Shown here: positions 1 to 64,000 of the stretch, one piece after another
How the letters are laid out: every line of letters begins with the position of its first letter
Numbering within the stretch: the first letter of the stretch is position 1
DNA from: Synechococcus sp. C9
GTDB taxonomy: Bacteria > Cyanobacteriota > Cyanobacteriia > Gloeomargaritales > Gloeomargaritaceae
Assembly (NCBI RefSeq): GCF_022984075.1
Contig: NZ_JALAAD010000001.1
Coordinates: 2,398,455 to 2,462,454 of the forward strand
DNA length: 64,000 nt
Direction: 5' to 3'
Notes under the pieces: model-generated
Database searches by the model: none
Told to the model about the DNA's origin: nothing
The model's input: only the letters and a program-made list of their open reading frames with translations
Translations under genes and position numbers: made by a program

Positions 1-930
1 CCCCGCCACCGTGCCCGCCTGCTGTCCCACCTCCTCCACAATCCCCGGCACGTACTCCCCCATCGTCTCCAGCCAAGTGAACCCCAGCGCCGAAGCCGCC
101 CCATAAATAATCCCATCCAACGGTTCCACCACCCCAATCCGGGAGCGTGCCCGCAGTGGCAGGAGCATCCCCAGCCCCCAAAATAGGAAAATTGGCAGAG
201 CTTTTAATAATTCCTCCAACAACCCCGCCCCAAAAAAATGGGACGTAAATTGCACCGTAAAACTCTGGCTACTCGCATTCAAATTCCCTGGTAAAATTTC
301 TCGAAAAATTAACACAAACAAGCTCCAGACCGGGCTAACCAAAAGTATGACCGTCATTAACCCCACCAAGACCATCGCCCACCAGGGTTTGGATTTACCA
401 CAGAGTTGATAAATAAAATAAAACCCACCGATCCCCAACAAAAACGCCAAACAGGCATTAAATAAGGTCGGATTCCCAATCGTGGAAAATAAAATAATGA
501 CCCCAATTACCGTCACCGCCGCCGGTACCAAATGGGCTTTGTGCGCTAGAGCCTGCCCACTCCCCAGCACCGGAATCAACTGGCTCAAACTCAAATCCGT
601 CGAGTCTGCTGGGGTTGCCCCCACACTGATGACTTTGATCTGCGTCCGCCCCAGACGCACCACACTACCACTTTTCAACGGCACCGGCGTACTGCCCAAG
701 CGTTGCCCATCCACCCAAGGGGGATTGGATTCCCGCAGACAACGCAAGTACACCCCTTGCCCATCCCAAGCAATTTCCGCCTGCAATCCCGAAACCGTCG
801 GGTCGCTAAAAACCACATCACACAGATTTGGGTCACGCCCCAAACGGATCACCTGGGACGGATTTCCCATAGCCATTTCGCGGCGATGGATGCGGTTATC
901 TGCCTGCCATTCCAGGATAATCATGGGCAT
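1..930 (-). CDS. FHA domain-PrsW family intramembrane protease, C-terminus cut by window edge
   Basis: The visible 310 codons begin at an ATG and run off the left edge. Residues ~20-100 look like a forkhead-associated (phosphothreonine-binding) domain: a LGRDPN strand, then a VSGLQAEI segment in place of the usual SRxHA, then a VDGQRL turn. Several hydrophobic segments follow. Next come LLEELLKALPIF and, about 40 residues later, EPLDGIIYGAASALGF, which resemble the glutamate motif and following helix of PrsW-type membrane proteases (CAAX/Abi clan). Known PrsW proteins cleave anti-sigma factors in the membrane. Fusion to FHA suggests that recognition of a phosphorylated partner controls proteolysis; that part is inference. 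The gene is divergent from ssrA. Family assignment is fairly secure, substrate unknown. Confidence 0.75.
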   Translation of the reverse strand, partial: MPMIILEWQADNRIHRREMAMGNPSQVIRLGRDPNLCDVVFSDPTVSGLQAEIAWDGQGVYLRCLRESNPPWVDGQRLGSTPVPLKSGSVVRLGRTQIKVISVGATPADSTDLSLSQLIPVLGSGQALAHKAHLVPAAVTVIGVIILFSTIGNPTLFNACLAFLLGIGGFYFIYQLCGKSKPWWAMVLVGLMTVILLVSPVWSLFVLIFREILPGNLNASSQSFTVQFTSHFFGAGLLEELLKALPIFLFWGLGMLLPLRARSRIGVVEPLDGIIYGAASALGFTWLETMGEYVPGIVEEVGQQAGTVAG

Positions 931-1002
931 GGTTGATACGCCTTTCAATTATGACCCGTTCCATCCCCAAACTTCCAACCCCCACAGGCTAAATTTTTGG
1001 TC

Positions 1003-1008
1003 TATAAT
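1003..1008 (+). promoter_or_regulatory. Likely -10 box of the tmRNA gene
   Basis: A perfect TATAAT lies 15 nt upstream of the mature tmRNA 5' end. No good -35 hexamer stands at the expected spacing. Transcription would start a few bases before the mature end, consistent with 5' processing of a precursor. Confidence 0.5.
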
Positions 1009-1022
1009 AAATAATTGCACAA

Positions 1023-1420
1023 GGGGCCGTAATGGTTTCGACGTGTCGGCGAACACGCATCCTGTGATGCAGGCCGAGAGGGAGTCCACTCTCGTAAATC
1101 CAGGCTCAAACCAACGTAACTGCGAACAACATTGTTCCTTTTGCTCGTAAAGCGGCCGTTGTGGTTGCCTAAGAGTCCCTAGTTAGAACTAGACCGACTT
1201 CGAGGCGTTCCTGGTGACACCGTTAATCCTGGAACGTATCCCCCCAACGGTTGCGCTAACTGGATTTGTGCGGTTGCCGGTTAGCTAAGCCTGAACCGTA
1301 AGCCCCTGGTCAGTTTGGGACAAAACTGGCTCCTGGTGTCTGGGTCAAGGCACCTATGCCTGTGAATGAGTGGGACGTTAATACCCGATACGGACAGCGG
1401 TTCGATTCCGCTCGGCTCCA
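1023..1420 (+). ncRNA. ssrA: tmRNA (transfer-messenger RNA), one-piece form
   Basis: The 5' end GGGGCCGTAATGGTTTCGAC is diagnostic of tmRNA. It pairs with CGGCTCC near the 3' end to form a seven-base acceptor stem with one G-U pair. A TTCGATTCC T-loop precedes it, and discriminator A is the last base. The genome continues TCA, so CCA must be added after processing. The tag frame opens at GCG (1122) and stops at TAA (1170-1172), giving ANNIVPFARKAAVVVA. The start ANNIVPFARKAA is typical of cyanobacteria, while the ending VVVA differs slightly from the common PVAA. With SmpB it rescues stalled ribosomes and marks products for proteolysis. The two halves are in normal order, unlike the permuted two-piece form of some picocyanobacteria. 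Confidence 0.97.
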
Positions 1421-1477
1421 TCAATTCCCAATGAAATTGTGGGGCTGATGGGTGTGCTGTGCAACCCTCTGGTTAAC

Positions 1478-1762
1478 TATAGCCGTCCTAAATGAGAGTG
1501 GAACAGGGGTCGCAGGGGCACCGCCCCCGTATTTGGTTCTGGAAACTTTGTGTTTGCAAATCAAGTAGGATTGCTATAGCAGTCATAACTGAGTATGGCT
1601 ACGTCACGCTGTCGCTATGAGAACAGGGGTACCGCACTCATCCTTGGTTCTGGGGAATATCTATAGCAATCCTAAATGAGAATGGAACAAGGGTCACAGG
1701 GGCACTGCCCCCGTTTTTGGTTCTGGGAAATCTTTGTTCACCAATCAAGTAGGATTGCTATA
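1478..1762 (+). repeat. Three abutting type-A core repeats
   Basis: Two good copies (1478-1578 and 1662-1762) flank a decayed one (1575-1665). Neighbouring copies share TATA at the junctions. Each good copy starts TATAGCMRTCCTAAATGA and ends in the near inverse, ATCAAGTAGGATTGCTATA. In the middle is the core: GGTCGC, GGGGCACCGCCCC hairpin, then TTTGGTTCT. The core points in the same direction as the upstream tmRNA gene. MITE-like size and inverted ends suggest a non-autonomous mobile element. Confidence 0.85.
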
Positions 1763-1813
1763 TTTTATTTAATAACAAAAGTATCTTAGTACCCCTCTCA
1801 AGTACTGTTGATA

Positions 1814-1931
1814 TATAGTCATTCCGTTTTAGAATGCGACACTTTTTAGGTATTTGCAATCGCTCCATTCCTTTCCAGGAGAGGGTTTGTAGGTGAAGGC
1901 GAATGTTGCAAACTTGTTTGAAATGACTATA
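1814..1931. repeat. Type-D MITE-like element (TATAGTCATT ends)
   Basis: This element of about 118 bp begins TATAGTCATTCCG and ends AAATGACTATA, the near inverse complement. It does not contain the GGTCGC core. A partial copy in opposite orientation lies at 62703-62754, sharing GAATGCGA and TTTTTTAGGTATTTG blocks, and a weak relative lies near 17224. It is therefore a separate repeat family. Confidence 0.65.
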
Positions 1932-1958
1932 ATTACTTAAGTATAAGATTATCGTATT

Positions 1959-2082
1959 AGGGGCACCTCTATAAATTCAAGGTTAGCGGTCGCAGGGGGG
2001 CACCCCCGCCCTTGGTTTTGACTAATATGGGCATTCCCACGATGGGATTGATGATTGGTTCAAATAAATAGAGATTTCCTTA
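1959..2082 (+). repeat. Type-B core repeat
   Basis: The left end GGGGCACCTCTATAAATTC leads through GTTAGCGGTCGC into the GC hairpin and TTGGTTTT. The right arm carries ATGGGCATTCCCACGATGGG and AAATAAATAGAGA, the degenerate inverse of the left end. The same arm pair recurs at 7281, 13190 (right half) and 52491. Confidence 0.75.
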
Positions 2083-2135
2083 AGGTATCGCTAGTATTCC
2101 CAAAAATTTGGCTGGGAGCCTTATAGATTTGATGC

Positions 2136-2236
2136 TATAGCAGTCCTAAATAAGAATAGAATAGTGGTCGCAGGGGCACCGCCCCCGTACTTGGTTCTGG
2201 AGAATTTCTGTTTGTTAATCAAGTAGGATTGCTATA
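2136..2236 (+). repeat. Type-A core repeat upstream of the broken ATPase gene
   Basis: A full-length copy with TATAGCAGTCCTAAATAAG and GGATTGCTATA ends. It lies about 50 bp before the ATPase start, so it probably carries or displaces the promoter of that gene. Confidence 0.85.
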
Positions 2237-2287
2237 TGTGATGTTATGGTATGTTAGGAATACTTTTTTTTATTGCCCCGACCCACC

Positions 2288-2680
2288 ATGACCAGTACCC
2301 AACCCCGTCCTACCCAAGGTTTTGCACAATCTATTCCAGTTTCTGCCAGTATTTCCGTTGAACAAATTCATTACCAAGTCAAGCATTGGTTGCCCGGGCG
2401 GTTTCGTCTGTATGTGCCCCAGGTGGCCTACGACGAGTCCTATCGGCGGCGGTTGGAACAGGGGTTGACGAAGGTGCTGGGGGTGCAGGAGGTGCGGGTG
2501 AACCCGGATGCCCGGGCGGTGGTGGTGGACTATAACCCGGATATGCCGGTGGCGCAGGTGCAGGAGGAGATTTTCGGGGTGATCCAAAATCCGCCAGCCC
2601 ATCTCCAGGGCGCAGTTCCCGCTACCCACGAAATTAACTATGGGGAACCAGTAGTGTTGAATGTCCGTAATAAAACTTAA
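2288..2680 (+). pseudogene. N-terminal fragment of P1B-type ATPase, interrupted by IS
   Basis: Starts at an ATG; an upstream in-frame TTG is less likely. It encodes 120 residues of the original protein, ending at NYGE. The insertion sequence then adds an unrelated tail to a stop at 2680. Residues ~35-90 (KHWLPGRFRLYVPQ ... VRVNPDARAVVVDYNP) have the fold pattern of an HMA-like domain but no CxxC metal site. This type is seen at the N-terminus of some P1B ATPases. Removing the IS and one 9-bp duplication joins this frame exactly to the downstream fragment, giving a 755-residue protein. Confidence 0.85.
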
Positions 2681-3735
2681 CATAAGGGGTCAGGGTTATC
2701 CTACGAGCGGCTCTACCCCTACGAGTTCCATGAAGCTACAGTGTCGGCCTATTTCTATTTGTAAATATCGCAACTTGTCAATCAATTCATAGGTCTTATT
2801 GTGACCTATCTCCAGCAATCTTAAAATTAGATAACCAATCAATACGGCATAAATCTGTAGCCGCACACCATTCTCATTCTTGGTAATGATTCTATCCAAT
2901 TTCAAGTGCATCTTTAGTGCCTTCCAAAGCAACTCAATTCGCCAGCGCAAACGATAGGCTGAACAAATCTCTTCATCCGTCATCGAAGTCACGTTAGTCG
3001 CTAGCCTATATTCTGTGTTTTCCTCTTCATTAAAAAATTGAATTACCCGAATATCCGGATTGTCAGGTTGCAACTTCATATTATTTCTAATCCGCACAAT
3101 AAACAATGTATTTCGTTTACACATTTCGTCCATTAATTTCCAGGAAGCAAAACCCCTATCCATGATACCAACGGCATTCTCAGGTATCGTCCCAATCACA
3201 AGATGCCCAATTTTATGGTCATTAGTCTTTCCAAATATAATTGATTCGTCACCGATATTGCCCTCATTTATATCCAGGCCAAGCGTCAATTTTACCTGCT
3301 TGTAGTGCCAGAATAATTTGCTGGTCAGGGTGATAATGGTAGAATCTAATGGGAATAAGTGCTTAAATTCACCTTGATGATGTTTAAGCCGTTTTTGCAG
3401 TTCTCTTAGGATCACTTGAAACGGCTCGGTGCTACGATGTTTACACGCCTTAGAAAACGTTGATATGTCAACTTTAAAATTGAGATGATTCAAGAGGAAG
3501 AATAAGCCCCGCATGGTGGCGACTCTTGCATCTAAAATGAAGTGCATCCATATGAGTACAAACAAGCGAGTATCCAAGACTGGATAGTCGTTTTTGGGAA
3601 GAAGGTTCAGCAAGGGCTTGATAAGTCCCTGAATTTGTCGTCTCATAAAAATACTGTTACTCGTGGTTTCTACCAATCTAAAATACCATTTTTAGTCTCC
3701 CTTTTCCACCCTTTCGTTAACATTCAACACTACTG
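2649..3735 (-). mobile_element. IS4-family insertion sequence, copy 1 (1,087 bp)
   Basis: Both ends carry CAGTAGTGTTGAATGT in inverted orientation. The element is flanked by a perfect 9-bp direct repeat, ATGGGGAAC (2640-2648 and 3736-3744), showing a true transposition event. The single transposase gene reads on the minus strand. A second copy of identical length lies at 52567-53653 in the opposite orientation. The intact duplication and matching translations mean the insertion is recent. Confidence 0.95.
2696..3676 (-). CDS. IS4-family DDE transposase, copy 1
   Basis: 326 residues. Catalytic landmarks: FPLDSTII (first Asp), GIMDRGFAS (second Asp), and YRLRWRIELLWKALK. The last fits the IS4 signature Y-x2-R-x3-E-x6-K and contains the catalytic Glu. 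The reading frame opens at TTG; an ATG lies ten codons further in, and either could be the start. It catalyses cut-and-paste movement of the surrounding element. The protein is identical to copy 2 at 52626-53606, so both are probably functional. Confidence 0.93.
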   Translation of the reverse strand: MVETTSNSIFMRRQIQGLIKPLLNLLPKNDYPVLDTRLFVLIWMHFILDARVATMRGLFFLLNHLNFKVDISTFSKACKHRSTEPFQVILRELQKRLKHHQGEFKHLFPLDSTIITLTSKLFWHYKQVKLTLGLDINEGNIGDESIIFGKTNDHKIGHLVIGTIPENAVGIMDRGFASWKLMDEMCKRNTLFIVRIRNNMKLQPDNPDIRVIQFFNEEENTEYRLATNVTSMTDEEICSAYRLRWRIELLWKALKMHLKLDRIITKNENGVRLQIYAVLIGYLILRLLEIGHNKTYELIDKLRYLQIEIGRHCSFMELVGVEPLVG

Positions 3736-3746
3736 ATGGGGAACGA

Positions 3747-5651
3747 TTGGGATTACCCGTTTTGGGCTTGGTTTTGAGTTTGGCGCTGATGGTGGGGTTC
3801 CCGATCCCGGAACTTCTGGTGGCGGGGTTGATTTTTGTGGCGGCGGTGCCGGTATTCCAACGGGCATGGGCGGGGATCGTCGAGGAACATCAGTTGAATA
3901 TTGACTTTTTGGATGCGTTGGCGTTGAGTGCCCATACCTTACAAGGTCATTACTTTGCCCCGACGTTCATGCTGAATTTGATCGAGGGCGGCGAGGTGAT
4001 CCGGGATATGACGGCACGGGGGACGGACAGGGCCAGCCTGGACTTGTTGGATTGTTTGAACCAGACGGTGCGGGTGGAGCGGGGCGGTCAAGAGGTGGAA
4101 ATTTCCGTGCGGGCGGTGGTGCCGGGGGACCATGTGCTGGTCTATCCGGGGGATCAGATTCCGGTGGATGGCTATCTCCTGCGGGGGACGGTGGTGGTGG
4201 ACCAGTGCAAGCTCACTGGGGAATCGGTGCCGGTGCGCCGGGAGGTGGGGGATGAGGTGTTTGCCTCAACGATGGTGGTGGACGGGACGGCCTGTATTTT
4301 GACGGAGCGGACGGGGAATGAAACCCGGGCGGGGATGATTGTGTCCCTGATGGAATCGGCACCGGTGCATGACACCCGGGTGGAAAATTATGCGGCCTTG
4401 GTAGCGAATCAGGCGGTGGTGCCCACGTTGCTGATCGGCGGGGCGGTGTGGGGGTTCACCGGGGATACCCAGCGGGCGATTGCCTTGATTACCTTGGATT
4501 TTGGGACGGGGATTCGGGTGTCGGTGCCGACGGCGATTCTTTCGGCCTTGACCTATGCGGCACGCAATGGGGTCTTTATCCGCAGTGGGCGGGCGATTGA
4601 GATGTTGGCTCGGGTGGATGCGGTGGTGTTTGACAAAACCGGTACCTTGACCCGGGGACAGGCAACGGTGACGGAGGTACGGCTGGCTGACGGCTGTATG
4701 GACACGGTGGCGGGGGTGTTGGAGTTGGCGGCGACGGCGGAGCAGGGGTTGACCCATCCGGTGGCGGAAGCGATTGTGCGTCATGCCCGGGAAAAAGGCA
4801 TTGAACCGGGGAGTTGCGAAAGTTGGGAATACCGGGTGGGCATGGGGGTGGTGGCGGTGATCCGGGAACGGGAAATCCTGGTGGGCAGTCACCGGCTGAT
4901 GGCGCAGATGGGGGTGGCGGTGCAGAGTTTTGAGGAGGCACACCCGGAGATTAAAACCGGCAGTTATTCCCCCGTGTATGTAGCCGCTGATGGCATCCTG
5001 CTGGGGGTGATTTTGTACCGTGACCCCCTGCGCTCGGAAACCCCCTCGGTGATTCGGGAATTGAAAGCCCTGGGGATCACGCCCTATATGCTCAGCGGCG
5101 ATGTGAAACGGGTCGCCTATGCGGTGGCGGCGGAGGTGGGGATTGCGCCAGGGCAGGTGTATGGGGAGGCGTTCCCGGAGCGGAAGGTGGAGGTGGTGAA
5201 AGACATCCATGACCAGGGACGGGTGGTGGCGTTCTGCGGGGATGGGATCAACGATTCGGCGGCTTTGGCCTATGCGGATGCGTCCATTTCCTTTGGGGGG
5301 GCGACGGATATTGCCCGGGAAACGGCGGATGTGGTCTTGATGGAAAATGACCTGCGGGGTTTGATCCAGGCGATCAAGGTGGCGCGGTACACGATGGAGG
5401 TGATCTGGCAAAATACCCTGATCGTGGCGGTTCCCAACCTGGGGGCATTGTTGGCGGGGATTTTCTTCGCCCTCGACCCGATTCTCGCCATCGTGATCAA
5501 CAATGGTTCGGCGATCTTGGCGGAACTGAACGGTCTGCGCCCATTACTCGGGCCGGGGGAAGCATTGCCGGTGCTGTACAGCCACTTGGATCAAGAAGCC
5601 CTGATGATTGAGGAAGAGCATTTGCATCACCAACAGGAGTTGCACAGTTAA
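3747..5651 (+). pseudogene. C-terminal fragment of P1B-type heavy-metal ATPase
   Basis: 634 residues with the complete catalytic core: TGESVPV actuator loop, the phosphorylated DKTGTLT (Asp codon at 4632), THPVAEA (the P1B HP motif), and GDGINDSAAL in the hinge. The membrane helix that should hold CPC/CPx reads TGIRVSVPTAIL, with no cysteine. The last helices have NNGSAILAELNGLRPL. A metal-transporting ATPase with an unusual ion site is likely, but the ion cannot be inferred. The IS has removed the first 120 residues. Internal TTG or ATG codons could still give a truncated protein, though none has a clear ribosome site. A short tail of acidic and His residues ends the protein. Confidence 0.85.
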
Positions 5652-5794
5652 ACCATACATAGCAGTCCTATTTGATTAGCGTTAGCTGGTGTGCCATAGG
5701 CATACAAAAACTCCGCAAATGAAGAGGCTTGCCTGTCTTGATGTTTTCCCTTTCCGGGTAGCGTCCCTCCACCAGGACGCAAGGGCAGTCAAGC

Positions 5795-5885
5795 TATAGC
5801 AATCCTACTTGATTTGCAAACAGAAATTCTCCAGAACCAAATACGGGGGCTACGCCCCTGCGACCCATTTTTAGAAGTGCCCTTA
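5795..5885 (-). repeat. Chimeric core repeat: A arm joined to B arm
   Basis: The left end is the type-A terminus TATAGCAATCCTACTTGATT; the right end is the type-B terminus TTTTTAGAAGTGCCCTTA; the shared core lies between. The core reads on the minus strand, in the direction of the neighbouring minus-strand gene, whose stop is 28 nt away. Degenerate A-like sequence precedes it near 5665. The rest of the 5652-5912 gap has no gene. Confidence 0.8.
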
Positions 5886-5912
5886 ATTTGGTTGGCAATC
5901 TGGGAGATAGTT

Positions 5913-6560
5913 TCAATATAAAATTGACTCTAATTGTGATGATTTGCTAAGGTGATCGGGGGGATACACTGGTTCGGGAATCAGCATGACCCGCACTTTT
6001 GGTAAGGATGTTGTCAAATTTATGCCTGATTTTGCAAATGCTTTTAGCACTAATTCTGTACAGTACAATTCATCATCGCCGTTCCATAAAAACCTATAGT
6101 CAAATCCTTTGCCAATTTGCTGAAGGCTATACTCACGAATAACACGCCTAGCCTTATCATTAATGTTCTTTGCTCGATAAAATCCAACATCTTTTGCATT
6201 ATCTTTGGCGGTAAATGTATCCAGTGGTTCAACAATTACCCCCCCAGCAGATTTACCATTTTGTGGCACTGCATGCACCACGACCAATTCCGATTTATTT
6301 CTAAGAATTATGCCAACGTGGGAAAATCTGGGTAAGTCTCCTTGCGAAAGCACCAAACGGCTAATCATATCTCGCCCAGTTCTAAATACGAGATCACCAT
6401 CAGAAAGTTCCCCGGCAATCACTTTCCAATCAATAGTTTCCTGTTCAAAAGAACTACGGTAGGAATGCTGAACATAGTAAATTCCAAGAGTACAAAGAGT
6501 TAAACATACTATACTACTTCCAAGTATTTTACTTGCCTGCGGTAATTTTCCATTCACCAT
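5913..6560 (-). CDS. YiiX/YaeF-like permuted NlpC/P60 hydrolase, membrane-anchored
   Basis: 215 residues. One hydrophobic segment (~13-30) anchors it or exports it. The rest fits the circularly permuted papain-like family: LSDGDLVFR, then RFSHVGIIL with the catalytic His (H81), a VEPLDTF strand, and DELYCTELV with the catalytic Cys (C167). Relatives are thought to act on cell-wall peptides or on lipids; the substrate here is unknown. The start ATG lies inside the 3' end of the upstream lipoprotein gene (32-nt overlap), so the pair is probably co-translated. A short piece of this gene is duplicated at 7126-7166. Base composition is AT-richer than the surrounding genes, which hints at later acquisition. 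Confidence 0.75.
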   Translation of the reverse strand: MVNGKLPQASKILGSSIVCLTLCTLGIYYVQHSYRSSFEQETIDWKVIAGELSDGDLVFRTGRDMISRLVLSQGDLPRFSHVGIILRNKSELVVVHAVPQNGKSAGGVIVEPLDTFTAKDNAKDVGFYRAKNINDKARRVIREYSLQQIGKGFDYRFLWNGDDELYCTELVLKAFAKSGINLTTSLPKVRVMLIPEPVYPPDHLSKSSQLESILY

Positions 6561-6912
6561 CTTCTTTTATTAGTTTTGTATTTTGAAAACTTGGTTCACA
6601 ATCTCCATTAAAAGTTACCTTTGTAGTCCCAGAACGAATCTCTCCACTGCCTTCTAAGTTAACTTCAATTTTTTTAATTCCCCCACATTTTCTGATATTT
6701 TCTGACTCTTTCGATAAGGCAAGAGATAGCTTTCTGTCCCCCAATAAGCCCACTACCTGAACAGATACATATCCTTTTGCTTCAGATATTTTGCCTTTCT
6801 CGAGAGAACGGTAAAATTTCTCGACGGTTGACTCCTCAGAACGCCCACAACTAGCTAATAAAAAAACAGAAACCAGAAAAGCTACTGCCGTCAACCCCTT
6901 TTTATGCTTCAT
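6529..6912 (-). CDS. Small lipoprotein, NTF2-like/DUF4878 type
   Basis: 127 residues. A signal peptide ends in the lipobox LLASC, making C22 the lipidated residue. The mature part (STVEKFYRSLEKGKISEAKGYVS ... GEWKITAGK, read in pieces) has the pattern of DUF4878-type lipoproteins with a small cone-shaped NTF2 fold. No catalytic residues are seen. It is the first gene of a two-gene unit with the YiiX-like hydrolase and may present substrate to it or anchor it; that is inference. Confidence 0.65.
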   Translation of the reverse strand: MKHKKGLTAVAFLVSVFLLASCGRSEESTVEKFYRSLEKGKISEAKGYVSVQVVGLLGDRKLSLALSKESENIRKCGGIKKIEVNLEGSGEIRSGTTKVTFNGDCEPSFQNTKLIKEDGEWKITAGK

Positions 6913-7023
6913 GGTATTCTTTCTCTTAATTCCATAAAAGAATCTTGCCTAGATTACTCACCAACTTTTACCTATTCTTTAGCACTACAAGTATAGCATA
7001 ATTGCTCTCCTGAGTATTTAGTG

Positions 7024-7131
7024 ATAAGCAGAGTTTATATGTAAGCCCGATGAGGGTCTCAACTTCCTTGGAGACCAAGAAGTGTGTTCTCCCATACAGT
7101 TGCAACTGTAAATCGAGGAGAGCCGGATGCT
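7024..7131 (+). mobile_element. Probable group II intron 3' remnant
   Basis: CATACAGTTGCAACTGTAAA followed by CGAGGAGAGCCGGATG strongly resembles the segment that leads from domain IV into domain V of bacterial group II introns, where GAGCCGGATG is the first strand of the domain V hairpin. The second strand (CATGTCCGGTTC-like) is missing. At that point the sequence switches to a copy of part of the gene at 5913-6560. No reverse transcriptase remains. Recognition is from recall of intron sequences, without a covariance-model search. Confidence 0.45.
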
Positions 7132-7166
7132 GTCAAATTTATACCTGTTTTTGCAAATGCCTTTAG
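7126..7166 (+). repeat. Duplicated fragment of the YiiX-like gene
   Basis: GATGCTGTCAAATTTATACC and the following TTTTTGCAAATGCCTTTAG match 6007-6047, inside the neighbouring gene, with about four differences. It is joined directly to the intron remnant. The rest of 6913-7479 holds only this scar and a type-B repeat. Confidence 0.6.
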
Positions 7167-7280
7167 TAAAATTTTTCTCACAAATTAAGTGGGATGACTA
7201 TGGTAAGGCGATGAAAACTAAGGTGAGGTGGTATCCTACAACCCTTGACTTTCTGAGTATAAAATTTTTCCTCACAATTC

Positions 7281-7403
7281 AGGGCAAATCTATAAATTCA
7301 AAGTTAACGTTCGCAGGAGGGCACCCCGCCCTTGGTTCTGGGTAAGATGAGCATTCCCAGGATGGGATTGATGATTGGTTCAAAAAATAAATAGAGGTTC
7401 CCT
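7281..7403 (+). repeat. Type-B core repeat, decayed
   Basis: The left arm AATCTATAAATTCAAAGTTA leads into a mutated core (GTTCGCAGG, GGGCACCCCGCCC) and TTGGTTCTGGG. The right arm carries AGCATTCCCAGGATGGG and AATAAATAGAGG. It lies between divergent genes. Confidence 0.7.
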
Positions 7404-7479
7404 TCAGATGTGATTGCTATATTCGGTTTAATGTTGTATTTATTATTGATTAGGTTAGGATTTACGTTTTCATGGGTTG

Positions 7480-8256
7480 ATGGGTGGGTTGAGGAGATGG
7501 ATAGGGTTGCTTTTGGTTGTGGGATGGGTTATGCCCGCCCAGGCGACCGTCATCATGCGGGTTTTTTTGACCCAGACCGGGGGAACATTACCACTGGGCA
7601 GTTCCACCCCAGCGCAGGTGGTTGACCCCCAGGGGCGTTTGGTGGCCAGTCTTGCGCCTATGGAGCGGGTACAGAGCCAAGCCAGCGGCGGACAGGTGAC
7701 TTTGGGGGGGTACAAAGCCCCTTTTTTGTGGCTCCAACCCAGTGCCGGGGGCTATGTTTATGTGGGCGATGGCTGGTATCGGGGGCGGGTGCTACTGTTG
7801 GCACGCAACGGGTTGAGTGTGATCAATTATGTGGACTTGGAGGAGTATCTGTACAGCGTCGTGGGGGCGGAAATGTACGCCCACTGGCCCGCATCGGCAC
7901 TCCAGGCGCAGGCGGTGGCGGCTCGTTCCTATGCGGTGACCAAACGGATTCGGCCGGTGGATAGGTATTACGATCTGGGGACGACCGAACGGCATCAGGT
8001 TTACAAAGGGGTGCGTTCCGAACAGCCCACCACCCGAGCGGCGGTCAATGCGACCCGGGGGCAAATACTCACCTACAAGGGCGGCGTGGTCTTGACCCAG
8101 TATGCGGCGAATGACAATATCGTTCGGGATGTATTTGGCGGGCGGGGGATGAGTCAGCAGAGGGCGTATGAACTGGCAAAACAGCAGTACAATTACCTGC
8201 AAATTTTGGGGTATTTTTATCCCGGCACCCGGTTGGGGCGGATTCATGGGTATTAG
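7480..8256 (+). CDS. SpoIID/LytB domain exported protein
   Basis: 258 residues. The N-terminus has a signal peptide (basic start, WIGLLLVVGWVMPAQA). A strand-rich region follows, then the SpoIID core: INYVDLEEYLYSVVGAEM, ALQAQAVAARSYAV, a TTERHQVYKG segment, and AVNATRGQILTYKG. In Bacillus, SpoIID is a lytic transglycosylase acting on denuded peptidoglycan. Cyanobacterial relatives are widespread and presumably remodel the wall in the periplasm. The usual C-terminal FCHSGHGVGMSQ block is replaced by RDVFGGRGMSQQRAYELA, a variant of the usual GxGxGMSQ. The ATG is chosen over an in-frame TTG one codon upstream. Confidence 0.85.
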   Translation: MGGLRRWIGLLLVVGWVMPAQATVIMRVFLTQTGGTLPLGSSTPAQVVDPQGRLVASLAPMERVQSQASGGQVTLGGYKAPFLWLQPSAGGYVYVGDGWYRGRVLLLARNGLSVINYVDLEEYLYSVVGAEMYAHWPASALQAQAVAARSYAVTKRIRPVDRYYDLGTTERHQVYKGVRSEQPTTRAAVNATRGQILTYKGGVVLTQYAANDNIVRDVFGGRGMSQQRAYELAKQQYNYLQILGYFYPGTRLGRIHGY

Positions 8257-8306
8257 GGGGGAACTTTTCGCTATGATCAAAGGTGATGTTATGAGGATGA
8301 AAGCTG

Positions 8307-8447
8307 ATGGCCGCAGAAATTTTTAGCCATGCGGGGGTAATCTTTGGCATGGTATTGGTGGGGGTCGCTACGGGGTTTGTATTGATTAAACTCACCGGGG
8401 AATCCTCGGCGGGACGGTTGTTCAAAATTACCGGTAAGGAAGAATAA
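8307..8447 (+). CDS. petM: PetM-like small subunit of cytochrome b6f
   Basis: 46 residues: a short N-terminus (MAAEIFSHAG), one hydrophobic helix (VIFGMVLVGVATGFVLIKL), and a polar tail. This matches PetM, the seventh subunit of the thylakoid cytochrome b6f complex: an EIF-like start and a helix ending in LIKLTG followed by a charged tail. The tail (about 15 residues) is longer than in most homologues. An AGGA ribosome site lies about 10 nt before the ATG. It follows the SpoIID gene by 50 nt and may share its transcript. The 264-bp gap to the next gene holds an A-end fragment near 8515 and a hairpin, GGAAGC/GCTTCC, near 8640. Confidence 0.7.
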   Translation: MAAEIFSHAGVIFGMVLVGVATGFVLIKLTGESSAGRLFKITGKEE

Positions 8448-8711
8448 TTGTCGCTAAAGGAGGGGAGTGAAAGCTCGCAGTTTCTTCCTGATTGGAAAAT
8501 GCTAATTTGGGAATATAGCAATCCTCCCTGAATTTTCAACAACGGTTGCAGAGGTAGCGGGCGTAGTTTTTCTGAAAGTTCACGCATCCAGCGGGTAGGA
8601 TGGTTATCGGTAACGGCGAAATTACGTCATTTCACGGAAGCTTCATCGCTTCCTGGTGTTTAAGGTAAGAATCAAGCCATATGATTTGATTGACCTATTC
8701 CCACAGTTCCT

Positions 8712-11700
8712 ATGACTGACCTATCCCCGGATGAAATTACGGCCTACTTTCGGGCAGAAGTGCCGGGATTATTGGCGGAATTGGAAACTGGGTTACGCAG
8801 GTTGCGACAGGATCATTCCGTCCCAGCCTACTATCGGTTACTGCGGGCGGCGCATTCTCTCAAGGGCGGGGCGGCCAGTGTTTCCATGTACGGGATTCAA
8901 ACCTTGGCGCAATGTTTAGAGGATGTGTTTCAAACCCTATTAACTCAGCCGGATCGGGATATTGAGTCCATCGAAGATTTGTTATTGCAAGGATTTGATT
9001 GTTTACGTCTGCCCTTGTCCCAATGGTTAAAAACGGGGGTGTGTGACTCAGATTTTGCCCTGCGGCGAGCGAAGACCATTTATAAGCAATTGACAGATAT
9101 ATTAGGGCCGGTGCCAGCCACAATTAAGCCAGTAACTTCCACAGATTTAGAAGTGAATGTCGAGCAGGCTATTTTTGATAATGATATTGCCCCCAAAATT
9201 GCAGAAATTGAAGGGTTATTATCCCAATCTGACCCCGCTTTGTTGTGTGGAGAATTGCGGGCACAGTTTGATGTATTAGTTGGCTTGGGGGAGATGTTAA
9301 ATTTCCCAGGATTAACCCGGATTGGTCAGGTGGTGGTGCAGGCATTGATTCATCATCCCAGCCATGCCGCTGAGATTGCCCGGTTGGCGATCCGGGATTT
9401 ACAAGCAGTGATGGGCGGTCAGCATCAGGGGGGAGAACCCAGTCCCGAATTACTGGCTTGGACAAAACCATCTGAGGATGGGGAAAATCAATTGATTACG
9501 CAGGAAGAAGCCATCCCTAATTGGGGGGAAATGGGGATGGAAACGTTTGATGACCCAGTAGGGAATGAAAGCTCTGTAGCGAATGATTTGTTCTGGGATG
9601 AAATCGGTGAAGTGAACCAGCCCCAGGTTGATTCTCTGACAGCCGATAATTTAGAAAAATCCAACGAGATGTCCATACCAGATGAGTCTAATTTTTGGGG
9701 AGACGCAGGTGCAGATGTCCAACCACTAGAACCACCAACATTATCATTTTGGGAGGAGGTTAACAATGCTATTACCCCCCCATCAAACGAAACAGAACCA
9801 GCAAATTCTACTAATTCTTTGTGGGAAGAAATAGGTGAACTTAGCCAAACGGAACCCCAAGATTTGCCAGAATCTAGTTCGTTTTGGGAGGAGCTTAACA
9901 ATGCTATTACCCCGCAAGTAAATGAAACAGAACCAGTAAATTCTACGGATTCATTTTGGGAAGAAATAGGGGAACTTAGCCAAACGGAACCCCAAGATTT
10001 GCCAGAATCTAGCTCGTTTTGGGAGGAGGTTAACAATGCTATTACCCCGCAAGTAAATGAAACAGAACCAGCAAATTCTACGGATTCATTTTGGGAAGAA
10101 ATAGGGGAACTTAGCCAAACGGAACCCCAAGATTTGCCAGAATCTAGTTCGTTTTGGGAGGAGGTTAACAATATAGAAACAACTCAAGTAAACGGTGCAG
10201 AACCAGCAAATCCTACCAATTCATTTTGGGAAGAAATAGGAGAGCTTAGCCAAACCGAACCTCAAAATTTACCAGAATCTAGCTCATTTTGGGAAGAAAA
10301 CTATCCAGAATCAGAACAAAACCCATCTACTCCCCTGTGGACGGGGCCAGCGTTACCCCCTACCACTGAAATCAATTCAGAAGCTCTGGAATTTTTTGCC
10401 CAGGAAGCCCAGGATTTATTACAGGAATTGGAATCGGGACTCTTAACCCTCCGACAAAACCATGACATTCCCCATATCCATGCCCTGATGCGGGCGGCAC
10501 ATTCCCTCAAAGGGGGAGCGGCTACCGTCGGGTTGGCGGTGATTCAGGTGATCGCCCATCGCTTGGAAAATGCCCTGCAAAAACTTTACCAATGGCCCGG
10601 GACGCTGGATGTTCCCCTGGAAGAAGCCCTTTTGCGTGCTTTTGACACCCTGCGCCAGCCCCTGCAATCCCAGTTGACCAACGGGCATCTTGACCCCGAC
10701 ACCGTACTGCATAATGCCGAACAAGCCTTTTTACTTTTAGAGGAAATCCTCGGACCCACCGAACCCACCGGGGCGGATGCCTATATGCCCTCAGCGCAGG
10801 ATTTGGGGGTGGATATGACTGCCACCATTTTTGGGGGGGATATTCAGCAGGGGTTGACCCAGTTGAGCGGTCTGCTGGCGCACCCGACGGGGGATTGGGT
10901 TGCCGAGGTCATCAGTCAGTTGGAAATTTTTACTAATTTGGGGGAATTGCTGAATCTACCGGGCTGGCGGGCAATTTGTCAGGCTGGCTTAACCGCTTTG
11001 ACCCAACACCCGGATCAGGCAACTGCCATTGCCCAGGTACTCCTGCGGGATTTGCGCCAGGGTTACGACCAGGTGATGGCGGGCGACCGGGAACATGGGG
11101 GCAGGGTTAGCCCAGAATTGCAAGCCTTTTTAGTAGAAAATTTGCAACAGGTGTCATTGCCTGTGGAATCCCCGGTGCCAGAGCCGCAAACCGAGATTTT
11201 AACCGCAGATAATATCAATACATTATTTACACAATTGCCCCCGGCGATGGATGTGGCTGAACCCCCAGCGGCTACCCCCAAGGTTCCTTCTGCTCAACCC
11301 CAACCAACCCGGGGTGCGGTGGTGCGGGTGGAAGTCAGTCGGCTGGAGCGGTTGAATAATTTGATTGGGGAATTGGTGATTCAGGAAAACGGTTCCCTAT
11401 TGCATCAACAACAGTTGCAAAACCTGGTGCAGACCTTTGGGCAACGGTTAAATAAATTTGAAATGCTCAGTCGGATGTTGCAAGATGCCGCCGACCAACT
11501 CACCGTAACTGCCCATGCAGAAACTACGCCTAAGAGTGAAGCACATAGTGAATTTGACCCCCTGCAAATGGATTCCTACAATCAAATTTACACCTGGGTA
11601 CAAACGGTGATTGAAGAAATTGCCCAGGTAGGGGAAGTCCTGCGGGATATGGGTTTGATTACCCAGCAATCCCAGGAAAGTTTGCGGAAAAAACAACAAA

Positions 11701-13172
11701 CCCTCAAGCAAATTCGGGGGGATTTACTCTGGATTCGGATGGTGCCTTTGCAGGAAATTTTACAGCGATTTCCCCGCATGGTACGGGATTTGTGTGTTCA
11801 GCACCATAAGCAAGTGGAAGTTAAGTTAATCGGAGCCAATACCCTCGTAGATAAAGCGGTTTTAGAAAAACTCACTGACCCCTTGGTGCATTTAGTCCGT
11901 AATGCTTTTGATCATGGGATTGAACCCCCCCAAACCCGCATTCAACGGGGTAAAAATCCTCAGGGTACGATTGAAATTCAAGCCTACTACCGGGGGAATC
12001 AAACCTATATTACCGTTGGGGATGATGGGCAGGGGATTGATTTAGAACGGGTGCGCCAAAAAGCCATTGAAAAGCAAATTTTCACCCCAGAACAGGCGGC
12101 GAATGCCAGTAAAGCTGACCTTTTGAATTGTCTATTTGCACCGGGATTTTCAACGGCGGCGACGGTGAGTGACCTGTCCGGGCGGGGGGTCGGTTTAGAC
12201 GTGGTGCGCTTGCAAATTCAAGAACTCAAAGGCTCGATTCAAATTCATACGGAACCGGGGCAGGGAACCACGTTTACCATTCGTTTACCCTTGACGTTAA
12301 CCATTACTAAGCTCCTGGTTTTCAGTTTAGACCAGCGGCGGTTTGCCCTAGCGGTGGACAGTTTGGCGGCGATTGTGACCGTGACGGATGCGGCGTTGGT
12401 GACCATGCAGGGGCGGCAGTTGTACCGGTGGCAGGGGCGGTTGGTCCCCCTGATTCCCCCCTCGGTGTTGGAGTATCGTTACCCGGTGCGGTGGGGGGCT
12501 GGGGAAGGAGCCGGGTTCACCTTACCCGCTGGGCAGGGACGACCCCTCCTGCTGTTGAGTGTGGACAATGAGGTTTACGGTCTGGAAATTGACCAGATTT
12601 TGTTAGAACAAGACCTGGTGATTAAGCCCTTCAGTGGTCTGTTGCGCCTCCCCGCCTATGTGTATGGCTGTACGATTTTGGGGGATGGGCGGTTGGTGCC
12701 GGTGCTGGATGGGGCAGGGTTGGTCAACCATTGGTTACGCACGCCGGACGTGGGAGTGGTGGTGCCCAAGACCCCGGTGCGTACCCTCGCGCAAACGGAA
12801 ATTTTGGTGGTAGATGATTCCCTGACGATTCGGGGAACTTTGAGCAAAATGCTGACCAAACATGGCTATCGGGTACATACCGCCGCCGATGGTCGGGAAG
12901 CCCTGGAATTATTAGCCCAAAATCCCCACATCCAAGCGGTATTTTCTGATGTGGAAATGCCCCGTATGAATGGGTTTGAATTTCTCAGTGCCTGCCGCCA
13001 AGACGAGCGTTATCAAACCTTGCCGATTATTATGCTCACGTCCCGGGCGGGGGAAAAACATCGAAAACTGGCACAGAAGTTAGGTTGTAATGCCTATTTG
13101 ACCAAGCCCTATTTGGAACCGGATGTGCTGAAAACCCTGAAGGAACTTTTGCCTTCCTCCGAAGTTAGTTAG
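8712..13172 (+). CDS. CheA-like hybrid histidine kinase with two Hpt domains and a receiver
   Basis: 1,486 residues. Order: Hpt1 (AAHSLKGG, phospho-His H48); a P2-like region; a low-complexity acidic linker (~346-535) with about four 45-residue repeats built on FWEE and EEIGELSQTEPQ; Hpt2 (AAHSLKGG, H597); CheA dimerisation helices; an HATPase domain (HLVRNAFDHG near 1064, GDDGQGID near 1103, SGRGVGLDVV); a CheW-like domain; and a C-terminal receiver (VVDDSLTIRG, phospho-Asp D1413 in FSDVEMPRMNG). This is the PilL/TaxAY class of kinase that drives type IV pilus phototaxis in cyanobacteria. No MCP or CheW gene is adjacent; hmpF and two CheY-like genes lie 15 kb away. Two Hpt domains plus a repeat linker are unusual. 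The repeats are nearly identical in DNA and so may vary in number. Confidence 0.92.
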   Translation: MTDLSPDEITAYFRAEVPGLLAELETGLRRLRQDHSVPAYYRLLRAAHSLKGGAASVSMYGIQTLAQCLEDVFQTLLTQPDRDIESIEDLLLQGFDCLRLPLSQWLKTGVCDSDFALRRAKTIYKQLTDILGPVPATIKPVTSTDLEVNVEQAIFDNDIAPKIAEIEGLLSQSDPALLCGELRAQFDVLVGLGEMLNFPGLTRIGQVVVQALIHHPSHAAEIARLAIRDLQAVMGGQHQGGEPSPELLAWTKPSEDGENQLITQEEAIPNWGEMGMETFDDPVGNESSVANDLFWDEIGEVNQPQVDSLTADNLEKSNEMSIPDESNFWGDAGADVQPLEPPTLSFWEEVNNAITPPSNETEPANSTNSLWEEIGELSQTEPQDLPESSSFWEELNNAITPQVNETEPVNSTDSFWEEIGELSQTEPQDLPESSSFWEEVNNAITPQVNETEPANSTDSFWEEIGELSQTEPQDLPESSSFWEEVNNIETTQVNGAEPANPTNSFWEEIGELSQTEPQNLPESSSFWEENYPESEQNPSTPLWTGPALPPTTEINSEALEFFAQEAQDLLQELESGLLTLRQNHDIPHIHALMRAAHSLKGGAATVGLAVIQVIAHRLENALQKLYQWPGTLDVPLEEALLRAFDTLRQPLQSQLTNGHLDPDTVLHNAEQAFLLLEEILGPTEPTGADAYMPSAQDLGVDMTATIFGGDIQQGLTQLSGLLAHPTGDWVAEVISQLEIFTNLGELLNLPGWRAICQAGLTALTQHPDQATAIAQVLLRDLRQGYDQVMAGDREHGGRVSPELQAFLVENLQQVSLPVESPVPEPQTEILTADNINTLFTQLPPAMDVAEPPAATPKVPSAQPQPTRGAVVRVEVSRLERLNNLIGELVIQENGSLLHQQQLQNLVQTFGQRLNKFEMLSRMLQDAADQLTVTAHAETTPKSEAHSEFDPLQMDSYNQIYTWVQTVIEEIAQVGEVLRDMGLITQQSQESLRKKQQTLKQIRGDLLWIRMVPLQEILQRFPRMVRDLCVQHHKQVEVKLIGANTLVDKAVLEKLTDPLVHLVRNAFDHGIEPPQTRIQRGKNPQGTIEIQAYYRGNQTYITVGDDGQGIDLERVRQKAIEKQIFTPEQAANASKADLLNCLFAPGFSTAATVSDLSGRGVGLDVVRLQIQELKGSIQIHTEPGQGTTFTIRLPLTLTITKLLVFSLDQRRFALAVDSLAAIVTVTDAALVTMQGRQLYRWQGRLVPLIPPSVLEYRYPVRWGAGEGAGFTLPAGQGRPLLLLSVDNEVYGLEIDQILLEQDLVIKPFSGLLRLPAYVYGCTILGDGRLVPVLDGAGLVNHWLRTPDVGVVVPKTPVRTLAQTEILVVDDSLTIRGTLSKMLTKHGYRVHTAADGREALELLAQNPHIQAVFSDVEMPRMNGFEFLSACRQDERYQTLPIIMLTSRAGEKHRKLAQKLGCNAYLTKPYLEPDVLKTLKELLPSSEVS

Positions 13173-13189
13173 CCAGCCCCAATAGTCTA

Positions 13190-13284
13190 GGGGTCGCAGG
13201 GGCACCGCCCCCGTTTTTGGTTCTAGGTAACCTGGGCATTCCAACGATGAGATTTATGGTTAGCTCAAATAAATAGAGATGCCC
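13190..13284 (+). repeat. Type-B core repeat, left arm missing
   Basis: Begins at the core (GGGGTCGCAGGGGCACCGCC, then CGTTTTTGGTTCT) and continues with the B right arm to AAATAAATAGAGATGCCC. It lies 18 nt after the kinase stop and in the same orientation. The GC hairpin plus T-tract could terminate the kinase transcript against convergent queC. Confidence 0.8.
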
Positions 13285-13315
13285 ACCAAGTGATCCCAAA
13301 CGATTATGAATAAAT

Positions 13316-14002
13316 TTACGTCACCGCATAGGGCAAAGGGTCGGGAATCCCCGCTTGCCGAAACCCCTCCCGGCGCAAAATACAGCTATCACACACCCCA
13401 CAGGCGAGTTCTTCCCCCCGGTAGCACGACCAAGTGAGTTCCCAGGGCACCCCCAATTCCTGCCCCAACTGGATAATTTCTTTCTTATGCAAATGCAGTA
13501 ACGGTGCCGTCAACGTAATCAGTTGACCCTCCCGCCCCCGTTTGGTGCCCAGGGTATAGACCGTCTGCATCGCCGCCAGATAATCCTCCCGGCAGTCTGG
13601 ATACCCCGAATAATCCAGGGCATTGGCACCCAGGTAAACCCGGTCTGCTCCCAACACCTCCGCCCACGCCAGCGCCACACTCAGGAAAATCGTATTCCGA
13701 GCCGGAACATAGGTCACGGGAATCCCCTGCGCCATTTCCGCCGGGAGCCGGTGACCGGGCACCTCCATATCCCGTTGGGTCAACGCCGACCCCCCCCAAC
13801 GCCCCAAATCCAGGGGAATGACCTCATGCCCGTGAACCGCCGCACTTTGGGCCACCGCCTGAGCCGAGCGCAGTTCCCGCCGGTGCCGTTGGTGATAATC
13901 AAACGAGAGGGCATAGCAGGCATAACCCAGCGACTGAGCGTAATACAAAACCGTCGCCGAATCCAACCCCCCAGATAAAAGGACAACCGCCCGCTGATTC
14001 AT
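13316..14002 (-). CDS. queC: 7-cyano-7-deazaguanine synthase
   Basis: 228 residues. The PP-loop motif SGGLDSATVLY (S10-S15) binds ATP. The C-terminus has the QueC zinc site, CYRGEELACGVCDSC, four cysteines ending in DSCILRREGF. It converts 7-carboxy-7-deazaguanine to preQ0 with ATP and ammonia, a step in queuosine synthesis for tRNA wobble position 34. Length is normal for the family. No other queuosine gene is adjacent, and I found no preQ1 riboswitch upstream. It is divergent from the conserved gene at 14118. Confidence 0.96.
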   Translation of the reverse strand: MNQRAVVLLSGGLDSATVLYYAQSLGYACYALSFDYHQRHRRELRSAQAVAQSAAVHGHEVIPLDLGRWGGSALTQRDMEVPGHRLPAEMAQGIPVTYVPARNTIFLSVALAWAEVLGADRVYLGANALDYSGYPDCREDYLAAMQTVYTLGTKRGREGQLITLTAPLLHLHKKEIIQLGQELGVPWELTWSCYRGEELACGVCDSCILRREGFRQAGIPDPLPYAVT

Positions 14003-14057
14003 GGTTCACTGGTGCAAAACTATTGTTAGAATGATCACCATGTTAGAAAATATGAAA

Positions 14058-14085
14058 AACCTGTGGGCAGTCAACCAGGTTTTTT
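14058..14085 (+). terminator. Terminator-like hairpin in the queC-14118 divergent spacer
   Basis: AACCTG and CAGGTT pair across a 12-nt loop and are followed by TTTTG. Because it sits upstream of a plus-strand gene, with no plus-strand gene 3' end nearby, it may act as a leader attenuator for that gene. Confidence 0.4.
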
Positions 14086-14117
14086 GTTCGTAGCTGTTTC
14101 GCGTAAGGAGACCGCCG

Positions 14118-14408
14118 ATGCTACACCGCAAGCTTTACCAAATCTGTTGCGACGGTCGGGAAGTGTGGATTTACCTCAAGGATCAACAGCGGATGATCGA
14201 GCGGGCGCGCATCATAGACATTGAGGGGGACTTGGTGACCTTGCGTTACGAAACGGAAGAGGAAGACGAAACCTGCGCCTGGGAAGAATTGATCCGCATG
14301 GAAAGCATTGGTGCCATCACCCAAAAACTAGCCTCCGTGCCCCGGGGCGACCTGGAGCCATTGGTGTCCGACGACTGCCCCGAAGCGGAGCAAATTCGGG
14401 ACGATTAA
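14118..14408 (+). CDS. Conserved cyanobacterial protein (probably DUF6679)
   Basis: 96 residues, soluble, acidic C-terminus. The sequence MLHRKLYQICCDGREVWIYL, then IERARIIDIEGDLVTLRYE and a CAWEELIRMESIGAITQKL segment, is of a type conserved across cyanobacteria. I recall it as DUF6679, but the label is uncertain. It looks like a small beta-rich domain followed by a helix; no catalytic motif is visible. An AGGAG ribosome site stands 7 nt before the ATG. Its stop codon overlaps the stop of the convergent gene by 4 nt. Confidence 0.7.
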   Translation: MLHRKLYQICCDGREVWIYLKDQQRMIERARIIDIEGDLVTLRYETEEEDETCAWEELIRMESIGAITQKLASVPRGDLEPLVSDDCPEAEQIRDD

Positions 14409-15079
14409 GCCCGCAGTGCCCGCAGTAACCGCCCCAAGCCCCGCCAAAAATTTTCACCTGTGGGTTGGGGGTTGAGGGTTGCCGTGACCGTCTCCCCATC
14501 GGGATGCTGGGGAAATTCCCCCGCCAAAACGTACATCCCCGTCGGTTCTTCCCGCCAAACTTGCCAGGGCTGGGGGTAGATTCTCAGCACCGCCCCCCCC
14601 TCCACCGGGCGCAAATGGTACGCCGTCACCAGGGTTTGCAAAAATTCCTGCCGCAGTCGCCGTCCCGCATAGCCAATCCCCACCGTGCCCGCATCCTCCA
14701 AGCGGGGGTTGAGCAGAATCACCGGACAAACCGCCGTTTCCACCAACGCCCGTACCTGAGCCACCTCCGCCGGGTCAGGGGCAACCAGCACCACTCCCTG
14801 ATCCCCCGATTGATGGGGTTCCCGCAGGGTTTCCACCCGCCAGGGCACCACCCCCCAGTCCCGCCGCGCCAGCGCCGCCCCCCCCGCATCACTAAACACC
14901 ACCCGTCCCGCCGTTCCCCACCCCACAAAGGCTTGCAAAAATTCCCGCACCAGGGGCATGGGTTTCACCTCCGGCAACCACAACTCCACCAGCAGACGGG
15001 TTTCCCCCTGGGCAATTGCCTCTTGGGTCGCATTTTGGGCCTGGGCAATCGCTTCCGGCAGGGTTTGGGGTAAAGACAT
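14405..15079 (-). CDS. DUF1995 family protein
   Basis: 224 residues from the ATG at MSLPQ; an in-frame TTG lies three codons upstream. It has the pattern of the DUF1995 (LPA3-like) family: LPQTLPEAIAQAQNAT near the start, RLLVELWLPEVKP, a DAGGAALARRDWG segment, VLVAPDPAEVAQV, and VILLNPRLEDAGTVGIG. Plant LPA3 assists photosystem II assembly; the bacterial function is not established. The convergent 14118 gene overlaps its stop by 4 nt, and the divergent gene at 15112 starts only 32 nt away. Confidence 0.75.
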   Translation of the reverse strand: MSLPQTLPEAIAQAQNATQEAIAQGETRLLVELWLPEVKPMPLVREFLQAFVGWGTAGRVVFSDAGGAALARRDWGVVPWRVETLREPHQSGDQGVVLVAPDPAEVAQVRALVETAVCPVILLNPRLEDAGTVGIGYAGRRLRQEFLQTLVTAYHLRPVEGGAVLRIYPQPWQVWREEPTGMYVLAGEFPQHPDGETVTATLNPQPTGENFWRGLGRLLRALRA

Positions 15080-15111
15080 AACTGGCAAAACAATTGGAGA
15101 TTATTTATATT

Positions 15112-16167
15112 ATGGGAAAATTATTGTCCCCAAAAATGATGCCCTTCCTTTTGGGTCTATTGGTGGGGCTGGTTGCACTCTGGTTGTACCGCCGCCGCCA
15201 ACGGCATTCCCTAGCTTATTGGAAAAAACGTCTATCCCAAGCGCAAGAAAATTATCACGAGCTTGACCAACGACATGAACAGATTACCCAAGAGTATCAA
15301 AAAATACAGCAACAATTGCGGGAATTAGCACAAGAAAATCAACACCTGCACCAGCAACTAATCACCTTACAGCAGGAGAATGCGGTTTTAATCCAGCAAC
15401 AGACCGAATCCACCCAGGAACAATTGCGGGAATTAGAACGAGAAAATCAACACCTGCACCAGCAATTAGCTAACCTACAGCAGGAGAATACTACTTTACT
15501 TGAACAGCAGACAGAACCTACGCAAACCCATCAGGAAAAAGCACAAGAATTACAACAACAAATAGCAAAATTACAACAAGAAAATCAAACCCTAACATCA
15601 TTTTGTAACTATTTTGAAAAATGCGCTATTTCCACCGAAGAAAAACATATCTCGCTTCAAGAACAATACGATTCGCTCCAGCAAGCGTATCTTCACTTGC
15701 AAGCCCAGTTGAATCATAGTAGATATAACAACTACACCACTTCAGCACCTACACCCGGAACCAATAACCACCATGCCATCACGTTTTATAGCAATGAAAC
15801 TGACTTTTACCAGGATGAAACTTATGAATTAATTTTGCGTCTCATCGAGGAAGAATTGAATCGTCTCCCTAATAATTGTTACAAACGCCGCCGTGACTTA
15901 TTAAGATCGCTTTTAGAGTGTAACCCTTCCCAGGAGTATTCCAAGCAAATCCGCACCCAAATCAAAGAGTTATTCTCTGATTATAAGGGCATGACGAGAC
16001 GCTTGGAAACAAGACTTAAGCAACTAGGTTTTTCTCTTACTGAAGGGAATCACTATAAAATTACTTGGCAAGATGATAATCGGTACACATTTTCTTTTGC
16101 TAAAACCCCCAGTGACTACCGAGCGGATAATAACATTGCCCGTGACCTGATTCATTTGTTATTTTAA
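15112..16167 (+). CDS. Membrane-anchored coiled-coil protein, unknown function
   Basis: 351 residues from an ATG with GGAG 11 nt upstream. One N-terminal membrane helix (FLLGLLVGLVALWLY) is followed by RRRQR, so the bulk faces the cytoplasm. Residues ~40-200 form a Gln-rich coiled coil containing a 36-residue repeat (QENQHLHQQL units; DNA repeats at 15313 and 15421). A globular C-terminal domain (~235-351) contains KRRRDLLRSLLE, HYKITWQDDNRYTF and KTPSDYRADNN. I have seen this C-terminal pattern in other cyanobacterial coiled-coil proteins but cannot name it. It may be a scaffold or tether. The gene stops just before a type-B repeat. Confidence 0.6.
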   Translation: MGKLLSPKMMPFLLGLLVGLVALWLYRRRQRHSLAYWKKRLSQAQENYHELDQRHEQITQEYQKIQQQLRELAQENQHLHQQLITLQQENAVLIQQQTESTQEQLRELERENQHLHQQLANLQQENTTLLEQQTEPTQTHQEKAQELQQQIAKLQQENQTLTSFCNYFEKCAISTEEKHISLQEQYDSLQQAYLHLQAQLNHSRYNNYTTSAPTPGTNNHHAITFYSNETDFYQDETYELILRLIEEELNRLPNNCYKRRRDLLRSLLECNPSQEYSKQIRTQIKELFSDYKGMTRRLETRLKQLGFSLTEGNHYKITWQDDNRYTFSFAKTPSDYRADNNIARDLIHLLF

Positions 16168-16168
16168 T

Positions 16169-16286
16169 TTAAGGGCACCTCTATTTATTGCCACCACTGG
16201 AAGATTATTTTGCTAAAATGCCCATATTACCGAGAACCAAAAACGGGGGCGGTGCCCCTGCGACCCATTTTTAGAAGTGCCCTTAA
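16169..16286 (-). repeat. Complete type-B core repeat
   Basis: The ends TTAAGGGCACCTCTA and TAGAAGTGCCCTTAA are inverted copies with one mismatch. It starts 2 nt after the preceding stop codon. The core reads on the minus strand, against both neighbouring plus-strand genes; this is the one clear exception to the orientation rule noted for the family. Confidence 0.85.
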
Positions 16287-16308
16287 ATATAAAATATATT
16301 AATAGTTA

Positions 16309-16992
16309 ATGAACGAACTCTTTTGTACCAGTACGGGGTTACCCATCCCCACCTTGACCCCGGAGCAAGTGACCCTCTGGTGGGAAGGGGTGGCTACAGC
16401 CGGTTTGCCACCGGAAGTCTGGGTAGAAACTGCCGGTCGCAGTAGTGCCATGCTCACCCTCGGCTGGCTAGGGCAGGACTGGCAAGTGGGACGGGTGGTG
16501 GTGCTGGTGGGCAGTGGGACGGTTGGGGCGGTGGCATTGAGTGCCGCTCGTCATTTGGCAAACCGTTGTATGAATGTGCGGGTCTGGTTGAATCCCGAAA
16601 TTGCCCCCAATTTATGCTTACAAAATCAATATAATTTGTATCAAAAAACCGGTGCCCAAACCGTTGATCTTAGTGAATTAACTGGCGAAAAAGTGGCGGT
16701 GGTTTTGGTAGGCAGTGATACCCCCCTCCTCCCGGAAATATGGGCATGGGTGGCGCAGTCGGGGGCAGAAGTATTGCGGATTGGGGCAACGGTGGACGGG
16801 GTGGCGGTGGCGACCTTGGTTTTGGGTTTGCCGGTGATGGGAGCACCCTATGCGGGTCAGCTTTACCTGGCGGATGTGGGCATTCCCCTGGCGGTGTATG
16901 AGCAGTTGGGCTTGTACCATCGGTTTGTGTTTGGCAATCAATATATTATTCCGATTTATCAACGGGTGGCGGCTTTGGATATGGAAATATAA
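16309..16992 (+). CDS. Degenerate NAD(P)H-hydrate epimerase-like (YjeF_N) protein
   Basis: 227 residues. The frame of a YjeF N-terminal domain is recognisable: LTPEQVTLWWEG, WVETAGRSSAML, RVVVLVGSGTVGAVALSAARHLANR, and the end QLYLADVGIPLAVYEQLGLYH (read in pieces). True epimerases have GNNGGDG where this has GSGTVGAVA. The catalytic region with DALxGxG and the DxPSG strand is shortened or absent (VVLVGSDTPLLPEIW). It is therefore probably not an active epimerase, perhaps a binding or regulatory paralogue. Its final TAA lies inside the terminal repeat of an A-type element, so the element defines the C-terminus. Confidence 0.6.
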   Translation: MNELFCTSTGLPIPTLTPEQVTLWWEGVATAGLPPEVWVETAGRSSAMLTLGWLGQDWQVGRVVVLVGSGTVGAVALSAARHLANRCMNVRVWLNPEIAPNLCLQNQYNLYQKTGAQTVDLSELTGEKVAVVLVGSDTPLLPEIWAWVAQSGAEVLRIGATVDGVAVATLVLGLPVMGAPYAGQLYLADVGIPLAVYEQLGLYHRFVFGNQYIIPIYQRVAALDMEI

Positions 16993-17227
16993 CAATCCTA
17001 ACTAAGTTTAGAACAGGGGTCGCAGGGGCATCGCCCCCGTATTTGGTTCTGGAGAATTTTTATATGCTTACGGTACGCAAGCTAATGTAAATCAAGTAGG
17101 ATTGCTATAGTAATCCTAACTAAGTTTAGAACAGGGGTCGCAGGGGCATCGCCCCCGTACTTGGTTCTGAAGAATTTTTGTATGCTTACGGCACGCAAGC
17201 TAATGTAAATCAAGTAGGATTGCTATA
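16988..17227 (+). repeat. Two tandem long-form type-A core repeats
   Basis: Copies at 16988-17109 and 17106-17227 differ at only a few bases. Both are longer than other A copies by an insert containing GCTTACGG(T/C)ACGCAAGC, itself an inverted repeat. They share TATAG at the junction. Cores read on the plus strand, like the preceding gene, and lie between convergent genes. The remainder of the 16993-17348 gap has only a weak type-D relative. Confidence 0.85.
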
Positions 17228-17297
17228 GTTATTTTGGATAGGGATGAGACAACTTTTAGGTATTCTTAATAGTGCTCCGGTAATCGCTGGTAATCGC
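17224..17297 (+). repeat. Possible decayed type-D fragment
   Basis: TATAGTTATTTTGGATAGG, then ACAACTTTTAGGTATTC and TAATCGC, resemble the left half of the 1814-1931 element. No right end is visible. Confidence 0.3.
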
Positions 17298-17348
17298 TCA
17301 TTATGTAATTTATAAAAGTGCCCTATATCCCTACAAATCCATGCCATT

Positions 17349-18962
17349 TTACTGGCAAAATTGTTGGTAAGTAGTCCGAGCTTCTGCACTGCCTAAATTA
17401 GCCGCAGTTCGTAAATCGCCACAGCCCCCCACCCCATCGCCCAAACCTATTTTTGCCACCCCCCGCACAAAATAATTATCGGAATTGGTGGGATTGATTT
17501 GCATCGCCCGATTCGCATCTTCTAATGCGCCCCGAAAATCCTGAGTAAAGACCCTGGCGGTACTGCGAGCCGTGTAGGCAATCGCATTATTCCCATCTAA
17601 CGTGACCGCCTGGTTGGCATCAACAATCGCACCCGCAAAGTCCTGTAAGGCGGTTTTTGCCAGGGCACGGATAGCATAACTACTCGCTTCTTTAGGATTA
17701 AGTTGAATCGCTCGGGTGACATCTTCTAACGCCCCTTTGGGATTATCCAAATACACCTTCGCTGTCGCTCGCATCAACCAGGCATCCGCCAAATTGGGAT
17801 TTAGTTCTACCGCTCGACTCGCATCCGCCAAAGCCCCGGGATAATCATTCATTTGACTTCTGACAAATCCCCGTAAAACGTAGGCTTTATCATAATTTGC
17901 CCGCAGGCGAATCGCTTGATCCGCATCCGCAGTTGCCCCAGGAAAATCCCGCAATAGGGTTTTCAAAAAGGCACGATTGCCGTAAATATCGGCATTTTTG
18001 GGGTCAAGTTGGAGGGCTTGATTGTAATCCGCTAATGCCCCCTGATAATCCTGTTGATTTAGGGCTTTCAAAATGCCACGGCTCATGTATGCTAAAGCCG
18101 AATTGGGTTCGAGTTTAATCAATTGATTGAGGTCATTTAACGCCCCCTGAATATCCCCCGCTTCGTACTTCCGTTCCGCCAAAATATATAATTCTTGAGC
18201 GGTGGTGCCGGTGTTATTAACTCTAATTGGTTGCCGATTCACCCAAGCGGTGTAGGTGCGAATGGGAACGGCTAAATTGAAGCCGGATTTCAGGGCAATG
18301 GTTCCCTGTTTGGTGGATTGATAACTCCCTTCCGCTCGCCCATGAATCCCCACCAATTCCGCCCGTTCATTCAATACCGGTCCCCCACTCATCCCTGGCA
18401 AGGTGTTGTTCGTATAAGTGAGGGAATACCCATCCTGTAAAATGTTTTCTGAACTTGCCGTCACATCCCCACTGGTGAATTGTAAGACTGGTTTGGTAAT
18501 TGCTTGCCCCGGTAAAGGAAAGCCCGCCACATACACACTCATCCCCCGTTTAACAGCCAGATCATTCCCCAATTTCACCTGGGGATAATTTCCTGAACTG
18601 CGAAATTCCACCACCGCCAAATCCACCTGGGGTAGGTTTTGAATCCGACGGAAATCTAAGGGATAAACCTTACCATCGTGGGTGGTAATATCCGCCTCTT
18701 CGCCGGGTTTAATACTCTCAATCACGTGTTTGGCGGTTAAGACCTGATAGACCTCCCCATTCCTAGCAATAATCGTGCCAGAACCATGCCCCGCCGGGGT
18801 TTGGATCAAAACCGTGATTTTTTCTGCGACTTCGGCAATTTGACGTTTACTCAAGGTTGCCTGTGCGATTACTGGTTTCATAAGGAAGGGTACGGGGGCG
18901 AGCCTAATTCCCCCACCACTCAACCCCAAAACTAGCAATGCCACAAAGGTTTTGACCCGCAT
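17349..18962 (-). CDS. Exported trypsin-like serine protease with TPR array
   Basis: 537 residues. A signal peptide ends near VIAQA. The protease domain (~40-250) shows a full triad: H79 in LTAKHV, D114 in QVDLAVVEF, S192 in GMSGGPVL. From ~260 to the end are about eight tetratricopeptide repeats of the form ALxDxNQAIxLNP. It is thus a periplasmic or secreted protease with a protein-binding superhelix. Such S1-TPR fusions are frequent in filamentous and other cyanobacteria, but substrates are not known. It is transcribed in the same direction as the ABC1 kinase gene, with a 16-nt gap. Confidence 0.88.
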   Translation of the reverse strand: MRVKTFVALLVLGLSGGGIRLAPVPFLMKPVIAQATLSKRQIAEVAEKITVLIQTPAGHGSGTIIARNGEVYQVLTAKHVIESIKPGEEADITTHDGKVYPLDFRRIQNLPQVDLAVVEFRSSGNYPQVKLGNDLAVKRGMSVYVAGFPLPGQAITKPVLQFTSGDVTASSENILQDGYSLTYTNNTLPGMSGGPVLNERAELVGIHGRAEGSYQSTKQGTIALKSGFNLAVPIRTYTAWVNRQPIRVNNTGTTAQELYILAERKYEAGDIQGALNDLNQLIKLEPNSALAYMSRGILKALNQQDYQGALADYNQALQLDPKNADIYGNRAFLKTLLRDFPGATADADQAIRLRANYDKAYVLRGFVRSQMNDYPGALADASRAVELNPNLADAWLMRATAKVYLDNPKGALEDVTRAIQLNPKEASSYAIRALAKTALQDFAGAIVDANQAVTLDGNNAIAYTARSTARVFTQDFRGALEDANRAMQINPTNSDNYFVRGVAKIGLGDGVGGCGDLRTAANLGSAEARTTYQQFCQ

Positions 18963-18978
18963 TTGACTTGTTACCCAT

Positions 18979-20616
18979 TCACCCGTGATGCCAAGCCAAT
19001 TCTAACAAAGCCCGGGGGCGAATTTGTCCCTGTACCAACTGCCACAACCGCCCGACTTCCGCAAAATGTAAACGGTCATCTTCGGTTAAAGCCAAAATTA
19101 ATTGGTTGCGTAAAAACTGTCCTTCTGAGGAGAATAAATAGCTCAACGCTGGCCCCAAAACCGGTTGTAAATCCACCCCATCCCCGCCTTGGGTCACGGA
19201 CAACAAACTTTCTAGGCGTTGCCACTGGAACCGATTGTCTTTGAATAAAACCTCCAGCAGGCGTTGGCGAAATTGTGGGGTTTCTCCGGTTAATAATCGC
19301 TGTGCTACATAGGGATAAGCCGCATCCACAATCTTGAAATTTGGGTCTAAACTCATGGCAATCCCTTCCTGGGTCACTAGGGAGCGGATAATTAAGGCAA
19401 AATGGGCGGGGACTCGAAATGGATAGCGATACATCAAATCGGAAAATTGATCCGTCGCCTGTTTGAATCGAAAATCCCGTAACTGGCTCCCCACCGCCTC
19501 CTGCCAGAGTAATTCCAGTGCCGGGACAATCGGCTCAATATCTGTGTTCGGTGGTAAAAAACCCAACCGGATAAAGTCCCGTGCCAATTCCCGATAATCC
19601 TTATTCACCAAATGCACCAGGGCATCTACCAATTGTTCCTTGGCTTCTTGGGTGAGTTGGTCCATCATGCCAAAATCAATATAAGCCAGCCGCCCATCGG
19701 TGGTTAAAAATAGGTTGCCAGGGTGGGGATCGGCGTGGAAAAAGCCAAACTCCAGAAGCTGTTTTAGCCCAGCCCGCACCCCAATTTGCACAAATTCGTG
19801 CATGGCAATCCCGGCTTTTTGCACCGCTTCAGCATCGGTTAATTTGTAACCATTGATCCATTCTAAAGTCAGCACCCGATGACTGGTGAATGCCCAATAA
19901 ATTTTAGGGACTTTTACCGTTGGGTCATTGCGAAAATTGTCAGCGAATTTTTCCGCATTGCAGGCTTCGTTTAAGTAGTCAATTTCCTCAAACAATTTGC
20001 GCCCAAATTCATCCACAATCAACCGCAAATCGTCCTGCATCTGGATGGGCAACCAGGGTTGGAGAAAATGCAACATCCCCCGCAGAATATACAAATCCAA
20101 GGTTAATACCGGAATTAGTCCCGGACGCTGTACCTTGACCGCCACCTCTTCCCCGGTCTGCAAACGCCCCCGATACACCTGCCCCAAACTGGCCGCCGCC
20201 ACCGGTTCCGGGGACAATTCCCGATACAAGACATCCACCGGTTGCCCCAATTCCTGCCTAATTAAGTCATAGGCCACCGCATTGGAAAAGGAAGGCAGTT
20301 GATCCTGCAGGAGGGTTAATTCTTCTAAATAATCCCGCCGCACCAGGTCGGGCCGGGTGGACAGGGCTTGCCCCACCTTGATGAAGGTTGGCCCCATCGC
20401 CGTGATCAACCGCCGCAGTTGGGCCGCCCGCTGGGGACGATGGCGTTCCTCCCGACCGGTGACATGATCCCACCCCAAGGCGAGTAGAAACGCCAAAATC
20501 GCCCACCCCACCTGTAGGAGTCGCCCCACCACCCGCCCCGGTCGCCACCGGTAGTAGGCCGCAATCACGTCCGGGTCATACCGCCGCATCTGCTCCAATC
20601 GCCCCGCTCTCGCCAT
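18979..20616 (-). CDS. ABC1/UbiB-family atypical kinase
   Basis: 545 residues. The family signature is complete: a KxGQ region (GPTFIKVGQALSTRPDLV), the Ala-rich loop (AAASLGQVYRG), VAVKVQRPG with the ATP-binding Lys, the EIDYLNEACNAE segment, FFHADPHPGNLF, and YIDFGMMDQL with the metal-binding Asp. Members support plastoquinone/tocopherol or other prenyl-lipid metabolism in cyanobacteria and plastids. The exact lipid is not inferable. Two hydrophobic stretches suggest membrane association. It lies 94 nt downstream of the symporter gene and may share its transcript. Confidence 0.93.
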   Translation of the reverse strand: MARAGRLEQMRRYDPDVIAAYYRWRPGRVVGRLLQVGWAILAFLLALGWDHVTGREERHRPQRAAQLRRLITAMGPTFIKVGQALSTRPDLVRRDYLEELTLLQDQLPSFSNAVAYDLIRQELGQPVDVLYRELSPEPVAAASLGQVYRGRLQTGEEVAVKVQRPGLIPVLTLDLYILRGMLHFLQPWLPIQMQDDLRLIVDEFGRKLFEEIDYLNEACNAEKFADNFRNDPTVKVPKIYWAFTSHRVLTLEWINGYKLTDAEAVQKAGIAMHEFVQIGVRAGLKQLLEFGFFHADPHPGNLFLTTDGRLAYIDFGMMDQLTQEAKEQLVDALVHLVNKDYRELARDFIRLGFLPPNTDIEPIVPALELLWQEAVGSQLRDFRFKQATDQFSDLMYRYPFRVPAHFALIIRSLVTQEGIAMSLDPNFKIVDAAYPYVAQRLLTGETPQFRQRLLEVLFKDNRFQWQRLESLLSVTQGGDGVDLQPVLGPALSYLFSSEGQFLRNQLILALTEDDRLHFAEVGRLWQLVQGQIRPRALLELAWHHG

Positions 20617-20709
20617 GAATCCTTTACTCCAACGCTTTTATTAAGTTCTTTGATTAGGTTAATAAAAAAATGTTTTGATCCCCAACAAAATTTTATCGTT
20701 TCTTTACAC

Positions 20710-22446
20710 TTAGCCGTCAATTTTGCCCAATTTGTCCCGCCGTTGTAGGTGACGCAACCACCAGCCTGCCCCCACCGCCACCGTCCAGCAGACCCAGCCC
20801 GCCAGGGGTTGCCAGAGCAGAAAGCCCCCCACCCCCAACATACTGCCAAAGAGCAAACCAATTCCCGCCAGGGTACGTTGCAGTTCCCAGCCCAAGTCCT
20901 GGAGCGGAGCCAAGCCGGTAGCCTGTTGTTGCTGTCGCCAGCCCGGGCCCCCCGGACGAATCCGCCGGTAAAATTCATTCAACGTGGCCTCGCTCTCCGG
21001 GGCAGTGCAGTACATGGCAGTCAGCCAGACCAGGGCGGTCACCCCCGTCGTCACCAGCAGCCGCCAGCCAAAATCCGGGATTTGGATCACCGGCACCACC
21101 GTCGTCCCCAGCCCGATCAGAAACCCAGCCACCATCGCCGTCCATTCCGCCACCGCATTGATCCGCCACCAGAACCAGCGCAGGATCAGCACCAGCCCCG
21201 GCCCCGTGCCGATGGCAATCACCAGGCGAAACACCGCCGTCACATCCTGGGCATAAAAAGCCGCCACCGCCCCCAACGCCGTGACCCCCACCGAGGCCAG
21301 CCGCCCTGCCATCACCAATTCCGCCTGACTGGCCTGGGGTCGCCAAAACCGCTGGTACAAATCCCGGGTCAGATAGGAAGCCCCCCAATTGATCAGAGTG
21401 GACATGGTACTCATAAACGCCGCCAGCAAAGAGGCCACCACCACCCCCAACAGCACCGGCGGCAAAAAATCCCGCATCAACTTGGGATAGCCCAACTCCG
21501 GGTCTGGCAAGTCCGGGTAAATCACCCGTGCCACCAAAGCCACCACCACCCAGGGCCAAGTACGGACAACGTAATTCAAAATGTTAAACCACCAGGCCGA
21601 CCGCTCCGCCTCCCGCTCATCCTTCGCCGCCGCCAACCGCTGGATAAACTCTCCCCCCCCATCACTGCGCCGAAACGCCCACCACTGCACAAACACATAG
21701 GCAAACAACGTACTGGCAGACAACCCCACCTGCTGACCCCAAGGCCACAGCCGCAACATCTCCGTCCCCTGGAAATGCGCCACCACCCTGCCCATCCCCC
21801 CAACGTGATGCAGAGCGACTACCGCGACCAGCAGTGCCCCCCCCAACGCCAGGATGAATTGAAATAAATCCGTCACCACCACGCCCCACAACCCCGCCAC
21901 CCCAGCGTAAATCAGCACCAACACACTCACCCCGACCACACTCCAGAGTTTGGCATTCGCCCCGGGGTCAATTCCCAAACTGCCCCAAATATCCAGGGCA
22001 TCAATCACTTTCACCATCGCCAACAAAGCGTAGCCCATGCCAATACAATTAATCGGCACCGCAAATAAAAACGCCTTGGTTGCCCGTAAGAGTGCCGCTG
22101 GTTTGCCCCCATAACGCAGTTCGGTCAATTCCGCATCAGTGATAATTTCCGAGCGTCGCCACAGGCGGGCAAAAATATAAATCATCACCACATGGGTCAA
22201 GCCAAAACTCCACCATTCCCAATTCCCCGCCACCCCCCGCTGCGCCACCAACCCACACACATACAAAGGGGTATCAATCGAAAACGTCGTTGCCGCCATG
22301 CTCGTCCCCGCCAACCACCAGGGCAAGGAACGCCCCGACACAAAAAAATCCACCAAACTGCGGGCACCTCGGCGGGATAAATACAGCCCCAACAGCAGGC
22401 TCAATGCCAGATAAATCCCCACCACCGCCCAATCTAAAATCCCCAT
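20710..22446 (-). CDS. Sodium:solute symporter (SSS family)
   Basis: 578 residues from the ATG at MGILDW, chosen because TTGAGGTC stands just before it; upstream in-frame starts lack a ribosome site. About 12-13 membrane helices have the SSF pattern: FFVSGRSLPWWLAGTSMAAT with the sodium-site residues, TELRYGG, and VSLLAAFMSTMSTLINWGAS in the helix that lines the site. The substrate is unknown. The long variant with a conserved Trp-rich early helix is common in bacteria of many phyla. Probable inner (cytoplasmic) membrane location. Confidence 0.9.
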   Translation of the reverse strand: MGILDWAVVGIYLALSLLLGLYLSRRGARSLVDFFVSGRSLPWWLAGTSMAATTFSIDTPLYVCGLVAQRGVAGNWEWWSFGLTHVVMIYIFARLWRRSEIITDAELTELRYGGKPAALLRATKAFLFAVPINCIGMGYALLAMVKVIDALDIWGSLGIDPGANAKLWSVVGVSVLVLIYAGVAGLWGVVVTDLFQFILALGGALLVAVVALHHVGGMGRVVAHFQGTEMLRLWPWGQQVGLSASTLFAYVFVQWWAFRRSDGGGEFIQRLAAAKDEREAERSAWWFNILNYVVRTWPWVVVALVARVIYPDLPDPELGYPKLMRDFLPPVLLGVVVASLLAAFMSTMSTLINWGASYLTRDLYQRFWRPQASQAELVMAGRLASVGVTALGAVAAFYAQDVTAVFRLVIAIGTGPGLVLILRWFWWRINAVAEWTAMVAGFLIGLGTTVVPVIQIPDFGWRLLVTTGVTALVWLTAMYCTAPESEATLNEFYRRIRPGGPGWRQQQQATGLAPLQDLGWELQRTLAGIGLLFGSMLGVGGFLLWQPLAGWVCWTVAVGAGWWLRHLQRRDKLGKIDG

Positions 22447-22542
22447 CTTGACCTCAAAAAGGGCTATTTCAGAACCATTAGCCCGCATTTGATCATACGT
22501 CAATGGGTTCTATTCTTAGACATCCCCATGAACTACAGTCTT

Positions 22543-22690
22543 TTAAGGGTATCTCTATATATTTGAGCCAACCCATAGCCTGCGTGGCATCGCCATAAAT
22601 CTCATCGTTAGCATACCCATAGTACCCAGAACCAAGGGTGGGGGGTGCCCCCCTGCGACCGCTAACCTGGAATTGATCCAGGTGCCCTGC
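22543..22690 (-). repeat. Type-B core repeat with enlarged arm
   Basis: The ends AAGGGTATCTCTATATATT and CAGGTGCCC frame CTCATCGTTAGCATACCCAT, CAGAACCAAGGG and the inverted core TGCCCCCCTGCGACC. The left arm carries an extra AGCCTGCGTGGCATCGCC insert. The core is co-oriented with the minus-strand EfeO-like gene upstream of it. The rest of 22447-22898 shows no gene. Confidence 0.7.
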
Positions 22691-22898
22691 AGTGATTAGG
22701 CGATACAGTGAAACTCCACTTACCGTCGGTCAATCATTCTGAGGCTTTAGAACAATCAAAGGTTTTTGTATCCTTTGCAAGCATCACTAGAAATAGTTTT
22801 CAGGGTGACCATCCCTCGTCTTCGGTCTATGATGTTGCTCCGTAAACTATCGGAATATTCCCCAATTGGAGGAATGGGTATAGGGGCTAAAGCAAACT

Positions 22899-23780
22899 TC
22901 ACCCTTTCGGCGGATCGGGAATATTGAGTGCCGCTTTTGCCTTTGCTAAAGCATCTCGATAGGCATAGGCAGCGGCTACAATTTTACCCCGTTGTTGGGC
23001 ATTCACCGAACTGTAGGGTTTGGTCATAGTTTTACCAGGAATGGTAAATTCCATAATGGTTGTCATCACATTTTTATATGCTTGCTCAACCTCTGCCGTC
23101 ACTGCCGGGTCAAGTTTGGATTTGTAAGGTTCAAATTGACTTTGAATCCCAATCCAGTTGTGCTTGAAAATTAAAATGCTTTGATCTGACCAGGTTTCTT
23201 CTTCACTGGAAATTTTTTTGGAAGGAACCTCCTCCGCCAAAGCTAACATTCCGGCATAATTTAGAGATGAATTGAAATTTTTAGGATCATTGAGTTTGGC
23301 AATCAGAGATTTCACGCTATCTACCAGTTTTTCACCGTAGGGCACTGCCGCCGCCAAGTTATTGTCCCGATAGATAAGGGCTTCGATCCGGTGAATACTG
23401 CGATAATTTTCTGAAGTTTCCCCACCTTCAATGGCATAGGGGCGAGCATCAATAGCTTCATCTTCCTCGGGAAAACTAGCCGCATAAACTTCAATTTCTT
23501 CATAGGGAGGACGAGCCTCTACATAAGCTTGCCGGGCACGATTAATATCCCCACTTTTTAGGGCAACCAGGAGATTTTCCGCTAACTTAAGCTGTTCATC
23601 CGCCCGTTTTTGAAAGTAGGCTAAACCCGCCATAACCTGCTGGGCATAGGGGTCATTCATGGGAGAACTTTGAGTGACAGATTCAGGATTATTTGAAGTT
23701 GAAGCTTGAAAAGTAGAGCAACTTACCAACATCAAACAAACTGAGATGGCAATTAAAAGAACAGACAGATACCGACGCAT
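22899..23780 (-). CDS. EfeO-like (imelysin family) iron-uptake lipoprotein
   Basis: 293 residues. The signal peptide ends in a lipobox (LMLVSC, C21), so this is a lipoprotein. The mature helical domain matches EfeO/M75: YVEARPPYEEIEVYA, DEAIDARPYA, and HRIEALIY carrying the HxxE metal motif (H130, E133). In the EfeUOB system EfeO delivers iron to the EfeU permease. Neither efeU nor efeB is adjacent here, so it may work with genes elsewhere or bind another metal. An AGGAG site lies 7 nt before the ATG. It has a long upstream region of its own. Confidence 0.85.
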   Translation of the reverse strand: MRRYLSVLLIAISVCLMLVSCSTFQASTSNNPESVTQSSPMNDPYAQQVMAGLAYFQKRADEQLKLAENLLVALKSGDINRARQAYVEARPPYEEIEVYAASFPEEDEAIDARPYAIEGGETSENYRSIHRIEALIYRDNNLAAAVPYGEKLVDSVKSLIAKLNDPKNFNSSLNYAGMLALAEEVPSKKISSEEETWSDQSILIFKHNWIGIQSQFEPYKSKLDPAVTAEVEQAYKNVMTTIMEFTIPGKTMTKPYSSVNAQQRGKIVAAAYAYRDALAKAKAALNIPDPPKG

Positions 23781-24389
23781 AAAAGGCTCCTTGCTTGACG
23801 ACTAGGATTGACTGGGGTTATGGATGATAACTACAAATTTTTCCAGGGTAATATAACCTGCCCAAGTCCCTTGAAATGTGCAGTTACAAGTTCTGGAATC
23901 ATCCACCCTCGACTGACCATGAGTCTGCCAAAGAAGAACGCTCCTTCATCAAATTCTGTGGTGGGCAGACCCTAACCTCACCAACAGCAGAGACTTTACT
24001 GGGTGGCATCGCTCAATAAAAACGTGTTCTTGACAGTCATTGATTATAAAGCTAATGAAAATTAGTGTCAACTAACTGATAATGTTTTTGCAACTGGCAG
24101 GGTTTGGCGAACTCCAATAAATCTGGAGCGTATCCGGGTAAAACTTCCAATAACAGGATTTCGAGCGGGGTCTAGTCCATGGTTTTAACGATCAATCAAA
24201 CCAAATGTGTTAGTACAAACTACTTTGTTTTGCACCTGTTTGTTACTGAAAACTGACTGGCAATGCCAAAGATGAGAATTTAGCTACCAGCAAGTTTGAG
24301 ACATTTCTGTCAACCTTTGCACCTGTCTTCAGATAGTCAGACAGGAATTAAAAGTGCCCCAAAAGAGTCTTATTTCTATCTTAAAAGTC
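23781..24389. other. Gene-free stretch upstream of the EfeO-like gene
   Basis: No open frame of useful length, tRNA or convincing Fur box is visible on either strand. The sequence is not obviously repetitive. It could hold the promoter region of the EfeO-like gene and an unrecognised small RNA. Confidence 0.4.
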
Positions 24390-24584
24390 TATGGCAATTC
24401 TACTTGATTAACGAACACAAACTCCCCAGAACCAAATACAGGGGCGGTGTCTTTGCAACCCTTGATTTTTGAGTATAATAAAAAGATTATGGGCACCTCT
24501 ATTTGTCTGGCTCGAATGCCCATAATATCGAGAACCTAAAACGGGAGCTACACCCCTGCGACCCATTTTTAAAAGTGCCCTTAA
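24390..24584 (-). repeat. Partial type-A repeat followed by complete type-B repeat
   Basis: 24390-24462 has the A terminus (TATGGCAATTCTACTTGATT) and a damaged core. 24489-24584 has both B ends (GGGCACCTCTATT and TTTAAAAGTGCCCTTA) and an inverted core. Both cores point the same way as the minus-strand ferredoxin gene, whose stop is 50 nt away. Confidence 0.75.
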
Positions 24585-24632
24585 GGATGAAGTTTCTACT
24601 GATAATTTAGAGGCGATGACCTATTTCATTTC

Positions 24633-24956
24633 CTACTTTTGAAATTGACCAAATTGCAATTCATAGACCGTTTCTTCCTGCTCCGTTTCCAAAGTAATGG
24701 CTGAGCGGGGATAGGCGACACACAACAGAGCGAACCCCTGGGTGACCAAGGCGGGACTCAACCCCATCGCATCCGGTTGATCCACCGTACCACTGAGCAA
24801 ACGGGCGGCACAGGTCGTACAGATACCCGCTGTACAGGAAGAGGGTAAATTCAACCCAGCGGCAACGGCACTGGCGAGGATGGTTTGGTCTGCCGGAGCC
24901 ATAATGGTGGTTACTTGCCCCTGATGGCGGATTTCAACGGGAAAAGAAGCGGTCAT
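24633..24956 (-). CDS. Plant-type [2Fe-2S] ferredoxin
   Basis: 107 residues from the ATG at MTASFPVEI; an in-frame TTG lies seven codons upstream, and neither start has a strong ribosome site. The cluster ligands are C41, C46 and C49 in SSCTAGICTTCAAR plus C79 in ALLCVAYP, the standard C-x4-C-x2-C ... C pattern. It differs from PetF in the loop (SSCTAG rather than SCRAG) and is probably one of the minor low-abundance ferredoxins of cyanobacteria. It is divergent from mutS2. Its redox partner is unknown. Confidence 0.9.
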   Translation of the reverse strand: MTASFPVEIRHQGQVTTIMAPADQTILASAVAAGLNLPSSCTAGICTTCAARLLSGTVDQPDAMGLSPALVTQGFALLCVAYPRSAITLETEQEETVYELQFGQFQK

Positions 24957-25049
24957 AGGGTAATGTTGGAGTTCCAACTGTGTATTCTAACCCCTGCGTT
25001 CCCCCGGCTCCCACGCTAGGATCGAAACCAGCTGACCTGTGACTGTAGG

Positions 25050-27347
25050 ATGCGTGACATTCGCCAAGAAACCCTAGAACTGCTGGAATGGCCCCGTTTG
25101 TGTGAACATTTAGCCACCTTTGCCCAGACTAAACCGGGAAAAAGGTTGGCGCAGGCTTGGCAACCCGCCCCCACACGCCCCCAGGCGGAATATCTGCTGG
25201 CGGAAACCCAGGCGGTGGATACCCTCGCCGAACGGGGGATCACATTTGATTTGACCCTCGTTACGGATGTGGAAGCGAGTATTGAACGGGCGGAACGGGG
25301 GGGGATTCTAAGTGGGTTGGCGTTGCTGTCTGTGGCGCATGTGTGTCACACGGCTCGGCAGGTGCGGCGGCAAATCGAAGCCCACCGGGAGACTACTGTA
25401 CTGCATGAACTGGTGCAAAATTGGCGCACCCAACCGGAATTATCGCAACAAATTTACCACTGCATTGATGACGATGGGGAAGTGACCGACCGCGCCAGTC
25501 CCGCCCTAGCCCAGGCTCGCCAACAGTGCCGGGACATCGAGCAAACCCTGCGCCAAACCCTCCAGCATCTTTGCCAAAAATATGCCCAAGCCCTGCAGGA
25601 GGTGCTGATCACCCAGCGCAATGAACGTTATGTCCTGCCGGTGAAGGCGACCCATAAGGATATGATTCCGGGCATAGTTCACGATACCTCCGCTTCTGGT
25701 GCTACCTATTACATCGAACCCCAGGGCGTGGTGCCCTTGAATAACCAGCGGCGAATTTACCAGAAACAGGCGCAGGAGTTGGCGGAAGCGGTGCGGCAGG
25801 AGTTGAGCCTCCAGGTGGGTCTAGTGGCGGCGGAGTTGCGCCATCTTGCCGACGGGTTGACCCGTTTGGATGTGGCTTGTGCCCGGTGTCATTACAGCCG
25901 TTGGTTGCACGCCCATCCCCCCCAGTTTGTGCCCTCGGTGCAGTTGCGCCAGGTACGGCACCCCCTGCTGGTCTGGCACGCCCAGGTTGAACCGGAGCGG
26001 ACGGTGGTACCCATTGACCTGGTGATTCCCGCCGATGTGCGGGTGGTGACCATTACCGGACCCAATACGGGGGGCAAAACCGTGACCCTGAAAACCCTGG
26101 GGTTAATGGTGCTGATGGCTCAGGCGGGGTTGTACCTGCCGACGGCGGCACCAGCCCAGTTGCCCTGGTTTGACCAGGTGTTGGCGGACATTGGGGATGA
26201 CCAATCCCTGAGCCAGAATTTATCGACTTTTTCGGGGCATATCACCCGCATTCACCGGATACTCCAGGCGGCGACCCCCCAATCCCTGATTCTGCTCGAT
26301 GAAGTCGGGGCGGGCACAGACCCCACGGAGGGCACGGCTCTGGCACGGGCGATTTTGGAAACCTGTGCGAACCAAGCCCAACTCACTTTAGCCACCTCCC
26401 ACTACGGCGAACTGAAAACCCTCAAGTACCAGGATGCCCGGTTTGAAAATGCCTCGGTCGCCTTTGATGAAACCACCCTTGCCCCCACCTATCGCCTGCT
26501 GTGGGGGATTCCTGGGCGTTCCCAAGCCCTGCACATTGCCCAGCGGTTGGGGTTTGACCCGGCGATTATCCAGCGAGCCGCCACCTACCTCCAGGGGCAA
26601 CACCTGGAACTCAACGACCTGATTCGCCAGATGGAACAGCAACGCCAGGAGCAAACCCAGAAAAACCAAGCCGCCACGGAACTTTTAGCGCAGGCGGAAC
26701 ACCTGTACCAACAAATCCAACAGCAAGCCCAGGCATTGCACCAGCAAAAGCAAGCCCTGGCGGAACGGGAAACCCAAGCGGTGGAAACCGCTATTGCACA
26801 AGCGAAACAGGAAATTGCCCAGGTGATCCAAACCCTGAAAAGCCCGCAGGTGAACGCCAAGGATGCTCACGCCGCCAGTGCCGCCTTGACCGCCATTCAA
26901 AAACGACATCAACCCCGTCCTCGTCCCCAACCCCAGGGCTTTACCCCCCAAATCGGGCAGAGGGTGCGGGTGCTGGGTCAGGTGGGAGAGGTGCTGAGCC
27001 TGCCGGATGGGGATGGGAAAATGAACGTGCGCTTGGGGCAATTGCGGGTCAGTGCGCCGGTGCGGGACATTACCTCCCTGGATGGGCAACCCGTGGCGTT
27101 ACCGCCGCCGCCGTTGGTACAAACTCCTGCCAATACCATTGATCTCAGGGGCTTGCGGGTGGATCAGGTCGCAGACCGCCTGGATGCCCATTTACATCCG
27201 GGGGAACGGGCGTGGTGGATTGTGCATGGACAGGGGACGGGGCGGCTGAGGCAGGCGGTGCAGGAGTACCTCGACCGGCATCCCCACATTCACCACTGGG
27301 AATGCCCGGAACCCAGCATCACCATTGCCCATTGGCACGGGGCATGA
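25050..27347 (+). CDS. mutS2: Endonuclease MutS2
   Basis: 765 residues. No mismatch-recognition domain is present. The core ATPase has GPNTGGKT (from residue 337), LILLDEVGAGTDPTEG (Walker B) and LATSHYGELK. A coiled-coil region of Gln-rich helices follows (~510-630). The C-terminal Smr nuclease domain starts at DLRGLRVDQVADRL and has HGQGTGRLRQAV. MutS2 suppresses homologous recombination and, in some bacteria, acts on collided ribosomes. Its stop overlaps the tilS start in ATGA. Confidence 0.96.
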   Translation: MRDIRQETLELLEWPRLCEHLATFAQTKPGKRLAQAWQPAPTRPQAEYLLAETQAVDTLAERGITFDLTLVTDVEASIERAERGGILSGLALLSVAHVCHTARQVRRQIEAHRETTVLHELVQNWRTQPELSQQIYHCIDDDGEVTDRASPALAQARQQCRDIEQTLRQTLQHLCQKYAQALQEVLITQRNERYVLPVKATHKDMIPGIVHDTSASGATYYIEPQGVVPLNNQRRIYQKQAQELAEAVRQELSLQVGLVAAELRHLADGLTRLDVACARCHYSRWLHAHPPQFVPSVQLRQVRHPLLVWHAQVEPERTVVPIDLVIPADVRVVTITGPNTGGKTVTLKTLGLMVLMAQAGLYLPTAAPAQLPWFDQVLADIGDDQSLSQNLSTFSGHITRIHRILQAATPQSLILLDEVGAGTDPTEGTALARAILETCANQAQLTLATSHYGELKTLKYQDARFENASVAFDETTLAPTYRLLWGIPGRSQALHIAQRLGFDPAIIQRAATYLQGQHLELNDLIRQMEQQRQEQTQKNQAATELLAQAEHLYQQIQQQAQALHQQKQALAERETQAVETAIAQAKQEIAQVIQTLKSPQVNAKDAHAASAALTAIQKRHQPRPRPQPQGFTPQIGQRVRVLGQVGEVLSLPDGDGKMNVRLGQLRVSAPVRDITSLDGQPVALPPPPLVQTPANTIDLRGLRVDQVADRLDAHLHPGERAWWIVHGQGTGRLRQAVQEYLDRHPHIHHWECPEPSITIAHWHGA

Positions 27348-28378
27348 CCCAACGGGTACGGCGGCACGTCCAAGCCTTCCTGCGCCAGTCCAACTACCTA
27401 CCCCCGGCAACCCGCCTCTTGGTGGCGGTCTCTGGCGGTCAGGATTCCCTGTGTTTGTTGGATGTCCTCCATCACCTGCGCCCCCGCTGGGGTTGGGATT
27501 TGGGGATTGCCCACTGTGACCACGGGTGGCGCCCCGATAGCCGGGAGAATGCCCATTACATCCAACAGCTTGCCCAACGGTACGGTTATCCCTACCACCT
27601 GGTTCAGGCGGAACATTTACCCCCCCAGGAATCTGCCGCCCGGCAATGGCGCTATCAAGCCCTGGTAAAAATCGCTTTACAATATAATTACAAAATTATT
27701 ACCACTGGGCATACGGCGAGCGACCGGGTGGAAACGTTTTTATTGAATCTTTGGCGGGGCAGTGGGTTGGCGGGGTTGGTGGCGCTTGCCCCAGAGCGGG
27801 GGTTGACCGATAGGGTGCGACTGGTGCGACCCTTGTGGACGGTGACCCGCTCGGAGACGGCGACCTATTGCCAGGAACAGGGGTTGGGGGTTTGGCTGGA
27901 TGGGACGAATGACAATCGGGATTACCGCCGCAACCGGATTCGCCAGGAACTTCTGCCCTACCTGCGCCAGCATTTTAACCCGCAAGTGGAACTGCAATTG
28001 TTACAAACCCTGGAGATTTTGACGGCGGAACAGGGGTTTTGGCAAGGGTGGGTGGCTCGGGTTTGGTCGCAGGTGTACGACCCCCAAGTTCAGGGCTTAA
28101 ATCGCCGCCGGTTAGCCCAGTTTCCCCTGGCTTTGCAACGCCATGTCCTGCGCTTTTTTTTACAACGTCATCTCCGGCGGGCGGTGAGGTTCCAGCATAT
28201 TGAACAGGCACGGCGGTTACTCACCCAGGGGTCTGGAGCCAGTACGGCACCGTTGCCGGGGGGTCAGCGGGCGATGGTGCGGGGGAATTGGTTGACCCTT
28301 AGCCCTGTATTGCCTGGCTCACCAACCCCAAGAGTTCCTCCACCACCGCCGTTTGCCCCTGACTTGCCCCCTGGGTGA
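27344..28378 (+). CDS. tilS: tRNA(Ile)-lysidine synthetase
   Basis: 344 residues from an ATG overlapping the mutS2 stop by 4 nt, implying translational coupling. The PP-loop is VAVSGGQDSLC (S30-S35); GIAHCDHGWRPDS, HTASDRVETFLLNL and DNRDYRRNRIRQELLP are TilS signatures. It puts lysine on C34 of tRNA-Ile(CAU), changing its decoding from AUG to AUA, and is essential. The C-terminus (a Pro-rich tail of about 25 residues) runs 80 nt into the 3' end of the convergent hmpF gene. Confidence 0.95.
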   Translation: MTQRVRRHVQAFLRQSNYLPPATRLLVAVSGGQDSLCLLDVLHHLRPRWGWDLGIAHCDHGWRPDSRENAHYIQQLAQRYGYPYHLVQAEHLPPQESAARQWRYQALVKIALQYNYKIITTGHTASDRVETFLLNLWRGSGLAGLVALAPERGLTDRVRLVRPLWTVTRSETATYCQEQGLGVWLDGTNDNRDYRRNRIRQELLPYLRQHFNPQVELQLLQTLEILTAEQGFWQGWVARVWSQVYDPQVQGLNRRRLAQFPLALQRHVLRFFLQRHLRRAVRFQHIEQARRLLTQGSGASTAPLPGGQRAMVRGNWLTLSPVLPGSPTPRVPPPPPFAPDLPPG

Positions 28379-29975
28379 TCTGGTGGTAGCAGTGCCAGGT
28401 TTGGTCGAGCCGGTCTTGCTGGGGTTGCAGGAGTTCCTGGAGGCAGTGGAGCCGCCCCCAGAGTTGGTCGAGCCGCTGTTGGGTCTGGTCGAGTTCCTGT
28501 TGCTGTTGCTCCAGGGTGTGGCGTTGTTCGGCGCAGGCTGACCGCTCCTGGCTGAGGGTTTCCTGGCAGTGCCGCAACTGGGCTTGCCGTTCCTGCAACA
28601 TTTGCGCCTGGGTTTGCCGTTCCTGCTGGAGCCGTTGGTACTGCTGTTCTGCCAAGCGGAGGATGGGTTCTAAATCTGAGCTTTTGGTTTCCGGGACACT
28701 GCGACCCTGGCGTTGGTCGAGGATTTCCCGGTAGGCACGGGCGATGGCTTCCCGTTCGGCGAGGGTTTGCCGCTGACCCTGGAGGGAGGCTTCTAAAAAT
28801 TGGTAATTTTGCTGTTCGCTTTCCAATTCATTTTCCAGGTCAATCCGCTCGTAGTCGTTTGCCTGTTGGATACGCGCCTGGATTTCATCAATGGCTTCCT
28901 GTTGCATCCTGAGTTCTTCTTCTTGCTCATTCACATATTTTTGAAACTTGTGCAGGGATTCTTCTTTTTCGGCGACTTCCCGCTCCAAATCCTCTAGGTT
29001 CATCGCCAGCAGGGCAGCTTTGTCCACCAGGGCGGCGGCACCCACCAGGGGTTTAAGTTGGTGGCAGGTCTGTTCCTGAATATGGAGTGCCTGTTCCAGT
29101 TCCCGCAGTCGGTTCTGCAACTGGTCGCAGTCTGTTTGGTAATGCGCCGCCAACCGTTCCTGCGCCACCGATTGGGCTTCCCGTTCCTGGAGTTGTTGCC
29201 ATTGGGCGAGGAGGGACTGCCGGTGTTGCTGGACTTGCTCCTGCAACCCCTGGGCTTCCTGCCGCCCTTGCGCTAACTGGTGCCATTGGCTGGCGAGAAA
29301 TTCCTGTTCCTGGGTCAAAAGGTACTGCCATTGGCTGAGGCTGTCCCCCGCCGGTTGGGATTGGCGCAACCGTTCCAGGCAATCCATCATCTGCCCCGCC
29401 ATTTCCCGGGTCAAGACCCCTACCCGGTTGGCTTCCAGTTGCGAACGTTCCTGTTCCAGTTGTGCCCACGCCTGTTGCAGTTCCGTTTCCTTCCGTTGAA
29501 TTTCCGCTTGCAGGGCTTCAATTTCCGCCTGAAATACCTGCAGTTGCCGCTGTTGCTCTTCCAGTCCCGCCATCGCCTCTTCGGCTTGCTCCACCTGCGC
29601 TAGGCGGTCTTCCAATTCCATTTGACGGCGATGAAATTCCTGCGCCTGCATCATCAGGGACTGTTGCATTTCTGCCGATTCCCGCTCCACTTCTTGCAGT
29701 TTTTCCTGCAATTGAGCCAATTGGCGCATGATCCCCATCACGTGGGGTTTGGCATCCTGTATCTGCTGGACTTGGTTGTTGGCGTTGGTTTCGATCAGCA
29801 CCAAAGCCCCATTCCCGTAGGCATCAATCCGTTTGTCATCCACCTGGAGATTGGCGGTGGTAGCGACCCAGAGTTCTCCCCGTTGGACAGCCAGGACATT
29901 CACGTCACTGGACATCATGGTGCTACCCAAAAAGCCGGTCTTTTGCCGCCGTTGAATCTCTGCTAGATACTTCAC
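28299..29975 (-). CDS. hmpF: Pilus motility taxis protein HmpF
   Basis: 558 residues. The N-terminal ~70 residues (MKYLAEIQRRQKTGFLGSTM, then VNVLAVQRGELW and YGNGALVLIETNANNQVQQI) match the conserved head of cyanobacterial HmpF. The remainder is a long Gln/Glu-rich coiled coil. HmpF is required for type IV pilus-driven motility in filamentous and unicellular cyanobacteria, and localises near the pilus machinery. It is divergent from two CheY-like regulator genes, forming a motility cluster. The 3' end overlaps tilS on the opposite strand by 80 nt. Confidence 0.85.
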   Translation of the reverse strand: MKYLAEIQRRQKTGFLGSTMMSSDVNVLAVQRGELWVATTANLQVDDKRIDAYGNGALVLIETNANNQVQQIQDAKPHVMGIMRQLAQLQEKLQEVERESAEMQQSLMMQAQEFHRRQMELEDRLAQVEQAEEAMAGLEEQQRQLQVFQAEIEALQAEIQRKETELQQAWAQLEQERSQLEANRVGVLTREMAGQMMDCLERLRQSQPAGDSLSQWQYLLTQEQEFLASQWHQLAQGRQEAQGLQEQVQQHRQSLLAQWQQLQEREAQSVAQERLAAHYQTDCDQLQNRLRELEQALHIQEQTCHQLKPLVGAAALVDKAALLAMNLEDLEREVAEKEESLHKFQKYVNEQEEELRMQQEAIDEIQARIQQANDYERIDLENELESEQQNYQFLEASLQGQRQTLAEREAIARAYREILDQRQGRSVPETKSSDLEPILRLAEQQYQRLQQERQTQAQMLQERQAQLRHCQETLSQERSACAEQRHTLEQQQQELDQTQQRLDQLWGRLHCLQELLQPQQDRLDQTWHCYHQITQGASQGQTAVVEELLGLVSQAIQG

Positions 29976-30197
29976 GATATTCGCCCTAAGATGCTGGTTC
30001 TGAGGAAAATTACATTAACTAAACTGTACCCTCTTCATGAGAACATCCCAGTGTATGATCAACAGGGAGGTCATGAAGCGGGATGCGGTGGCGTTTGCAC
30101 TGCCAGTATAACAGGTTTGCTACCCTATTTTGAGATTGTCAGGATTGAGTGTACAATTAGTTTAGTCTAACCATTCCATATTGCAAAGGGAAGGTTC

Positions 30198-30572
30198 ATG
30201 GCGACGGTTTTGTTGGTGGAAGACCAGCGGACACAGCGGGAACTGATGGCAGCAACCCTGAGCCAGGATGGGTTAAAGGTGATTACCGCCGCCGATGGGC
30301 GGGAAGCCCTCCAAAAGCTACAGGAAACCCGCCCGGATGTGGTTGTCCTGGATGTGGTGATGCCGAATATGAATGGCTATGAATTTCTGCGGGAAATCCG
30401 CAAACAGCCCGATTTAGCCAAACTGCCGGTGGTGGTGTGTAGTGTCAAGGGGGAGCAATTTGACAAGCACTGGGCGGAGCGGCTGGGTTCCAATGCCTAT
30501 GTGGTAAAACCTTTTGAACCCCAGGTTTTGGTGGGAACGGTGCGGAGTTTACTGCGGGGGGTCAGCCGTTAA
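30198..30572 (+). CDS. CheY-like response regulator (PilG/PilH type)
   Basis: 124 residues, a stand-alone receiver. The acidic pocket is ED near the start (LLVEDQRTQ); the phospho-Asp is in VVVLDVVMPNMNGYEFLRE; the switch residues are VVVCSVKGEQFDKHWAERLGSNAYVVKPF, read in pieces, with Ser in place of the usual Thr and Lys in VVKPF. The CSxKGExFDxxW signature is characteristic of cyanobacterial PilH/PixH/TaxP-like regulators. It probably relays signals from a CheA-like kinase to the pilus motors. Confidence 0.85.
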   Translation: MATVLLVEDQRTQRELMAATLSQDGLKVITAADGREALQKLQETRPDVVVLDVVMPNMNGYEFLREIRKQPDLAKLPVVVCSVKGEQFDKHWAERLGSNAYVVKPFEPQVLVGTVRSLLRGVSR

Positions 30573-30654
30573 TTTTAATCTCGCTTCGCCACGGGGGTTA
30601 TTATCTAGGGCAATATCGGTGTAATATAATCAGTAATTCATATTGCGGTTCCCC

Positions 30655-31023
30655 ATGAGTACGGTTTTAGTGGTTGAAGATAGCGCCCCCCAGCGGGAAA
30701 TGATCATCGGTTTACTCCAGGAAAAGGGGCTGACGGTGTTGGCGGCAACCAACGGCAATGAGGCGCTGGAATGTGTGAAGCAGGCGGTGCCCCACTTGGT
30801 GATTACGGATGTGGTGATGCCCGTGATGAATGGTTATGAATTGATCCGGGAGTTACGCAAGCCCAATGCCAGTACGGTGAATGTGCCGATTTTGGTTTGC
30901 TCTTCCAAGGGGGAAGCCTTCGATGAACAATGGGCAAAACGGCAAGGGGCAACGGATTATATCGTCAAGCCCTTTGAACCTGAACAGTTGATTGAGAAGG
31001 TGACGGCACTGTTAAAACGCTAG
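30655..31023 (+). CDS. CheY-like response regulator, paralogue of the preceding gene
   Basis: 122 residues from the ATG at MSTVLVVED. The phospho-Asp is in LVITDVVMPVMNGYEL; switch residue Ser and Lys in CSSKGEAFDEQWAKR and YIVKPFEPEQL. It shares the CSxKGExFDxxW feature with the gene 82 nt upstream. The pair resembles the PilG-PilH/PixG-PixH arrangement, in which one receiver is the output and the other modulates it. A TATAAT lies about 30 nt before the start, so it may have its own promoter. Confidence 0.85.
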   Translation: MSTVLVVEDSAPQREMIIGLLQEKGLTVLAATNGNEALECVKQAVPHLVITDVVMPVMNGYELIRELRKPNASTVNVPILVCSSKGEAFDEQWAKRQGATDYIVKPFEPEQLIEKVTALLKR

Positions 31024-31165
31024 ATTACGCCAAGTATTTTTAGACTCCTCTTGGTTCTGCTTCAGAGCAGGATAGCCATACCAGATCATCTATGGGAAAA
31101 ATTATGTGAAATTAATGTGAAAATAATAGGAAAATAGGGTTACATTGCTACGCCACCCAAGCTAT

Positions 31166-31196
31166 TAGAACCAACACGGGGCGGTGCCCTGCGACC
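31166..31196 (-). repeat. Bare core fragment
   Basis: AGAACCAACACGGGGCGGTG followed by CCCTGCGACCC is the inverted core with no recognisable A or B end. It is co-oriented with gshB, whose stop is about 65 nt away. The GGCTACG-like bases just before it resemble the long A insert. Confidence 0.6.
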
Positions 31197-31260
31197 CTTA
31201 GTTTTTTTTAAGCATGAAAACTCATTATTCAGATGATTGTCAATGATTGTCAAAATGTCC

Positions 31261-32247
31261 TTAAATTTTTAAATTTTTGAGCGTTCTTGTCTGGCATTGT
31301 TCTTCCACCCAGGCGATTACCTTGTGTCCCAACTGGGTGCCGTTGAGCCGGTCAATTTCCCGAATGCCGGTGGGGCTGGTGACATTCACTTCCGTGAGAT
31401 ACCCGCCGATCACATCAATCCCGACAAAATACAATCCAGCACTTTGGAGTAGGGGCTTTAACCGGGCGGCAATTTCCCGATCCCGTTCGGTAATATCACA
31501 GGGAACCGCCTGCCCCCCCACCGCCATATTGCCCCGAAACTCGTGCCCCTTGGGTACCCGGTTTACCGCCCCAATCGGTTCCCCCGCCAGCAAAATCACC
31601 CGTTTGTCCCCCTGGACAACCTGCGGTAAATACATCTGCACCATCACCGGCAAATGCCCCTGGGTGCTGAGTTCGATCAGGGAATTGAGGTTGCGATCCG
31701 CCGGGTCAAGATACAAAATCCCTTCCCCCGCCTTGCCCCCCAAGGGCTTCAGCACCCCCGGTCCATAGCGGGTGATAAATTCCCGAATTTCCCCTACATC
31801 CCGGCTCACCAGGGTTGGGGGCAATAACTCAGGAACTTGCAGGGCGAACATTTTTTCATTGGCGGATCGGAGTGCCGCCGGTTGATTCACCACTAACGTT
31901 GGCGGGGGGACATAATCCAGTAAGTACGTTGCCCATAAATAGGCAGTATTCACCGGCGGGTCTTGGCGCATGAATACCCCCTGCATTTCCCCCAACGGTC
32001 GCCGGGTGGGTTCCCCCAACTGGTACCAGGGTTGGGGAATGTCGTAGCGCCCCTGTTTGAGGCTCACGGGTTGCAGTTGCACCGGCGTGAGGTTCGCCCA
32101 AGTTTGCCCGGAGCGCACGCTGAGTTGGTCAATCCGAGTGACCCACACCCCATGCCCCCGTTCCTGAGCCGCTTCCATCATCGCCACCGTCGAGTCATGC
32201 CCAGGGTCGAGCCGCTCGATGGGGTCAATGATAAAGGCAAAATTCAT
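31261..32247 (-). CDS. gshB: Glutathione synthetase
   Basis: 328 residues, the normal length. ATP-grasp features: VLKPLGGKAGEGI (glycine-rich loop), YLPQVVQGDKRVILLAGEPIG, and the metal-binding GIDVIGGYLTEVNVTSPTG, each read in part. The N-terminal domain shows FAFIIDPIERLDPGHDSTV and GVFMRQDPPVN. It joins gamma-glutamylcysteine to glycine. The start overlaps the grxC stop (ATGA), so it is the last gene of a three-gene thiol/iron operon. Confidence 0.96.
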   Translation of the reverse strand: MNFAFIIDPIERLDPGHDSTVAMMEAAQERGHGVWVTRIDQLSVRSGQTWANLTPVQLQPVSLKQGRYDIPQPWYQLGEPTRRPLGEMQGVFMRQDPPVNTAYLWATYLLDYVPPPTLVVNQPAALRSANEKMFALQVPELLPPTLVSRDVGEIREFITRYGPGVLKPLGGKAGEGILYLDPADRNLNSLIELSTQGHLPVMVQMYLPQVVQGDKRVILLAGEPIGAVNRVPKGHEFRGNMAVGGQAVPCDITERDREIAARLKPLLQSAGLYFVGIDVIGGYLTEVNVTSPTGIREIDRLNGTQLGHKVIAWVEEQCQTRTLKNLKI

Positions 32248-32498
32248 GCCTGCAAGAGCCGTTCCAATTCGCCAGATCGTTCTAAATTGTACAGGTCATC
32301 ACAGCCGCCAATATGCTGACCGTTGATGAAAATTTGGGGCACCGACCGCCGCCCCCCCGCCCGTTCCGCCATCTTAGTGCGGGCTGTCTCGTCCCCGTCA
32401 ATGGCGTATTCCGTAAAGGGCACACCCTTGCGGTTCAGCAGTGCCTTTGCCCGGATGCAAAAGGGGCAGGTGCGCCAGGTGTAAATTTCCACGTTCAT
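32244..32498 (-). CDS. grxC: Glutaredoxin 3
   Basis: 84 residues from MNVEIYTW. The dithiol active site is CPFC (C11, C14), then the glutathione-binding VPQIFINGQHIGGCDDL. It reduces protein and glutathione mixed disulfides using glutathione, whose last biosynthetic enzyme is encoded next. Overlaps both neighbours by 4 nt (ATGA), so translation is coupled across the operon. Confidence 0.95.
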   Translation of the reverse strand: MNVEIYTWRTCPFCIRAKALLNRKGVPFTEYAIDGDETARTKMAERAGGRRSVPQIFINGQHIGGCDDLYNLERSGELERLLQA

Positions 32499-33376
32499 CG
32501 CTTCACCTGTTCCGGGGCAGGCGGATTGGGGTTGAGAAACAGGGGGATAAACCGCTCGATAAATTTCTGCGGGTCTCTCTGCCACGCCCGTTGCATGATG
32601 TCAATCCGGGAGCGTTGCAAATCGGGCGCCAGTAGGGCTGACGGGAGCCGCTCCATCAGATAGCCGGGGCGTTCCCACACGGGCAGGGTGCGGGCAATCG
32701 CCACCAACCGTTCCACCCGCCGCAGTTCCGCTCCCAGGGTAATGTCCATGCCGGATTCAAAGGCGGCTTGCTCGATGGCACTGTACCGTTGCTTGGCTTG
32801 ATTCACCAGTTGTTCATGCCGGGGGCTTTTGCGGGCGAGATGCGCCAGCCAGCGGTTGCCCCAGCGCACATGGGCGGCTTCTTCGGGGAAAATCCGTTCA
32901 ATCGTCTCCCGAATTGCCACATTTTCTTCAGTTTGGGGAGCCTGTTTCAATGCGTAGATATGGGCGGAAAAATACTCGCAACCCCGCTTTTCGGTGACAT
33001 TAATTGCCGCCAGGGAAGCAATCAAAAATTCATCACTGCCGGGGGTGTAGGTTTCGCTGTCCAAAAGGGTTTCAAACTGTTCAATGTAACTGGTGCCCGG
33101 CGGTTTGCCCACGGGTGCGCCCAAGTCGCAGAGCAAATCCGTCAACCACATGGCATGGCGGGCTTCATCGCTGATGTGGCGGGACAGGTCCCGGATCAGT
33201 TCCGGGGGTTGACCGTCGAGTTGTTCCACGAGGTTGGTTAAATCTTTACAACTGCGTTGCTCGCTGAACCGATAGCGGTTGAGGGTGATCAGGTGAATTT
33301 CCCGCTGTTGTACCACTTGGTGCAAAATGGCACGGGCATTCCAGGCTCCAAACTTACGGGGGTAGGCGACGGTCAT
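32495..33376 (-). CDS. Ferritin-like diiron-fold protein
   Basis: 293 residues, mainly helical. Candidate metal ligands fall in ISDEARHAMW (E..H), EKRGCEYFSAHI and FPEEAAHVRWGNRW (E..H), the paired ExxH pattern of ferritin-like four-helix bundles. It resembles the ferritin-like proteins of the MiaE/DUF455 group but I cannot assign a reaction. Being first in an operon with grxC and gshB suggests a role in iron or oxidative metabolism; that is inference. Confidence 0.7.
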   Translation of the reverse strand: MTVAYPRKFGAWNARAILHQVVQQREIHLITLNRYRFSEQRSCKDLTNLVEQLDGQPPELIRDLSRHISDEARHAMWLTDLLCDLGAPVGKPPGTSYIEQFETLLDSETYTPGSDEFLIASLAAINVTEKRGCEYFSAHIYALKQAPQTEENVAIRETIERIFPEEAAHVRWGNRWLAHLARKSPRHEQLVNQAKQRYSAIEQAAFESGMDITLGAELRRVERLVAIARTLPVWERPGYLMERLPSALLAPDLQRSRIDIMQRAWQRDPQKFIERFIPLFLNPNPPAPEQVKR

Positions 33377-33543
33377 AGGGTTACGGCTCGTGAATCAAAT
33401 GGTTGCGTTTTGTAAATCTCCTGTATCCTACCCTTTTTTATTTGGGAGCGACAATGGGTAGGGTTTTCCGCCCCCAACCAGCGGTGCTCAAGGGTTTTAT
33501 AGTGGAATATAGATGCGTATGATCCCAAAGTTTTCCTAAAGGT

Positions 33544-35424
33544 ATGGCGATAAAAAAATCTCCCCAGCTTCCTGGCCCCCGTGCCATTGGCAACATTCTG
33601 TTTCTGGTCGGACTGGGCTTTCTGGTGTTGAATTTGTTTTTACCGGGGTTGTTGGGGCCCCAGATTCCCCAGGTGCCCTACAGCCTGTTTATCCATCAGG
33701 TGGATGAGGGGGAGGTGGCGCGGGCTTCCGTCGGTCAAAATCAAATTCGTTACCAACTGCGCCCGGAGTTTGGGGGACAGGTGTTGGCGACCACGCCCAT
33801 TTTTGATTTGGGTTTGCCCCAGCGGTTGGAGGATCACGGGGTGGAGTTTGCCGCCGTGCCGCCCCCCCGCAATGGTTGGTTTGGCAGTTTGTTGAGTTGG
33901 GTTTTGCCCCCCTTGATTTTCGTCGCCATTTGGCAGTTTTTCCTCAATCGGGGTGGGGGTGGCCCCCAGGGTGCCCTCTCCATCAGCAAGAGCCGTGCCA
34001 AGGTCTATGTGGAGGGGGAAACGGGCAAAGTCACCTTTGCGGACGTGGCGGGTTGTGACGAGGCGAAGGCGGAACTGGTGGAAATTGTGGATTTCCTGAA
34101 AAGCCCGGAACGCTACATCAAAATCGGTGCCAAAATCCCCAAGGGGGTACTGCTGGTCGGGCCGCCGGGGACGGGGAAAACCCTGCTGGCCAAGGCGGTG
34201 GCAGGGGAGGCGAAAGTCCCGTTTTTCAGCATCTCCGGTTCCGAGTTTGTGGAATTGTTTGTGGGGGTCGGTTCGGCTCGGGTGCGGGATTTATTTGAGC
34301 AGGCGAAAAAGCAAGCCCCCTGCATTATCTTTATTGACGAATTGGATGCGATTGGCAAATCCCGGAGCAGTAGCGGCTTCTACGGCGGTAATGACGAGCG
34401 GGAGCAAACCCTGAACCAGTTGTTGACGGAGATGGATGGGTTCCAGGCTTCCGGGGCGACGGTGATTGTGTTGGCCGCCACCAACCGTCCCGAAACCCTT
34501 GACCCGGCTTTACTGCGGCCCGGGCGGTTTGACCGGCAGGTGTTGGTGGACCGTCCCGATTTGATTGGCCGGGAAGCCATCCTCAAAATCCATGCGGCCA
34601 AGGTGAAACTTGCTCCCGAGGTGGATTTGCACAAAATTGCCGCCCGTACCCCAGGGTTTGCCGGAGCGGATTTGGCGAACTTGGTGAATGAAGCGGCTCT
34701 CTTGGCGGCCCGCAATCAGCGTACCGAAGTGACCATGGCCGATTTTGCCGAAGCGGTGGAGCGGGTGGTGGCCGGTTTGGAGAAGAAAAGCCGGGTCTTG
34801 AATGAGAATGAAAAACGCATCGTCGCCTACCATGAGGTGGGTCATGCCCTAGTGGGTACCCTGATGCCGGGTTCGGGGAAGGTGGAGAAAATTTCTATCA
34901 TCCCCCGGGGGATGGCCGCCCTGGGCTACACCCTGCAACTGCCGACGGAGGATCGGTTTTTGCAGAGTGAGGAGGAACTGCGGGGGCAGATTGCTACCCT
35001 GTTGGGGGGCCGCTCCGCCGAGGAAATTGTGTTTGGGCAAGTGACCACCGGTGCCAGCAACGACCTGCAGAGGGCGACGGATTTGGCGGAACGGATGGTG
35101 ACCACCTTTGGCATGAGCAAGGTGCTTGGTCCCCTGGCCTACCAACAGGCCCAACCCAATATGTTCCTGGGCAATCCGATGGAGATGCGGCGGGCGGTGA
35201 GTGAGGAAACAGCGCAGGCGATTGACCGGGAGGTGAAGGAGATTGTGGAACAGGCGCACCAGCAAGCCCTGGACATTCTGCGCCACAACCGGGAACTGCT
35301 GGAAACCATCGCCCAGGAAATTCTGGAAACGGAAGTGATTGAGGGGGAAAAATTGCACCACTGGCTCAGTCAAGTGCAGGCTCCCCCCAGTCTGTCCCAT
35401 ACCCCAACTCCGGTACCTGCCTAG
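33544..35424 (+). CDS. ftsH: ATP-dependent zinc metalloprotease FtsH
   Basis: 626 residues. Two N-terminal membrane helices (~15-35 and ~115-135) enclose a small lumenal/periplasmic domain. The AAA module has GPPGTGKT (from 206), [11 protein letters not shown] and the arginine fingers in [10 protein letters not shown]. The zinc protease motif is HEVGH (from 430). It degrades membrane proteins, in cyanobacteria including damaged D1 of photosystem II. Cyanobacteria have about four paralogues, and which one this is cannot be decided here. The cytoplasmic tail is short and Pro-rich. Confidence 0.96.
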
Positions 35425-35488
35425 GCGGTGTGATCTTAGACCTTGCCCCTGCGACATTTCCTCGTGGGGGTTTACTCAAAATATTGAT

Positions 35489-36559
35489 CTAGAAAGGGGC
35501 TTTTGCCACGGGCTGAAATTTGGTGGTGACGTTGCCCGATAGTTCTATATTATCTGGATCAAGGGTTAACACCGGTGCGCCAGGGTTTACATTGAGTTGA
35601 TCCAGATCAATCCAGACCACATTGGGGCTATTGCTTAACTCAAAAAAGTAACGCCGATGGGTGAGGTCCATAGCGGTGCGGTATTCCGTATTGTACAGAG
35701 AGCCGGGGATATGATTCGGCGCCCCAAAGGGGACTGAAACATTGCGGGCAATCGCCAGGATACCGGCAATCGCTTCCCGCTCGGTTTTGGGTTCTGGCAA
35801 CATCATTTGGTAATAGGTGGCTCGGACAAAACGGTCTTTTGGATCGACATTGCCAGGGAGAGGAGTTTGGCGGGTGGCATTGGTAAAATCCCAATTTTTG
35901 AGGAAGGCTAACTGTTCCTCATAGGGGGGGTCGTTGGTCATAATCCGATACTCAGCACCGTGATGGATGGTTAACTCGCCATTCACATATTCCAAAATCG
36001 CTGAATCCCCCTGAGCATCCTCAATGGCTAAATGAACCGTTGCTTTCATGCCAGCCAATTCGACCATGACCGGCTGAATTTCATCCATCAAGGCAATCGC
36101 TTCCGCAACTGTGGCGGCATGATCCAGCAAATACTGTCCCCACAGCCCCGCTTGGACTCCTGGTTTACTGACATCCCGTGCCCCAAAATCCGTAGTGTGC
36201 AGATAGAGCATATGCATTCCCAAGCCCTGCTCATTCAAGCCATCCGCCGTGCCTACACCATAGACCGTTGTCACCAAACTGCCATATTTGGATGTCCATT
36301 GCGCCGGGTTTTCAAGTACAACGAGCGTGTCCCCCAAAAGCCCGCCGTTGCGTTTCATGCCCCGGGGAAAGACCGTCAAAATCGGTTCTGTGGATTCCGG
36401 CCAGTCCATAGTTCGCCCCACCACGACAGCAAATTGGTTGTTGTTCCATAAAATGCGGGTACAGGCTTGAGCTACTGGTGGCCAAAATCCTGCCCAGATG
36501 ACCCCTACCAAAAGTCCAACCCAAAGGGTATTTGCCAGAAATTCAGGCTGGATGTTCAT
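35489..36559 (-). CDS. Exported linear amide C-N hydrolase (choloylglycine hydrolase family)
   Basis: 356 residues from the ATG at MNIQPEF, with AGGA 8 nt upstream. A signal peptide ends PVAQA, and the next residue is Cys (C33 in ACTRILW). In this Ntn-hydrolase family the N-terminal Cys is the nucleophile, so signal cleavage would expose the active site directly. Other family features: GRTMDWPES, YGSLVTTVYGVGTADGLNE, and MTNDPPYEEQLAFL. Relatives cleave bile salts, penicillin V or N-acyl homoserine lactones. The substrate here is unknown, but a periplasmic acyl-amide is likely. Confidence 0.85.
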   Translation of the reverse strand: MNIQPEFLANTLWVGLLVGVIWAGFWPPVAQACTRILWNNNQFAVVVGRTMDWPESTEPILTVFPRGMKRNGGLLGDTLVVLENPAQWTSKYGSLVTTVYGVGTADGLNEQGLGMHMLYLHTTDFGARDVSKPGVQAGLWGQYLLDHAATVAEAIALMDEIQPVMVELAGMKATVHLAIEDAQGDSAILEYVNGELTIHHGAEYRIMTNDPPYEEQLAFLKNWDFTNATRQTPLPGNVDPKDRFVRATYYQMMLPEPKTEREAIAGILAIARNVSVPFGAPNHIPGSLYNTEYRTAMDLTHRRYFFELSNSPNVVWIDLDQLNVNPGAPVLTLDPDNIELSGNVTTKFQPVAKAPF

Positions 36560-36665
36560 GGGGAAAAGTCCTAACAATGTGGGCAATAGGAATGCCGGGA
36601 TAACCAAAATATCATACCTGATCTTACTATATCGCTACATCGCCTGCATTGTGAGTAAAAATTTT

Positions 36666-36751
36666 GGGCACCTCCATCAATTCAAAGTTAGCGGTCGCAG
36701 CGTCCTTGGTTCTGCACGCAAGTTAACGTTAATCAAGTAGGATGGCTATAC
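36666..36751 (+). repeat. Chimeric core repeat: B arm joined to A arm
   Basis: Starts as a B element (GGGCACCTCCATCAATTCAA, then GTTAGCGGTCGCAG). The GC hairpin is deleted to GCGTCC. It then continues after TTGGTTCT as an A element ending AATCAAGTAGGATGGCTATA. It lies between the divergent hydrolase gene and hisH and ends 29 nt before the hisH start. Confidence 0.8.
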
Positions 36752-36780
36752 TCACCTTTTATCTGGCTGGGATACCTGCC

Positions 36781-37410
36781 ATGCGTCTGGGAATTATTGA
36801 CTACGACATGGGCAATCTGCATTCTGTGGCCAAAGCCCTGGCTCATTTGGGGGTACAGGCAGAGGTGATTCAGGAAATTTCTGATGAATATGATGGGCTG
36901 ATTCTCCCTGGGGTAGGGGCGTTTGACCCGGCCATGCGCCAACTCCAGCAACGCCATTTAATCACGCCAATTCGCAGATGGATTACCCAAAATAAACCAT
37001 TTCTAGGTATATGTTTGGGCTTGCAATTATTATTTACCGCCAGTGAGGAGGGTCAGGAACCGGGCTTGGGCATTATCCCCGGCGTGGTGCGGCAAATAGA
37101 GCCATTACCGGGCTATCCCATCCCCCACATGGGTTGGAATCAACTGCAGTTCACGCAACCTGCCTGTCCCCTCTGGCGCAACTTGCCCCCGGAAGCCTGG
37201 GTGTATTTTGTCCATTCCTACCACGGGGTACCAGCGGCACCGGAAATCATTGCGGCTACGGTGTCCTACGGGTCACATACCCTGACGGCGGCGCTTGCCC
37301 AGGGCAATTGTTTCGCCACCCAGTTTCACCCGGAAAAGTCCGGGTCGGTGGGGCTGAGTATCTTAAAGAATTGGCTGACGGTGTGCCGGTCAGGGCTGGC
37401 GGTGATGTGA
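36781..37410 (+). CDS. hisH: Imidazole glycerol phosphate synthase, glutaminase subunit
   Basis: 209 residues from ATG at MRLGIIDYDMGN; an upstream in-frame ATG lies in the repeat end and is less likely. The nucleophile is C78 in FLGICLGLQL; the His-Glu pair is in TQFHPEKSG; YFVHSYHG is typical of HisH. It supplies ammonia to HisF in histidine synthesis. The 3' end overlaps convergent malQ by 21 nt. Confidence 0.96.
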   Translation: MRLGIIDYDMGNLHSVAKALAHLGVQAEVIQEISDEYDGLILPGVGAFDPAMRQLQQRHLITPIRRWITQNKPFLGICLGLQLLFTASEEGQEPGLGIIPGVVRQIEPLPGYPIPHMGWNQLQFTQPACPLWRNLPPEAWVYFVHSYHGVPAAPEIIAATVSYGSHTLTAALAQGNCFATQFHPEKSGSVGLSILKNWLTVCRSGLAVM

Positions 37411-38928
37411 ATTTTCAGGTTTCTCTGGGAGCGGCCATTTTTGGTGCGCCCGGCTATAGGTGCGGGTGAGGGTGGCAAGTTTTTCCGCCAAATCCGGGGT
37501 TAAGGCCTCCGCCCGGTACCGCCATTCCCAATTGCCCGTCCCTTCGCCGGGGGCATTCATCCGCCCCTCCGCCCCCAACCCCAGCACATCCTGGAGCGGC
37601 ACCAGGCACCAGCGGGCCACGGAAGCCATCCCTAGGCGCAGTAAATCCCAGTGGATGCCCTGGGCACTCAGATAACCCAGATAACGGATCACCCGATGTT
37701 GGGCAGATTCATCCAGGTTTTGGTACCAGGCGACCGTGGTGGTGTTGTCGTGGGTGCCGGTATAGACCACGCAGTTCTGGGTGAAATTGCAGGGCAGGTA
37801 GGGGTTGTCCGGGTTCTCATCAAACCCAAATTGCAGAACCTTGGTGCCCGGTAGCCCCAACCCATCCCGCAGGGCTTCCACCTCCGGCGTAATCACCCCC
37901 AAATCCTCCACAAGGATCGGCAATTCCCCCAATTCCCGGCGCAGGGTGTGAAACAGCGCCTCTCCGGGCGCAGTCACCCATTCCCCATTGATGGCGGTTT
38001 CCTCCCCCTGGGGCACCTGCCAATAGGACTCAAAGCCCCGGAAGTGGTCAATGCGGATGATGTCCACCAGTTGCAATAGATGCCGCAGTCGTTGCACCCA
38101 CCAGGCAAAATCCGTCTGCGCCAAGGCTTCCCAGTCATACACCGGGTTGCCCCACAACTGCCCCGTCGCACTGAAGTAATCCGGGGGTACCCCCGCCATC
38201 AACGCCACCGCCCCCGTTTCCCGGTCCAGGGCAAACAGGTCAGGATGCGCCCAAACATCGGCACTATCGTGGGCAACATAGATGGGCAAATCCCCAATGA
38301 TCCGCACCTGCCGTTCCTGGGCATAGGCGTGCAGGGCTTGCCACTGTTCCCAAAACAGGTACTGCAAAAAGCTGTGAAATTCCTGGTCCGGGTACACCCG
38401 CTCCCGCCATTGCGCTAAAGCATTTCCATCCCGCCACGCCAACCCTGACTCCCATTCATACCAGGGCTGACCCCCGTGGGCATCCTTCAAAGCCATAAAC
38501 AAACTAAAGTCCGGCAACCAATGCGCCTGTTGGGTTTGAAATTCCCGCAGGGCCGCCATGCTGGTCTGGTCACGCTGAAATTCAACCCAAGCCTGACGGA
38601 GCAGGGGTAATTTATGCTGGTACACCCCGTCGTAATCCACCCGGTGGGCGGGCAAGGGGGGATGGGGCACATCCGACGGCAAAAACCCCTGGGCTTGTAG
38701 AGGTTCCAGGCTGATCAACAGGGGATTACCCGCCATCGCCGAGTAGGACAGGTAAGGGGAATTGCCGTAACCCGTCGGCCCCAGGGGTAAAATCTGCCAG
38801 AGCCGCTGTTCCGCCTGCGCCAAAAAATCCACCCAAGCCCTACTGCCAGAGCCTAAATCCCCAATCCCCCAAGCTCCCGGCAGAGACGTGGGATGCAGTA
38901 AAATGCCACTACAACGGGGCCAGGGCAT
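37390..38928 (-). CDS. malQ: 4-alpha-glucanotransferase (amylomaltase)
   Basis: 512 residues from the ATG at MPWPRC; an in-frame TTG lies three codons upstream. GH77 motifs: GILLHPTSLPGAWGIGDLG, GDLPIYVAHDSADVW, IIRIDHFRGFE with the nucleophile Asp, ILVEDLGVIT with the acid/base Glu, and YTGTHDNTTTV. It transfers glucan chains during glycogen/malto-oligosaccharide turnover. Overlaps hisH tail-to-tail by 21 nt. Confidence 0.96.
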   Translation of the reverse strand: MPWPRCSGILLHPTSLPGAWGIGDLGSGSRAWVDFLAQAEQRLWQILPLGPTGYGNSPYLSYSAMAGNPLLISLEPLQAQGFLPSDVPHPPLPAHRVDYDGVYQHKLPLLRQAWVEFQRDQTSMAALREFQTQQAHWLPDFSLFMALKDAHGGQPWYEWESGLAWRDGNALAQWRERVYPDQEFHSFLQYLFWEQWQALHAYAQERQVRIIGDLPIYVAHDSADVWAHPDLFALDRETGAVALMAGVPPDYFSATGQLWGNPVYDWEALAQTDFAWWVQRLRHLLQLVDIIRIDHFRGFESYWQVPQGEETAINGEWVTAPGEALFHTLRRELGELPILVEDLGVITPEVEALRDGLGLPGTKVLQFGFDENPDNPYLPCNFTQNCVVYTGTHDNTTTVAWYQNLDESAQHRVIRYLGYLSAQGIHWDLLRLGMASVARWCLVPLQDVLGLGAEGRMNAPGEGTGNWEWRYRAEALTPDLAEKLATLTRTYSRAHQKWPLPEKPENSHHRQP

Positions 38929-39021
38929 GGGTGACAAAGTGTAACGAACATTCCGATTTTACCCCGCCTGCCCCAGATTTCCTGGCAAAATAGAGACATT
39001 CCCACTTATTTTTTCTCCCCC

Positions 39022-39363
39022 ATGACCACGACCACCACCCCCACGACCAGTTTGGAAACCATGCGGAAATTCGCTGAAACCTATGCCCAGCGGACGGATA
39101 CCTATTTTTGCGTGGATTTGGGGGTGACGGCGACTGTAATCCAGGGTCTCGCCAAACATAAGGACGAATTGGGTGCCCCCCTGTGCCCCTGCCGCCATTA
39201 CGAAGATAAGGAAGCGGAAGCCAAGCAGGGTTTTTGGAACTGCCCCTGTGTCCCCATGCGGGAGCGCAAGGAATGTCACTGTATGCTCTTTCTCACCCCG
39301 GAACACGACTTCGCCGGGACGGAACAGACCATTGACCCAGAGTTCTTAGCGAATTACACTTAG
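39022..39363 (+). CDS. ftrC: Ferredoxin-thioredoxin reductase catalytic chain
   Basis: 113 residues. The cysteine pattern is diagnostic: LCPCRHY (C55, C57), NCPCVPMRERKECHCMLF (C74, C76, C85, C87), which holds the [4Fe-4S] cluster and the redox disulfide. It passes electrons from photosystem I-reduced ferredoxin to thioredoxin. The variable subunit gene is not adjacent. The following gene starts 60 nt later and may be co-transcribed. Confidence 0.97.
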   Translation: MTTTTTPTTSLETMRKFAETYAQRTDTYFCVDLGVTATVIQGLAKHKDELGAPLCPCRHYEDKEAEAKQGFWNCPCVPMRERKECHCMLFLTPEHDFAGTEQTIDPEFLANYT

Positions 39364-39423
39364 GTCTTGGTGCCCCCTGGGGAAAAATTGCCAAAAAATT
39401 ACCCATATTTGAGGAAATCCGGT

Positions 39424-39978
39424 ATGGCTCAGCTTGGTGGTGGTCTGAAGTCCAGCGCAATGGCGATCATGCTTTCAATGGCAGTATGGGTTGGGTCGGT
39501 ACCGGGAGCCAGGTCGCAAGGGAATTGGACAGTTTTCAACCCCAGTGCTGGTCAATTTCAGGTGGAAATGCCCCTCCCACCCACCGCTTCCCAGGTGCAG
39601 GATGCTTCCCCGGTCGGTACCGTGACCACCTACATTTTTACCGCTAAGGAGGGGGACGGGTCGTTTTCCGTGAGTTATTCGGACTTACCCGCCCTGGCGA
39701 TTCAATTTGTGGGTGCGGAGGGGCTGATGGGACAGGCGAAGGCTTCCCTGCTTCGGGATCAACAGAATGTCCGGGAAATTTCCTTTGACCCGGCGACGAT
39801 TAACGGTCTATCGGGGAAACGGTTGGTTTATGCGACCACAAGTAACGGGGTTCAACGCACCGGCGAAGCATTTTTTATGTTAAATGGTTCTCGTCTTTAT
39901 GTTTTGGATGTGTCAGTGCCTACAGGTTCGGAAGCCCTAGCGCAAAAGTTTTTTCAGAGTTTTCGCCTGAATAATTAA
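39424..39978 (+). CDS. Exported protein of unknown function
   Basis: 184 residues from an ATG with GAGGA 8 nt upstream. The signal peptide covers ~1-33 (SSAMAIMLSMAVWVGSVPGARSQ). The mature part is a single beta-rich domain: FNPSAGQFQVEMPLPP, TTYIFTAKEGDGSFSVSYSDLP, then GLSGKRLVYATTSNG and ending LAQKFFQSFRL. This pattern is common in cyanobacterial exported proteins, but I know no function. Ends 1 nt before a repeat. Confidence 0.6.
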   Translation: MAQLGGGLKSSAMAIMLSMAVWVGSVPGARSQGNWTVFNPSAGQFQVEMPLPPTASQVQDASPVGTVTTYIFTAKEGDGSFSVSYSDLPALAIQFVGAEGLMGQAKASLLRDQQNVREISFDPATINGLSGKRLVYATTSNGVQRTGEAFFMLNGSRLYVLDVSVPTGSEALAQKFFQSFRLNN

Positions 39979-39979
39979 T

Positions 39980-40029
39980 GGGCACTTCTAAAAATGGGTC
40001 GCAGGGGCGTAGCCCCCGTATTTGGTTCT
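39980..40029 (+). repeat. Half type-B core repeat
   Basis: GGGCACTTCTAAAAATGGGT leads to the core with a GGGGCGTAGCCCCC hairpin and TTTGGTTCT, then stops. It begins 1 nt after the stop codon of the plus-strand gene and in the same orientation, as a terminator would. The rest of the gap to 40221 has no gene. Confidence 0.75.
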
Positions 40030-40221
40030 CAATAGTATTAGAGCGCACTTTGATTCATTCACAGCAATGTAGGGGAGCGATGCCCTAAAAATTTTAGCTC
40101 TCTAAAGTGTAAATTTTCTGCTCAAATTCTGCTGAATAAGGAGGTGAGGTGGTTATGTTATCGGCAATTTTATCCCTTTGGAATAATAGACGCTTGGTTA
40201 AATCATACGACTTAATTGGAA

Positions 40222-40806
40222 TTAGTTGGAACTAATCCGGGTTTGAAATTGCAGTGATGCCTGAAGTGGGTCATCCTGTTGCAGACATGCACATAAAAAA
40301 ACTAAATCTAAATCCGGTAATAAGCCACTTTTTTCCCGCATTTCATAGTTACCTGCTACTAGGGAATAAACCCTAATCTGACCATCCTGCCAAAACCATA
40401 CTTCCGGCACCCCCCGCAGTTGATACTTGCGTAATTTATCCATATGACTATTGGTAATCACCACCTCAATACAGAGGTCAGGGATGTCTTTATCCTGATC
40501 AAAACTGTAGGAAAGGTCGGACTGGTATTCCGTAATACCCTCAAGGATTTGGGAATAGGCACCACTGGGAAAAAACCGGATGCGTTGATGCACAAAATAA
40601 GTAATTAACAAGTAGTTGAGGAAATGACAAATAAATTCATGAACTTTTCCCAGGAGCATAATTTCTAACACTCCCTCACAATAGGTCAGGCGAATCCCCG
40701 GTAGATCAGCAAACGCCTGTTGGATATGGATAAACTGCTCCCAACTAATCCCACTGCGGGTGATGGGTTGTTCTAAACTATCGGTTCTGACTTCAGTTTT
40801 GACCAT
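40222..40806 (-). CDS. Uma2 family (DUF820) endonuclease-like protein, copy 1
   Basis: 194 residues. The PD-(D/E)xK-type fold of Uma2 is seen in LSYSFDQDKDIPDLCIEVVI and YQLRGVPEVWFWQDG. The genome also carries an almost identical gene 12 nt upstream. Differences cluster at residues ~50-72 (EIMLLGKVHEFICHFLNYLL against EIMPLSKQHEFICHLLGILL). These genes are abundant and mobile in cyanobacteria, with no proven role. Confidence 0.85.
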   Translation of the reverse strand: MVKTEVRTDSLEQPITRSGISWEQFIHIQQAFADLPGIRLTYCEGVLEIMLLGKVHEFICHFLNYLLITYFVHQRIRFFPSGAYSQILEGITEYQSDLSYSFDQDKDIPDLCIEVVITNSHMDKLRKYQLRGVPEVWFWQDGQIRVYSLVAGNYEMREKSGLLPDLDLVFLCACLQQDDPLQASLQFQTRISSN

Positions 40807-40818
40807 AGTTAATTTGAG

Positions 40819-41403
40819 CTAATTTGAGCTAATTTGAGTTTGAAATTGCAGTGATGCCTGAAGTGGGTCATCCTGTTGCAGACATGCACACAAAAAAACC
40901 AAGTCTAAATCGGGTAATAAGCCACTTTTTTCTCGTAATTGATAGTTGCCTTCTACTAAGGAATAAACTTTAATCTGACCATCCTGCCAAAACCATACTT
41001 CCGGCACCCCCCGCAGTTGATACTTGCGTAATTTATCCATACGACTATTGGTAATCACCACCTCAATACAGAGGTCAGGGATGTCTTTATCCTGATCAAA
41101 ACTGTAGGAAAGATCGGACTGGTATTCCGTGACACCCTCAAGGATTTGCGAATAAGCACCACTGGGGAAAAACCGGATGCGTTGATGAATAAAATAAAGC
41201 CCCAATAAAATTCCCAGCAAATGGCAAATAAATTCGTGCTGTTTGCTCAGAGGCATAATTTCTAACACTCCCTCACAATAGGTCAGGCGAATCCCCGGTA
41301 GATCAGCAAACGCCTGTTGGATATGGATAAACTGCTCCCAACTAATCCCACTGCGGGTGATGGGTTGTTCTAAAATATGGGCTTTTACTTCAGTTTTTGC
41401 CAT
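40819..41403 (-). CDS. Uma2 family (DUF820) endonuclease-like protein, copy 2
   Basis: 194 residues, upstream member of the tandem pair with the same motifs (DIPDLCIEVVI, GVPEVWFW). Its start region MAKTEVKAHILEQPITRSGI differs from copy 1 at a few positions. Tandem direct duplication with a unit of 597 bp; the short AATTTGAGCT repeats at 40811-40838 mark the junction. Confidence 0.85.
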   Translation of the reverse strand: MAKTEVKAHILEQPITRSGISWEQFIHIQQAFADLPGIRLTYCEGVLEIMPLSKQHEFICHLLGILLGLYFIHQRIRFFPSGAYSQILEGVTEYQSDLSYSFDQDKDIPDLCIEVVITNSRMDKLRKYQLRGVPEVWFWQDGQIKVYSLVEGNYQLREKSGLLPDLDLVFLCACLQQDDPLQASLQFQTQISSN

Positions 41404-41570
41404 AGTTGATTTCAGGTAATTTTTTGCCCCTAAGTTTTGATTATAACTAATGCACAGGACTGATCAAATGTGATTACAAAAGTGGGGAATCCCCAATGAT
41501 CGCTCTGACCAGCCGGGGCACTGACCCAACCCCACCCCGCAAAACGAAGTAGGAATGAGTTTGCTTTAGG

Positions 41571-41585
41571 TTATAATGATGGTAT
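41571..41585 (+). promoter_or_regulatory. PerR/Fur-box-like operator and -10 region
   Basis: TTATAATGATGGTAT matches the PerR-box consensus TTATAATNATTATAA at all but three bases (counting N as a match). It includes a TATAAT -10 and lies 40 nt before the start of a Fur-family regulator. Autoregulation is therefore likely. Confidence 0.5.
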
Positions 41586-41625
41586 ATTAACCAAAATTTA
41601 ATTTAACAACGCAGGCAATCAGGCG

Positions 41626-42075
41626 ATGACCACCAATGTCCCAGGGGTACGTTCATTAGAAGCCGCCATTCAACGGTGTCAGGCGATGGGAATGCGTCTA
41701 AGTCGGCAGAGGCGTTCGATTTTAGAACTGCTTTGGCAAAGTGGGGAGCATTTATCGGCGCGGGAAATTTACCATCGTTTGAATGAGCAGGGGCAAGCCA
41801 TCGGTCATACATCCGTGTATCAGAACCTGGATGCCCTGACTTCCCAGGGGGTGATTGAGTGTGTGGAGCGGGCGAATGGGCGGTTATACGGCAGTGTGAG
41901 TGAAATCCACAGCCATGTCAATTGTCTGGATACCCAGCAGATTCTGGATGTGTGGGTGGAATTGCCCCCGGAGGTGATTGCTCAGGTGGAGCAGGAAACC
42001 GGTACCAAAGTGACTGCCTATCGGGTGGAATTTTTTGCCTATCGTCAGCCGGAGTCCCTGGCGTGCGGGAGTTGA
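41626..42075 (+). CDS. Fur-family metalloregulator, PerR-like
   Basis: 149 residues. Winged helix: RLSRQRRSILELLW, HLSAREIYHRL, TSVYQNLDALTSQGVIE. The regulatory site has HSHVNCLDT. No CxxC zinc pairs are present, unlike the second Fur-type protein in the window. That fits a cyanobacterial PerR/Fur-like repressor lacking the structural zinc, but the metal sensed is unclear. Just upstream is a PerR-box-like palindrome. Confidence 0.8.
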   Translation: MTTNVPGVRSLEAAIQRCQAMGMRLSRQRRSILELLWQSGEHLSAREIYHRLNEQGQAIGHTSVYQNLDALTSQGVIECVERANGRLYGSVSEIHSHVNCLDTQQILDVWVELPPEVIAQVEQETGTKVTAYRVEFFAYRQPESLACGS

Positions 42076-42253
42076 GGTTATTTTCCCCAACACAGGCAAA
42101 ACACCAAATACTTCTCTAAAAACTCAAAACATTGCAGAACTGATCCCCAGGGGTTATCCTTACGGGTGAGAGCTTGTCCAGTATTTTTTTCCCAGGAACT
42201 CTGTTGACAATAAACACGTCCTGCCCCTTAACCTGTGAGGAGTGAAACTGTCT

Positions 42254-42517
42254 ATGAATCGAACCCTGCATCCTAGTCAATTTTTGCCCATCCTCGGCGG
42301 TGCCATCGCCTTTAGCACCTGGGTATCCTTGGTGACCCCCACAGTTGCCACCCCCCCAGAGCGTACATTGACCACCCCGACAGCCGATACCAACCCCGTC
42401 ATGCTGGACTTTTCGGAAGCGGAAAGCGACCTGTGTGTGGCTCTGTATGGGTGTGACTGCCACGGTTGTTTGAATGCGATTCGGGAATTGCGGGGTTTGC
42501 CGCCCTTACCTTTGTAA
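42254..42517 (+). CDS. Small exported cysteine-containing protein
   Basis: 87 residues, AGGAG about 11 nt before the ATG. A signal peptide (FLPILGGAIAFSTWVSLVTPTVA) precedes a short mature part ending LCVALYGCDCHGCLNAIREL. The CDCHGC cluster could bind a metal or form disulfides in the periplasm. No family recognised. The next gene begins 18 nt later, so they are probably co-transcribed. Confidence 0.55.
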   Translation: MNRTLHPSQFLPILGGAIAFSTWVSLVTPTVATPPERTLTTPTADTNPVMLDFSEAESDLCVALYGCDCHGCLNAIRELRGLPPLPL

Positions 42518-42535
42518 GTTGGTTTGTAGATATTT

Positions 42536-42913
42536 ATGAAATACTGGTGGTTGACTGGCAGTCTGTGGTTAAGTTTGGTCGCACCTCTAGGGGCGCAATC
42601 CTTGCCCAGGTTGCAAACGGGGATGCCCTATGCCACTGCTCGGCTGGCTCTTTTGGAAAAGGGTTGGCGACCGGTGAGTCACCTGCGGTGGTTTCAGGCA
42701 CGACCTTTGGCCCCCGTGATGGTCTATCTCTATGGCTTGGGCTATTTGGAGGTCGCCGGATGTAACTCGGAGGGCTGGTGTGGCATGGAGTTTACCCACC
42801 CTAAGGGGCAGAGATTGACGGTGATCACCCGGGGCAATGACCCGGACAATGATGCGGGACCTTTGCTAGCAGATTGGTATGTGGGGGATGAGAAAAAAAG
42901 TGAAAGTCAATAA
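42536..42913 (+). CDS. Small exported protein of unknown function
   Basis: 125 residues. Signal peptide (YWWLTGSLWLSLVAPLGAQS), then LQTGMPYATARLALLEKGWRP, which resembles a short conserved repeat in cyanobacterial exported proteins, and GCNSEGWCGMEFTHPKG with two cysteines likely paired. Function unknown. The five-unit repeat array starts 13 nt after its stop. Confidence 0.55.
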   Translation: MKYWWLTGSLWLSLVAPLGAQSLPRLQTGMPYATARLALLEKGWRPVSHLRWFQARPLAPVMVYLYGLGYLEVAGCNSEGWCGMEFTHPKGQRLTVITRGNDPDNDAGPLLADWYVGDEKKSESQ

Positions 42914-42925
42914 CTAATAAAAATA

Positions 42926-43395
42926 AAGGGCACTTCTAAAAATGGGTCGCAGGGCACCGCCCCGTTTTGGTTCTGGTTGTGCACCGAGACCGTTTGAGAT
43001 GATAGTAAATTACGGTTAAAAAATCATACTCAAAAAAGTAAGAGTCGCAGGGCATCGCCCCGTTTTGGTTCTGCACCGACACTGTTTGAGATGATAGTAA
43101 ATTACGATTAAAAATCATACTCAAAAAAGTAAGAGTCGCAGGGCATCGCCCCGTTTTGGTTCTGGTTATGCGCCGAGACTGCTTGAGATGATAGTAAATT
43201 ACGGTTAAAAAATCACACTCAAAAAAGTAAGGGGTCGCAGGGCACCGCCCCGTTTTGGTTCCGCACTGAGACTGTTTGAGATGATAGTAAATTACGATTA
43301 AAAAATCATACTCAAAAAAGCAAGGGGTCGCAGGGCATCGCCCCGTTTTGGTTCTGCACCGAGACCGTTTGAGATTATGGTAAATTACAATAAAA
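42926..43395 (+). repeat. Tandem array of five type-C core repeats
   Basis: Cores (GTCGCAGGGCAYCGCCCCG, TTTTGGTTCTG) occur at 42946, 43044, 43135, 43234 and 43327, spaced 98, 91, 99 and 93 bp. The spacer is nearly identical each time: CACCGAGACYGTTTGAGATG, ATAGTAAATTACGRTT, then AAAAAATCATACTCAAAAAA. GTTTGAGATGAT and ATCATACTCAAA can pair as a second hairpin. The first unit begins with a type-B end (AAAGGGCACTTCTA). Spacers vary by an 8-nt GTTRTGCR insertion. It lies in the orientation of the preceding gene. No open frame spans it. Confidence 0.9.
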
Positions 43396-43417
43396 TAGAT
43401 GAAATATAGGTAAAGTT

Positions 43418-43825
43418 ATGCGGATGTCAACACCAGAATCCCGGCTGAGACCCTGGTTAAACCGGCTGGGACGGTTATTTTTATCAGCCATTTTTATCCG
43501 CTCCGCCATTACCAAAATCCTTGCCCCCCAGGCTACCCAAGCCTACATGGCACAATTTCAAGTGCCTGGCTGGTTGTTGATTCCCACGATTTTGGTGTTA
43601 CTACTGGGGGGTTTATCAGTGCTCGTGGGGTACAAAACCCGATGGGGAGCGGCTTTTTTGATTGGTTTTTTGATTCCTGCCACCCTGATTTTTCATACGG
43701 ACTTTAGCAAAAATATTGAGGCGATTCAGTTTTGGAAAAATCTTGCCCTGATCGGGGGGCTTTTGCTGGTGATCGCCGATGACTCCGGGGGTAGAGCAGG
43801 TCGCCCTGACGCTTCCGAACCTTAA
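43418..43825 (+). CDS. DoxX family membrane protein
   Basis: 135 residues with about four membrane helices. The DoxX pattern is visible: GRLFLSAIFIRSAITKIL, YMAQFQVPGWLLIPTILVLL, GYKTRWGAAFLIGFLIPATL and WKNLALIGGLLLVIADD, read in pieces. The family comprises small quinone- or redox-associated membrane proteins; the exact role is unknown. Start ATG follows the tandem array, so its promoter must lie within or close to the repeats. Confidence 0.8.
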   Translation: MRMSTPESRLRPWLNRLGRLFLSAIFIRSAITKILAPQATQAYMAQFQVPGWLLIPTILVLLLGGLSVLVGYKTRWGAAFLIGFLIPATLIFHTDFSKNIEAIQFWKNLALIGGLLLVIADDSGGRAGRPDASEP

Positions 43826-43897
43826 GCACCTCAGGGAAAAAAATGCGTTACTATTGGGATTAACATAAGAATAAAATAAAATTTTCTGTCACCGAGC

Positions 43898-44392
43898 GTG
43901 TTACAGCCTCTTGCGATTCCCAGTTTACTGCGTCTGCCGGAGCGAAAATTGTGCATCACGGTGCGGGAACAACTGCCGGATTTGCCCCTACTAACGCCAG
44001 TGCAGGGGGAAATTGAAATTCAACACCAAGGAACCTGTCTCCAGGTCAGTGCCCGGGTGAACATGATTGTGACTTTAACCTGTCGCCGCTGTTTATGTAA
44101 GTACAATGACCGTCTGCCCCTCGAGGTGTCGGAGGTGATTTGGCTGGATGCGACCAAGAGTGACCCCAGGGCGTGGCCGTTGGAGCAAGAAGTCTCCTTT
44201 GCCGATTTGATGGAGTATTTGCCCCCGGATGGCTGGTTGGATGTGGGGCAGTGGTTGTATGAACAAATTTCCCTGGCATTGCCCAGTCATCCCCTGTGCC
44301 GTCCCGATTGTCGCCTGGACTGGGAGCCGGAGGAGGTGCCCCCCGTTGACCCCCGTTGGGCGGGTTTAACCCAGTTCAAACCCTGGGGATAG
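43898..44392 (+). CDS. DUF177/YceD family protein
   Basis: 164 residues starting at GTG. It carries LTCRRCLCKYNDRLPLEV and a later CRPDCRL, the cysteine pairs of the YceD/DUF177 family that binds zinc. In other bacteria and plants the family acts in 23S rRNA maturation and ribosome assembly. The next gene follows after 1 nt, so it is probably the first gene of a three-gene operon. Confidence 0.8.
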   Translation: MLQPLAIPSLLRLPERKLCITVREQLPDLPLLTPVQGEIEIQHQGTCLQVSARVNMIVTLTCRRCLCKYNDRLPLEVSEVIWLDATKSDPRAWPLEQEVSFADLMEYLPPDGWLDVGQWLYEQISLALPSHPLCRPDCRLDWEPEEVPPVDPRWAGLTQFKPWG

Positions 44393-44393
44393 C

Positions 44394-45932
44394 ATGGATT
44401 TTGCCCAGGAGTTGGGGGTACTGATCCGGGCACGTTACCCGTTTATCTATGTGCCCACGGCGGAGGAGGAGCGGGCGGAGGCGGTTTTGGTGCGGGTCGC
44501 CAAGGATTTGGGGCAGTGGGGGGTTTATTCCTGGGATTTTGTGGAGGGCATCCAGGGCAATCCCAATGACCAGGGGTTCGCCCGTCGGAATCCTCTACAG
44601 GCGTTGGAATTTTTGGATAAATTGCCCCCACAGGTGCCTGCCCTGTTGATCCTGCGGGACTACAGCCGGTTTTTGGAGGATGTGGCGGTGGGGCGCAAGT
44701 TGCGAAATCTGAACCGCACCCTCAAGGGGCAACCCAAAAGTGTGATTTTTCTCACGCCGGAAGTGCGTCTGCCCCTGGAATTGCAGGAAATGGTCACTGT
44801 CTTGCCCTTTGGTTTGCCGACGGCGGCGGAATTGCGCCAGGAACTCCAGCAGATACTCCAGGGGCTGAACCAGTCCTTGCCCCCACAGGTCTTGGAAGAA
44901 TTGGTGCGTTCCTGTCAGGGGTTATCCTTGGAGCGGATGCAACGGGTGGTGGGGCGGGCGTTGGCATTGCGGGGCACCCTGACGGCGGAGGATGTGGATT
45001 TGGTACTGACGGAAAAACGGCAGATTATCCAGCAGACGCAAATTTTGGAGTTTTGCCCCCCGACGGTTACCCTGGCGGATATTGGCGGGTTGGATAATTT
45101 GAAACTTTGGTTGCAACGACGGCAAGGGGCGTTTGGTGAGGCGGCACGGGAATATGGCTTGCCCTATCCCCGGGGGTTACTGCTGGCGGGGTTGCAGGGG
45201 ACGGGGAAATCCCTGACCGCCAAGGCGATTGCCCATTTTTGGCATTTGCCCCTCCTGCGGTTGGATGTGGGGCGGTTGTTTGCCGGGTTGGTGGGGGAAT
45301 CGGAGAGCCGCACCCGCCAGATGATTCAACTCACGGAAGCCCTAGCGCCCTGTGTGCTGTGGATTGATGAGATTGACAAAGCCTTTAGTGCGATGGACAG
45401 CCGGGGGGATAGCGGCACCACCAATCGGGTGTTTGGCACGATCTTGACCTGGTTGGCGGAAAAAAATTCCCCGGTGTTTGTGGTGGCAACGGCGAATCAA
45501 ATTCAACTGCTTCCCCCGGAACTCCTACGCAAAGGGCGATTTGATGAGATTTTTTTTGTTGGCTTGCCCACCTGGGAGGAACGGCAAAGTATTCTCCAGG
45601 TGCATCTGTCCCGCCTGCGACCGCACACCTGGTCAAACTATGATTTAGCACGGCTGGCGTGGGAAACCCCCGATTTTTCCGGGGCGGAACTGGAACAGGC
45701 GATCATCGAAGCCATGCACACCGGGTTTAGTCAGGGGCGGGAATTTACCACAGACGATATATTAGAAGCAGCCAGCCAGATGGTGCCCTTGGCACGCACC
45801 GCCCAGGAACAGGTGCAACTTTTGCAACAATGGGCGAGCACCGGCAAGATTCGCTCCGCTTCCCGTCACACCAGTCTCAGCCGCCGTATGGAACAACTTG
45901 AGGAACAGGATGATGGCGAGTCGTCTGCGTGA
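44394..45932 (+). CDS. ycf46: AAA+ ATPase Ycf46
   Basis: 512 residues. The N-terminal half (AQELGVLIRARYPFIYVPTAEE) is the Ycf46-specific domain. The AAA module shows GLQGTGKSLTAKAIA (Walker A), CVLWIDEIDKAFS (Walker B), the sensor in VVATANQIQLLPPELLRKGRFDE, and a lid with ETPDFSGAELEQAI, read in parts. Ycf46 occurs in cyanobacteria and red-algal plastids and has been linked to carbon-dependent regulation of photosynthesis. The downstream SH3 gene starts within its 3' end. Confidence 0.92.
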   Translation: MDFAQELGVLIRARYPFIYVPTAEEERAEAVLVRVAKDLGQWGVYSWDFVEGIQGNPNDQGFARRNPLQALEFLDKLPPQVPALLILRDYSRFLEDVAVGRKLRNLNRTLKGQPKSVIFLTPEVRLPLELQEMVTVLPFGLPTAAELRQELQQILQGLNQSLPPQVLEELVRSCQGLSLERMQRVVGRALALRGTLTAEDVDLVLTEKRQIIQQTQILEFCPPTVTLADIGGLDNLKLWLQRRQGAFGEAAREYGLPYPRGLLLAGLQGTGKSLTAKAIAHFWHLPLLRLDVGRLFAGLVGESESRTRQMIQLTEALAPCVLWIDEIDKAFSAMDSRGDSGTTNRVFGTILTWLAEKNSPVFVVATANQIQLLPPELLRKGRFDEIFFVGLPTWEERQSILQVHLSRLRPHTWSNYDLARLAWETPDFSGAELEQAIIEAMHTGFSQGREFTTDDILEAASQMVPLARTAQEQVQLLQQWASTGKIRSASRHTSLSRRMEQLEEQDDGESSA

Positions 45933-46749
45933 ATCTGCCTCCCCTTGGACATGGGTCTTGGGTTTAATTTTGGCAACGACCCTCCCCATGACTGCTAGTT
46001 TTATCCTGGTACGTTTGGGTTTGAATCATTGGTATCGGGTAACGCAACCCCCATCGCCTGCCAGCCCCGTCGCCCCGCCCCAGGCGGATGTGATTCCAGC
46101 GGGCACCCGGATGCAGGTCACCGCCCCCGAAGGTTTGTTGGTGCGGGCGCAACCCCAGGCGGGGAGTCCGGTGGTGGGCACAGCGGCTTATCAACAGACC
46201 ATTGAACGGCTGGCAATGAGTGCCGACCAGCAGTGGGAACAGGTGCGATTACCGGCGCAACAGGTGGTGGGTTGGGTGAAAGCGGGCAATCTGCAAGCCC
46301 CGAACCCGGTTCATCCCCCGCCCGTCCCACCCCAGGGGAATGTCTGGGTCACGGCTGAGGATGGGTTAATTCTGCGCCAGGAACCGAGTACCTCTGCGCC
46401 CGTGATTACCGGGTTAGCCTATGCCCAGGAATTGATTTTCTTAGCACACAATGGGGATGCCAGTTGGACGCAGGTGCAAATCCCCGCCACCCAGACCACT
46501 GGCTGGGTCAAATCCGAATACGTCCGCAGTACACCACCAGGGGAACGGGAAGGGCGGCAGGTGCAGGTCAACTCCCCCACCGGTTTGGTACTGCGTCAAT
46601 CACCCAACGGTGTCCCCCTGACCACCCTGGCGGATCGGGAAAAATTACTGGTGCTGGATACCAGTAGCGATGGGCAATGGTTAAAAGTGTCTGTCCTGGC
46701 TACCCAACAGGAAGGCTGGGTCAACGCCCAATACACCCAACCCCTTTAA
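45910..46749 (+). CDS. Membrane-anchored triple SH3b-domain protein
   Basis: 279 residues. The start ATG overlaps the ycf46 end by 23 nt and has GAGG about 7 nt before it. One N-terminal membrane helix (WTWVLGLILATTLPMTASFILV). Then three bacterial SH3 domains near 60-130, 140-210 and 215-279, each with GLLVR/GLILR/GLVLR and ending in GWVKxxxL or GWVNAQY. A periplasmic peptidoglycan- or protein-binding role is likely. Linkers are Pro-rich. Confidence 0.85.
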   Translation: MMASRLRESASPWTWVLGLILATTLPMTASFILVRLGLNHWYRVTQPPSPASPVAPPQADVIPAGTRMQVTAPEGLLVRAQPQAGSPVVGTAAYQQTIERLAMSADQQWEQVRLPAQQVVGWVKAGNLQAPNPVHPPPVPPQGNVWVTAEDGLILRQEPSTSAPVITGLAYAQELIFLAHNGDASWTQVQIPATQTTGWVKSEYVRSTPPGEREGRQVQVNSPTGLVLRQSPNGVPLTTLADREKLLVLDTSSDGQWLKVSVLATQQEGWVNAQYTQPL

Positions 46750-46754
46750 CTTTT

Positions 46755-47762
46755 TTAACTTTTCAGAATGCTGGAGCCAGGGGGAGGCGGTGCCGCCGTT
46801 TTCCCATCAGCGGGTGGGGGCGATGCCACTTTTGCCAATCCCTGCACCATGTGTCCCAACTCCATCGGGAACAGCACCACCGTGTTGGAAGGACTCGCCG
46901 CCAGACCATCAATGGTTTGTAGCGTCCGCAGTTCCAGGGCAATCGGGTTTGCCTGCATCAATTTCGCCGCTTCCGCCAAGTTCTGTGCCGCTAGGCGATC
47001 CCCTTCCGCTTTGGTAATGGTCGCCCGTTTTTCCCGTTCTGCCGAGGCTTGCCGGGACATGACCTTTTGCAAATCCTCCGGCAAATCAAAATCCTGCAAC
47101 TGAATCGCCTCCACTTTCAAACCCCAATCCCGCACCTTTTCCCCGACGATAGCCGCCACCTGTTCCTGAATTTTTTCCCGCTCCGAAAGCAGGTCATCTA
47201 AGGAAGAAGAACCCACCACATCCCGCAGAGCCGATTGGGCATATTGGGAGGTGGCAAAACGGTAATTTTGTACCTTGGTAATCGCATAACCGGGGTTTCT
47301 CACACTCAAAAATAGGGCACCATCAATCACCACCGGCACATTATCTTTTGTAATCGCCCGTTGGCGGGGAATATTCAATACCTGCACCCGGGTATCAACA
47401 AATTGGACACTTTCTAGTACCGGCATTACATAAAAAACGCCGGAACCCCGGATTTCTGAGAACTTGCCCAGGGTCAAAATCACCCCTTTTTCCCACTCAG
47501 CCGCCACCCGCACCCCATTAACCACTTGACTCCAGAGCGCCAAAACCACCCCTGCCCCCACCCACAAAGGGAGACGCTCTTGCAATTTTCTGCCAATATC
47601 TAGGGAGGGCGAGCCATAGGCTAAAAGTACAATAGGCAATGCTACCAGCCAGTACACCACCGCCCGAATTGGTCCTCCTAGGGAGACGTGTTGCACATCG
47701 GGACTGGCATACAACCGTGCCCCTTCCCGCTGTTGGGTAATCGTCTGCCCATTGCTAGTCAT
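46755..47762 (-). CDS. SPFH/band-7 (slipin-like) membrane protein
   Basis: 335 residues. Two membrane helices (~33-50 and ~68-85). The SPFH domain shows VAAEWEKGVILTLGKFSEIRGSG, VQFVDTRVQVLNIPRQ, ALRDVVGSSSLDDLLSEREKIQEQV, and LPEDLQKVMSRQASAEREKRA, read in parts. It is followed by a coiled coil and a Pro-rich end. Such proteins form membrane microdomain scaffolds, often with a partner NfeD protein; none is adjacent. Confidence 0.9.
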   Translation of the reverse strand: MTSNGQTITQQREGARLYASPDVQHVSLGGPIRAVVYWLVALPIVLLAYGSPSLDIGRKLQERLPLWVGAGVVLALWSQVVNGVRVAAEWEKGVILTLGKFSEIRGSGVFYVMPVLESVQFVDTRVQVLNIPRQRAITKDNVPVVIDGALFLSVRNPGYAITKVQNYRFATSQYAQSALRDVVGSSSLDDLLSEREKIQEQVAAIVGEKVRDWGLKVEAIQLQDFDLPEDLQKVMSRQASAEREKRATITKAEGDRLAAQNLAEAAKLMQANPIALELRTLQTIDGLAASPSNTVVLFPMELGHMVQGLAKVASPPPADGKTAAPPPPGSSILKS

Positions 47763-47937
47763 TACAGGTACCTCCTGGTAATAAAATATTGTTATTTATG
47801 AATAATATAGACCATCATAATTCCCAATAAAAATTAAAGAGCGGTTAAACAAAGGTTAAGTACCTAAGCAAAGAGGTGTGCCCCAATTTCCCACTTTGAA
47901 GTAATCTGTTTCTCTTTAATTTAATCAATCTACTACC

Positions 47938-48122
47938 GCAATCCTAACTGAGTATGGCTACGCCACGCAGACTATAGCAAACCTATCAGAAATTAGAACA
48001 GTAATCGCATAAGGGCATCTCTATTTATTTGAACCAAGCAAAAATTTCATCGTTGGCATACCCATATTACCCAGAACCAAGGGCGGGGGTGCCCCTGCGA
48101 CCTATTTTTAGAAGTGCCCTTT
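47938..48122 (-). repeat. Decayed type-A fragment followed by complete type-B repeat
   Basis: 47938-48005 carries GCAATCCTAACTGAGTATGG, then CTACGCCACGC, like the decayed copy at 1575. 48010-48122 has AAGGGCATCTCTATTTATTT, CCAGAACCAAGGGCGGGGGT and TTTTTAGAAGTGCCCTT. The core is co-oriented with the minus-strand gene 4 nt away. This fills most of the 47763-48125 gap; no gene seen. Confidence 0.75.
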
Positions 48123-48125
48123 CGA

Positions 48126-48641
48126 TTAACTATTATTATCTTTTGGCAGTGAATTCCGTTCCCAAATTAAGATAGCTAACATGGCGACCGCTGTACCGAT
48201 GGAAGATTCGGCAAAACGCAGGCCAGCATTGACCGCAGGGGATAAATGGGGACTGTTTCCCGCCACAACCATGACAATGGCGACCGTTAGGGAAGCGAGG
48301 CGGGCGTGGTCGGGAATCCGCACCAGATGGCACAGCAAAACAGTTACAAAAATACACAATCCCATTCCCCAGGGACTAAAGGGCAAGACGGAAAGATAGA
48401 GAGCACTGACCAGGGAGCCAATCCCTGACCCCAAAATCCGCAGGGTTGCCATAGCAAAGGTTTCCCGGCGGCTGGCTTGCAGGACAACAATACCGGAGAT
48501 GGCTGCCCACAATCCCCCGAGACTGGCATTGGCCGCATCCGGGGTGTTGGTGGTATAAAATCCGATCAAATACGAAACCAGGGCGGTCAAAGAAATTTGT
48601 AGGGCAATAAGAATGCTGTTGCGTTTGAGGGAAAAATTCAT
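48126..48641 (-). CDS. FUSC/aromatic acid exporter-like membrane protein
   Basis: 171 residues with about five membrane helices. It resembles the N-terminal membrane part of FUSC-family proteins: LQISLTALVSYLIGF, GGLWAAISGIVVLQ, ATLRILGSGIGSLVSALYL and LASLTVAIVMVVAG. The soluble C-terminal domain of long family members is missing. It may transport organic acids; substrate unknown. Confidence 0.7.
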   Translation of the reverse strand: MNFSLKRNSILIALQISLTALVSYLIGFYTTNTPDAANASLGGLWAAISGIVVLQASRRETFAMATLRILGSGIGSLVSALYLSVLPFSPWGMGLCIFVTVLLCHLVRIPDHARLASLTVAIVMVVAGNSPHLSPAVNAGLRFAESSIGTAVAMLAILIWERNSLPKDNNS

Positions 48642-48838
48642 CCTGTAGATGCCCCCTTATCAATCTTTGCTAATTTCAGATGAGCGACGGCACACAGGTG
48701 TACCCTTTCCCCAAATTTCTCAATGCTTAGAGTTCCATCCATAGGAGAGTGGCTGGGATGCTACCGTTTTCCCCTTGAGTGTATCAATTTTTTTAACAAT
48801 TTTATTAATAATTTTATTTTTTCAACGGTGCAGAACCT

Positions 48839-49195
48839 TCAAGACCACAGGGCTTCCCAATCGGGGCAGGTTTCTAACCCCACGCCGTAGGGGTGCATGG
48901 CGCAGACAAAAATCTGGTCATTGTACACCTGACCGTGGTAGTGCTTACAGCCCACACAGGCGGGTTGCTCCATCACCAGGGGGTCGAGGGTTTGGGTCAA
49001 GGGTTGCACCAGAGCCATGAGGGTGCCTTCAACCCAAGCCGCCGTTTCCGCCAGGGGCACCTCCCATTCCAGCAGGGTTTGCTCCAATTGTTCATCCCAT
49101 TGATCGAACATTTGCGACCATTCCTGTTCGTAGTCATCCCAGGAAAGGATCGTCTCGACCAGCAAGCCATTGAGTTGTTTCCACCAGTCATTCAT
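48839..49195 (-). CDS. Conserved protein with cysteine motif, unknown function
   Basis: 118 residues. A helical acidic part (SQMFDQWDEQLEQTLLEW) is followed by CVGCKHYHGQVYNDQIFVCAMHPYGVGLETCPDWE, read in pieces. The CxxCKHYHG...VCAMHPYG...CPDW pattern is common in cyanobacterial proteins and probably binds zinc. No reaction known. The preceding 48642-48838 gap holds only promoter-like AT-rich sequence. Confidence 0.6.
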   Translation of the reverse strand: MNDWWKQLNGLLVETILSWDDYEQEWSQMFDQWDEQLEQTLLEWEVPLAETAAWVEGTLMALVQPLTQTLDPLVMEQPACVGCKHYHGQVYNDQIFVCAMHPYGVGLETCPDWEALWS

Positions 49196-49243
49196 GGGCG
49201 CCCCCCACCGCTTAGTGCCATTTTACTCCGGAAAAACCCGACG

Positions 49244-50047
49244 TTAATCCGTAAGGGCTTGCCCCACGATCAGGGTACGGGTTTGCCCCGCCCGGGTCAG
49301 CACCACTTCCTGTTCCCGCACTTCCTTGACCTGCCAACCGCTCTGCCCCACCTGACCGCCCACATTGACCTGCTGGGTGGTGTCCCCAACCTGGAACATG
49401 GCGATGGAACCGGCTCCCATTTGCAATAACCCGATCAGGGTCAGGGTCGGACGGGGGGATGGTTTCGCCACAGGGGCGGTGGGCTGAGCGGGGAGACTGG
49501 CGGGGGCAGTGATCACCGGAGCCTGGGGAATGGGCATGACCGTCACCGGGGGCGGCGGGGGTACGGCAGGAGGCTCCGGGGGTTTAGGGTTGGTGGCTGG
49601 GGAAGGCTGGGGCGTACTACGCTCGGGAATCCGGGCTAACGCTCGCTCCAAATAAGTAACAAACTCCTGATGCGGTGGTTCGGCGGGGGCAGGGGTGCGT
49701 GCCGCTTGCCAATACTGTCGCCCGTACCAGGTGCCCAACATCACCAGGGTGCCCAAGCCCAGCCATACCCACCAGGGGGTCGGTCGCTCCGCTGGAGTAT
49801 CCACAAACGCCGCCGTTAAAATCGTCTCCGGGTGGTAGGGCGGTTGACGAACTGGCATCAACGGGGCGGGGTTGTACGCCAAAACCACCATTGCCCCTGG
49901 CTCGGGGACGGATCGTACTAGGGCTAAGGGCTGACCGGCAGGGGGGAGACACCGGGAGGGCAGGGGTTCCTCCAGGCGGCTAAAAACATCGTCCAACAGG
50001 GCTTCTACCTCAGCTTCCAGTTGGGGTTCGGGCAGGCAATGGCTCAT
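49244..50047 (-). CDS. Single-pass membrane protein with proline-rich linker
   Basis: 267 residues. Cytoplasmic part ~1-90, membrane helix [18 protein letters not shown] near 95, a long Pro/Ala-rich linker (~120-200), and a small C-terminal beta domain: [38 protein letters not shown]. The end resembles the PulC/PilP-like domain of secretion or pilus proteins (a homology domain with repeated strands). Starts in ATGA overlap with the mnmG stop, so it follows mnmG in one operon. Confidence 0.65.
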
Positions 50048-51930
50048 GCGGACATCCGGTGGTGAAGTTCGAGATAAATGAGCAAGGCTTGAATATCTGC
50101 GGGATTGACACCGCCAATGCGGGCGGCTTGACCAAGGGTTAAGGGGCGAACGTGGGTTAATTTTTCCCGTGCTTCCATTGATAGCGTAGTAATGCGATTG
50201 TAGTCAATATCCGGGGGCAACCGCCGCTGGGCATATTTCTGCGCCTGCTCGATCTGCTGGTTTTGGCGTTGTAAATACCCCGCATATTTCAAACGAATTT
50301 CCACACTTTCCCACACGGAACGCTCTAAATCCGGGGCACCCAACCCCCAATTCACCAAATGCTCGTAGTGCAACCCCGGACGGGTGAGCAATTCCGCCAA
50401 GGTCACGGCGGTTCGCACCGGCTCCCCCATCGCCTGCAATTCCGCCACCACCGGGTCATGGGGTTTGATCCGCACCTGGCGCAACCGCTCCTGTTCGGCG
50501 GCAATCTGCTGTTGTTTCTCCTGGTACAGTTGCCAGCGCCGGTCATCAATCAAGCCAATGTCCCGCCCCAAGGGGGTCAGCCGCTCATCCGCATTGTCCG
50601 AACGCAAATGCAGGCGGTATTCCGAACGGGACGTGAGCATTCGGTAGGGTTCCCGCAAATCCCGGGTACATAGGTCGTCAATCAGGGTGCCAAGGTAACT
50701 TTGCTCCCGGGGAAAAATAATTAGTTCTTTTTGCGCCACAAAGCGAGCCGCATTGATCCCCGCCACGATTCCCTGCGCCGCCGCCTCTTCATACCCCGTT
50801 GTCCCATTGATCTGCCCCGCACAAAATAGCCCTTGAATTTTTTTGGTCATCAAGGTTGGCTGGCATTGGGTCGCAGGCAGGTAATCGTATTCCACCGCAT
50901 AGGCAGGGCGCAACATGACGCACTGTTCCAACCCCGGCAAGGTTCGCAGTAACGCCAGTTGTAATGCTTCCGGCAAGCCCGTCGAAAAGCCCTGCACATA
51001 CAGTTCCGGGATGTCCCGCCCCTCCGGTTCCAGGAAAATTTGGTGGGACTCCTTATCGGCAAACCGGACGATTTTATCCTCAATGCTGGGGCAATAACGG
51101 GGGCCTTTGGCATCCACCCAACCCCCATACACGGGCGAGAGATGCAAATGTTCCCGAATCAGACGGTGGGTTTCGCTGGTCGTGCGGGTGAGATAGCAGG
51201 GCAATTGCTCCCGTTCCTGCCACACCTGGGGGTCAAAACTAAACCACCGCACCACCTCATCCCCCGGTTGCGGCTCCAAATGGGTCGTATCCACCGTGCG
51301 TCTATCCACCCGGGCGGGGGTTCCCGTTTTCAAACGCCCCACCTCAAACCCCAAGCGTTGCAGGTTGGCGGTCAACCCCTCGGCGGCAAATTCCCCAGCC
51401 CGTCCCGCAGACATAGACTGATTCCCCACCCAAATCCGCCCACCCAGGAACGTCCCGGTCGTGAGGATCACCGCCTGAGCGGCAAAATTCACCCCGAAAT
51501 AGGTACGCACACCAATGACTTCATCATGCCGCCCTAGGAGTAAATCCGTCACCATGCCTTCCCGCACCCACAAATTGGGCTGGTTCTCCACCACTTGGCG
51601 CATCACACGGGCATACTCCCGTTTATCCGTTTGCGCCCGCAACGCCCACACCGCCGGTCCCCGGGAATGGTTCAGCAGACGCTTTTGCAGATAGGTGCGG
51701 TCGGTCATTTTGCCAATTTCGCCCCCCAGGGCATCCACCTCATGCACCAACTGGGATTTGGCGGGTCCCCCCACCGCCGGATTACAGGGTTGCCAAGCAA
51801 TGCGGTCTAAATTCAAAGTCAACAGCAGGGTGCGACAGCCCAACCGGGCGGATGCCAACGCCGCTTCACAGCCCGCATGACCGGCTCCCACCACAATTAC
51901 ATCAAAGGTGTCGAGAAAATCGGGCATCAT
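50044..51930 (-). CDS. mnmG: tRNA uridine 5-carboxymethylaminomethyl modification enzyme MnmG
   Basis: 628 residues from ATG; a second ATG follows immediately. FAD site: [21 protein letters not shown]. The GidA signatures [34 protein letters not shown], and the C-terminal helical region [20 protein letters not shown] are present. With MnmE it modifies U34 of several tRNAs. Full length. Confidence 0.97.
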
Positions 51931-52134
51931 CAATTAACTCAGGGGCAACTATTCATTATTTTTAGCATAGACAGGTTGGGAGTGCAGGAACACAACCAAT
52001 GATGGGCACAATAGAGGGGTTCAAAATCCGATTTGTAAAAAGTTCATTTCAGTCTCAGGTTATGGAATTTCCCAAGTGATCAAGGTTTCCAATAATTGAC
52101 AACCTTTAATTAGTAAGTATGCTTTACTCTACTT

Positions 52135-52248
52135 CTAAGTTTGGGAGTTGAGGGCTTGACTAAGATGCGTCTCTAGTCGTTTTAAGCTCCGCCAATATGC
52201 GAATAAAACATTAAGGTTCACTAAAGCTAGACATAAAAGCAATGGCAT
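52135..52248 (-). pseudogene. Possible transposase C-terminal remnant
   Basis: A 37-residue frame reads MPLLLCLALVNLNVLFAYW, then RSLKRLETHLSQALNSQT. This has the hydrophobic-then-basic pattern seen at the end of many DDE transposases, in a stretch otherwise without genes. An A-type repeat lies just upstream. This is a guess based on pattern alone. Confidence 0.25.
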
Positions 52249-52256
52249 ATCGTAGC

Positions 52257-52358
52257 TATAGCAGTCCTAAATGAGATATGGAACAGGGGTCGCAGGGGCA
52301 CCGCCCCCGTATTTGGTTCTGGAACATTTTTATTTGCAAATCAAGTAGGATTGCTATA
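52257..52358 (+). repeat. Full-length type-A core repeat
   Basis: Ends TATAGCAGTCCTAAATGAG and AAATCAAGTAGGATTGCTATA (19 nt of inverse match with few differences), and a consensus core with GGGGCACCGCCCCCG. Good reference copy of the family. Confidence 0.9.
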
Positions 52359-52566
52359 TCGGTTGCAACAGCACTACAGCCTGTTCACAAATTAAAGGAT
52401 ACAAAGAATCCTATTTCCAAGGTTTAGTTCCTTAGAGCCGGTAGGTTTACCGCCCTATCCCGTAACCACTTAAAAGGCTGTATATTTCCCGGGCACCTCC
52501 ATAAATTCAAAGTTAGCGGTCGCAGGGGGCACCCCCGCCCTTGGTTCTGGGTAATATGGGTATGCC

Positions 52567-53653
52567 CAGTAGTGTTGAATGTTAACGAAAGGGTGGAAAA
52601 GGGAGACTAAAAATGGTATTTTAGATTGGTAGAAACCACGAGTAACAGTATTTTTATGAGACGACAAATTCAGGGACTTATCAAGCCCTTGCTGAACCTT
52701 CTTCCCAAAAACGACTATCCAGTCTTGGATACTCGCTTGTTTGTACTCATATGGATGCACTTCATTTTAGATGCAAGAGTCGCCACCATGCGGGGCTTAT
52801 TCTTCCTCTTGAATCATCTCAATTTTAAAGTTGACATATCAACGTTTTCTAAGGCGTGTAAACATCGTAGCACCGAGCCGTTTCAAGTGATCCTAAGAGA
52901 ACTGCAAAAACGGCTTAAACATCATCAAGGTGAATTTAAGCACTTATTCCCATTAGATTCTACCATTATCACCCTGACCAGCAAATTATTCTGGCACTAC
53001 AAGCAGGTAAAATTGACGCTTGGCCTGGATATAAATGAGGGCAATATCGGTGACGAATCAATTATATTTGGAAAGACTAATGACCATAAAATTGGGCATC
53101 TTGTGATTGGGACGATACCTGAGAATGCCGTTGGTATCATGGATAGGGGTTTTGCTTCCTGGAAATTAATGGACGAAATGTGTAAACGAAATACATTGTT
53201 TATTGTGCGGATTAGAAATAATATGAAGTTGCAACCTGACAATCCGGATATTCGGGTAATTCAATTTTTTAATGAAGAGGAAAACACAGAATATAGGCTA
53301 GCGACTAACGTGACTTCGATGACGGATGAAGAGATTTGTTCAGCCTATCGTTTGCGCTGGCGAATTGAGTTGCTTTGGAAGGCACTAAAGATGCACTTGA
53401 AATTGGATAGAATCATTACCAAGAATGAGAATGGTGTGCGGCTACAGATTTATGCCGTATTGATTGGTTATCTAATTTTAAGATTGCTGGAGATAGGTCA
53501 CAATAAGACCTATGAATTGATTGACAAGTTGCGATATTTACAAATAGAAATAGGCCGACACTGTAGCTTCATGGAACTCGTAGGGGTAGAGCCGCTCGTA
53601 GGATAACCCTGACCCCTTATGTTAAGTTTTATTACGGACATTCAACACTACTG
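52567..53653 (+). mobile_element. IS4-family insertion sequence, copy 2 (1,087 bp)
   Basis: Same length and inverted ends (CAGTAGTGTTGAATGT) as copy 1, but in the opposite orientation. Flanking direct repeat GGGTATGCC at 52558-52566 and 53654-53662 is perfect. With copy 1 it frames a ~49-kb segment between inverted identical sequences. Confidence 0.95.
52626..53606 (+). CDS. IS4-family DDE transposase, copy 2
   Basis: 326 residues, identical to copy 1: FPLDSTII, GIMDRGFAS and YRLRWRIELLWKALK. The frame opens at TTG with a GGGAG-like site about 13 nt before; an ATG lies ten codons in. A tiny ATG GTA TTT TAG frame directly upstream overlaps the leader and could limit translation, as is common in transposases; this is speculative. 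Confidence 0.93.
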   Translation: MVETTSNSIFMRRQIQGLIKPLLNLLPKNDYPVLDTRLFVLIWMHFILDARVATMRGLFFLLNHLNFKVDISTFSKACKHRSTEPFQVILRELQKRLKHHQGEFKHLFPLDSTIITLTSKLFWHYKQVKLTLGLDINEGNIGDESIIFGKTNDHKIGHLVIGTIPENAVGIMDRGFASWKLMDEMCKRNTLFIVRIRNNMKLQPDNPDIRVIQFFNEEENTEYRLATNVTSMTDEEICSAYRLRWRIELLWKALKMHLKLDRIITKNENGVRLQIYAVLIGYLILRLLEIGHNKTYELIDKLRYLQIEIGRHCSFMELVGVEPLVG

Positions 53654-53807
53654 GGGTATGCCAACGAATTGGTTCAAATAAATAGAGGTGACCTGATTAG
53701 AAAAAATTATCCCCTTAAATCCAGGAGAGACCATTTTCTGTAATACTTATATCCACATCAATCCCTAGCGAATATACTAGAGTTAATGATTTTGGGAGGA
53801 ACCCCTG

Positions 53808-54092
53808 ATGGCGCCACGGTGGACCGATGAAATGTTAGATAAAATGGCGGAGGAAAACGCCCATGCCTTTCGAGAATTGCGGGAAGCCATCAGTCGCCTC
53901 GAAACCCAAGTTTCTGCCAATACCCAAGCCATTGCCGCCAATAATCAAGCGATTCATGAACTGCGGGAGGGTCAGGCAATGATGATGCAAATTATCATGC
54001 AACAACAGACCAACATCGAGGAATTACGCCAAGATACCCGCCGGATTTTGGATGCCCTCATCAACCCCCCGCCCATGAACGGACATCGCTAA
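53808..54092 (+). CDS. Small coiled-coil protein, tandem copy 1
   Basis: 94 residues: MAPRWTDEMLDKMAEENAHA, then helical FRELREAISRLETQVSANTQ with heptads, a Met-rich GQAMMMQIIMQQQTNIEE, and RRILDALINPPPMNGHR. A GGGAGGA site stands 7-8 nt before the ATG. The protein probably forms a helical oligomer. Copies 2 and 3 follow in direct repeat, each with the same ~60-nt leader. No family known to me. Confidence 0.6.
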   Translation: MAPRWTDEMLDKMAEENAHAFRELREAISRLETQVSANTQAIAANNQAIHELREGQAMMMQIIMQQQTNIEELRQDTRRILDALINPPPMNGHR

Positions 54093-54157
54093 TTCTGATG
54101 AGGAAATTTAAAATTTTTTGGGAGTAAACATATTCCCATCAATCCCTATCAAATACA

Positions 54158-54280
54158 CTAGAGCAATCCTAAATGAGAATGGAACAGGGGTCGCAGGGGC
54201 ACCGCCCCCGTTTTGGTTCTGAAAAATTTTTGTATGCCTACGGCACGCAAGCTAATCCAAATCAAGTAGGATTGCTATAG
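54158..54280 (+). repeat. Long-form type-A core repeat inserted in the copy-2 leader
   Basis: Left end GAGCAATCCTAAATGAG, right end AAGTAGGATTGCTATAG, and the GCCTACGGCACGCAAGC insert of the long form. In copies 1 and 3 the leader reads ACTAGAGTTAATGATTTTGG without interruption. In copy 2 it is split after ACTAGAG and resumes as GATTAATAATTTTGG. Co-oriented with copy 1 upstream. Confidence 0.88.
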
Positions 54281-54307
54281 GATTAATAATTTTGGGAGGA
54301 ACCCCCG

Positions 54308-54592
54308 ATGGCGCCACGGTGGACTGATGAAATGTTAGATAAAATGGCGGAGGAAAACGCCCATGCCTTTCGAGAATTGCGGGAAGCCATCAGTCGCCTG
54401 GAAACCCAAGTTTCTGCTAATACCCAAGCCATTGCCGCCAATAATCAAGCGATTCATGAACTGCGGGAGGGTCAGGCGATGATGATGCAAATTATCATGC
54501 AACAACAGACCAACATCGAGGAATTACGCCAAGATACCCGCCGGATTTTGGATGCCCTGATCAACCCCCCACCCATGAACGGACATCGTTAA
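54308..54592 (+). CDS. Small coiled-coil protein, tandem copy 2
   Basis: 94 residues, identical in protein to copy 1 and nearly so in DNA, so duplication or gene conversion is recent. Same GGGAGGA ribosome site. Its leader carries the A-type repeat about 28 nt before the start, between the putative -10 and the ribosome site, which may alter its expression. Confidence 0.6.
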   Translation: MAPRWTDEMLDKMAEENAHAFRELREAISRLETQVSANTQAIAANNQAIHELREGQAMMMQIIMQQQTNIEELRQDTRRILDALINPPPMNGHR

Positions 54593-54687
54593 TTCTGATG
54601 GGGGAATTTAACATTTTTGGGAGTAAATATATCCACATCAATCTCTATCGAATACACTAGAGTTAATGATTTTGGGAGGAACCCCCG

Positions 54688-54951
54688 ATGGCGCAACGGT
54701 GGACCGATGAAATGTTAGATAAAATGGCGGAGGAAAACGCCCATGCCTTTCGAGAATTGCGGGAAGCCATCAGTCGCCTCGAAACCCAAGTTTCTGCCAA
54801 TACCCAAGCGATTCATGAACTGCGGGAGGGGCAGGCGATGATGATGCAAATTATCATGCAACAACAGACCAACATCGAGGAATTGCGCCAAGATACCCGC
54901 CGGATTTTGGATGACCTGATCAACCCCCCACCCATGAACGGACATCGCTAA
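54688..54951 (+). CDS. Small coiled-coil protein, tandem copy 3
   Basis: 87 residues. Differs from copies 1 and 2 by an in-frame deletion of seven residues (AIAANNQ, one heptad-length unit of the helix), a Gln for Pro at position 3 and an Asp for Ala near ILDDLIN. The leader is uninterrupted. The heptad-sized deletion keeps the coiled-coil phase. Confidence 0.6.
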   Translation: MAQRWTDEMLDKMAEENAHAFRELREAISRLETQVSANTQAIHELREGQAMMMQIIMQQQTNIEELRQDTRRILDDLINPPPMNGHR

Positions 54952-55058
54952 TTCGTTAATTCAATGGTGCCAAGCTACATTAAAATTACCCTAATATAAG
55001 GGCACTCCCGCCATCACCTGTCCAGTGGCATTATAAAATAAAAAATAAAGCGGTCATT

Positions 55059-55667
55059 ATGGTGTTCCCTGTGGATTCCCCCCTGATTGTCGTCATTGAT
55101 AACTACGACAGCTTTACCTACAATTTGGTGCAGTATTTGGCGGCGTTGGGGGCAGAGGTGAAGGTCTTTCGTAATGACCACATCACCATCCCCGAAATCC
55201 AGACACTCCAACCCGATGGCTTGGTGATTTCCCCTGGTCCAGGTCGCCCGGAAGACGCGGGGATTTCCCTGGCGTTGATTGCGGAAATCGGGAGTACTGT
55301 CCCCCTGTTGGGAGTCTGTTTGGGACATCAAAGTATCGGTCAGGTTTTTGGGGGTAAAATTGTGTCTGCCCCTACCCTGATGCACGGCAAAACTTCGGAA
55401 ATTTATCACCAGGGCATTGGGGTTTTTCAAGGTCTGCCCATGCCCTTTACTGCCACCCGTTATCATAGCCTGGTGATTGACAAAAATTCCTGCCCCGAGG
55501 TGCTGGAAATCACCGCTTGGACAGAGGATGGAACCATCATGGGGGTCAGACATCGGCAGTATCCCCACCTGCAAGGGGTGCAGTTTCATCCCGAAAGTAT
55601 TTTGACTGCTGTGGGACCAGCACTGTTAAGGAATTTCTTAAGCAGTATTCCCCCACGCCAGGGGTAA
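55059..55667 (+). CDS. trpG: Anthranilate/aminodeoxychorismate synthase glutaminase
   Basis: 202 residues. Class I glutaminase triad: C87 in LLGVCLGHQSIG, His and Glu in VQFHPESILT. The start IVVIDNYDSFTYNLVQYL and ISPGPGRPEDAG are typical of TrpG/PabA. It supplies ammonia to TrpE or PabB, for tryptophan or folate. Partner genes are not adjacent. Confidence 0.93.
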   Translation: MVFPVDSPLIVVIDNYDSFTYNLVQYLAALGAEVKVFRNDHITIPEIQTLQPDGLVISPGPGRPEDAGISLALIAEIGSTVPLLGVCLGHQSIGQVFGGKIVSAPTLMHGKTSEIYHQGIGVFQGLPMPFTATRYHSLVIDKNSCPEVLEITAWTEDGTIMGVRHRQYPHLQGVQFHPESILTAVGPALLRNFLSSIPPRQG

Positions 55668-55697
55668 AATATACCTAGAAGCCTGTGAGGTTCATCT

Positions 55698-55904
55698 ATG
55701 CAGATTTGGGTAAATGAACAACTTGACCCCGGCGGTTTGGTTCACGCTTGCCTAGCAACCTGTGATGAAACGGTCGCCCGTCAATGCCACGTTAATTTTG
55801 AAAACAACCTCACCCCAGAACAGCGTGCCCAGGGGTGGCAAGCCCGTCTGCGAGCGGTGGAATCCTGGGATCAGGTGCCCGTGACCGCCCTCAAACTGAG
55901 TTAA
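55698..55904 (+). CDS. Small conserved protein of unknown function
   Basis: 68 residues, soluble: MQIWVNEQLDPGGLVHACLA, TCDETVARQCHVNFENN, then AQGWQARLRAVESWDQVPV. Three cysteines. The sequence looks like a conserved cyanobacterial small protein, but I cannot name it. It lies 30 nt after trpG and 40 nt before the Zur-like gene, in the same direction. Confidence 0.5.
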   Translation: MQIWVNEQLDPGGLVHACLATCDETVARQCHVNFENNLTPEQRAQGWQARLRAVESWDQVPVTALKLS

Positions 55905-55944
55905 AATCATAGAACAAATTGGGGGTTTACTACCTGGTTTTGCG

Positions 55945-56334
55945 ATGGCGACCGTCCCGTTAACGCCCAGCCAACAGCGTATCCTCAAACTTTTGCAGGG
56001 ACAATCCCAGGCACTCTCTGCCCAAGCGATTTATTTGCGCCTCAAGCAACAACAGCAAGGGGTGGGGCTAGCAACGGTGTACCGGGCGTTGGAAGTGTTG
56101 AAAAAAACCGGGGCGATCCAAGCCCGACTCCTCCCCAGCGGCGAAGCGGTGTACAGCGGTTTACCGGACGACCGGCACCATCTCACCTGCCTGCGGTGTA
56201 ACTCCTCGATTCCCCTAGAAGACTGCCCGGTGCAAGACCTGGAACAGCACCTGCGGCTGGCACACAAGTTTCAAGTGTACTACCACACCCTGGAATTTTT
56301 TGGGCTTTGCCAGAACTGCCAAGACCCCGCCTAA
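55945..56334 (+). CDS. Fur-family regulator, Zur-like
   Basis: 129 residues. Winged helix ([38 protein letters not shown]). Both structural zinc pairs are present: C82-C85 (TCLRC) and C122-C125 (LCQNC), with DRHHL in the regulatory site. This full set suggests a zinc-uptake regulator (Zur) rather than PerR. Its last 4 nt overlap the stop of convergent chlB. Confidence 0.8.
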
Positions 56335-57857
56335 GCACCCACCGCTTCCTTGGCGGCATACATAACTTCGACGCTGATGGTGGTCAACCCCTGTTCCCGG
56401 GCGAATTTTTCCGTATTGCGTTTGACTTTTCCCCGCACAAAACCGGGCACTTTGTTCAACTCCTTTTGTGCCTCCGGTGTCCAGGACAAATCCGTAGCCG
56501 CCGAAAGGGTTTTGGTAATCACTTCCTTGGTATCGTGACCGCCGAAAATTTCCAACAGGTGGTCTTCCATCCCCAATGTAAAGGAGTTGTACACCAAATC
56601 GGCAATTTGATTGGTGCCTTCGTAACCGAGAAACGGGCGGTACCCCAAGGGGAAATTTTGGATATGCACCGGGGCGGAAATCACCCCACAGGGAATGTGC
56701 AGGCGTTTCCCCACATGGCGTTCCATCTGGGTGCCAAAGATCGCCGCTGGTTCCGCCTGGGCAATGGCATCCCCAATCCGGGTGTGGTCATCGGTAATGA
56801 TTACGTCATCACAATAGGGGGATACCTGCGCCCGGAACCAATCCCCATCATAGGTGCAATAGGTGCCCGCCCAAACCACATGGATGCCCATTTCCCTAGC
56901 TAAAATTTGGGTCATGGCGGCGGCGTGGGTATTGTCCCCAAAAACGACCGCTTTTTTACCCGTCAAATTTTGGCAATCAATCGAACGGGAAAACCAAGCC
57001 GCCTGGGAAACAAACCGGGTTTGCTCATCAATATAGGATTCATAATTTACCGCCTGTCCTTGGGTATTTAAGACCTGTTGAATTTCTCGAATACATTGCG
57101 CCGTTGCCATCACTCCCATTGGCGTTGTCTGTACCATAGGCAGACCAAATTCCGCTTGCAGATATTGGGCAGAAAGCAAGCCAATTTCTCGGTAGGGGAC
57201 GAGATTAAACCAGGCTTGGGGGAGCAGGGCAATTTGGTCAACGGTAGCTCCCTCCGGCAGAACCACATTCACTTGAATCCCCAGTTCGCCCATTAATTTT
57301 TTTAATTCTTTTAGGTCGTGTTGGTTGTGAAATCCCAGGGTCGTTATTCCCAGGATATTCACCGAAGGTTGGGCGGTTTTTTGGGTATTTAATGTGCCTT
57401 TTTTTGCCGCTTTTTGCAGATAAAAACGAATGATTTGTTCAAGGGTGCGGTCGGCGGCTTGGAGTTCATTCACCCGGTAATGGTTCACATCCGCCAAAAG
57501 TACATCACAGCGGGTTTGTTCCGTCGCCCGTTCCACAAAATTCTGCAAATCCTCCTGCAAAATACTGGAGGTACAGGTGGGGGTGACCACGATCAAATCG
57601 GGATGTTCCTCCGCATCCTTGCGGGTGATATTGTCCACCACCTTTTCCTGGGAACCCTGCGCCAGCACATGGCGGTCCACAATGCTCGCCGTGACGGGGG
57701 TAAAATGGCGCTCCCGCTCCAGCATCGAACGCATGACATTGAAATAATCATCCCCCAAGGGGGCGTGCATGATGGCGTGTACCCGGCGAAAGGAACTCGC
57801 CACCCGGAGCGTACCAATGTGGGCGGGTCCAGCATACATCCAATAGGCTAATTTCAT
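56331..57857 (-). CDS. chlB: Light-independent protochlorophyllide reductase subunit B
   Basis: 508 residues, the typical length. D36 in APLGDDYF is the unusual aspartate ligand of the [4Fe-4S] cluster shared with ChlN. Other marks: [41 protein letters not shown] and the C-terminal [11 protein letters not shown] domain. With ChlL and ChlN it makes chlorophyllide precursor in the dark. chlL and chlN are not in the window. Its stop overlaps the Zur-like gene tail by 4 nt. Confidence 0.98.
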
Positions 57858-57942
57858 GGGCGTTCCCCGCTATTTGGTGACTTTGTTCAGCTTAAAGGGA
57901 ACAGGTGACATCCACCGACAAGATGCAAGGATTTTTAATGTT

Positions 57943-58692
57943 TTATGCTTGTTGGGCAAACGCCAGTGCCACCTGGAGGTCAGCGGTCACCTGGGGGTAG
58001 TTCATCGCTGGACGTTGGATTAAATGCAGTCCCACCCCCAATTCCTGCGCCAATTGCTGTTTCACATCCTCGCCACCGGGACGACCGGAAGCCTTGGCAA
58101 TCACCTGGGTAATGCCCCAATGTTGCCAAATTGCCCGTTCTAAATCCCGACCCACCGGCGGCCAGAGGGCGATGATCTGTTGGGGTAAAAAACCCGTTTC
58201 TAAGGCGGTCGCTAAGGCAATTTGATCCGGGATAATCCGCACAAACCAAGTATGTTCCTCCCAAAAGTTTTTCAGAATAGGTAATTGCCGATAGCCCAGG
58301 GTGACTAAAATCCGCTCTTGATGAAATTTAGCTTGGGTCAAGAGTTCGGTTAAATTCGCCCAGGTATAACAACCAGAATCATTAGTAACTAGAGCGGGAC
58401 GTTCATAGCGGAGATAGGGCAAATCGTATTGCTGAGAACATTGAATCGCTAGTTGGGAAATTGCCGCCGCATGGGGATGGGAAACATCCAGGATTTTACT
58501 AATGTGATAATGCTGGATAAAAGCGCCGATATTCTCCAGCGTCAAACGGGTCACCAATACGGGGCAGGGGGTGTGGGCGTAAAGCTGTTTTGCCCGTGCT
58601 GTGGTTACGGTAATGACGCAATTGGGATGCTCCCCTAATGCGGTTGCCAATTGGGCGCTTTCTTGGGTGCCGCCGATCAACCACAGGGTCAC
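57943..58692 (-). CDS. cobK: Cobalt-precorrin-6A reductase
   Basis: 249 residues from GTG. Start choice: a longer ATG-initiated frame exists 54 nt upstream inside the previous gene, but this GTG overlaps the previous TGA as GTGA and gives MTLWLIGGTQESAQLATAL, the expected CobK N-terminus (LxLGGTxEA). Other motifs: DVSHPHAAAIS, LRYERPAL and VTLGYRQLP. It reduces precorrin-6A in cobalamin synthesis. Last gene of a three-gene operon with the peptidase and DUF4340 genes. Confidence 0.88.
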   Translation of the reverse strand: MTLWLIGGTQESAQLATALGEHPNCVITVTTARAKQLYAHTPCPVLVTRLTLENIGAFIQHYHISKILDVSHPHAAAISQLAIQCSQQYDLPYLRYERPALVTNDSGCYTWANLTELLTQAKFHQERILVTLGYRQLPILKNFWEEHTWFVRIIPDQIALATALETGFLPQQIIALWPPVGRDLERAIWQHWGITQVIAKASGRPGGEDVKQQLAQELGVGLHLIQRPAMNYPQVTADLQVALAFAQQA

Positions 58693-59285
58693 GGTTTGGG
58701 GGATGGACTCGCTTTCGGGGTCGGCTTTTGGGCTGGGGCTTGCCATTCCTGCAATTCCCGATTCACCGCATTTTGTAAATCAATCGGCACCAGGGCAATT
58801 TGTCTGGTAGTTCCCTCAGCGGGTGGGTCAATTTCGGCGTACAATGCCGTGCCACTAAAATCCGTATTTCCCAAGATTAAACGGTGATTGTTGCCATTTT
58901 CTAAGGTGACTTGAATGGTGGCACTGGGCACGGCTAAACCAAATTTCGCCTGATCCTGTACCGGAATCGTGATGTCCTTGTCCTGCACCCGTTCTACATT
59001 GGTCAATTGCCCTAATAAAAATGCAATCGGGGCATCATTGGCTGGTTTTTTTTGCGGGGCGACCATGCGCCATTCCCCCACCTTGACCCGTTCAAATTTC
59101 AACGTTTCCTTCGGCTTGGTAATGGTAATGGCTGTGACCTCTTTTTCCGTAAAATTAAATAATTTCGCTTGTTTTGTTTGCTTGGCTTCCTGCTGGGGTT
59201 TGCCCACGAATTCCCAATAGCTGACCCCCCCTGCCAAACCAATTGCCAGACCGAGAATGATCAATGTACTTGGGGCAAGTTTCAT
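58689..59285 (-). CDS. DUF4340 domain protein
   Basis: 198 residues with an N-terminal membrane helix (LIILGLAIGLAGGVSYWEF). The rest matches DUF4340: LFNFTEKEVTAITITKPKE, GEWRMVAPQKKPANDAPIAF, LGNTDFSGTALYAEI, read in parts, and a Lys/Pro-rich tail. DUF4340 proteins are often linked to ABC-type or gliding machineries; here the function is unknown. The cobK start overlaps its stop by 4 nt; the M20 gene lies 3 nt away downstream in the order of reading on the minus strand, upstream of it. Confidence 0.8.
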   Translation of the reverse strand: MKLAPSTLIILGLAIGLAGGVSYWEFVGKPQQEAKQTKQAKLFNFTEKEVTAITITKPKETLKFERVKVGEWRMVAPQKKPANDAPIAFLLGQLTNVERVQDKDITIPVQDQAKFGLAVPSATIQVTLENGNNHRLILGNTDFSGTALYAEIDPPAEGTTRQIALVPIDLQNAVNRELQEWQAPAQKPTPKASPSPKP

Positions 59286-59288
59286 GGT

Positions 59289-60482
59289 TTAACGACCGTA
59301 TTGTTCCAAACAGCGGATAAATAATTCTACCCCCAAACTGAGTACCGCTTCATCAAAATCAAACCGGGGATGGTGGTGGGGAAAATCCAACCCTTTGCTG
59401 GGATTCGCCGACCCCAAAAAGAAATAGCACCCCGGCACTTCCTGGAGAAAAAAGCTCATGTCCTCGCCCCCCAGGGTTTGACAATCGGGCAGAACGCCCA
59501 ATCCCGGTTCCACCACCTGTTGCGCCACGGTACGCACCAATTCGGTCATGGCTGGGTCATTCACCAAGGGCGGGTAAAGGTATTCGTAATCCCAGCGGTA
59601 GGTGGCACCATAGGCGTGACAAATTCCCTGGATGATGCTCTCCAGCTTTTGGGGGATCACCTTGGCTAAATCTGGGTTGAAGTAGCGCACCGTCCCCCCC
59701 AGGGTCGCCTGGTCGGCAATGACATTCCGGGCATGACCGCTGTGGAATTCCCCCACCGTCACCACCGCCGGTTCCAGGGGGCTGATTTGCCGGGCCACCA
59801 CACTTTGCAGAGCCACCACCACCTGCGCCGCCACCACCAGGGCATCCACGGTCTGTTGGGGTTTAGCGCCATGCCCCCCCCGTCCCTGAATCTGGCACCG
59901 AAAAAAGTCAGAAGCGGCCATCAACGGCCCGGAGCGCACCCCCACCGACCCCGCAGGCAGGTCATTCCACAGGTGCAGACCAAACATGGCTTCCACCCGG
60001 GGATTTTCCAACACCCCCGCCTCGATCATCGGTTTCGCACCGCCAGGCCCTTCCTCCGCCGGTTGAAAGATGAGCTTCACCGTGCCCCGCAGGTGTTCCC
60101 GGTGGTGAGCCAGATAATGCGCCACCCCCAGCAAAATCGCCGTATGTCCGTCATGGCCGCAGGCGTGCATCACCCCATCAATCTGGGAACGGTAGGGCAC
60201 CGTGTTTAATTCCTGAATGGGCAGGGCATCCATATCCGCCCGCAGTCCCATCACCGGCCCTGGTCTCGACCCAGAAATCACCGCCACTACCCCGGTTTGG
60301 GCAATACCCGTCTGCGGTTGATACCCCCATTGGCGGAGCAATTCCACCACCCGTGCCGCCGTTTCCACCTCCCGAAACCCCAATTCCGGGCGTTGGTGCA
60401 ATGTCCTGCGCCATTGGACAAGCTGGGGTTGCAGAGCCTGAATCGCAGGGCGAATGGGGATCGACGAGGTCGCCAGGGTCAA
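59289..60482 (-). CDS. M20D-family amidohydrolase (hippurate/indole-acetyl-amino acid hydrolase-like)
   Basis: 397 residues from a TTG preceded by GGAGG and AGGA; a TTG seven codons upstream also fits but lacks a ribosome site. M20D features: LHQRPELGFRE, VMGLRADMDALPI, ACGHDGHTAILLG, FQPAEEGPGGAKPMI with the catalytic Glu, and GGEDMSFFLQEVPG. It hydrolyses N-acyl amino acids or related amides using two metals. It heads the operon with the DUF4340 gene and cobK, spaced by 3 nt. Confidence 0.92.
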   Translation of the reverse strand: MTLATSSIPIRPAIQALQPQLVQWRRTLHQRPELGFREVETAARVVELLRQWGYQPQTGIAQTGVVAVISGSRPGPVMGLRADMDALPIQELNTVPYRSQIDGVMHACGHDGHTAILLGVAHYLAHHREHLRGTVKLIFQPAEEGPGGAKPMIEAGVLENPRVEAMFGLHLWNDLPAGSVGVRSGPLMAASDFFRCQIQGRGGHGAKPQQTVDALVVAAQVVVALQSVVARQISPLEPAVVTVGEFHSGHARNVIADQATLGGTVRYFNPDLAKVIPQKLESIIQGICHAYGATYRWDYEYLYPPLVNDPAMTELVRTVAQQVVEPGLGVLPDCQTLGGEDMSFFLQEVPGCYFFLGSANPSKGLDFPHHHPRFDFDEAVLSLGVELFIRCLEQYGR

Positions 60483-60562
60483 GGTTCCTGCCCCTCCATA
60501 CAAGGATTTTTCATCTTAATTTTACAATTTTAGAATAGACGGGGGGTTCGCTTCGTTGGCAC

Positions 60563-61462
60563 CTAACGAGCCACCAAATCCAATTCCGGCAACACCACCT
60601 GGGTCGGCACCGGCCGCCCTGCCACCCACCAGCACACCAAGGCCGGGATCACCCCCAACCCCACCCCCAAACCGATGGGAATCCAGTAGGAACCAGCCAA
60701 CAACCCCAGGGTAATCACCGCCCCAAACAGAAAATTCACCAGGTAGATCACCAACGGTAAGGTCAGACTCCGCCGGTCTAGGTTCAACCGCTGTGCCTTC
60801 ATCACCCCCCACCCCAGGGCGGCTACGGTCATAAACACCACCCCGGTTCCCACCCAACCGGCCAAATTCCGATAGGGCATCCCAAAAAATGCCCCCACCT
60901 CCTGAAACTCCCAAAAGGGCACCGGCGTTTGACTCATCGCTGGGTCAAGGGCTAAATCCCACGCCATCAACAAAATTGCCCCCAACCCGACCGCCCCCGC
61001 CAACCGTAACCCCTCCCGTTGCAACCGCCCCAACCCGCCGTAAGCCAGCAAAAAACACACCAAACCCATGTAAAACCAGGACAGGGGGATGGTAAAGGGC
61101 ACCAACCCGGCAATTTTATACCCCAAGCCGTCCAAATAACCATAATGCCCAAACGGAAACCCAGTGCTGGTACCAAGCAATTCACTCGCCAAAGACAAGC
61201 CCACCGCCGGGACGAAAAACCCCCACAACAACCGGGCACCCAACACCCGCACCCCGTAGAGAATCACCGCCAGCGCCCCTAACAAAATATAGACAATGCC
61301 GCCCCCCGCCATACTCCAGGCGAACAGCCGTTGACCCACCGCCGGTAACGCCAGCACCCAAGCGGGATGGGGTAACACCAGTACCAAACCCGCCACGCCA
61401 AACACCATCGCCACAATATGCGCCGCTACCGCCAGCCGTTCCATCCGTATTCCGTGGGTCAT
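60563..61462 (-). CDS. cruF: Carotenoid 1',2'-hydratase CruF
   Basis: 299 residues with about eight membrane helices. Conserved family blocks: ELLGTSTGFPFGHYGYLDGLG, LVPFTIPLSWFYMG and LMAWDLALDPAMSQTPVPFWEF, read in pieces. In cyanobacteria CruF hydrates the psi-end of gamma-carotene for myxoxanthophyll synthesis, usually followed by glycosylation by CruG. cruG is not adjacent. Confidence 0.88.
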   Translation of the reverse strand: MTHGIRMERLAVAAHIVAMVFGVAGLVLVLPHPAWVLALPAVGQRLFAWSMAGGGIVYILLGALAVILYGVRVLGARLLWGFFVPAVGLSLASELLGTSTGFPFGHYGYLDGLGYKIAGLVPFTIPLSWFYMGLVCFLLAYGGLGRLQREGLRLAGAVGLGAILLMAWDLALDPAMSQTPVPFWEFQEVGAFFGMPYRNLAGWVGTGVVFMTVAALGWGVMKAQRLNLDRRSLTLPLVIYLVNFLFGAVITLGLLAGSYWIPIGLGVGLGVIPALVCWWVAGRPVPTQVVLPELDLVAR

Positions 61463-61592
61463 AACACCATCCCAGTCACCAAATTACCTCTGCCTTTAAT
61501 AGTTTACAAATCTTTAAGAGTTTTTCTCAGGGAATCCCCCAAAATCTTTTAGACTTACCCATTTTTTTATTTATCTGTTCACCCCACCGGCT

Positions 61593-62462
61593 TCACATCG
61601 TCCCCCGGAACAAGCCTTGGGGTCGCACCAACAGCACCAGCATCATCACCACCAACGCCACCCCCAGTTTGTACTCACTCGGCAACCAGTAGGTACTCAC
61701 CTCCTGCGCCACCCCCACGATCACCGCCCCCAGGATTGCCCCGTAGGGATTGCCAATCCCCCCCAAAATCACCGCCGCAAACATCGGCAGGAGCAAAAAC
61801 CAACCCATATTCGGGCGCACCGCCGTAATCAGTCCATACATCGCCCCGCCCAGTGCCGTTACCCCCCCCGCCACCACCCACGTCCACAGGATCACCCGCT
61901 GGACATTCACCCCCGCCACCTTTGCCAATTCCGGATTGTCCGCCACCGCCCGCATCTGCCGCCCCACCGCAGTTTTTTGTAATAATAAATGTAGGACAAT
62001 AACCGCTAAAATTGCCAATCCCAGCACCACGATCCGATTGGTTGTCACCTGCACCATCCCCAGGCGCACCGCCCCAAACACCGGCAGATTATAGTTTTGG
62101 TTCTGACCGCCCCAGATCAAAATCAAACCATTGCGGATGAATAATGCCAACCCAATGGACATGATCATCATGGTGGTGGGAGACGTTCGCCGACGCCGCA
62201 CTGGTGCCCAGAGGATGGTTTCTGTCAGGACAAACGCACCGATGGTCAAACCGCATCCTGCCACCATCGCCAGGGGCAGGGGGAATCCCCAACTATTGAC
62301 CAGGAGGGTTGCATAGGCTCCCAGGGTCAAAAAATCCCCGTGGGCAAAATTAGACAGGCGCAAAATGCCATACACCAGGGTCAAGCCCACCGACCCCAGG
62401 GCGATGATCCCCCCCAAAGCCAAGCCATTGATCAGCAGTTGCGCCAGTTCCACATTGATCAT
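61593..62462 (-). CDS. Branched-chain/neutral amino-acid ABC transporter permease (LivH/NatD type)
   Basis: 289 residues, about eight membrane helices. LivH marks: LALGGIIALGSVGLTLVYGILRLSNFAHG, GRQMRAVADNPELAKVAGVNV and ILGGIGNPYGAILGAVIVG, read in parts. Probable NatD of the cyanobacterial N-I neutral amino-acid permease. The other subunits are not next to it, as is known for scattered cyanobacterial nat genes. The end is VRPQGLFRG, as usual. Its upstream region contains repeats. Confidence 0.9.
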   Translation of the reverse strand: MINVELAQLLINGLALGGIIALGSVGLTLVYGILRLSNFAHGDFLTLGAYATLLVNSWGFPLPLAMVAGCGLTIGAFVLTETILWAPVRRRRTSPTTMMIMSIGLALFIRNGLILIWGGQNQNYNLPVFGAVRLGMVQVTTNRIVVLGLAILAVIVLHLLLQKTAVGRQMRAVADNPELAKVAGVNVQRVILWTWVVAGGVTALGGAMYGLITAVRPNMGWFLLLPMFAAVILGGIGNPYGAILGAVIVGVAQEVSTYWLPSEYKLGVALVVMMLVLLVRPQGLFRGTM

Positions 62463-62573
62463 GGTTCAAACTATAGCAATCCCCATTGAATTTAAGCAGG
62501 TTTTGGGAATTTCCGCATCTTGGCAAGAGAATTTTTTGCCGCTTCAAAGAACGAAAATCGTGATGTGCTGGCA

Positions 62574-62694
62574 GGGGAACCTCTATTTATTACTTGAATT
62601 CCTTGAACCAATCATAAATCCCATCATGGGAATGCCCATATTCGCCAGAACCAAGGGCACTGCGACCGCTAACTTTGAATTGATAGAGGTGCAC
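62574..62694 (-). repeat. Type-B core repeat, decayed
   Basis: Ends GGGGAACCTCTATTTATTA and TTGATAGAGGTGC; arm CCCATCATGGGAATGCCCAT; core shortened to AGAACCAAGGGCACTGCGACC. Co-oriented with the minus-strand tRNA-Leu gene. An A-end fragment (TATAGCAATCCCCATTGAA) lies at 62474. The 62463-62875 gap has no gene. Confidence 0.7.
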
Positions 62695-62702
62695 AGGAAA
62701 TA

Positions 62703-62754
62703 GAGCGATTACAAATACCTAAAAAATATCGCATTCTAAATCGAAATGACTATA
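62703..62754 (-). repeat. Partial type-D element
   Basis: AGCGATTACAAATACCTAAA, ATCGCATTCTAAATC, GAAATGACTATA is the inverse complement of the first half of the 1814-1931 element, with a few differences. Confidence 0.65.
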
Positions 62755-62875
62755 TATACTTCACACCATAAACCCAGGAGAGCATCCCACTTCAGCCCAA
62801 ACATGGTTCCTAACAGGCAGTGGTCAGTGGAGCACTGTCTCCTGGAATTCCACCTATCATCGGTATTTCCAGCTA

Positions 62876-62959
62876 TGGGCAGAGCGAGAATCGAACTCGC
62901 AAGGTATTGCTACCGGCAGATTTTGAGTCTGCTGCGTCTACCAGTTCCGCCATCCGCCC
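62876..62959 (-). tRNA. tRNA-Leu (anticodon CAA)
   Basis: 84 nt with a seven-pair acceptor stem (GGGCGGA with TCTGCCC, one G-U), anticodon stem GCAGA/TCTGC, loop CTCAAAA giving CAA (reads UUG), a long variable arm as in class II tRNAs, and a T-arm with TTCGATTC. Discriminator A; CCA is not encoded. No intron. Confidence 0.97.
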
Positions 62960-63056
62960 AGGGATCAACTAATATACCACAAGGGCAACCCTATCGGTTG
63001 TGTGGGCAATTCTTTACCCAGAAGTTACCCTAAGTGGGGGTGTATTGGGGGGGGCG

Positions 63057-64000
63057 ATGCAATTCACGATCCTGAGCCATGCGGGACTACTGGTGCAACA
63101 CGCAGGCGTATCTCTGGTGACCGACCCTTGGCTGTGGGGTTCCTGCTATTGGCGGAGTTGGTGGAATTTCCCAGAGGCTCCCCCCGAGTTGATGAATGAA
63201 TTACAACCTGATTACATTTATATTACCCATTTGCACTGGGATCATTTTCACGGCCCATCCCTACGCCATTTTCATCGGGAAACGCCCATCTTAGTCCCCC
63301 TGGTGCATACCCGCCGCATGGTCAAGGATTTGCAGAGTTTAGGGTTTAGAAATATCATCGAAATTCCCCACGGTGGCAAAATTAAGTTAGGTGAACATTT
63401 GTTTTTACATTCCTTTCAATTTGGGATTACGGTTGATTCAGCAGTGGTGATCACGAATGGGGAAATCACCCTATTGAATGCCAATGATTGTAAATTGTTT
63501 GGGTTGCCACTCCAGCATATTCAAAAGCAGTTTCCACAGATAGATTTTGTCCTGCGAAGTTTTTCGAGCGCCTCGGCAATTCCCTATTGTATTGAAGATT
63601 ATCAACAACGGTTTGGGGAGTTCCGTTCTACGGCACAATATATGCAGGAATTTACGGAATTTAGTTTAACCGTTGGGGCAAAGTATGCCATCCCGTTTGC
63701 CAGTAATCATTGCTTTTTACATCGAGAAACCCAAGAGTTTAATGCTACGGCAGTTTCTCCAGAAGCCTTAGCGACCTATTGCAATCAAGTCAGTCAGGAA
63801 CGGGGGCTAAAAACCCAATGCGTCCTCATGCCACCGGGTAGTTCTTGGTCAGAGGCAGGGGGGTTCCAACTGCGGGAATTTGACTATCAAAAAGCCGATG
63901 AATATATCACTTATTTGCATCAGAAATATCAAAATACTTTGGAAAAACAATATGCCAAAGAAGCCCAGGTTAAACCGGATTATCCAGCCTTTGAGCGATA
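63057..64000 (+). CDS. Metallo-beta-lactamase-fold hydrolase, C-terminus cut by window edge
   Basis: The frame is open from ATG to the window end (at least 314 residues). The metal motif is ITHLHWDHFHG (HxHxDH). An early LVTDPWLWGSCYWRSWWNFPE and ILSHAGLLVQHAG, and later LNANDCKLFG and IPFASNHCFLH, read in parts, place it with the UlaG/NAPE-PLD-like branch, rather than with beta-lactamases. Substrate unknown. A run of ten G's lies just before the ribosome site. Members often act on lipids or sugars. Confidence 0.8.
   Translation, partial: MQFTILSHAGLLVQHAGVSLVTDPWLWGSCYWRSWWNFPEAPPELMNELQPDYIYITHLHWDHFHGPSLRHFHRETPILVPLVHTRRMVKDLQSLGFRNIIEIPHGGKIKLGEHLFLHSFQFGITVDSAVVITNGEITLLNANDCKLFGLPLQHIQKQFPQIDFVLRSFSSASAIPYCIEDYQQRFGEFRSTAQYMQEFTEFSLTVGAKYAIPFASNHCFLHRETQEFNATAVSPEALATYCNQVSQERGLKTQCVLMPPGSSWSEAGGFQLREFDYQKADEYITYLHQKYQNTLEKQYAKEAQVKPDYPAFER

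Follow-up and report, generated by a model that had tools for sequence, protein, structure and literature searches.

Three small genes stand in direct tandem on the + strand of the window, the whole 64,000-nucleotide stretch of Synechococcus sp. C9 DNA analysed here (Table 1). They form a three-copy direct-repeat family with spacings of 500 and 380, and all three leaders end in TTTTGGGAGGAACCCC. Open reading frames and repeat family thus bear out the earlier note, which described three direct copies of a small coiled-coil gene with a common leader and ribosome site, copies 1 and 2 having the same 94-residue translation. Its statement that copy 3 lacks seven residues holds as a one-heptad step; the substitutions P3Q and A-to-D had gone unmentioned. 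Counted over ungapped columns, copy 3 differs from copy 1 at 7 of 261 nucleotides and from copy 2 at 8 of 261. Tandem copies this alike are known to mislead genome assembly, but these differ from one another at 7–8 sites each (copies 1 and 2 at 7 of 282 ungapped columns), and two single-contig genomes, the related VI4D9 (G002) and a third species, G004, contain the array as well; an artefact of assembly is therefore of negligible probability.

Table 1. Features of the coiled-coil gene array and its upstream flank (window coordinates).
Feature	Position	Strand	Description and basis
Second MITE-like family copy upstream of copy 1	52491..53693		Interrupted by insertion sequence
Transposase of insertion sequence	52626..53606	+	DDE_Tnp_1, E 1.1e-21
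Copy 1 gene	53808..54092	+	Putative 94 aa soluble coiled-coil protein; ORF, heptad periodicity, hydropathy
MITE-like element in leader 2	54160..54279	+	Terminal inverted repeats, at least 50 genomic matches, hairpin + T-run 54196-54208
Copy 2 gene	54308..54592	+	94 aa, protein identical to copy 1; 7/282 nt differ
Spacer + copy 3 leader	54593..54687	+	93 nt gapless alignment with VI4D9 spacer
Copy 3 gene	54688..54951	+	87 aa, one heptad shorter; P3Q, A-to-D near C-terminus

The element in leader 2 is about 120 bp long, is absent from leaders 1 and 3, and carries the terminal repeats TATAGCAATCC...GGATTGCTATA. The genome holds at least 50 matches to it, some of them partial, with 40 out of 376 candidates having been scored. 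The element's inverted termini, its high copy number and a length too short for a transposase mark it as a MITE. In ends, size and fit to a TA target it resembles miniature inverted-repeat elements of a kind that we take to be IS630/Tc1-like. TA target duplication is indicated by one clear filled/empty pair in G004, where leader 2 contains a relative of the element in opposite orientation and leader 3 represents the empty site. A position between a -10 and the ribosome site of copy 2 only had been proposed for the repeat; the restriction to leader 2 stands, and the '-10' is unsupported, since a sigma-70-type promoter scan of 53600-55080 found no site on the + strand and a single site on the - strand (shuffle mean 3.3). 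The hexamer TACACT lies upstream of the leader 2 repeat. The hairpin inside the element is terminator-like; terminator-like sites in the region number three against a shuffle mean of 2.1, which is no excess. An Rfam search of the window returned tmRNA and tRNA only.

The insertion sequence upstream of copy 1 is bounded by inverted repeats at 52565-52582 and 53638-53655, and GGGTATGCC occurs at both of its flanks, as expected of a 9-bp target duplication. Better copies of the interrupted second MITE-like family end in GGGCACCTCTAT / ATAGAGGTGCCC. Further upstream, a gene at 50044-51933 on the - strand is presumably mnmG-like. Downstream of the array lies a glutamine amidotransferase gene (GATase match), which we take to be of the trpG/pabA type. 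Array neighbours differ in all three species (window, VI4D9, G004), so the context gives no function. The block 55042-60140 downstream of the window array is present in VI4D9 without an array in front of it, being preceded there by a gene that is presumably aconitase-like; the gene ahead of the VI4D9 array has its counterpart in the window's genome just past the window end. A search of five other genomes at E <= 1e-60 gave no match to the gene adjoining the G004 array, which is presumably MscS-like.

The encoded protein comprises a head RW[TN]DExLDxLA, a coiled coil and a tail ELREGQAMMM...NGH. Hydrophobic residues of copy 1 recur with a period of 3.55, and the power at 3.5 was reached by 3 of 2000 shuffles. 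A single-sequence AlphaFold2 model (one chain, no alignment) predicts one helix at residues 7-85 with a pLDDT of 94.2; heptad periodicity and continuous helix together mark a coiled coil. Foldseek of this model returned nothing at E <= 0.001, and the sequence had no significant match to solved structures (best E 0.16). Copy 1 has no membrane helix: its highest 19-residue hydropathy mean is 0.05, as against 2.07 in L108, a membrane-anchored protein with the same head. Copy 1 holds the pattern [IVL]xxN[TASN]xx[IVL] twice, against a mean of 0.054 and a maximum of 2 in shuffles; copy 3 holds it once and G004 copy 1 three times. Copy 1 of L028 has no Asn-at-d unit. In the excerpted text of one source, IxxNxxx/VxxNxxx heptads form Asn-at-d layers in trimeric stalks (PMC6839023). 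The window protein is like such stalks of trimeric autotransporter adhesins, as that excerpt describes them, in these heptads, and unlike those adhesins has neither a recognised adhesin head nor a membrane anchor. By analogy, the Asn-at-d units suggest a trimer.

Relatives are not confined to the window. Of 145 genomes sampled from the class, 17 have a member at E <= 1e-10, among them six of the seven of the genus, G003 of the same genus giving no match. A motif-based scan found 47 loci across cyanobacteria; the earlier note had known of no similar family. Ten matched stretches occur in the window's genome, namely the array triple, a second triple (98, 98 and 105 aa), three stretches within a 245-aa gene of the small contig C3, and one remnant. 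At L030 3865-3947 (-) a window-type gene remnant consists of the C-terminal 27 residues and adjoins a copy of the element. Outside Gloeomargaritaceae, at least 7 of 42 loci have more than one member. Sequence places the window genes in an unnamed cyanobacterial family, whose proteins change in length mostly by whole coiled-coil units. The window protein reaches no curated cut-off in Pfam or NCBIfam; the family, varying in length and recurring in arrays, offers a natural series for the tuning of coiled-coil length in evolution.

Best matches of the window protein to Pfam (E 0.0019) and NCBIfam (E 6.2e-4) fall below the cut-off, and that to PHROGs, a tail tape measure family, is weak (E 3.4e-4). 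The 245-aa relative did pass Pfam thresholds, with DUF16, Fib_alpha and other families, and had PHROGs matches down to E 9.2e-10; all of these we attribute to general resemblance among coiled coils. Among plasmid records the window protein was unmatched, and one relative matched two hypothetical proteins. By title or abstract start, open-licence papers held no literature on the family, 'ssr2422' occurring only in connection with common vetch. That name belongs to NF053525, 'ssr2422 family thylakoid membrane protein', to which two proteins of other cyanobacteria, L107 and L108, score 73.1 and 78.1 bits, over the cut-off of 38; both have an RWTDEMLD head, a coiled coil and a C-terminal membrane helix. 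Window copy 1, by contrast, is not listed at E <= 0.1 and is without a C-terminal membrane helix, and soluble relatives, where listed, score 17–23 bits. Assignment of the window protein to the ssr2422 thylakoid family was rejected on score and membrane helix. The window's genome contains 12 stretches matching NF053525 at E <= 0.001, none in the array, and seven membrane-helix proteins, read at six of nine retrieved places, are without the RWTDE head. Two of the 12 stretches sit in neighbouring genes (L160).

Head-to-tail distances in the family range from 22 to 190 residues. Modulo 7, the spacings of 28 distinct genus proteins sort into two classes, one of 21 and one of 7, the smaller of which is the window type. 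In other cyanobacteria 19 of 20 proteins share a single class. No probability is attached to these counts, because the sequences are related. Outside the window type, 40 of the 41 measured proteins keep the modulo-7 spacing of their group. The sole exception is off by 11 residues, a step known from coiled coils. Anchors were chosen by the analyst, one of them was loosened for the count (the stricter anchor covered 26 genus and 20 other proteins), and 28 head-bearing proteins with neither anchor remained uncounted. One heptad corresponds to about 1 nm. An array of another type, L035, has head-to-tail distances of 43, 50 and 57, in one-heptad steps; the array L039 is ungraded (50, 57, 22). In the first gene of L035, the hpsA-linked array of G004, one stretch reads N.

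A copy-number comparison across genomes, as the earlier note had proposed, found three copies also in VI4D9 and G004. Both have lengths of 101, 94 and 87 aa in the same order, the window having 94, 94 and 87. VI4D9 copy 2 (L031 4956-5240) has a stop at codon 5. On heads and tails, with the variable heptads left out, window copies 1 and 2 show 6 differences across roughly 50 synonymous sites (dS 0.13) and no amino-acid change. Window copies are separated among themselves by dS 0.11–0.13, from VI4D9 copies by 0.11–0.21; within-genome values are 0.02–0.06 in VI4D9 and 0–0.02 in G004. Between window or VI4D9 copies and those of G004, dS is 0.86–1.01, dN 0.054–0.066 and dN/dS 0.06–0.07. Purifying selection on the protein is strong. 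The G004 copies are 2–3 nt apart from one another and 39–50 nt from window or VI4D9 copies.

The spacer of copies 2 and 3 aligns between window and VI4D9 gapless over 93 nt, so at least one duplication junction is older than the species split. The G004 spacer has no significant likeness to that of the window or of VI4D9 (shuffles did as well in 315 and 71 cases of 1000); the G004 triplication may therefore be separate from that of window and VI4D9, and its identity with the window event was dropped on this test. In the tree, the window copies form a group with a support of 0.974 and the G004 copies one of 1.000; the VI4D9 copies are unresolved as one group. Grouping of the window copies is expected if copies exchange sequence, and such exchange is probably the cause of within-genome likeness.

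These data bear on the view of a recent triplication kept for dosage, the reading of the earlier note. The copies are close, group in the tree and have all three frames open in the window genome, but their divergence overlaps the distances to VI4D9, lying at the low end of that range, and the array and its spacer are shared. Dosage selection finds no direct support, and in VI4D9 the second frame is interrupted. The reading is largely refuted by the shared spacer and a shared element junction, and we consider it very unlikely. From copy dS within the VI4D9 range and the array and length ladder in relatives, all comparisons of sequence, the array is old, not a recent triplication. Before near-identical neighbouring genes are taken for recent, they are better compared with the genome of a relative.

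The junction in question is the left end of the leader 2 element, which is atypical and reads CTAGAGCAATCC. Among the loci compared, this left junction occurs only in window leader 2 and after VI4D9 copy 3; the right junction of window leader 2 is found again in front of VI4D9 copy 1. Contiguous alignments agree, pairing window 53749-54228 with L031 5277-5736 and window 54159-54954 with L031 4404-5243. As the atypical left junction is common to VI4D9, the insertion would predate the window/VI4D9 split, and the repeat is no marker of a recent event, the use to which it had been put. The simplest reading has the element inserting once, before the two species parted, and exchange later rearranging the VI4D9 array.

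Among relatives, five loci in five genomes of the genus (L029, L033, L035, L038, L040) have family genes directly upstream of a giant hpsA-like gene, with gaps of 286–350 nt. Two of the hpsA-like proteins score 202.6 and 267 bits against NF038301, below its cut-off of 400, and the other three were assigned by likeness to these two. A divergent G004 relative (L043 3983-4360) lies directly upstream of a same-strand gene that we take to be pilin-like, with three nearby genes that are presumably Uma2-like. Such neighbours would fit an accessory coiled coil of a type IV pilus or of an HpsA-type exopolysaccharide system. The window array, however, is not upstream of an hpsA-like gene, and likeness clustering, which is not an HpsA model, placed no hpsA-like cluster protein near it, near its VI4D9 and G004 counterparts, near the second array or near loci outside Gloeomargaritaceae; a role of this kind is quite improbable. 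A cluster 0 gene, presumably DUF29-like, is near family members in seven loci, including L033 3808-4281 and L096 6441-6920 (adjacent). Cluster 1 (NTPase-like) is likewise near the family in seven loci, nearest in L094 and L099. Both clusters stand mostly at varying distances from family genes and were not told from chance; remaining neighbour clusters reflect shared synteny or common ATPases.

The reading preferred here, with a probability of roughly 0.55, is that the window genes form an old tandem paralogue array for an oligomeric, perhaps trimeric, soluble spacer or adaptor protein. Each gene would encode a soluble rod in which a parallel coiled-coil stalk joins a conserved head to a conserved tail. 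The proteins would self-assemble as homo-oligomers, and the rods would keep head-bound and tail-bound partners a set distance apart. Stalk length would shift by whole heptads, plausibly via recombination between 21-bp units; purifying selection preserves the protein, and exchange between copies would keep those of one genome alike. Oligomeric state and spacer role are probable on the strength of the sequence and the single-chain model.

Heptad multiples could come from 21-bp repeat slippage alone. Copy number and stalk length would then be neutral by-products of recombination in a repeat- and MITE-rich genome, and all that counts would be to have one working copy or more. Copy number in the syntenic second array varies from 3 (L028) to 2 (L032) and 1 (L036), VI4D9 tolerates its interrupted copy 2, G003 is without the family, 21-bp units favour slippage, and the L039 lengths follow no grade. 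Yet window copies 1 and 2 retain the same protein despite their six synonymous differences, and the 101/94/87 ladder stands in the same order in VI4D9 and G004; neutrality is possible, and we lean away from it. Within the spacer reading, the graded rods of 101, 94 and 87 residues might be molecular rulers, kept graded by selection while exchange homogenises the rest. This we hold to be unlikely; the window array itself is one step short of the ladder.
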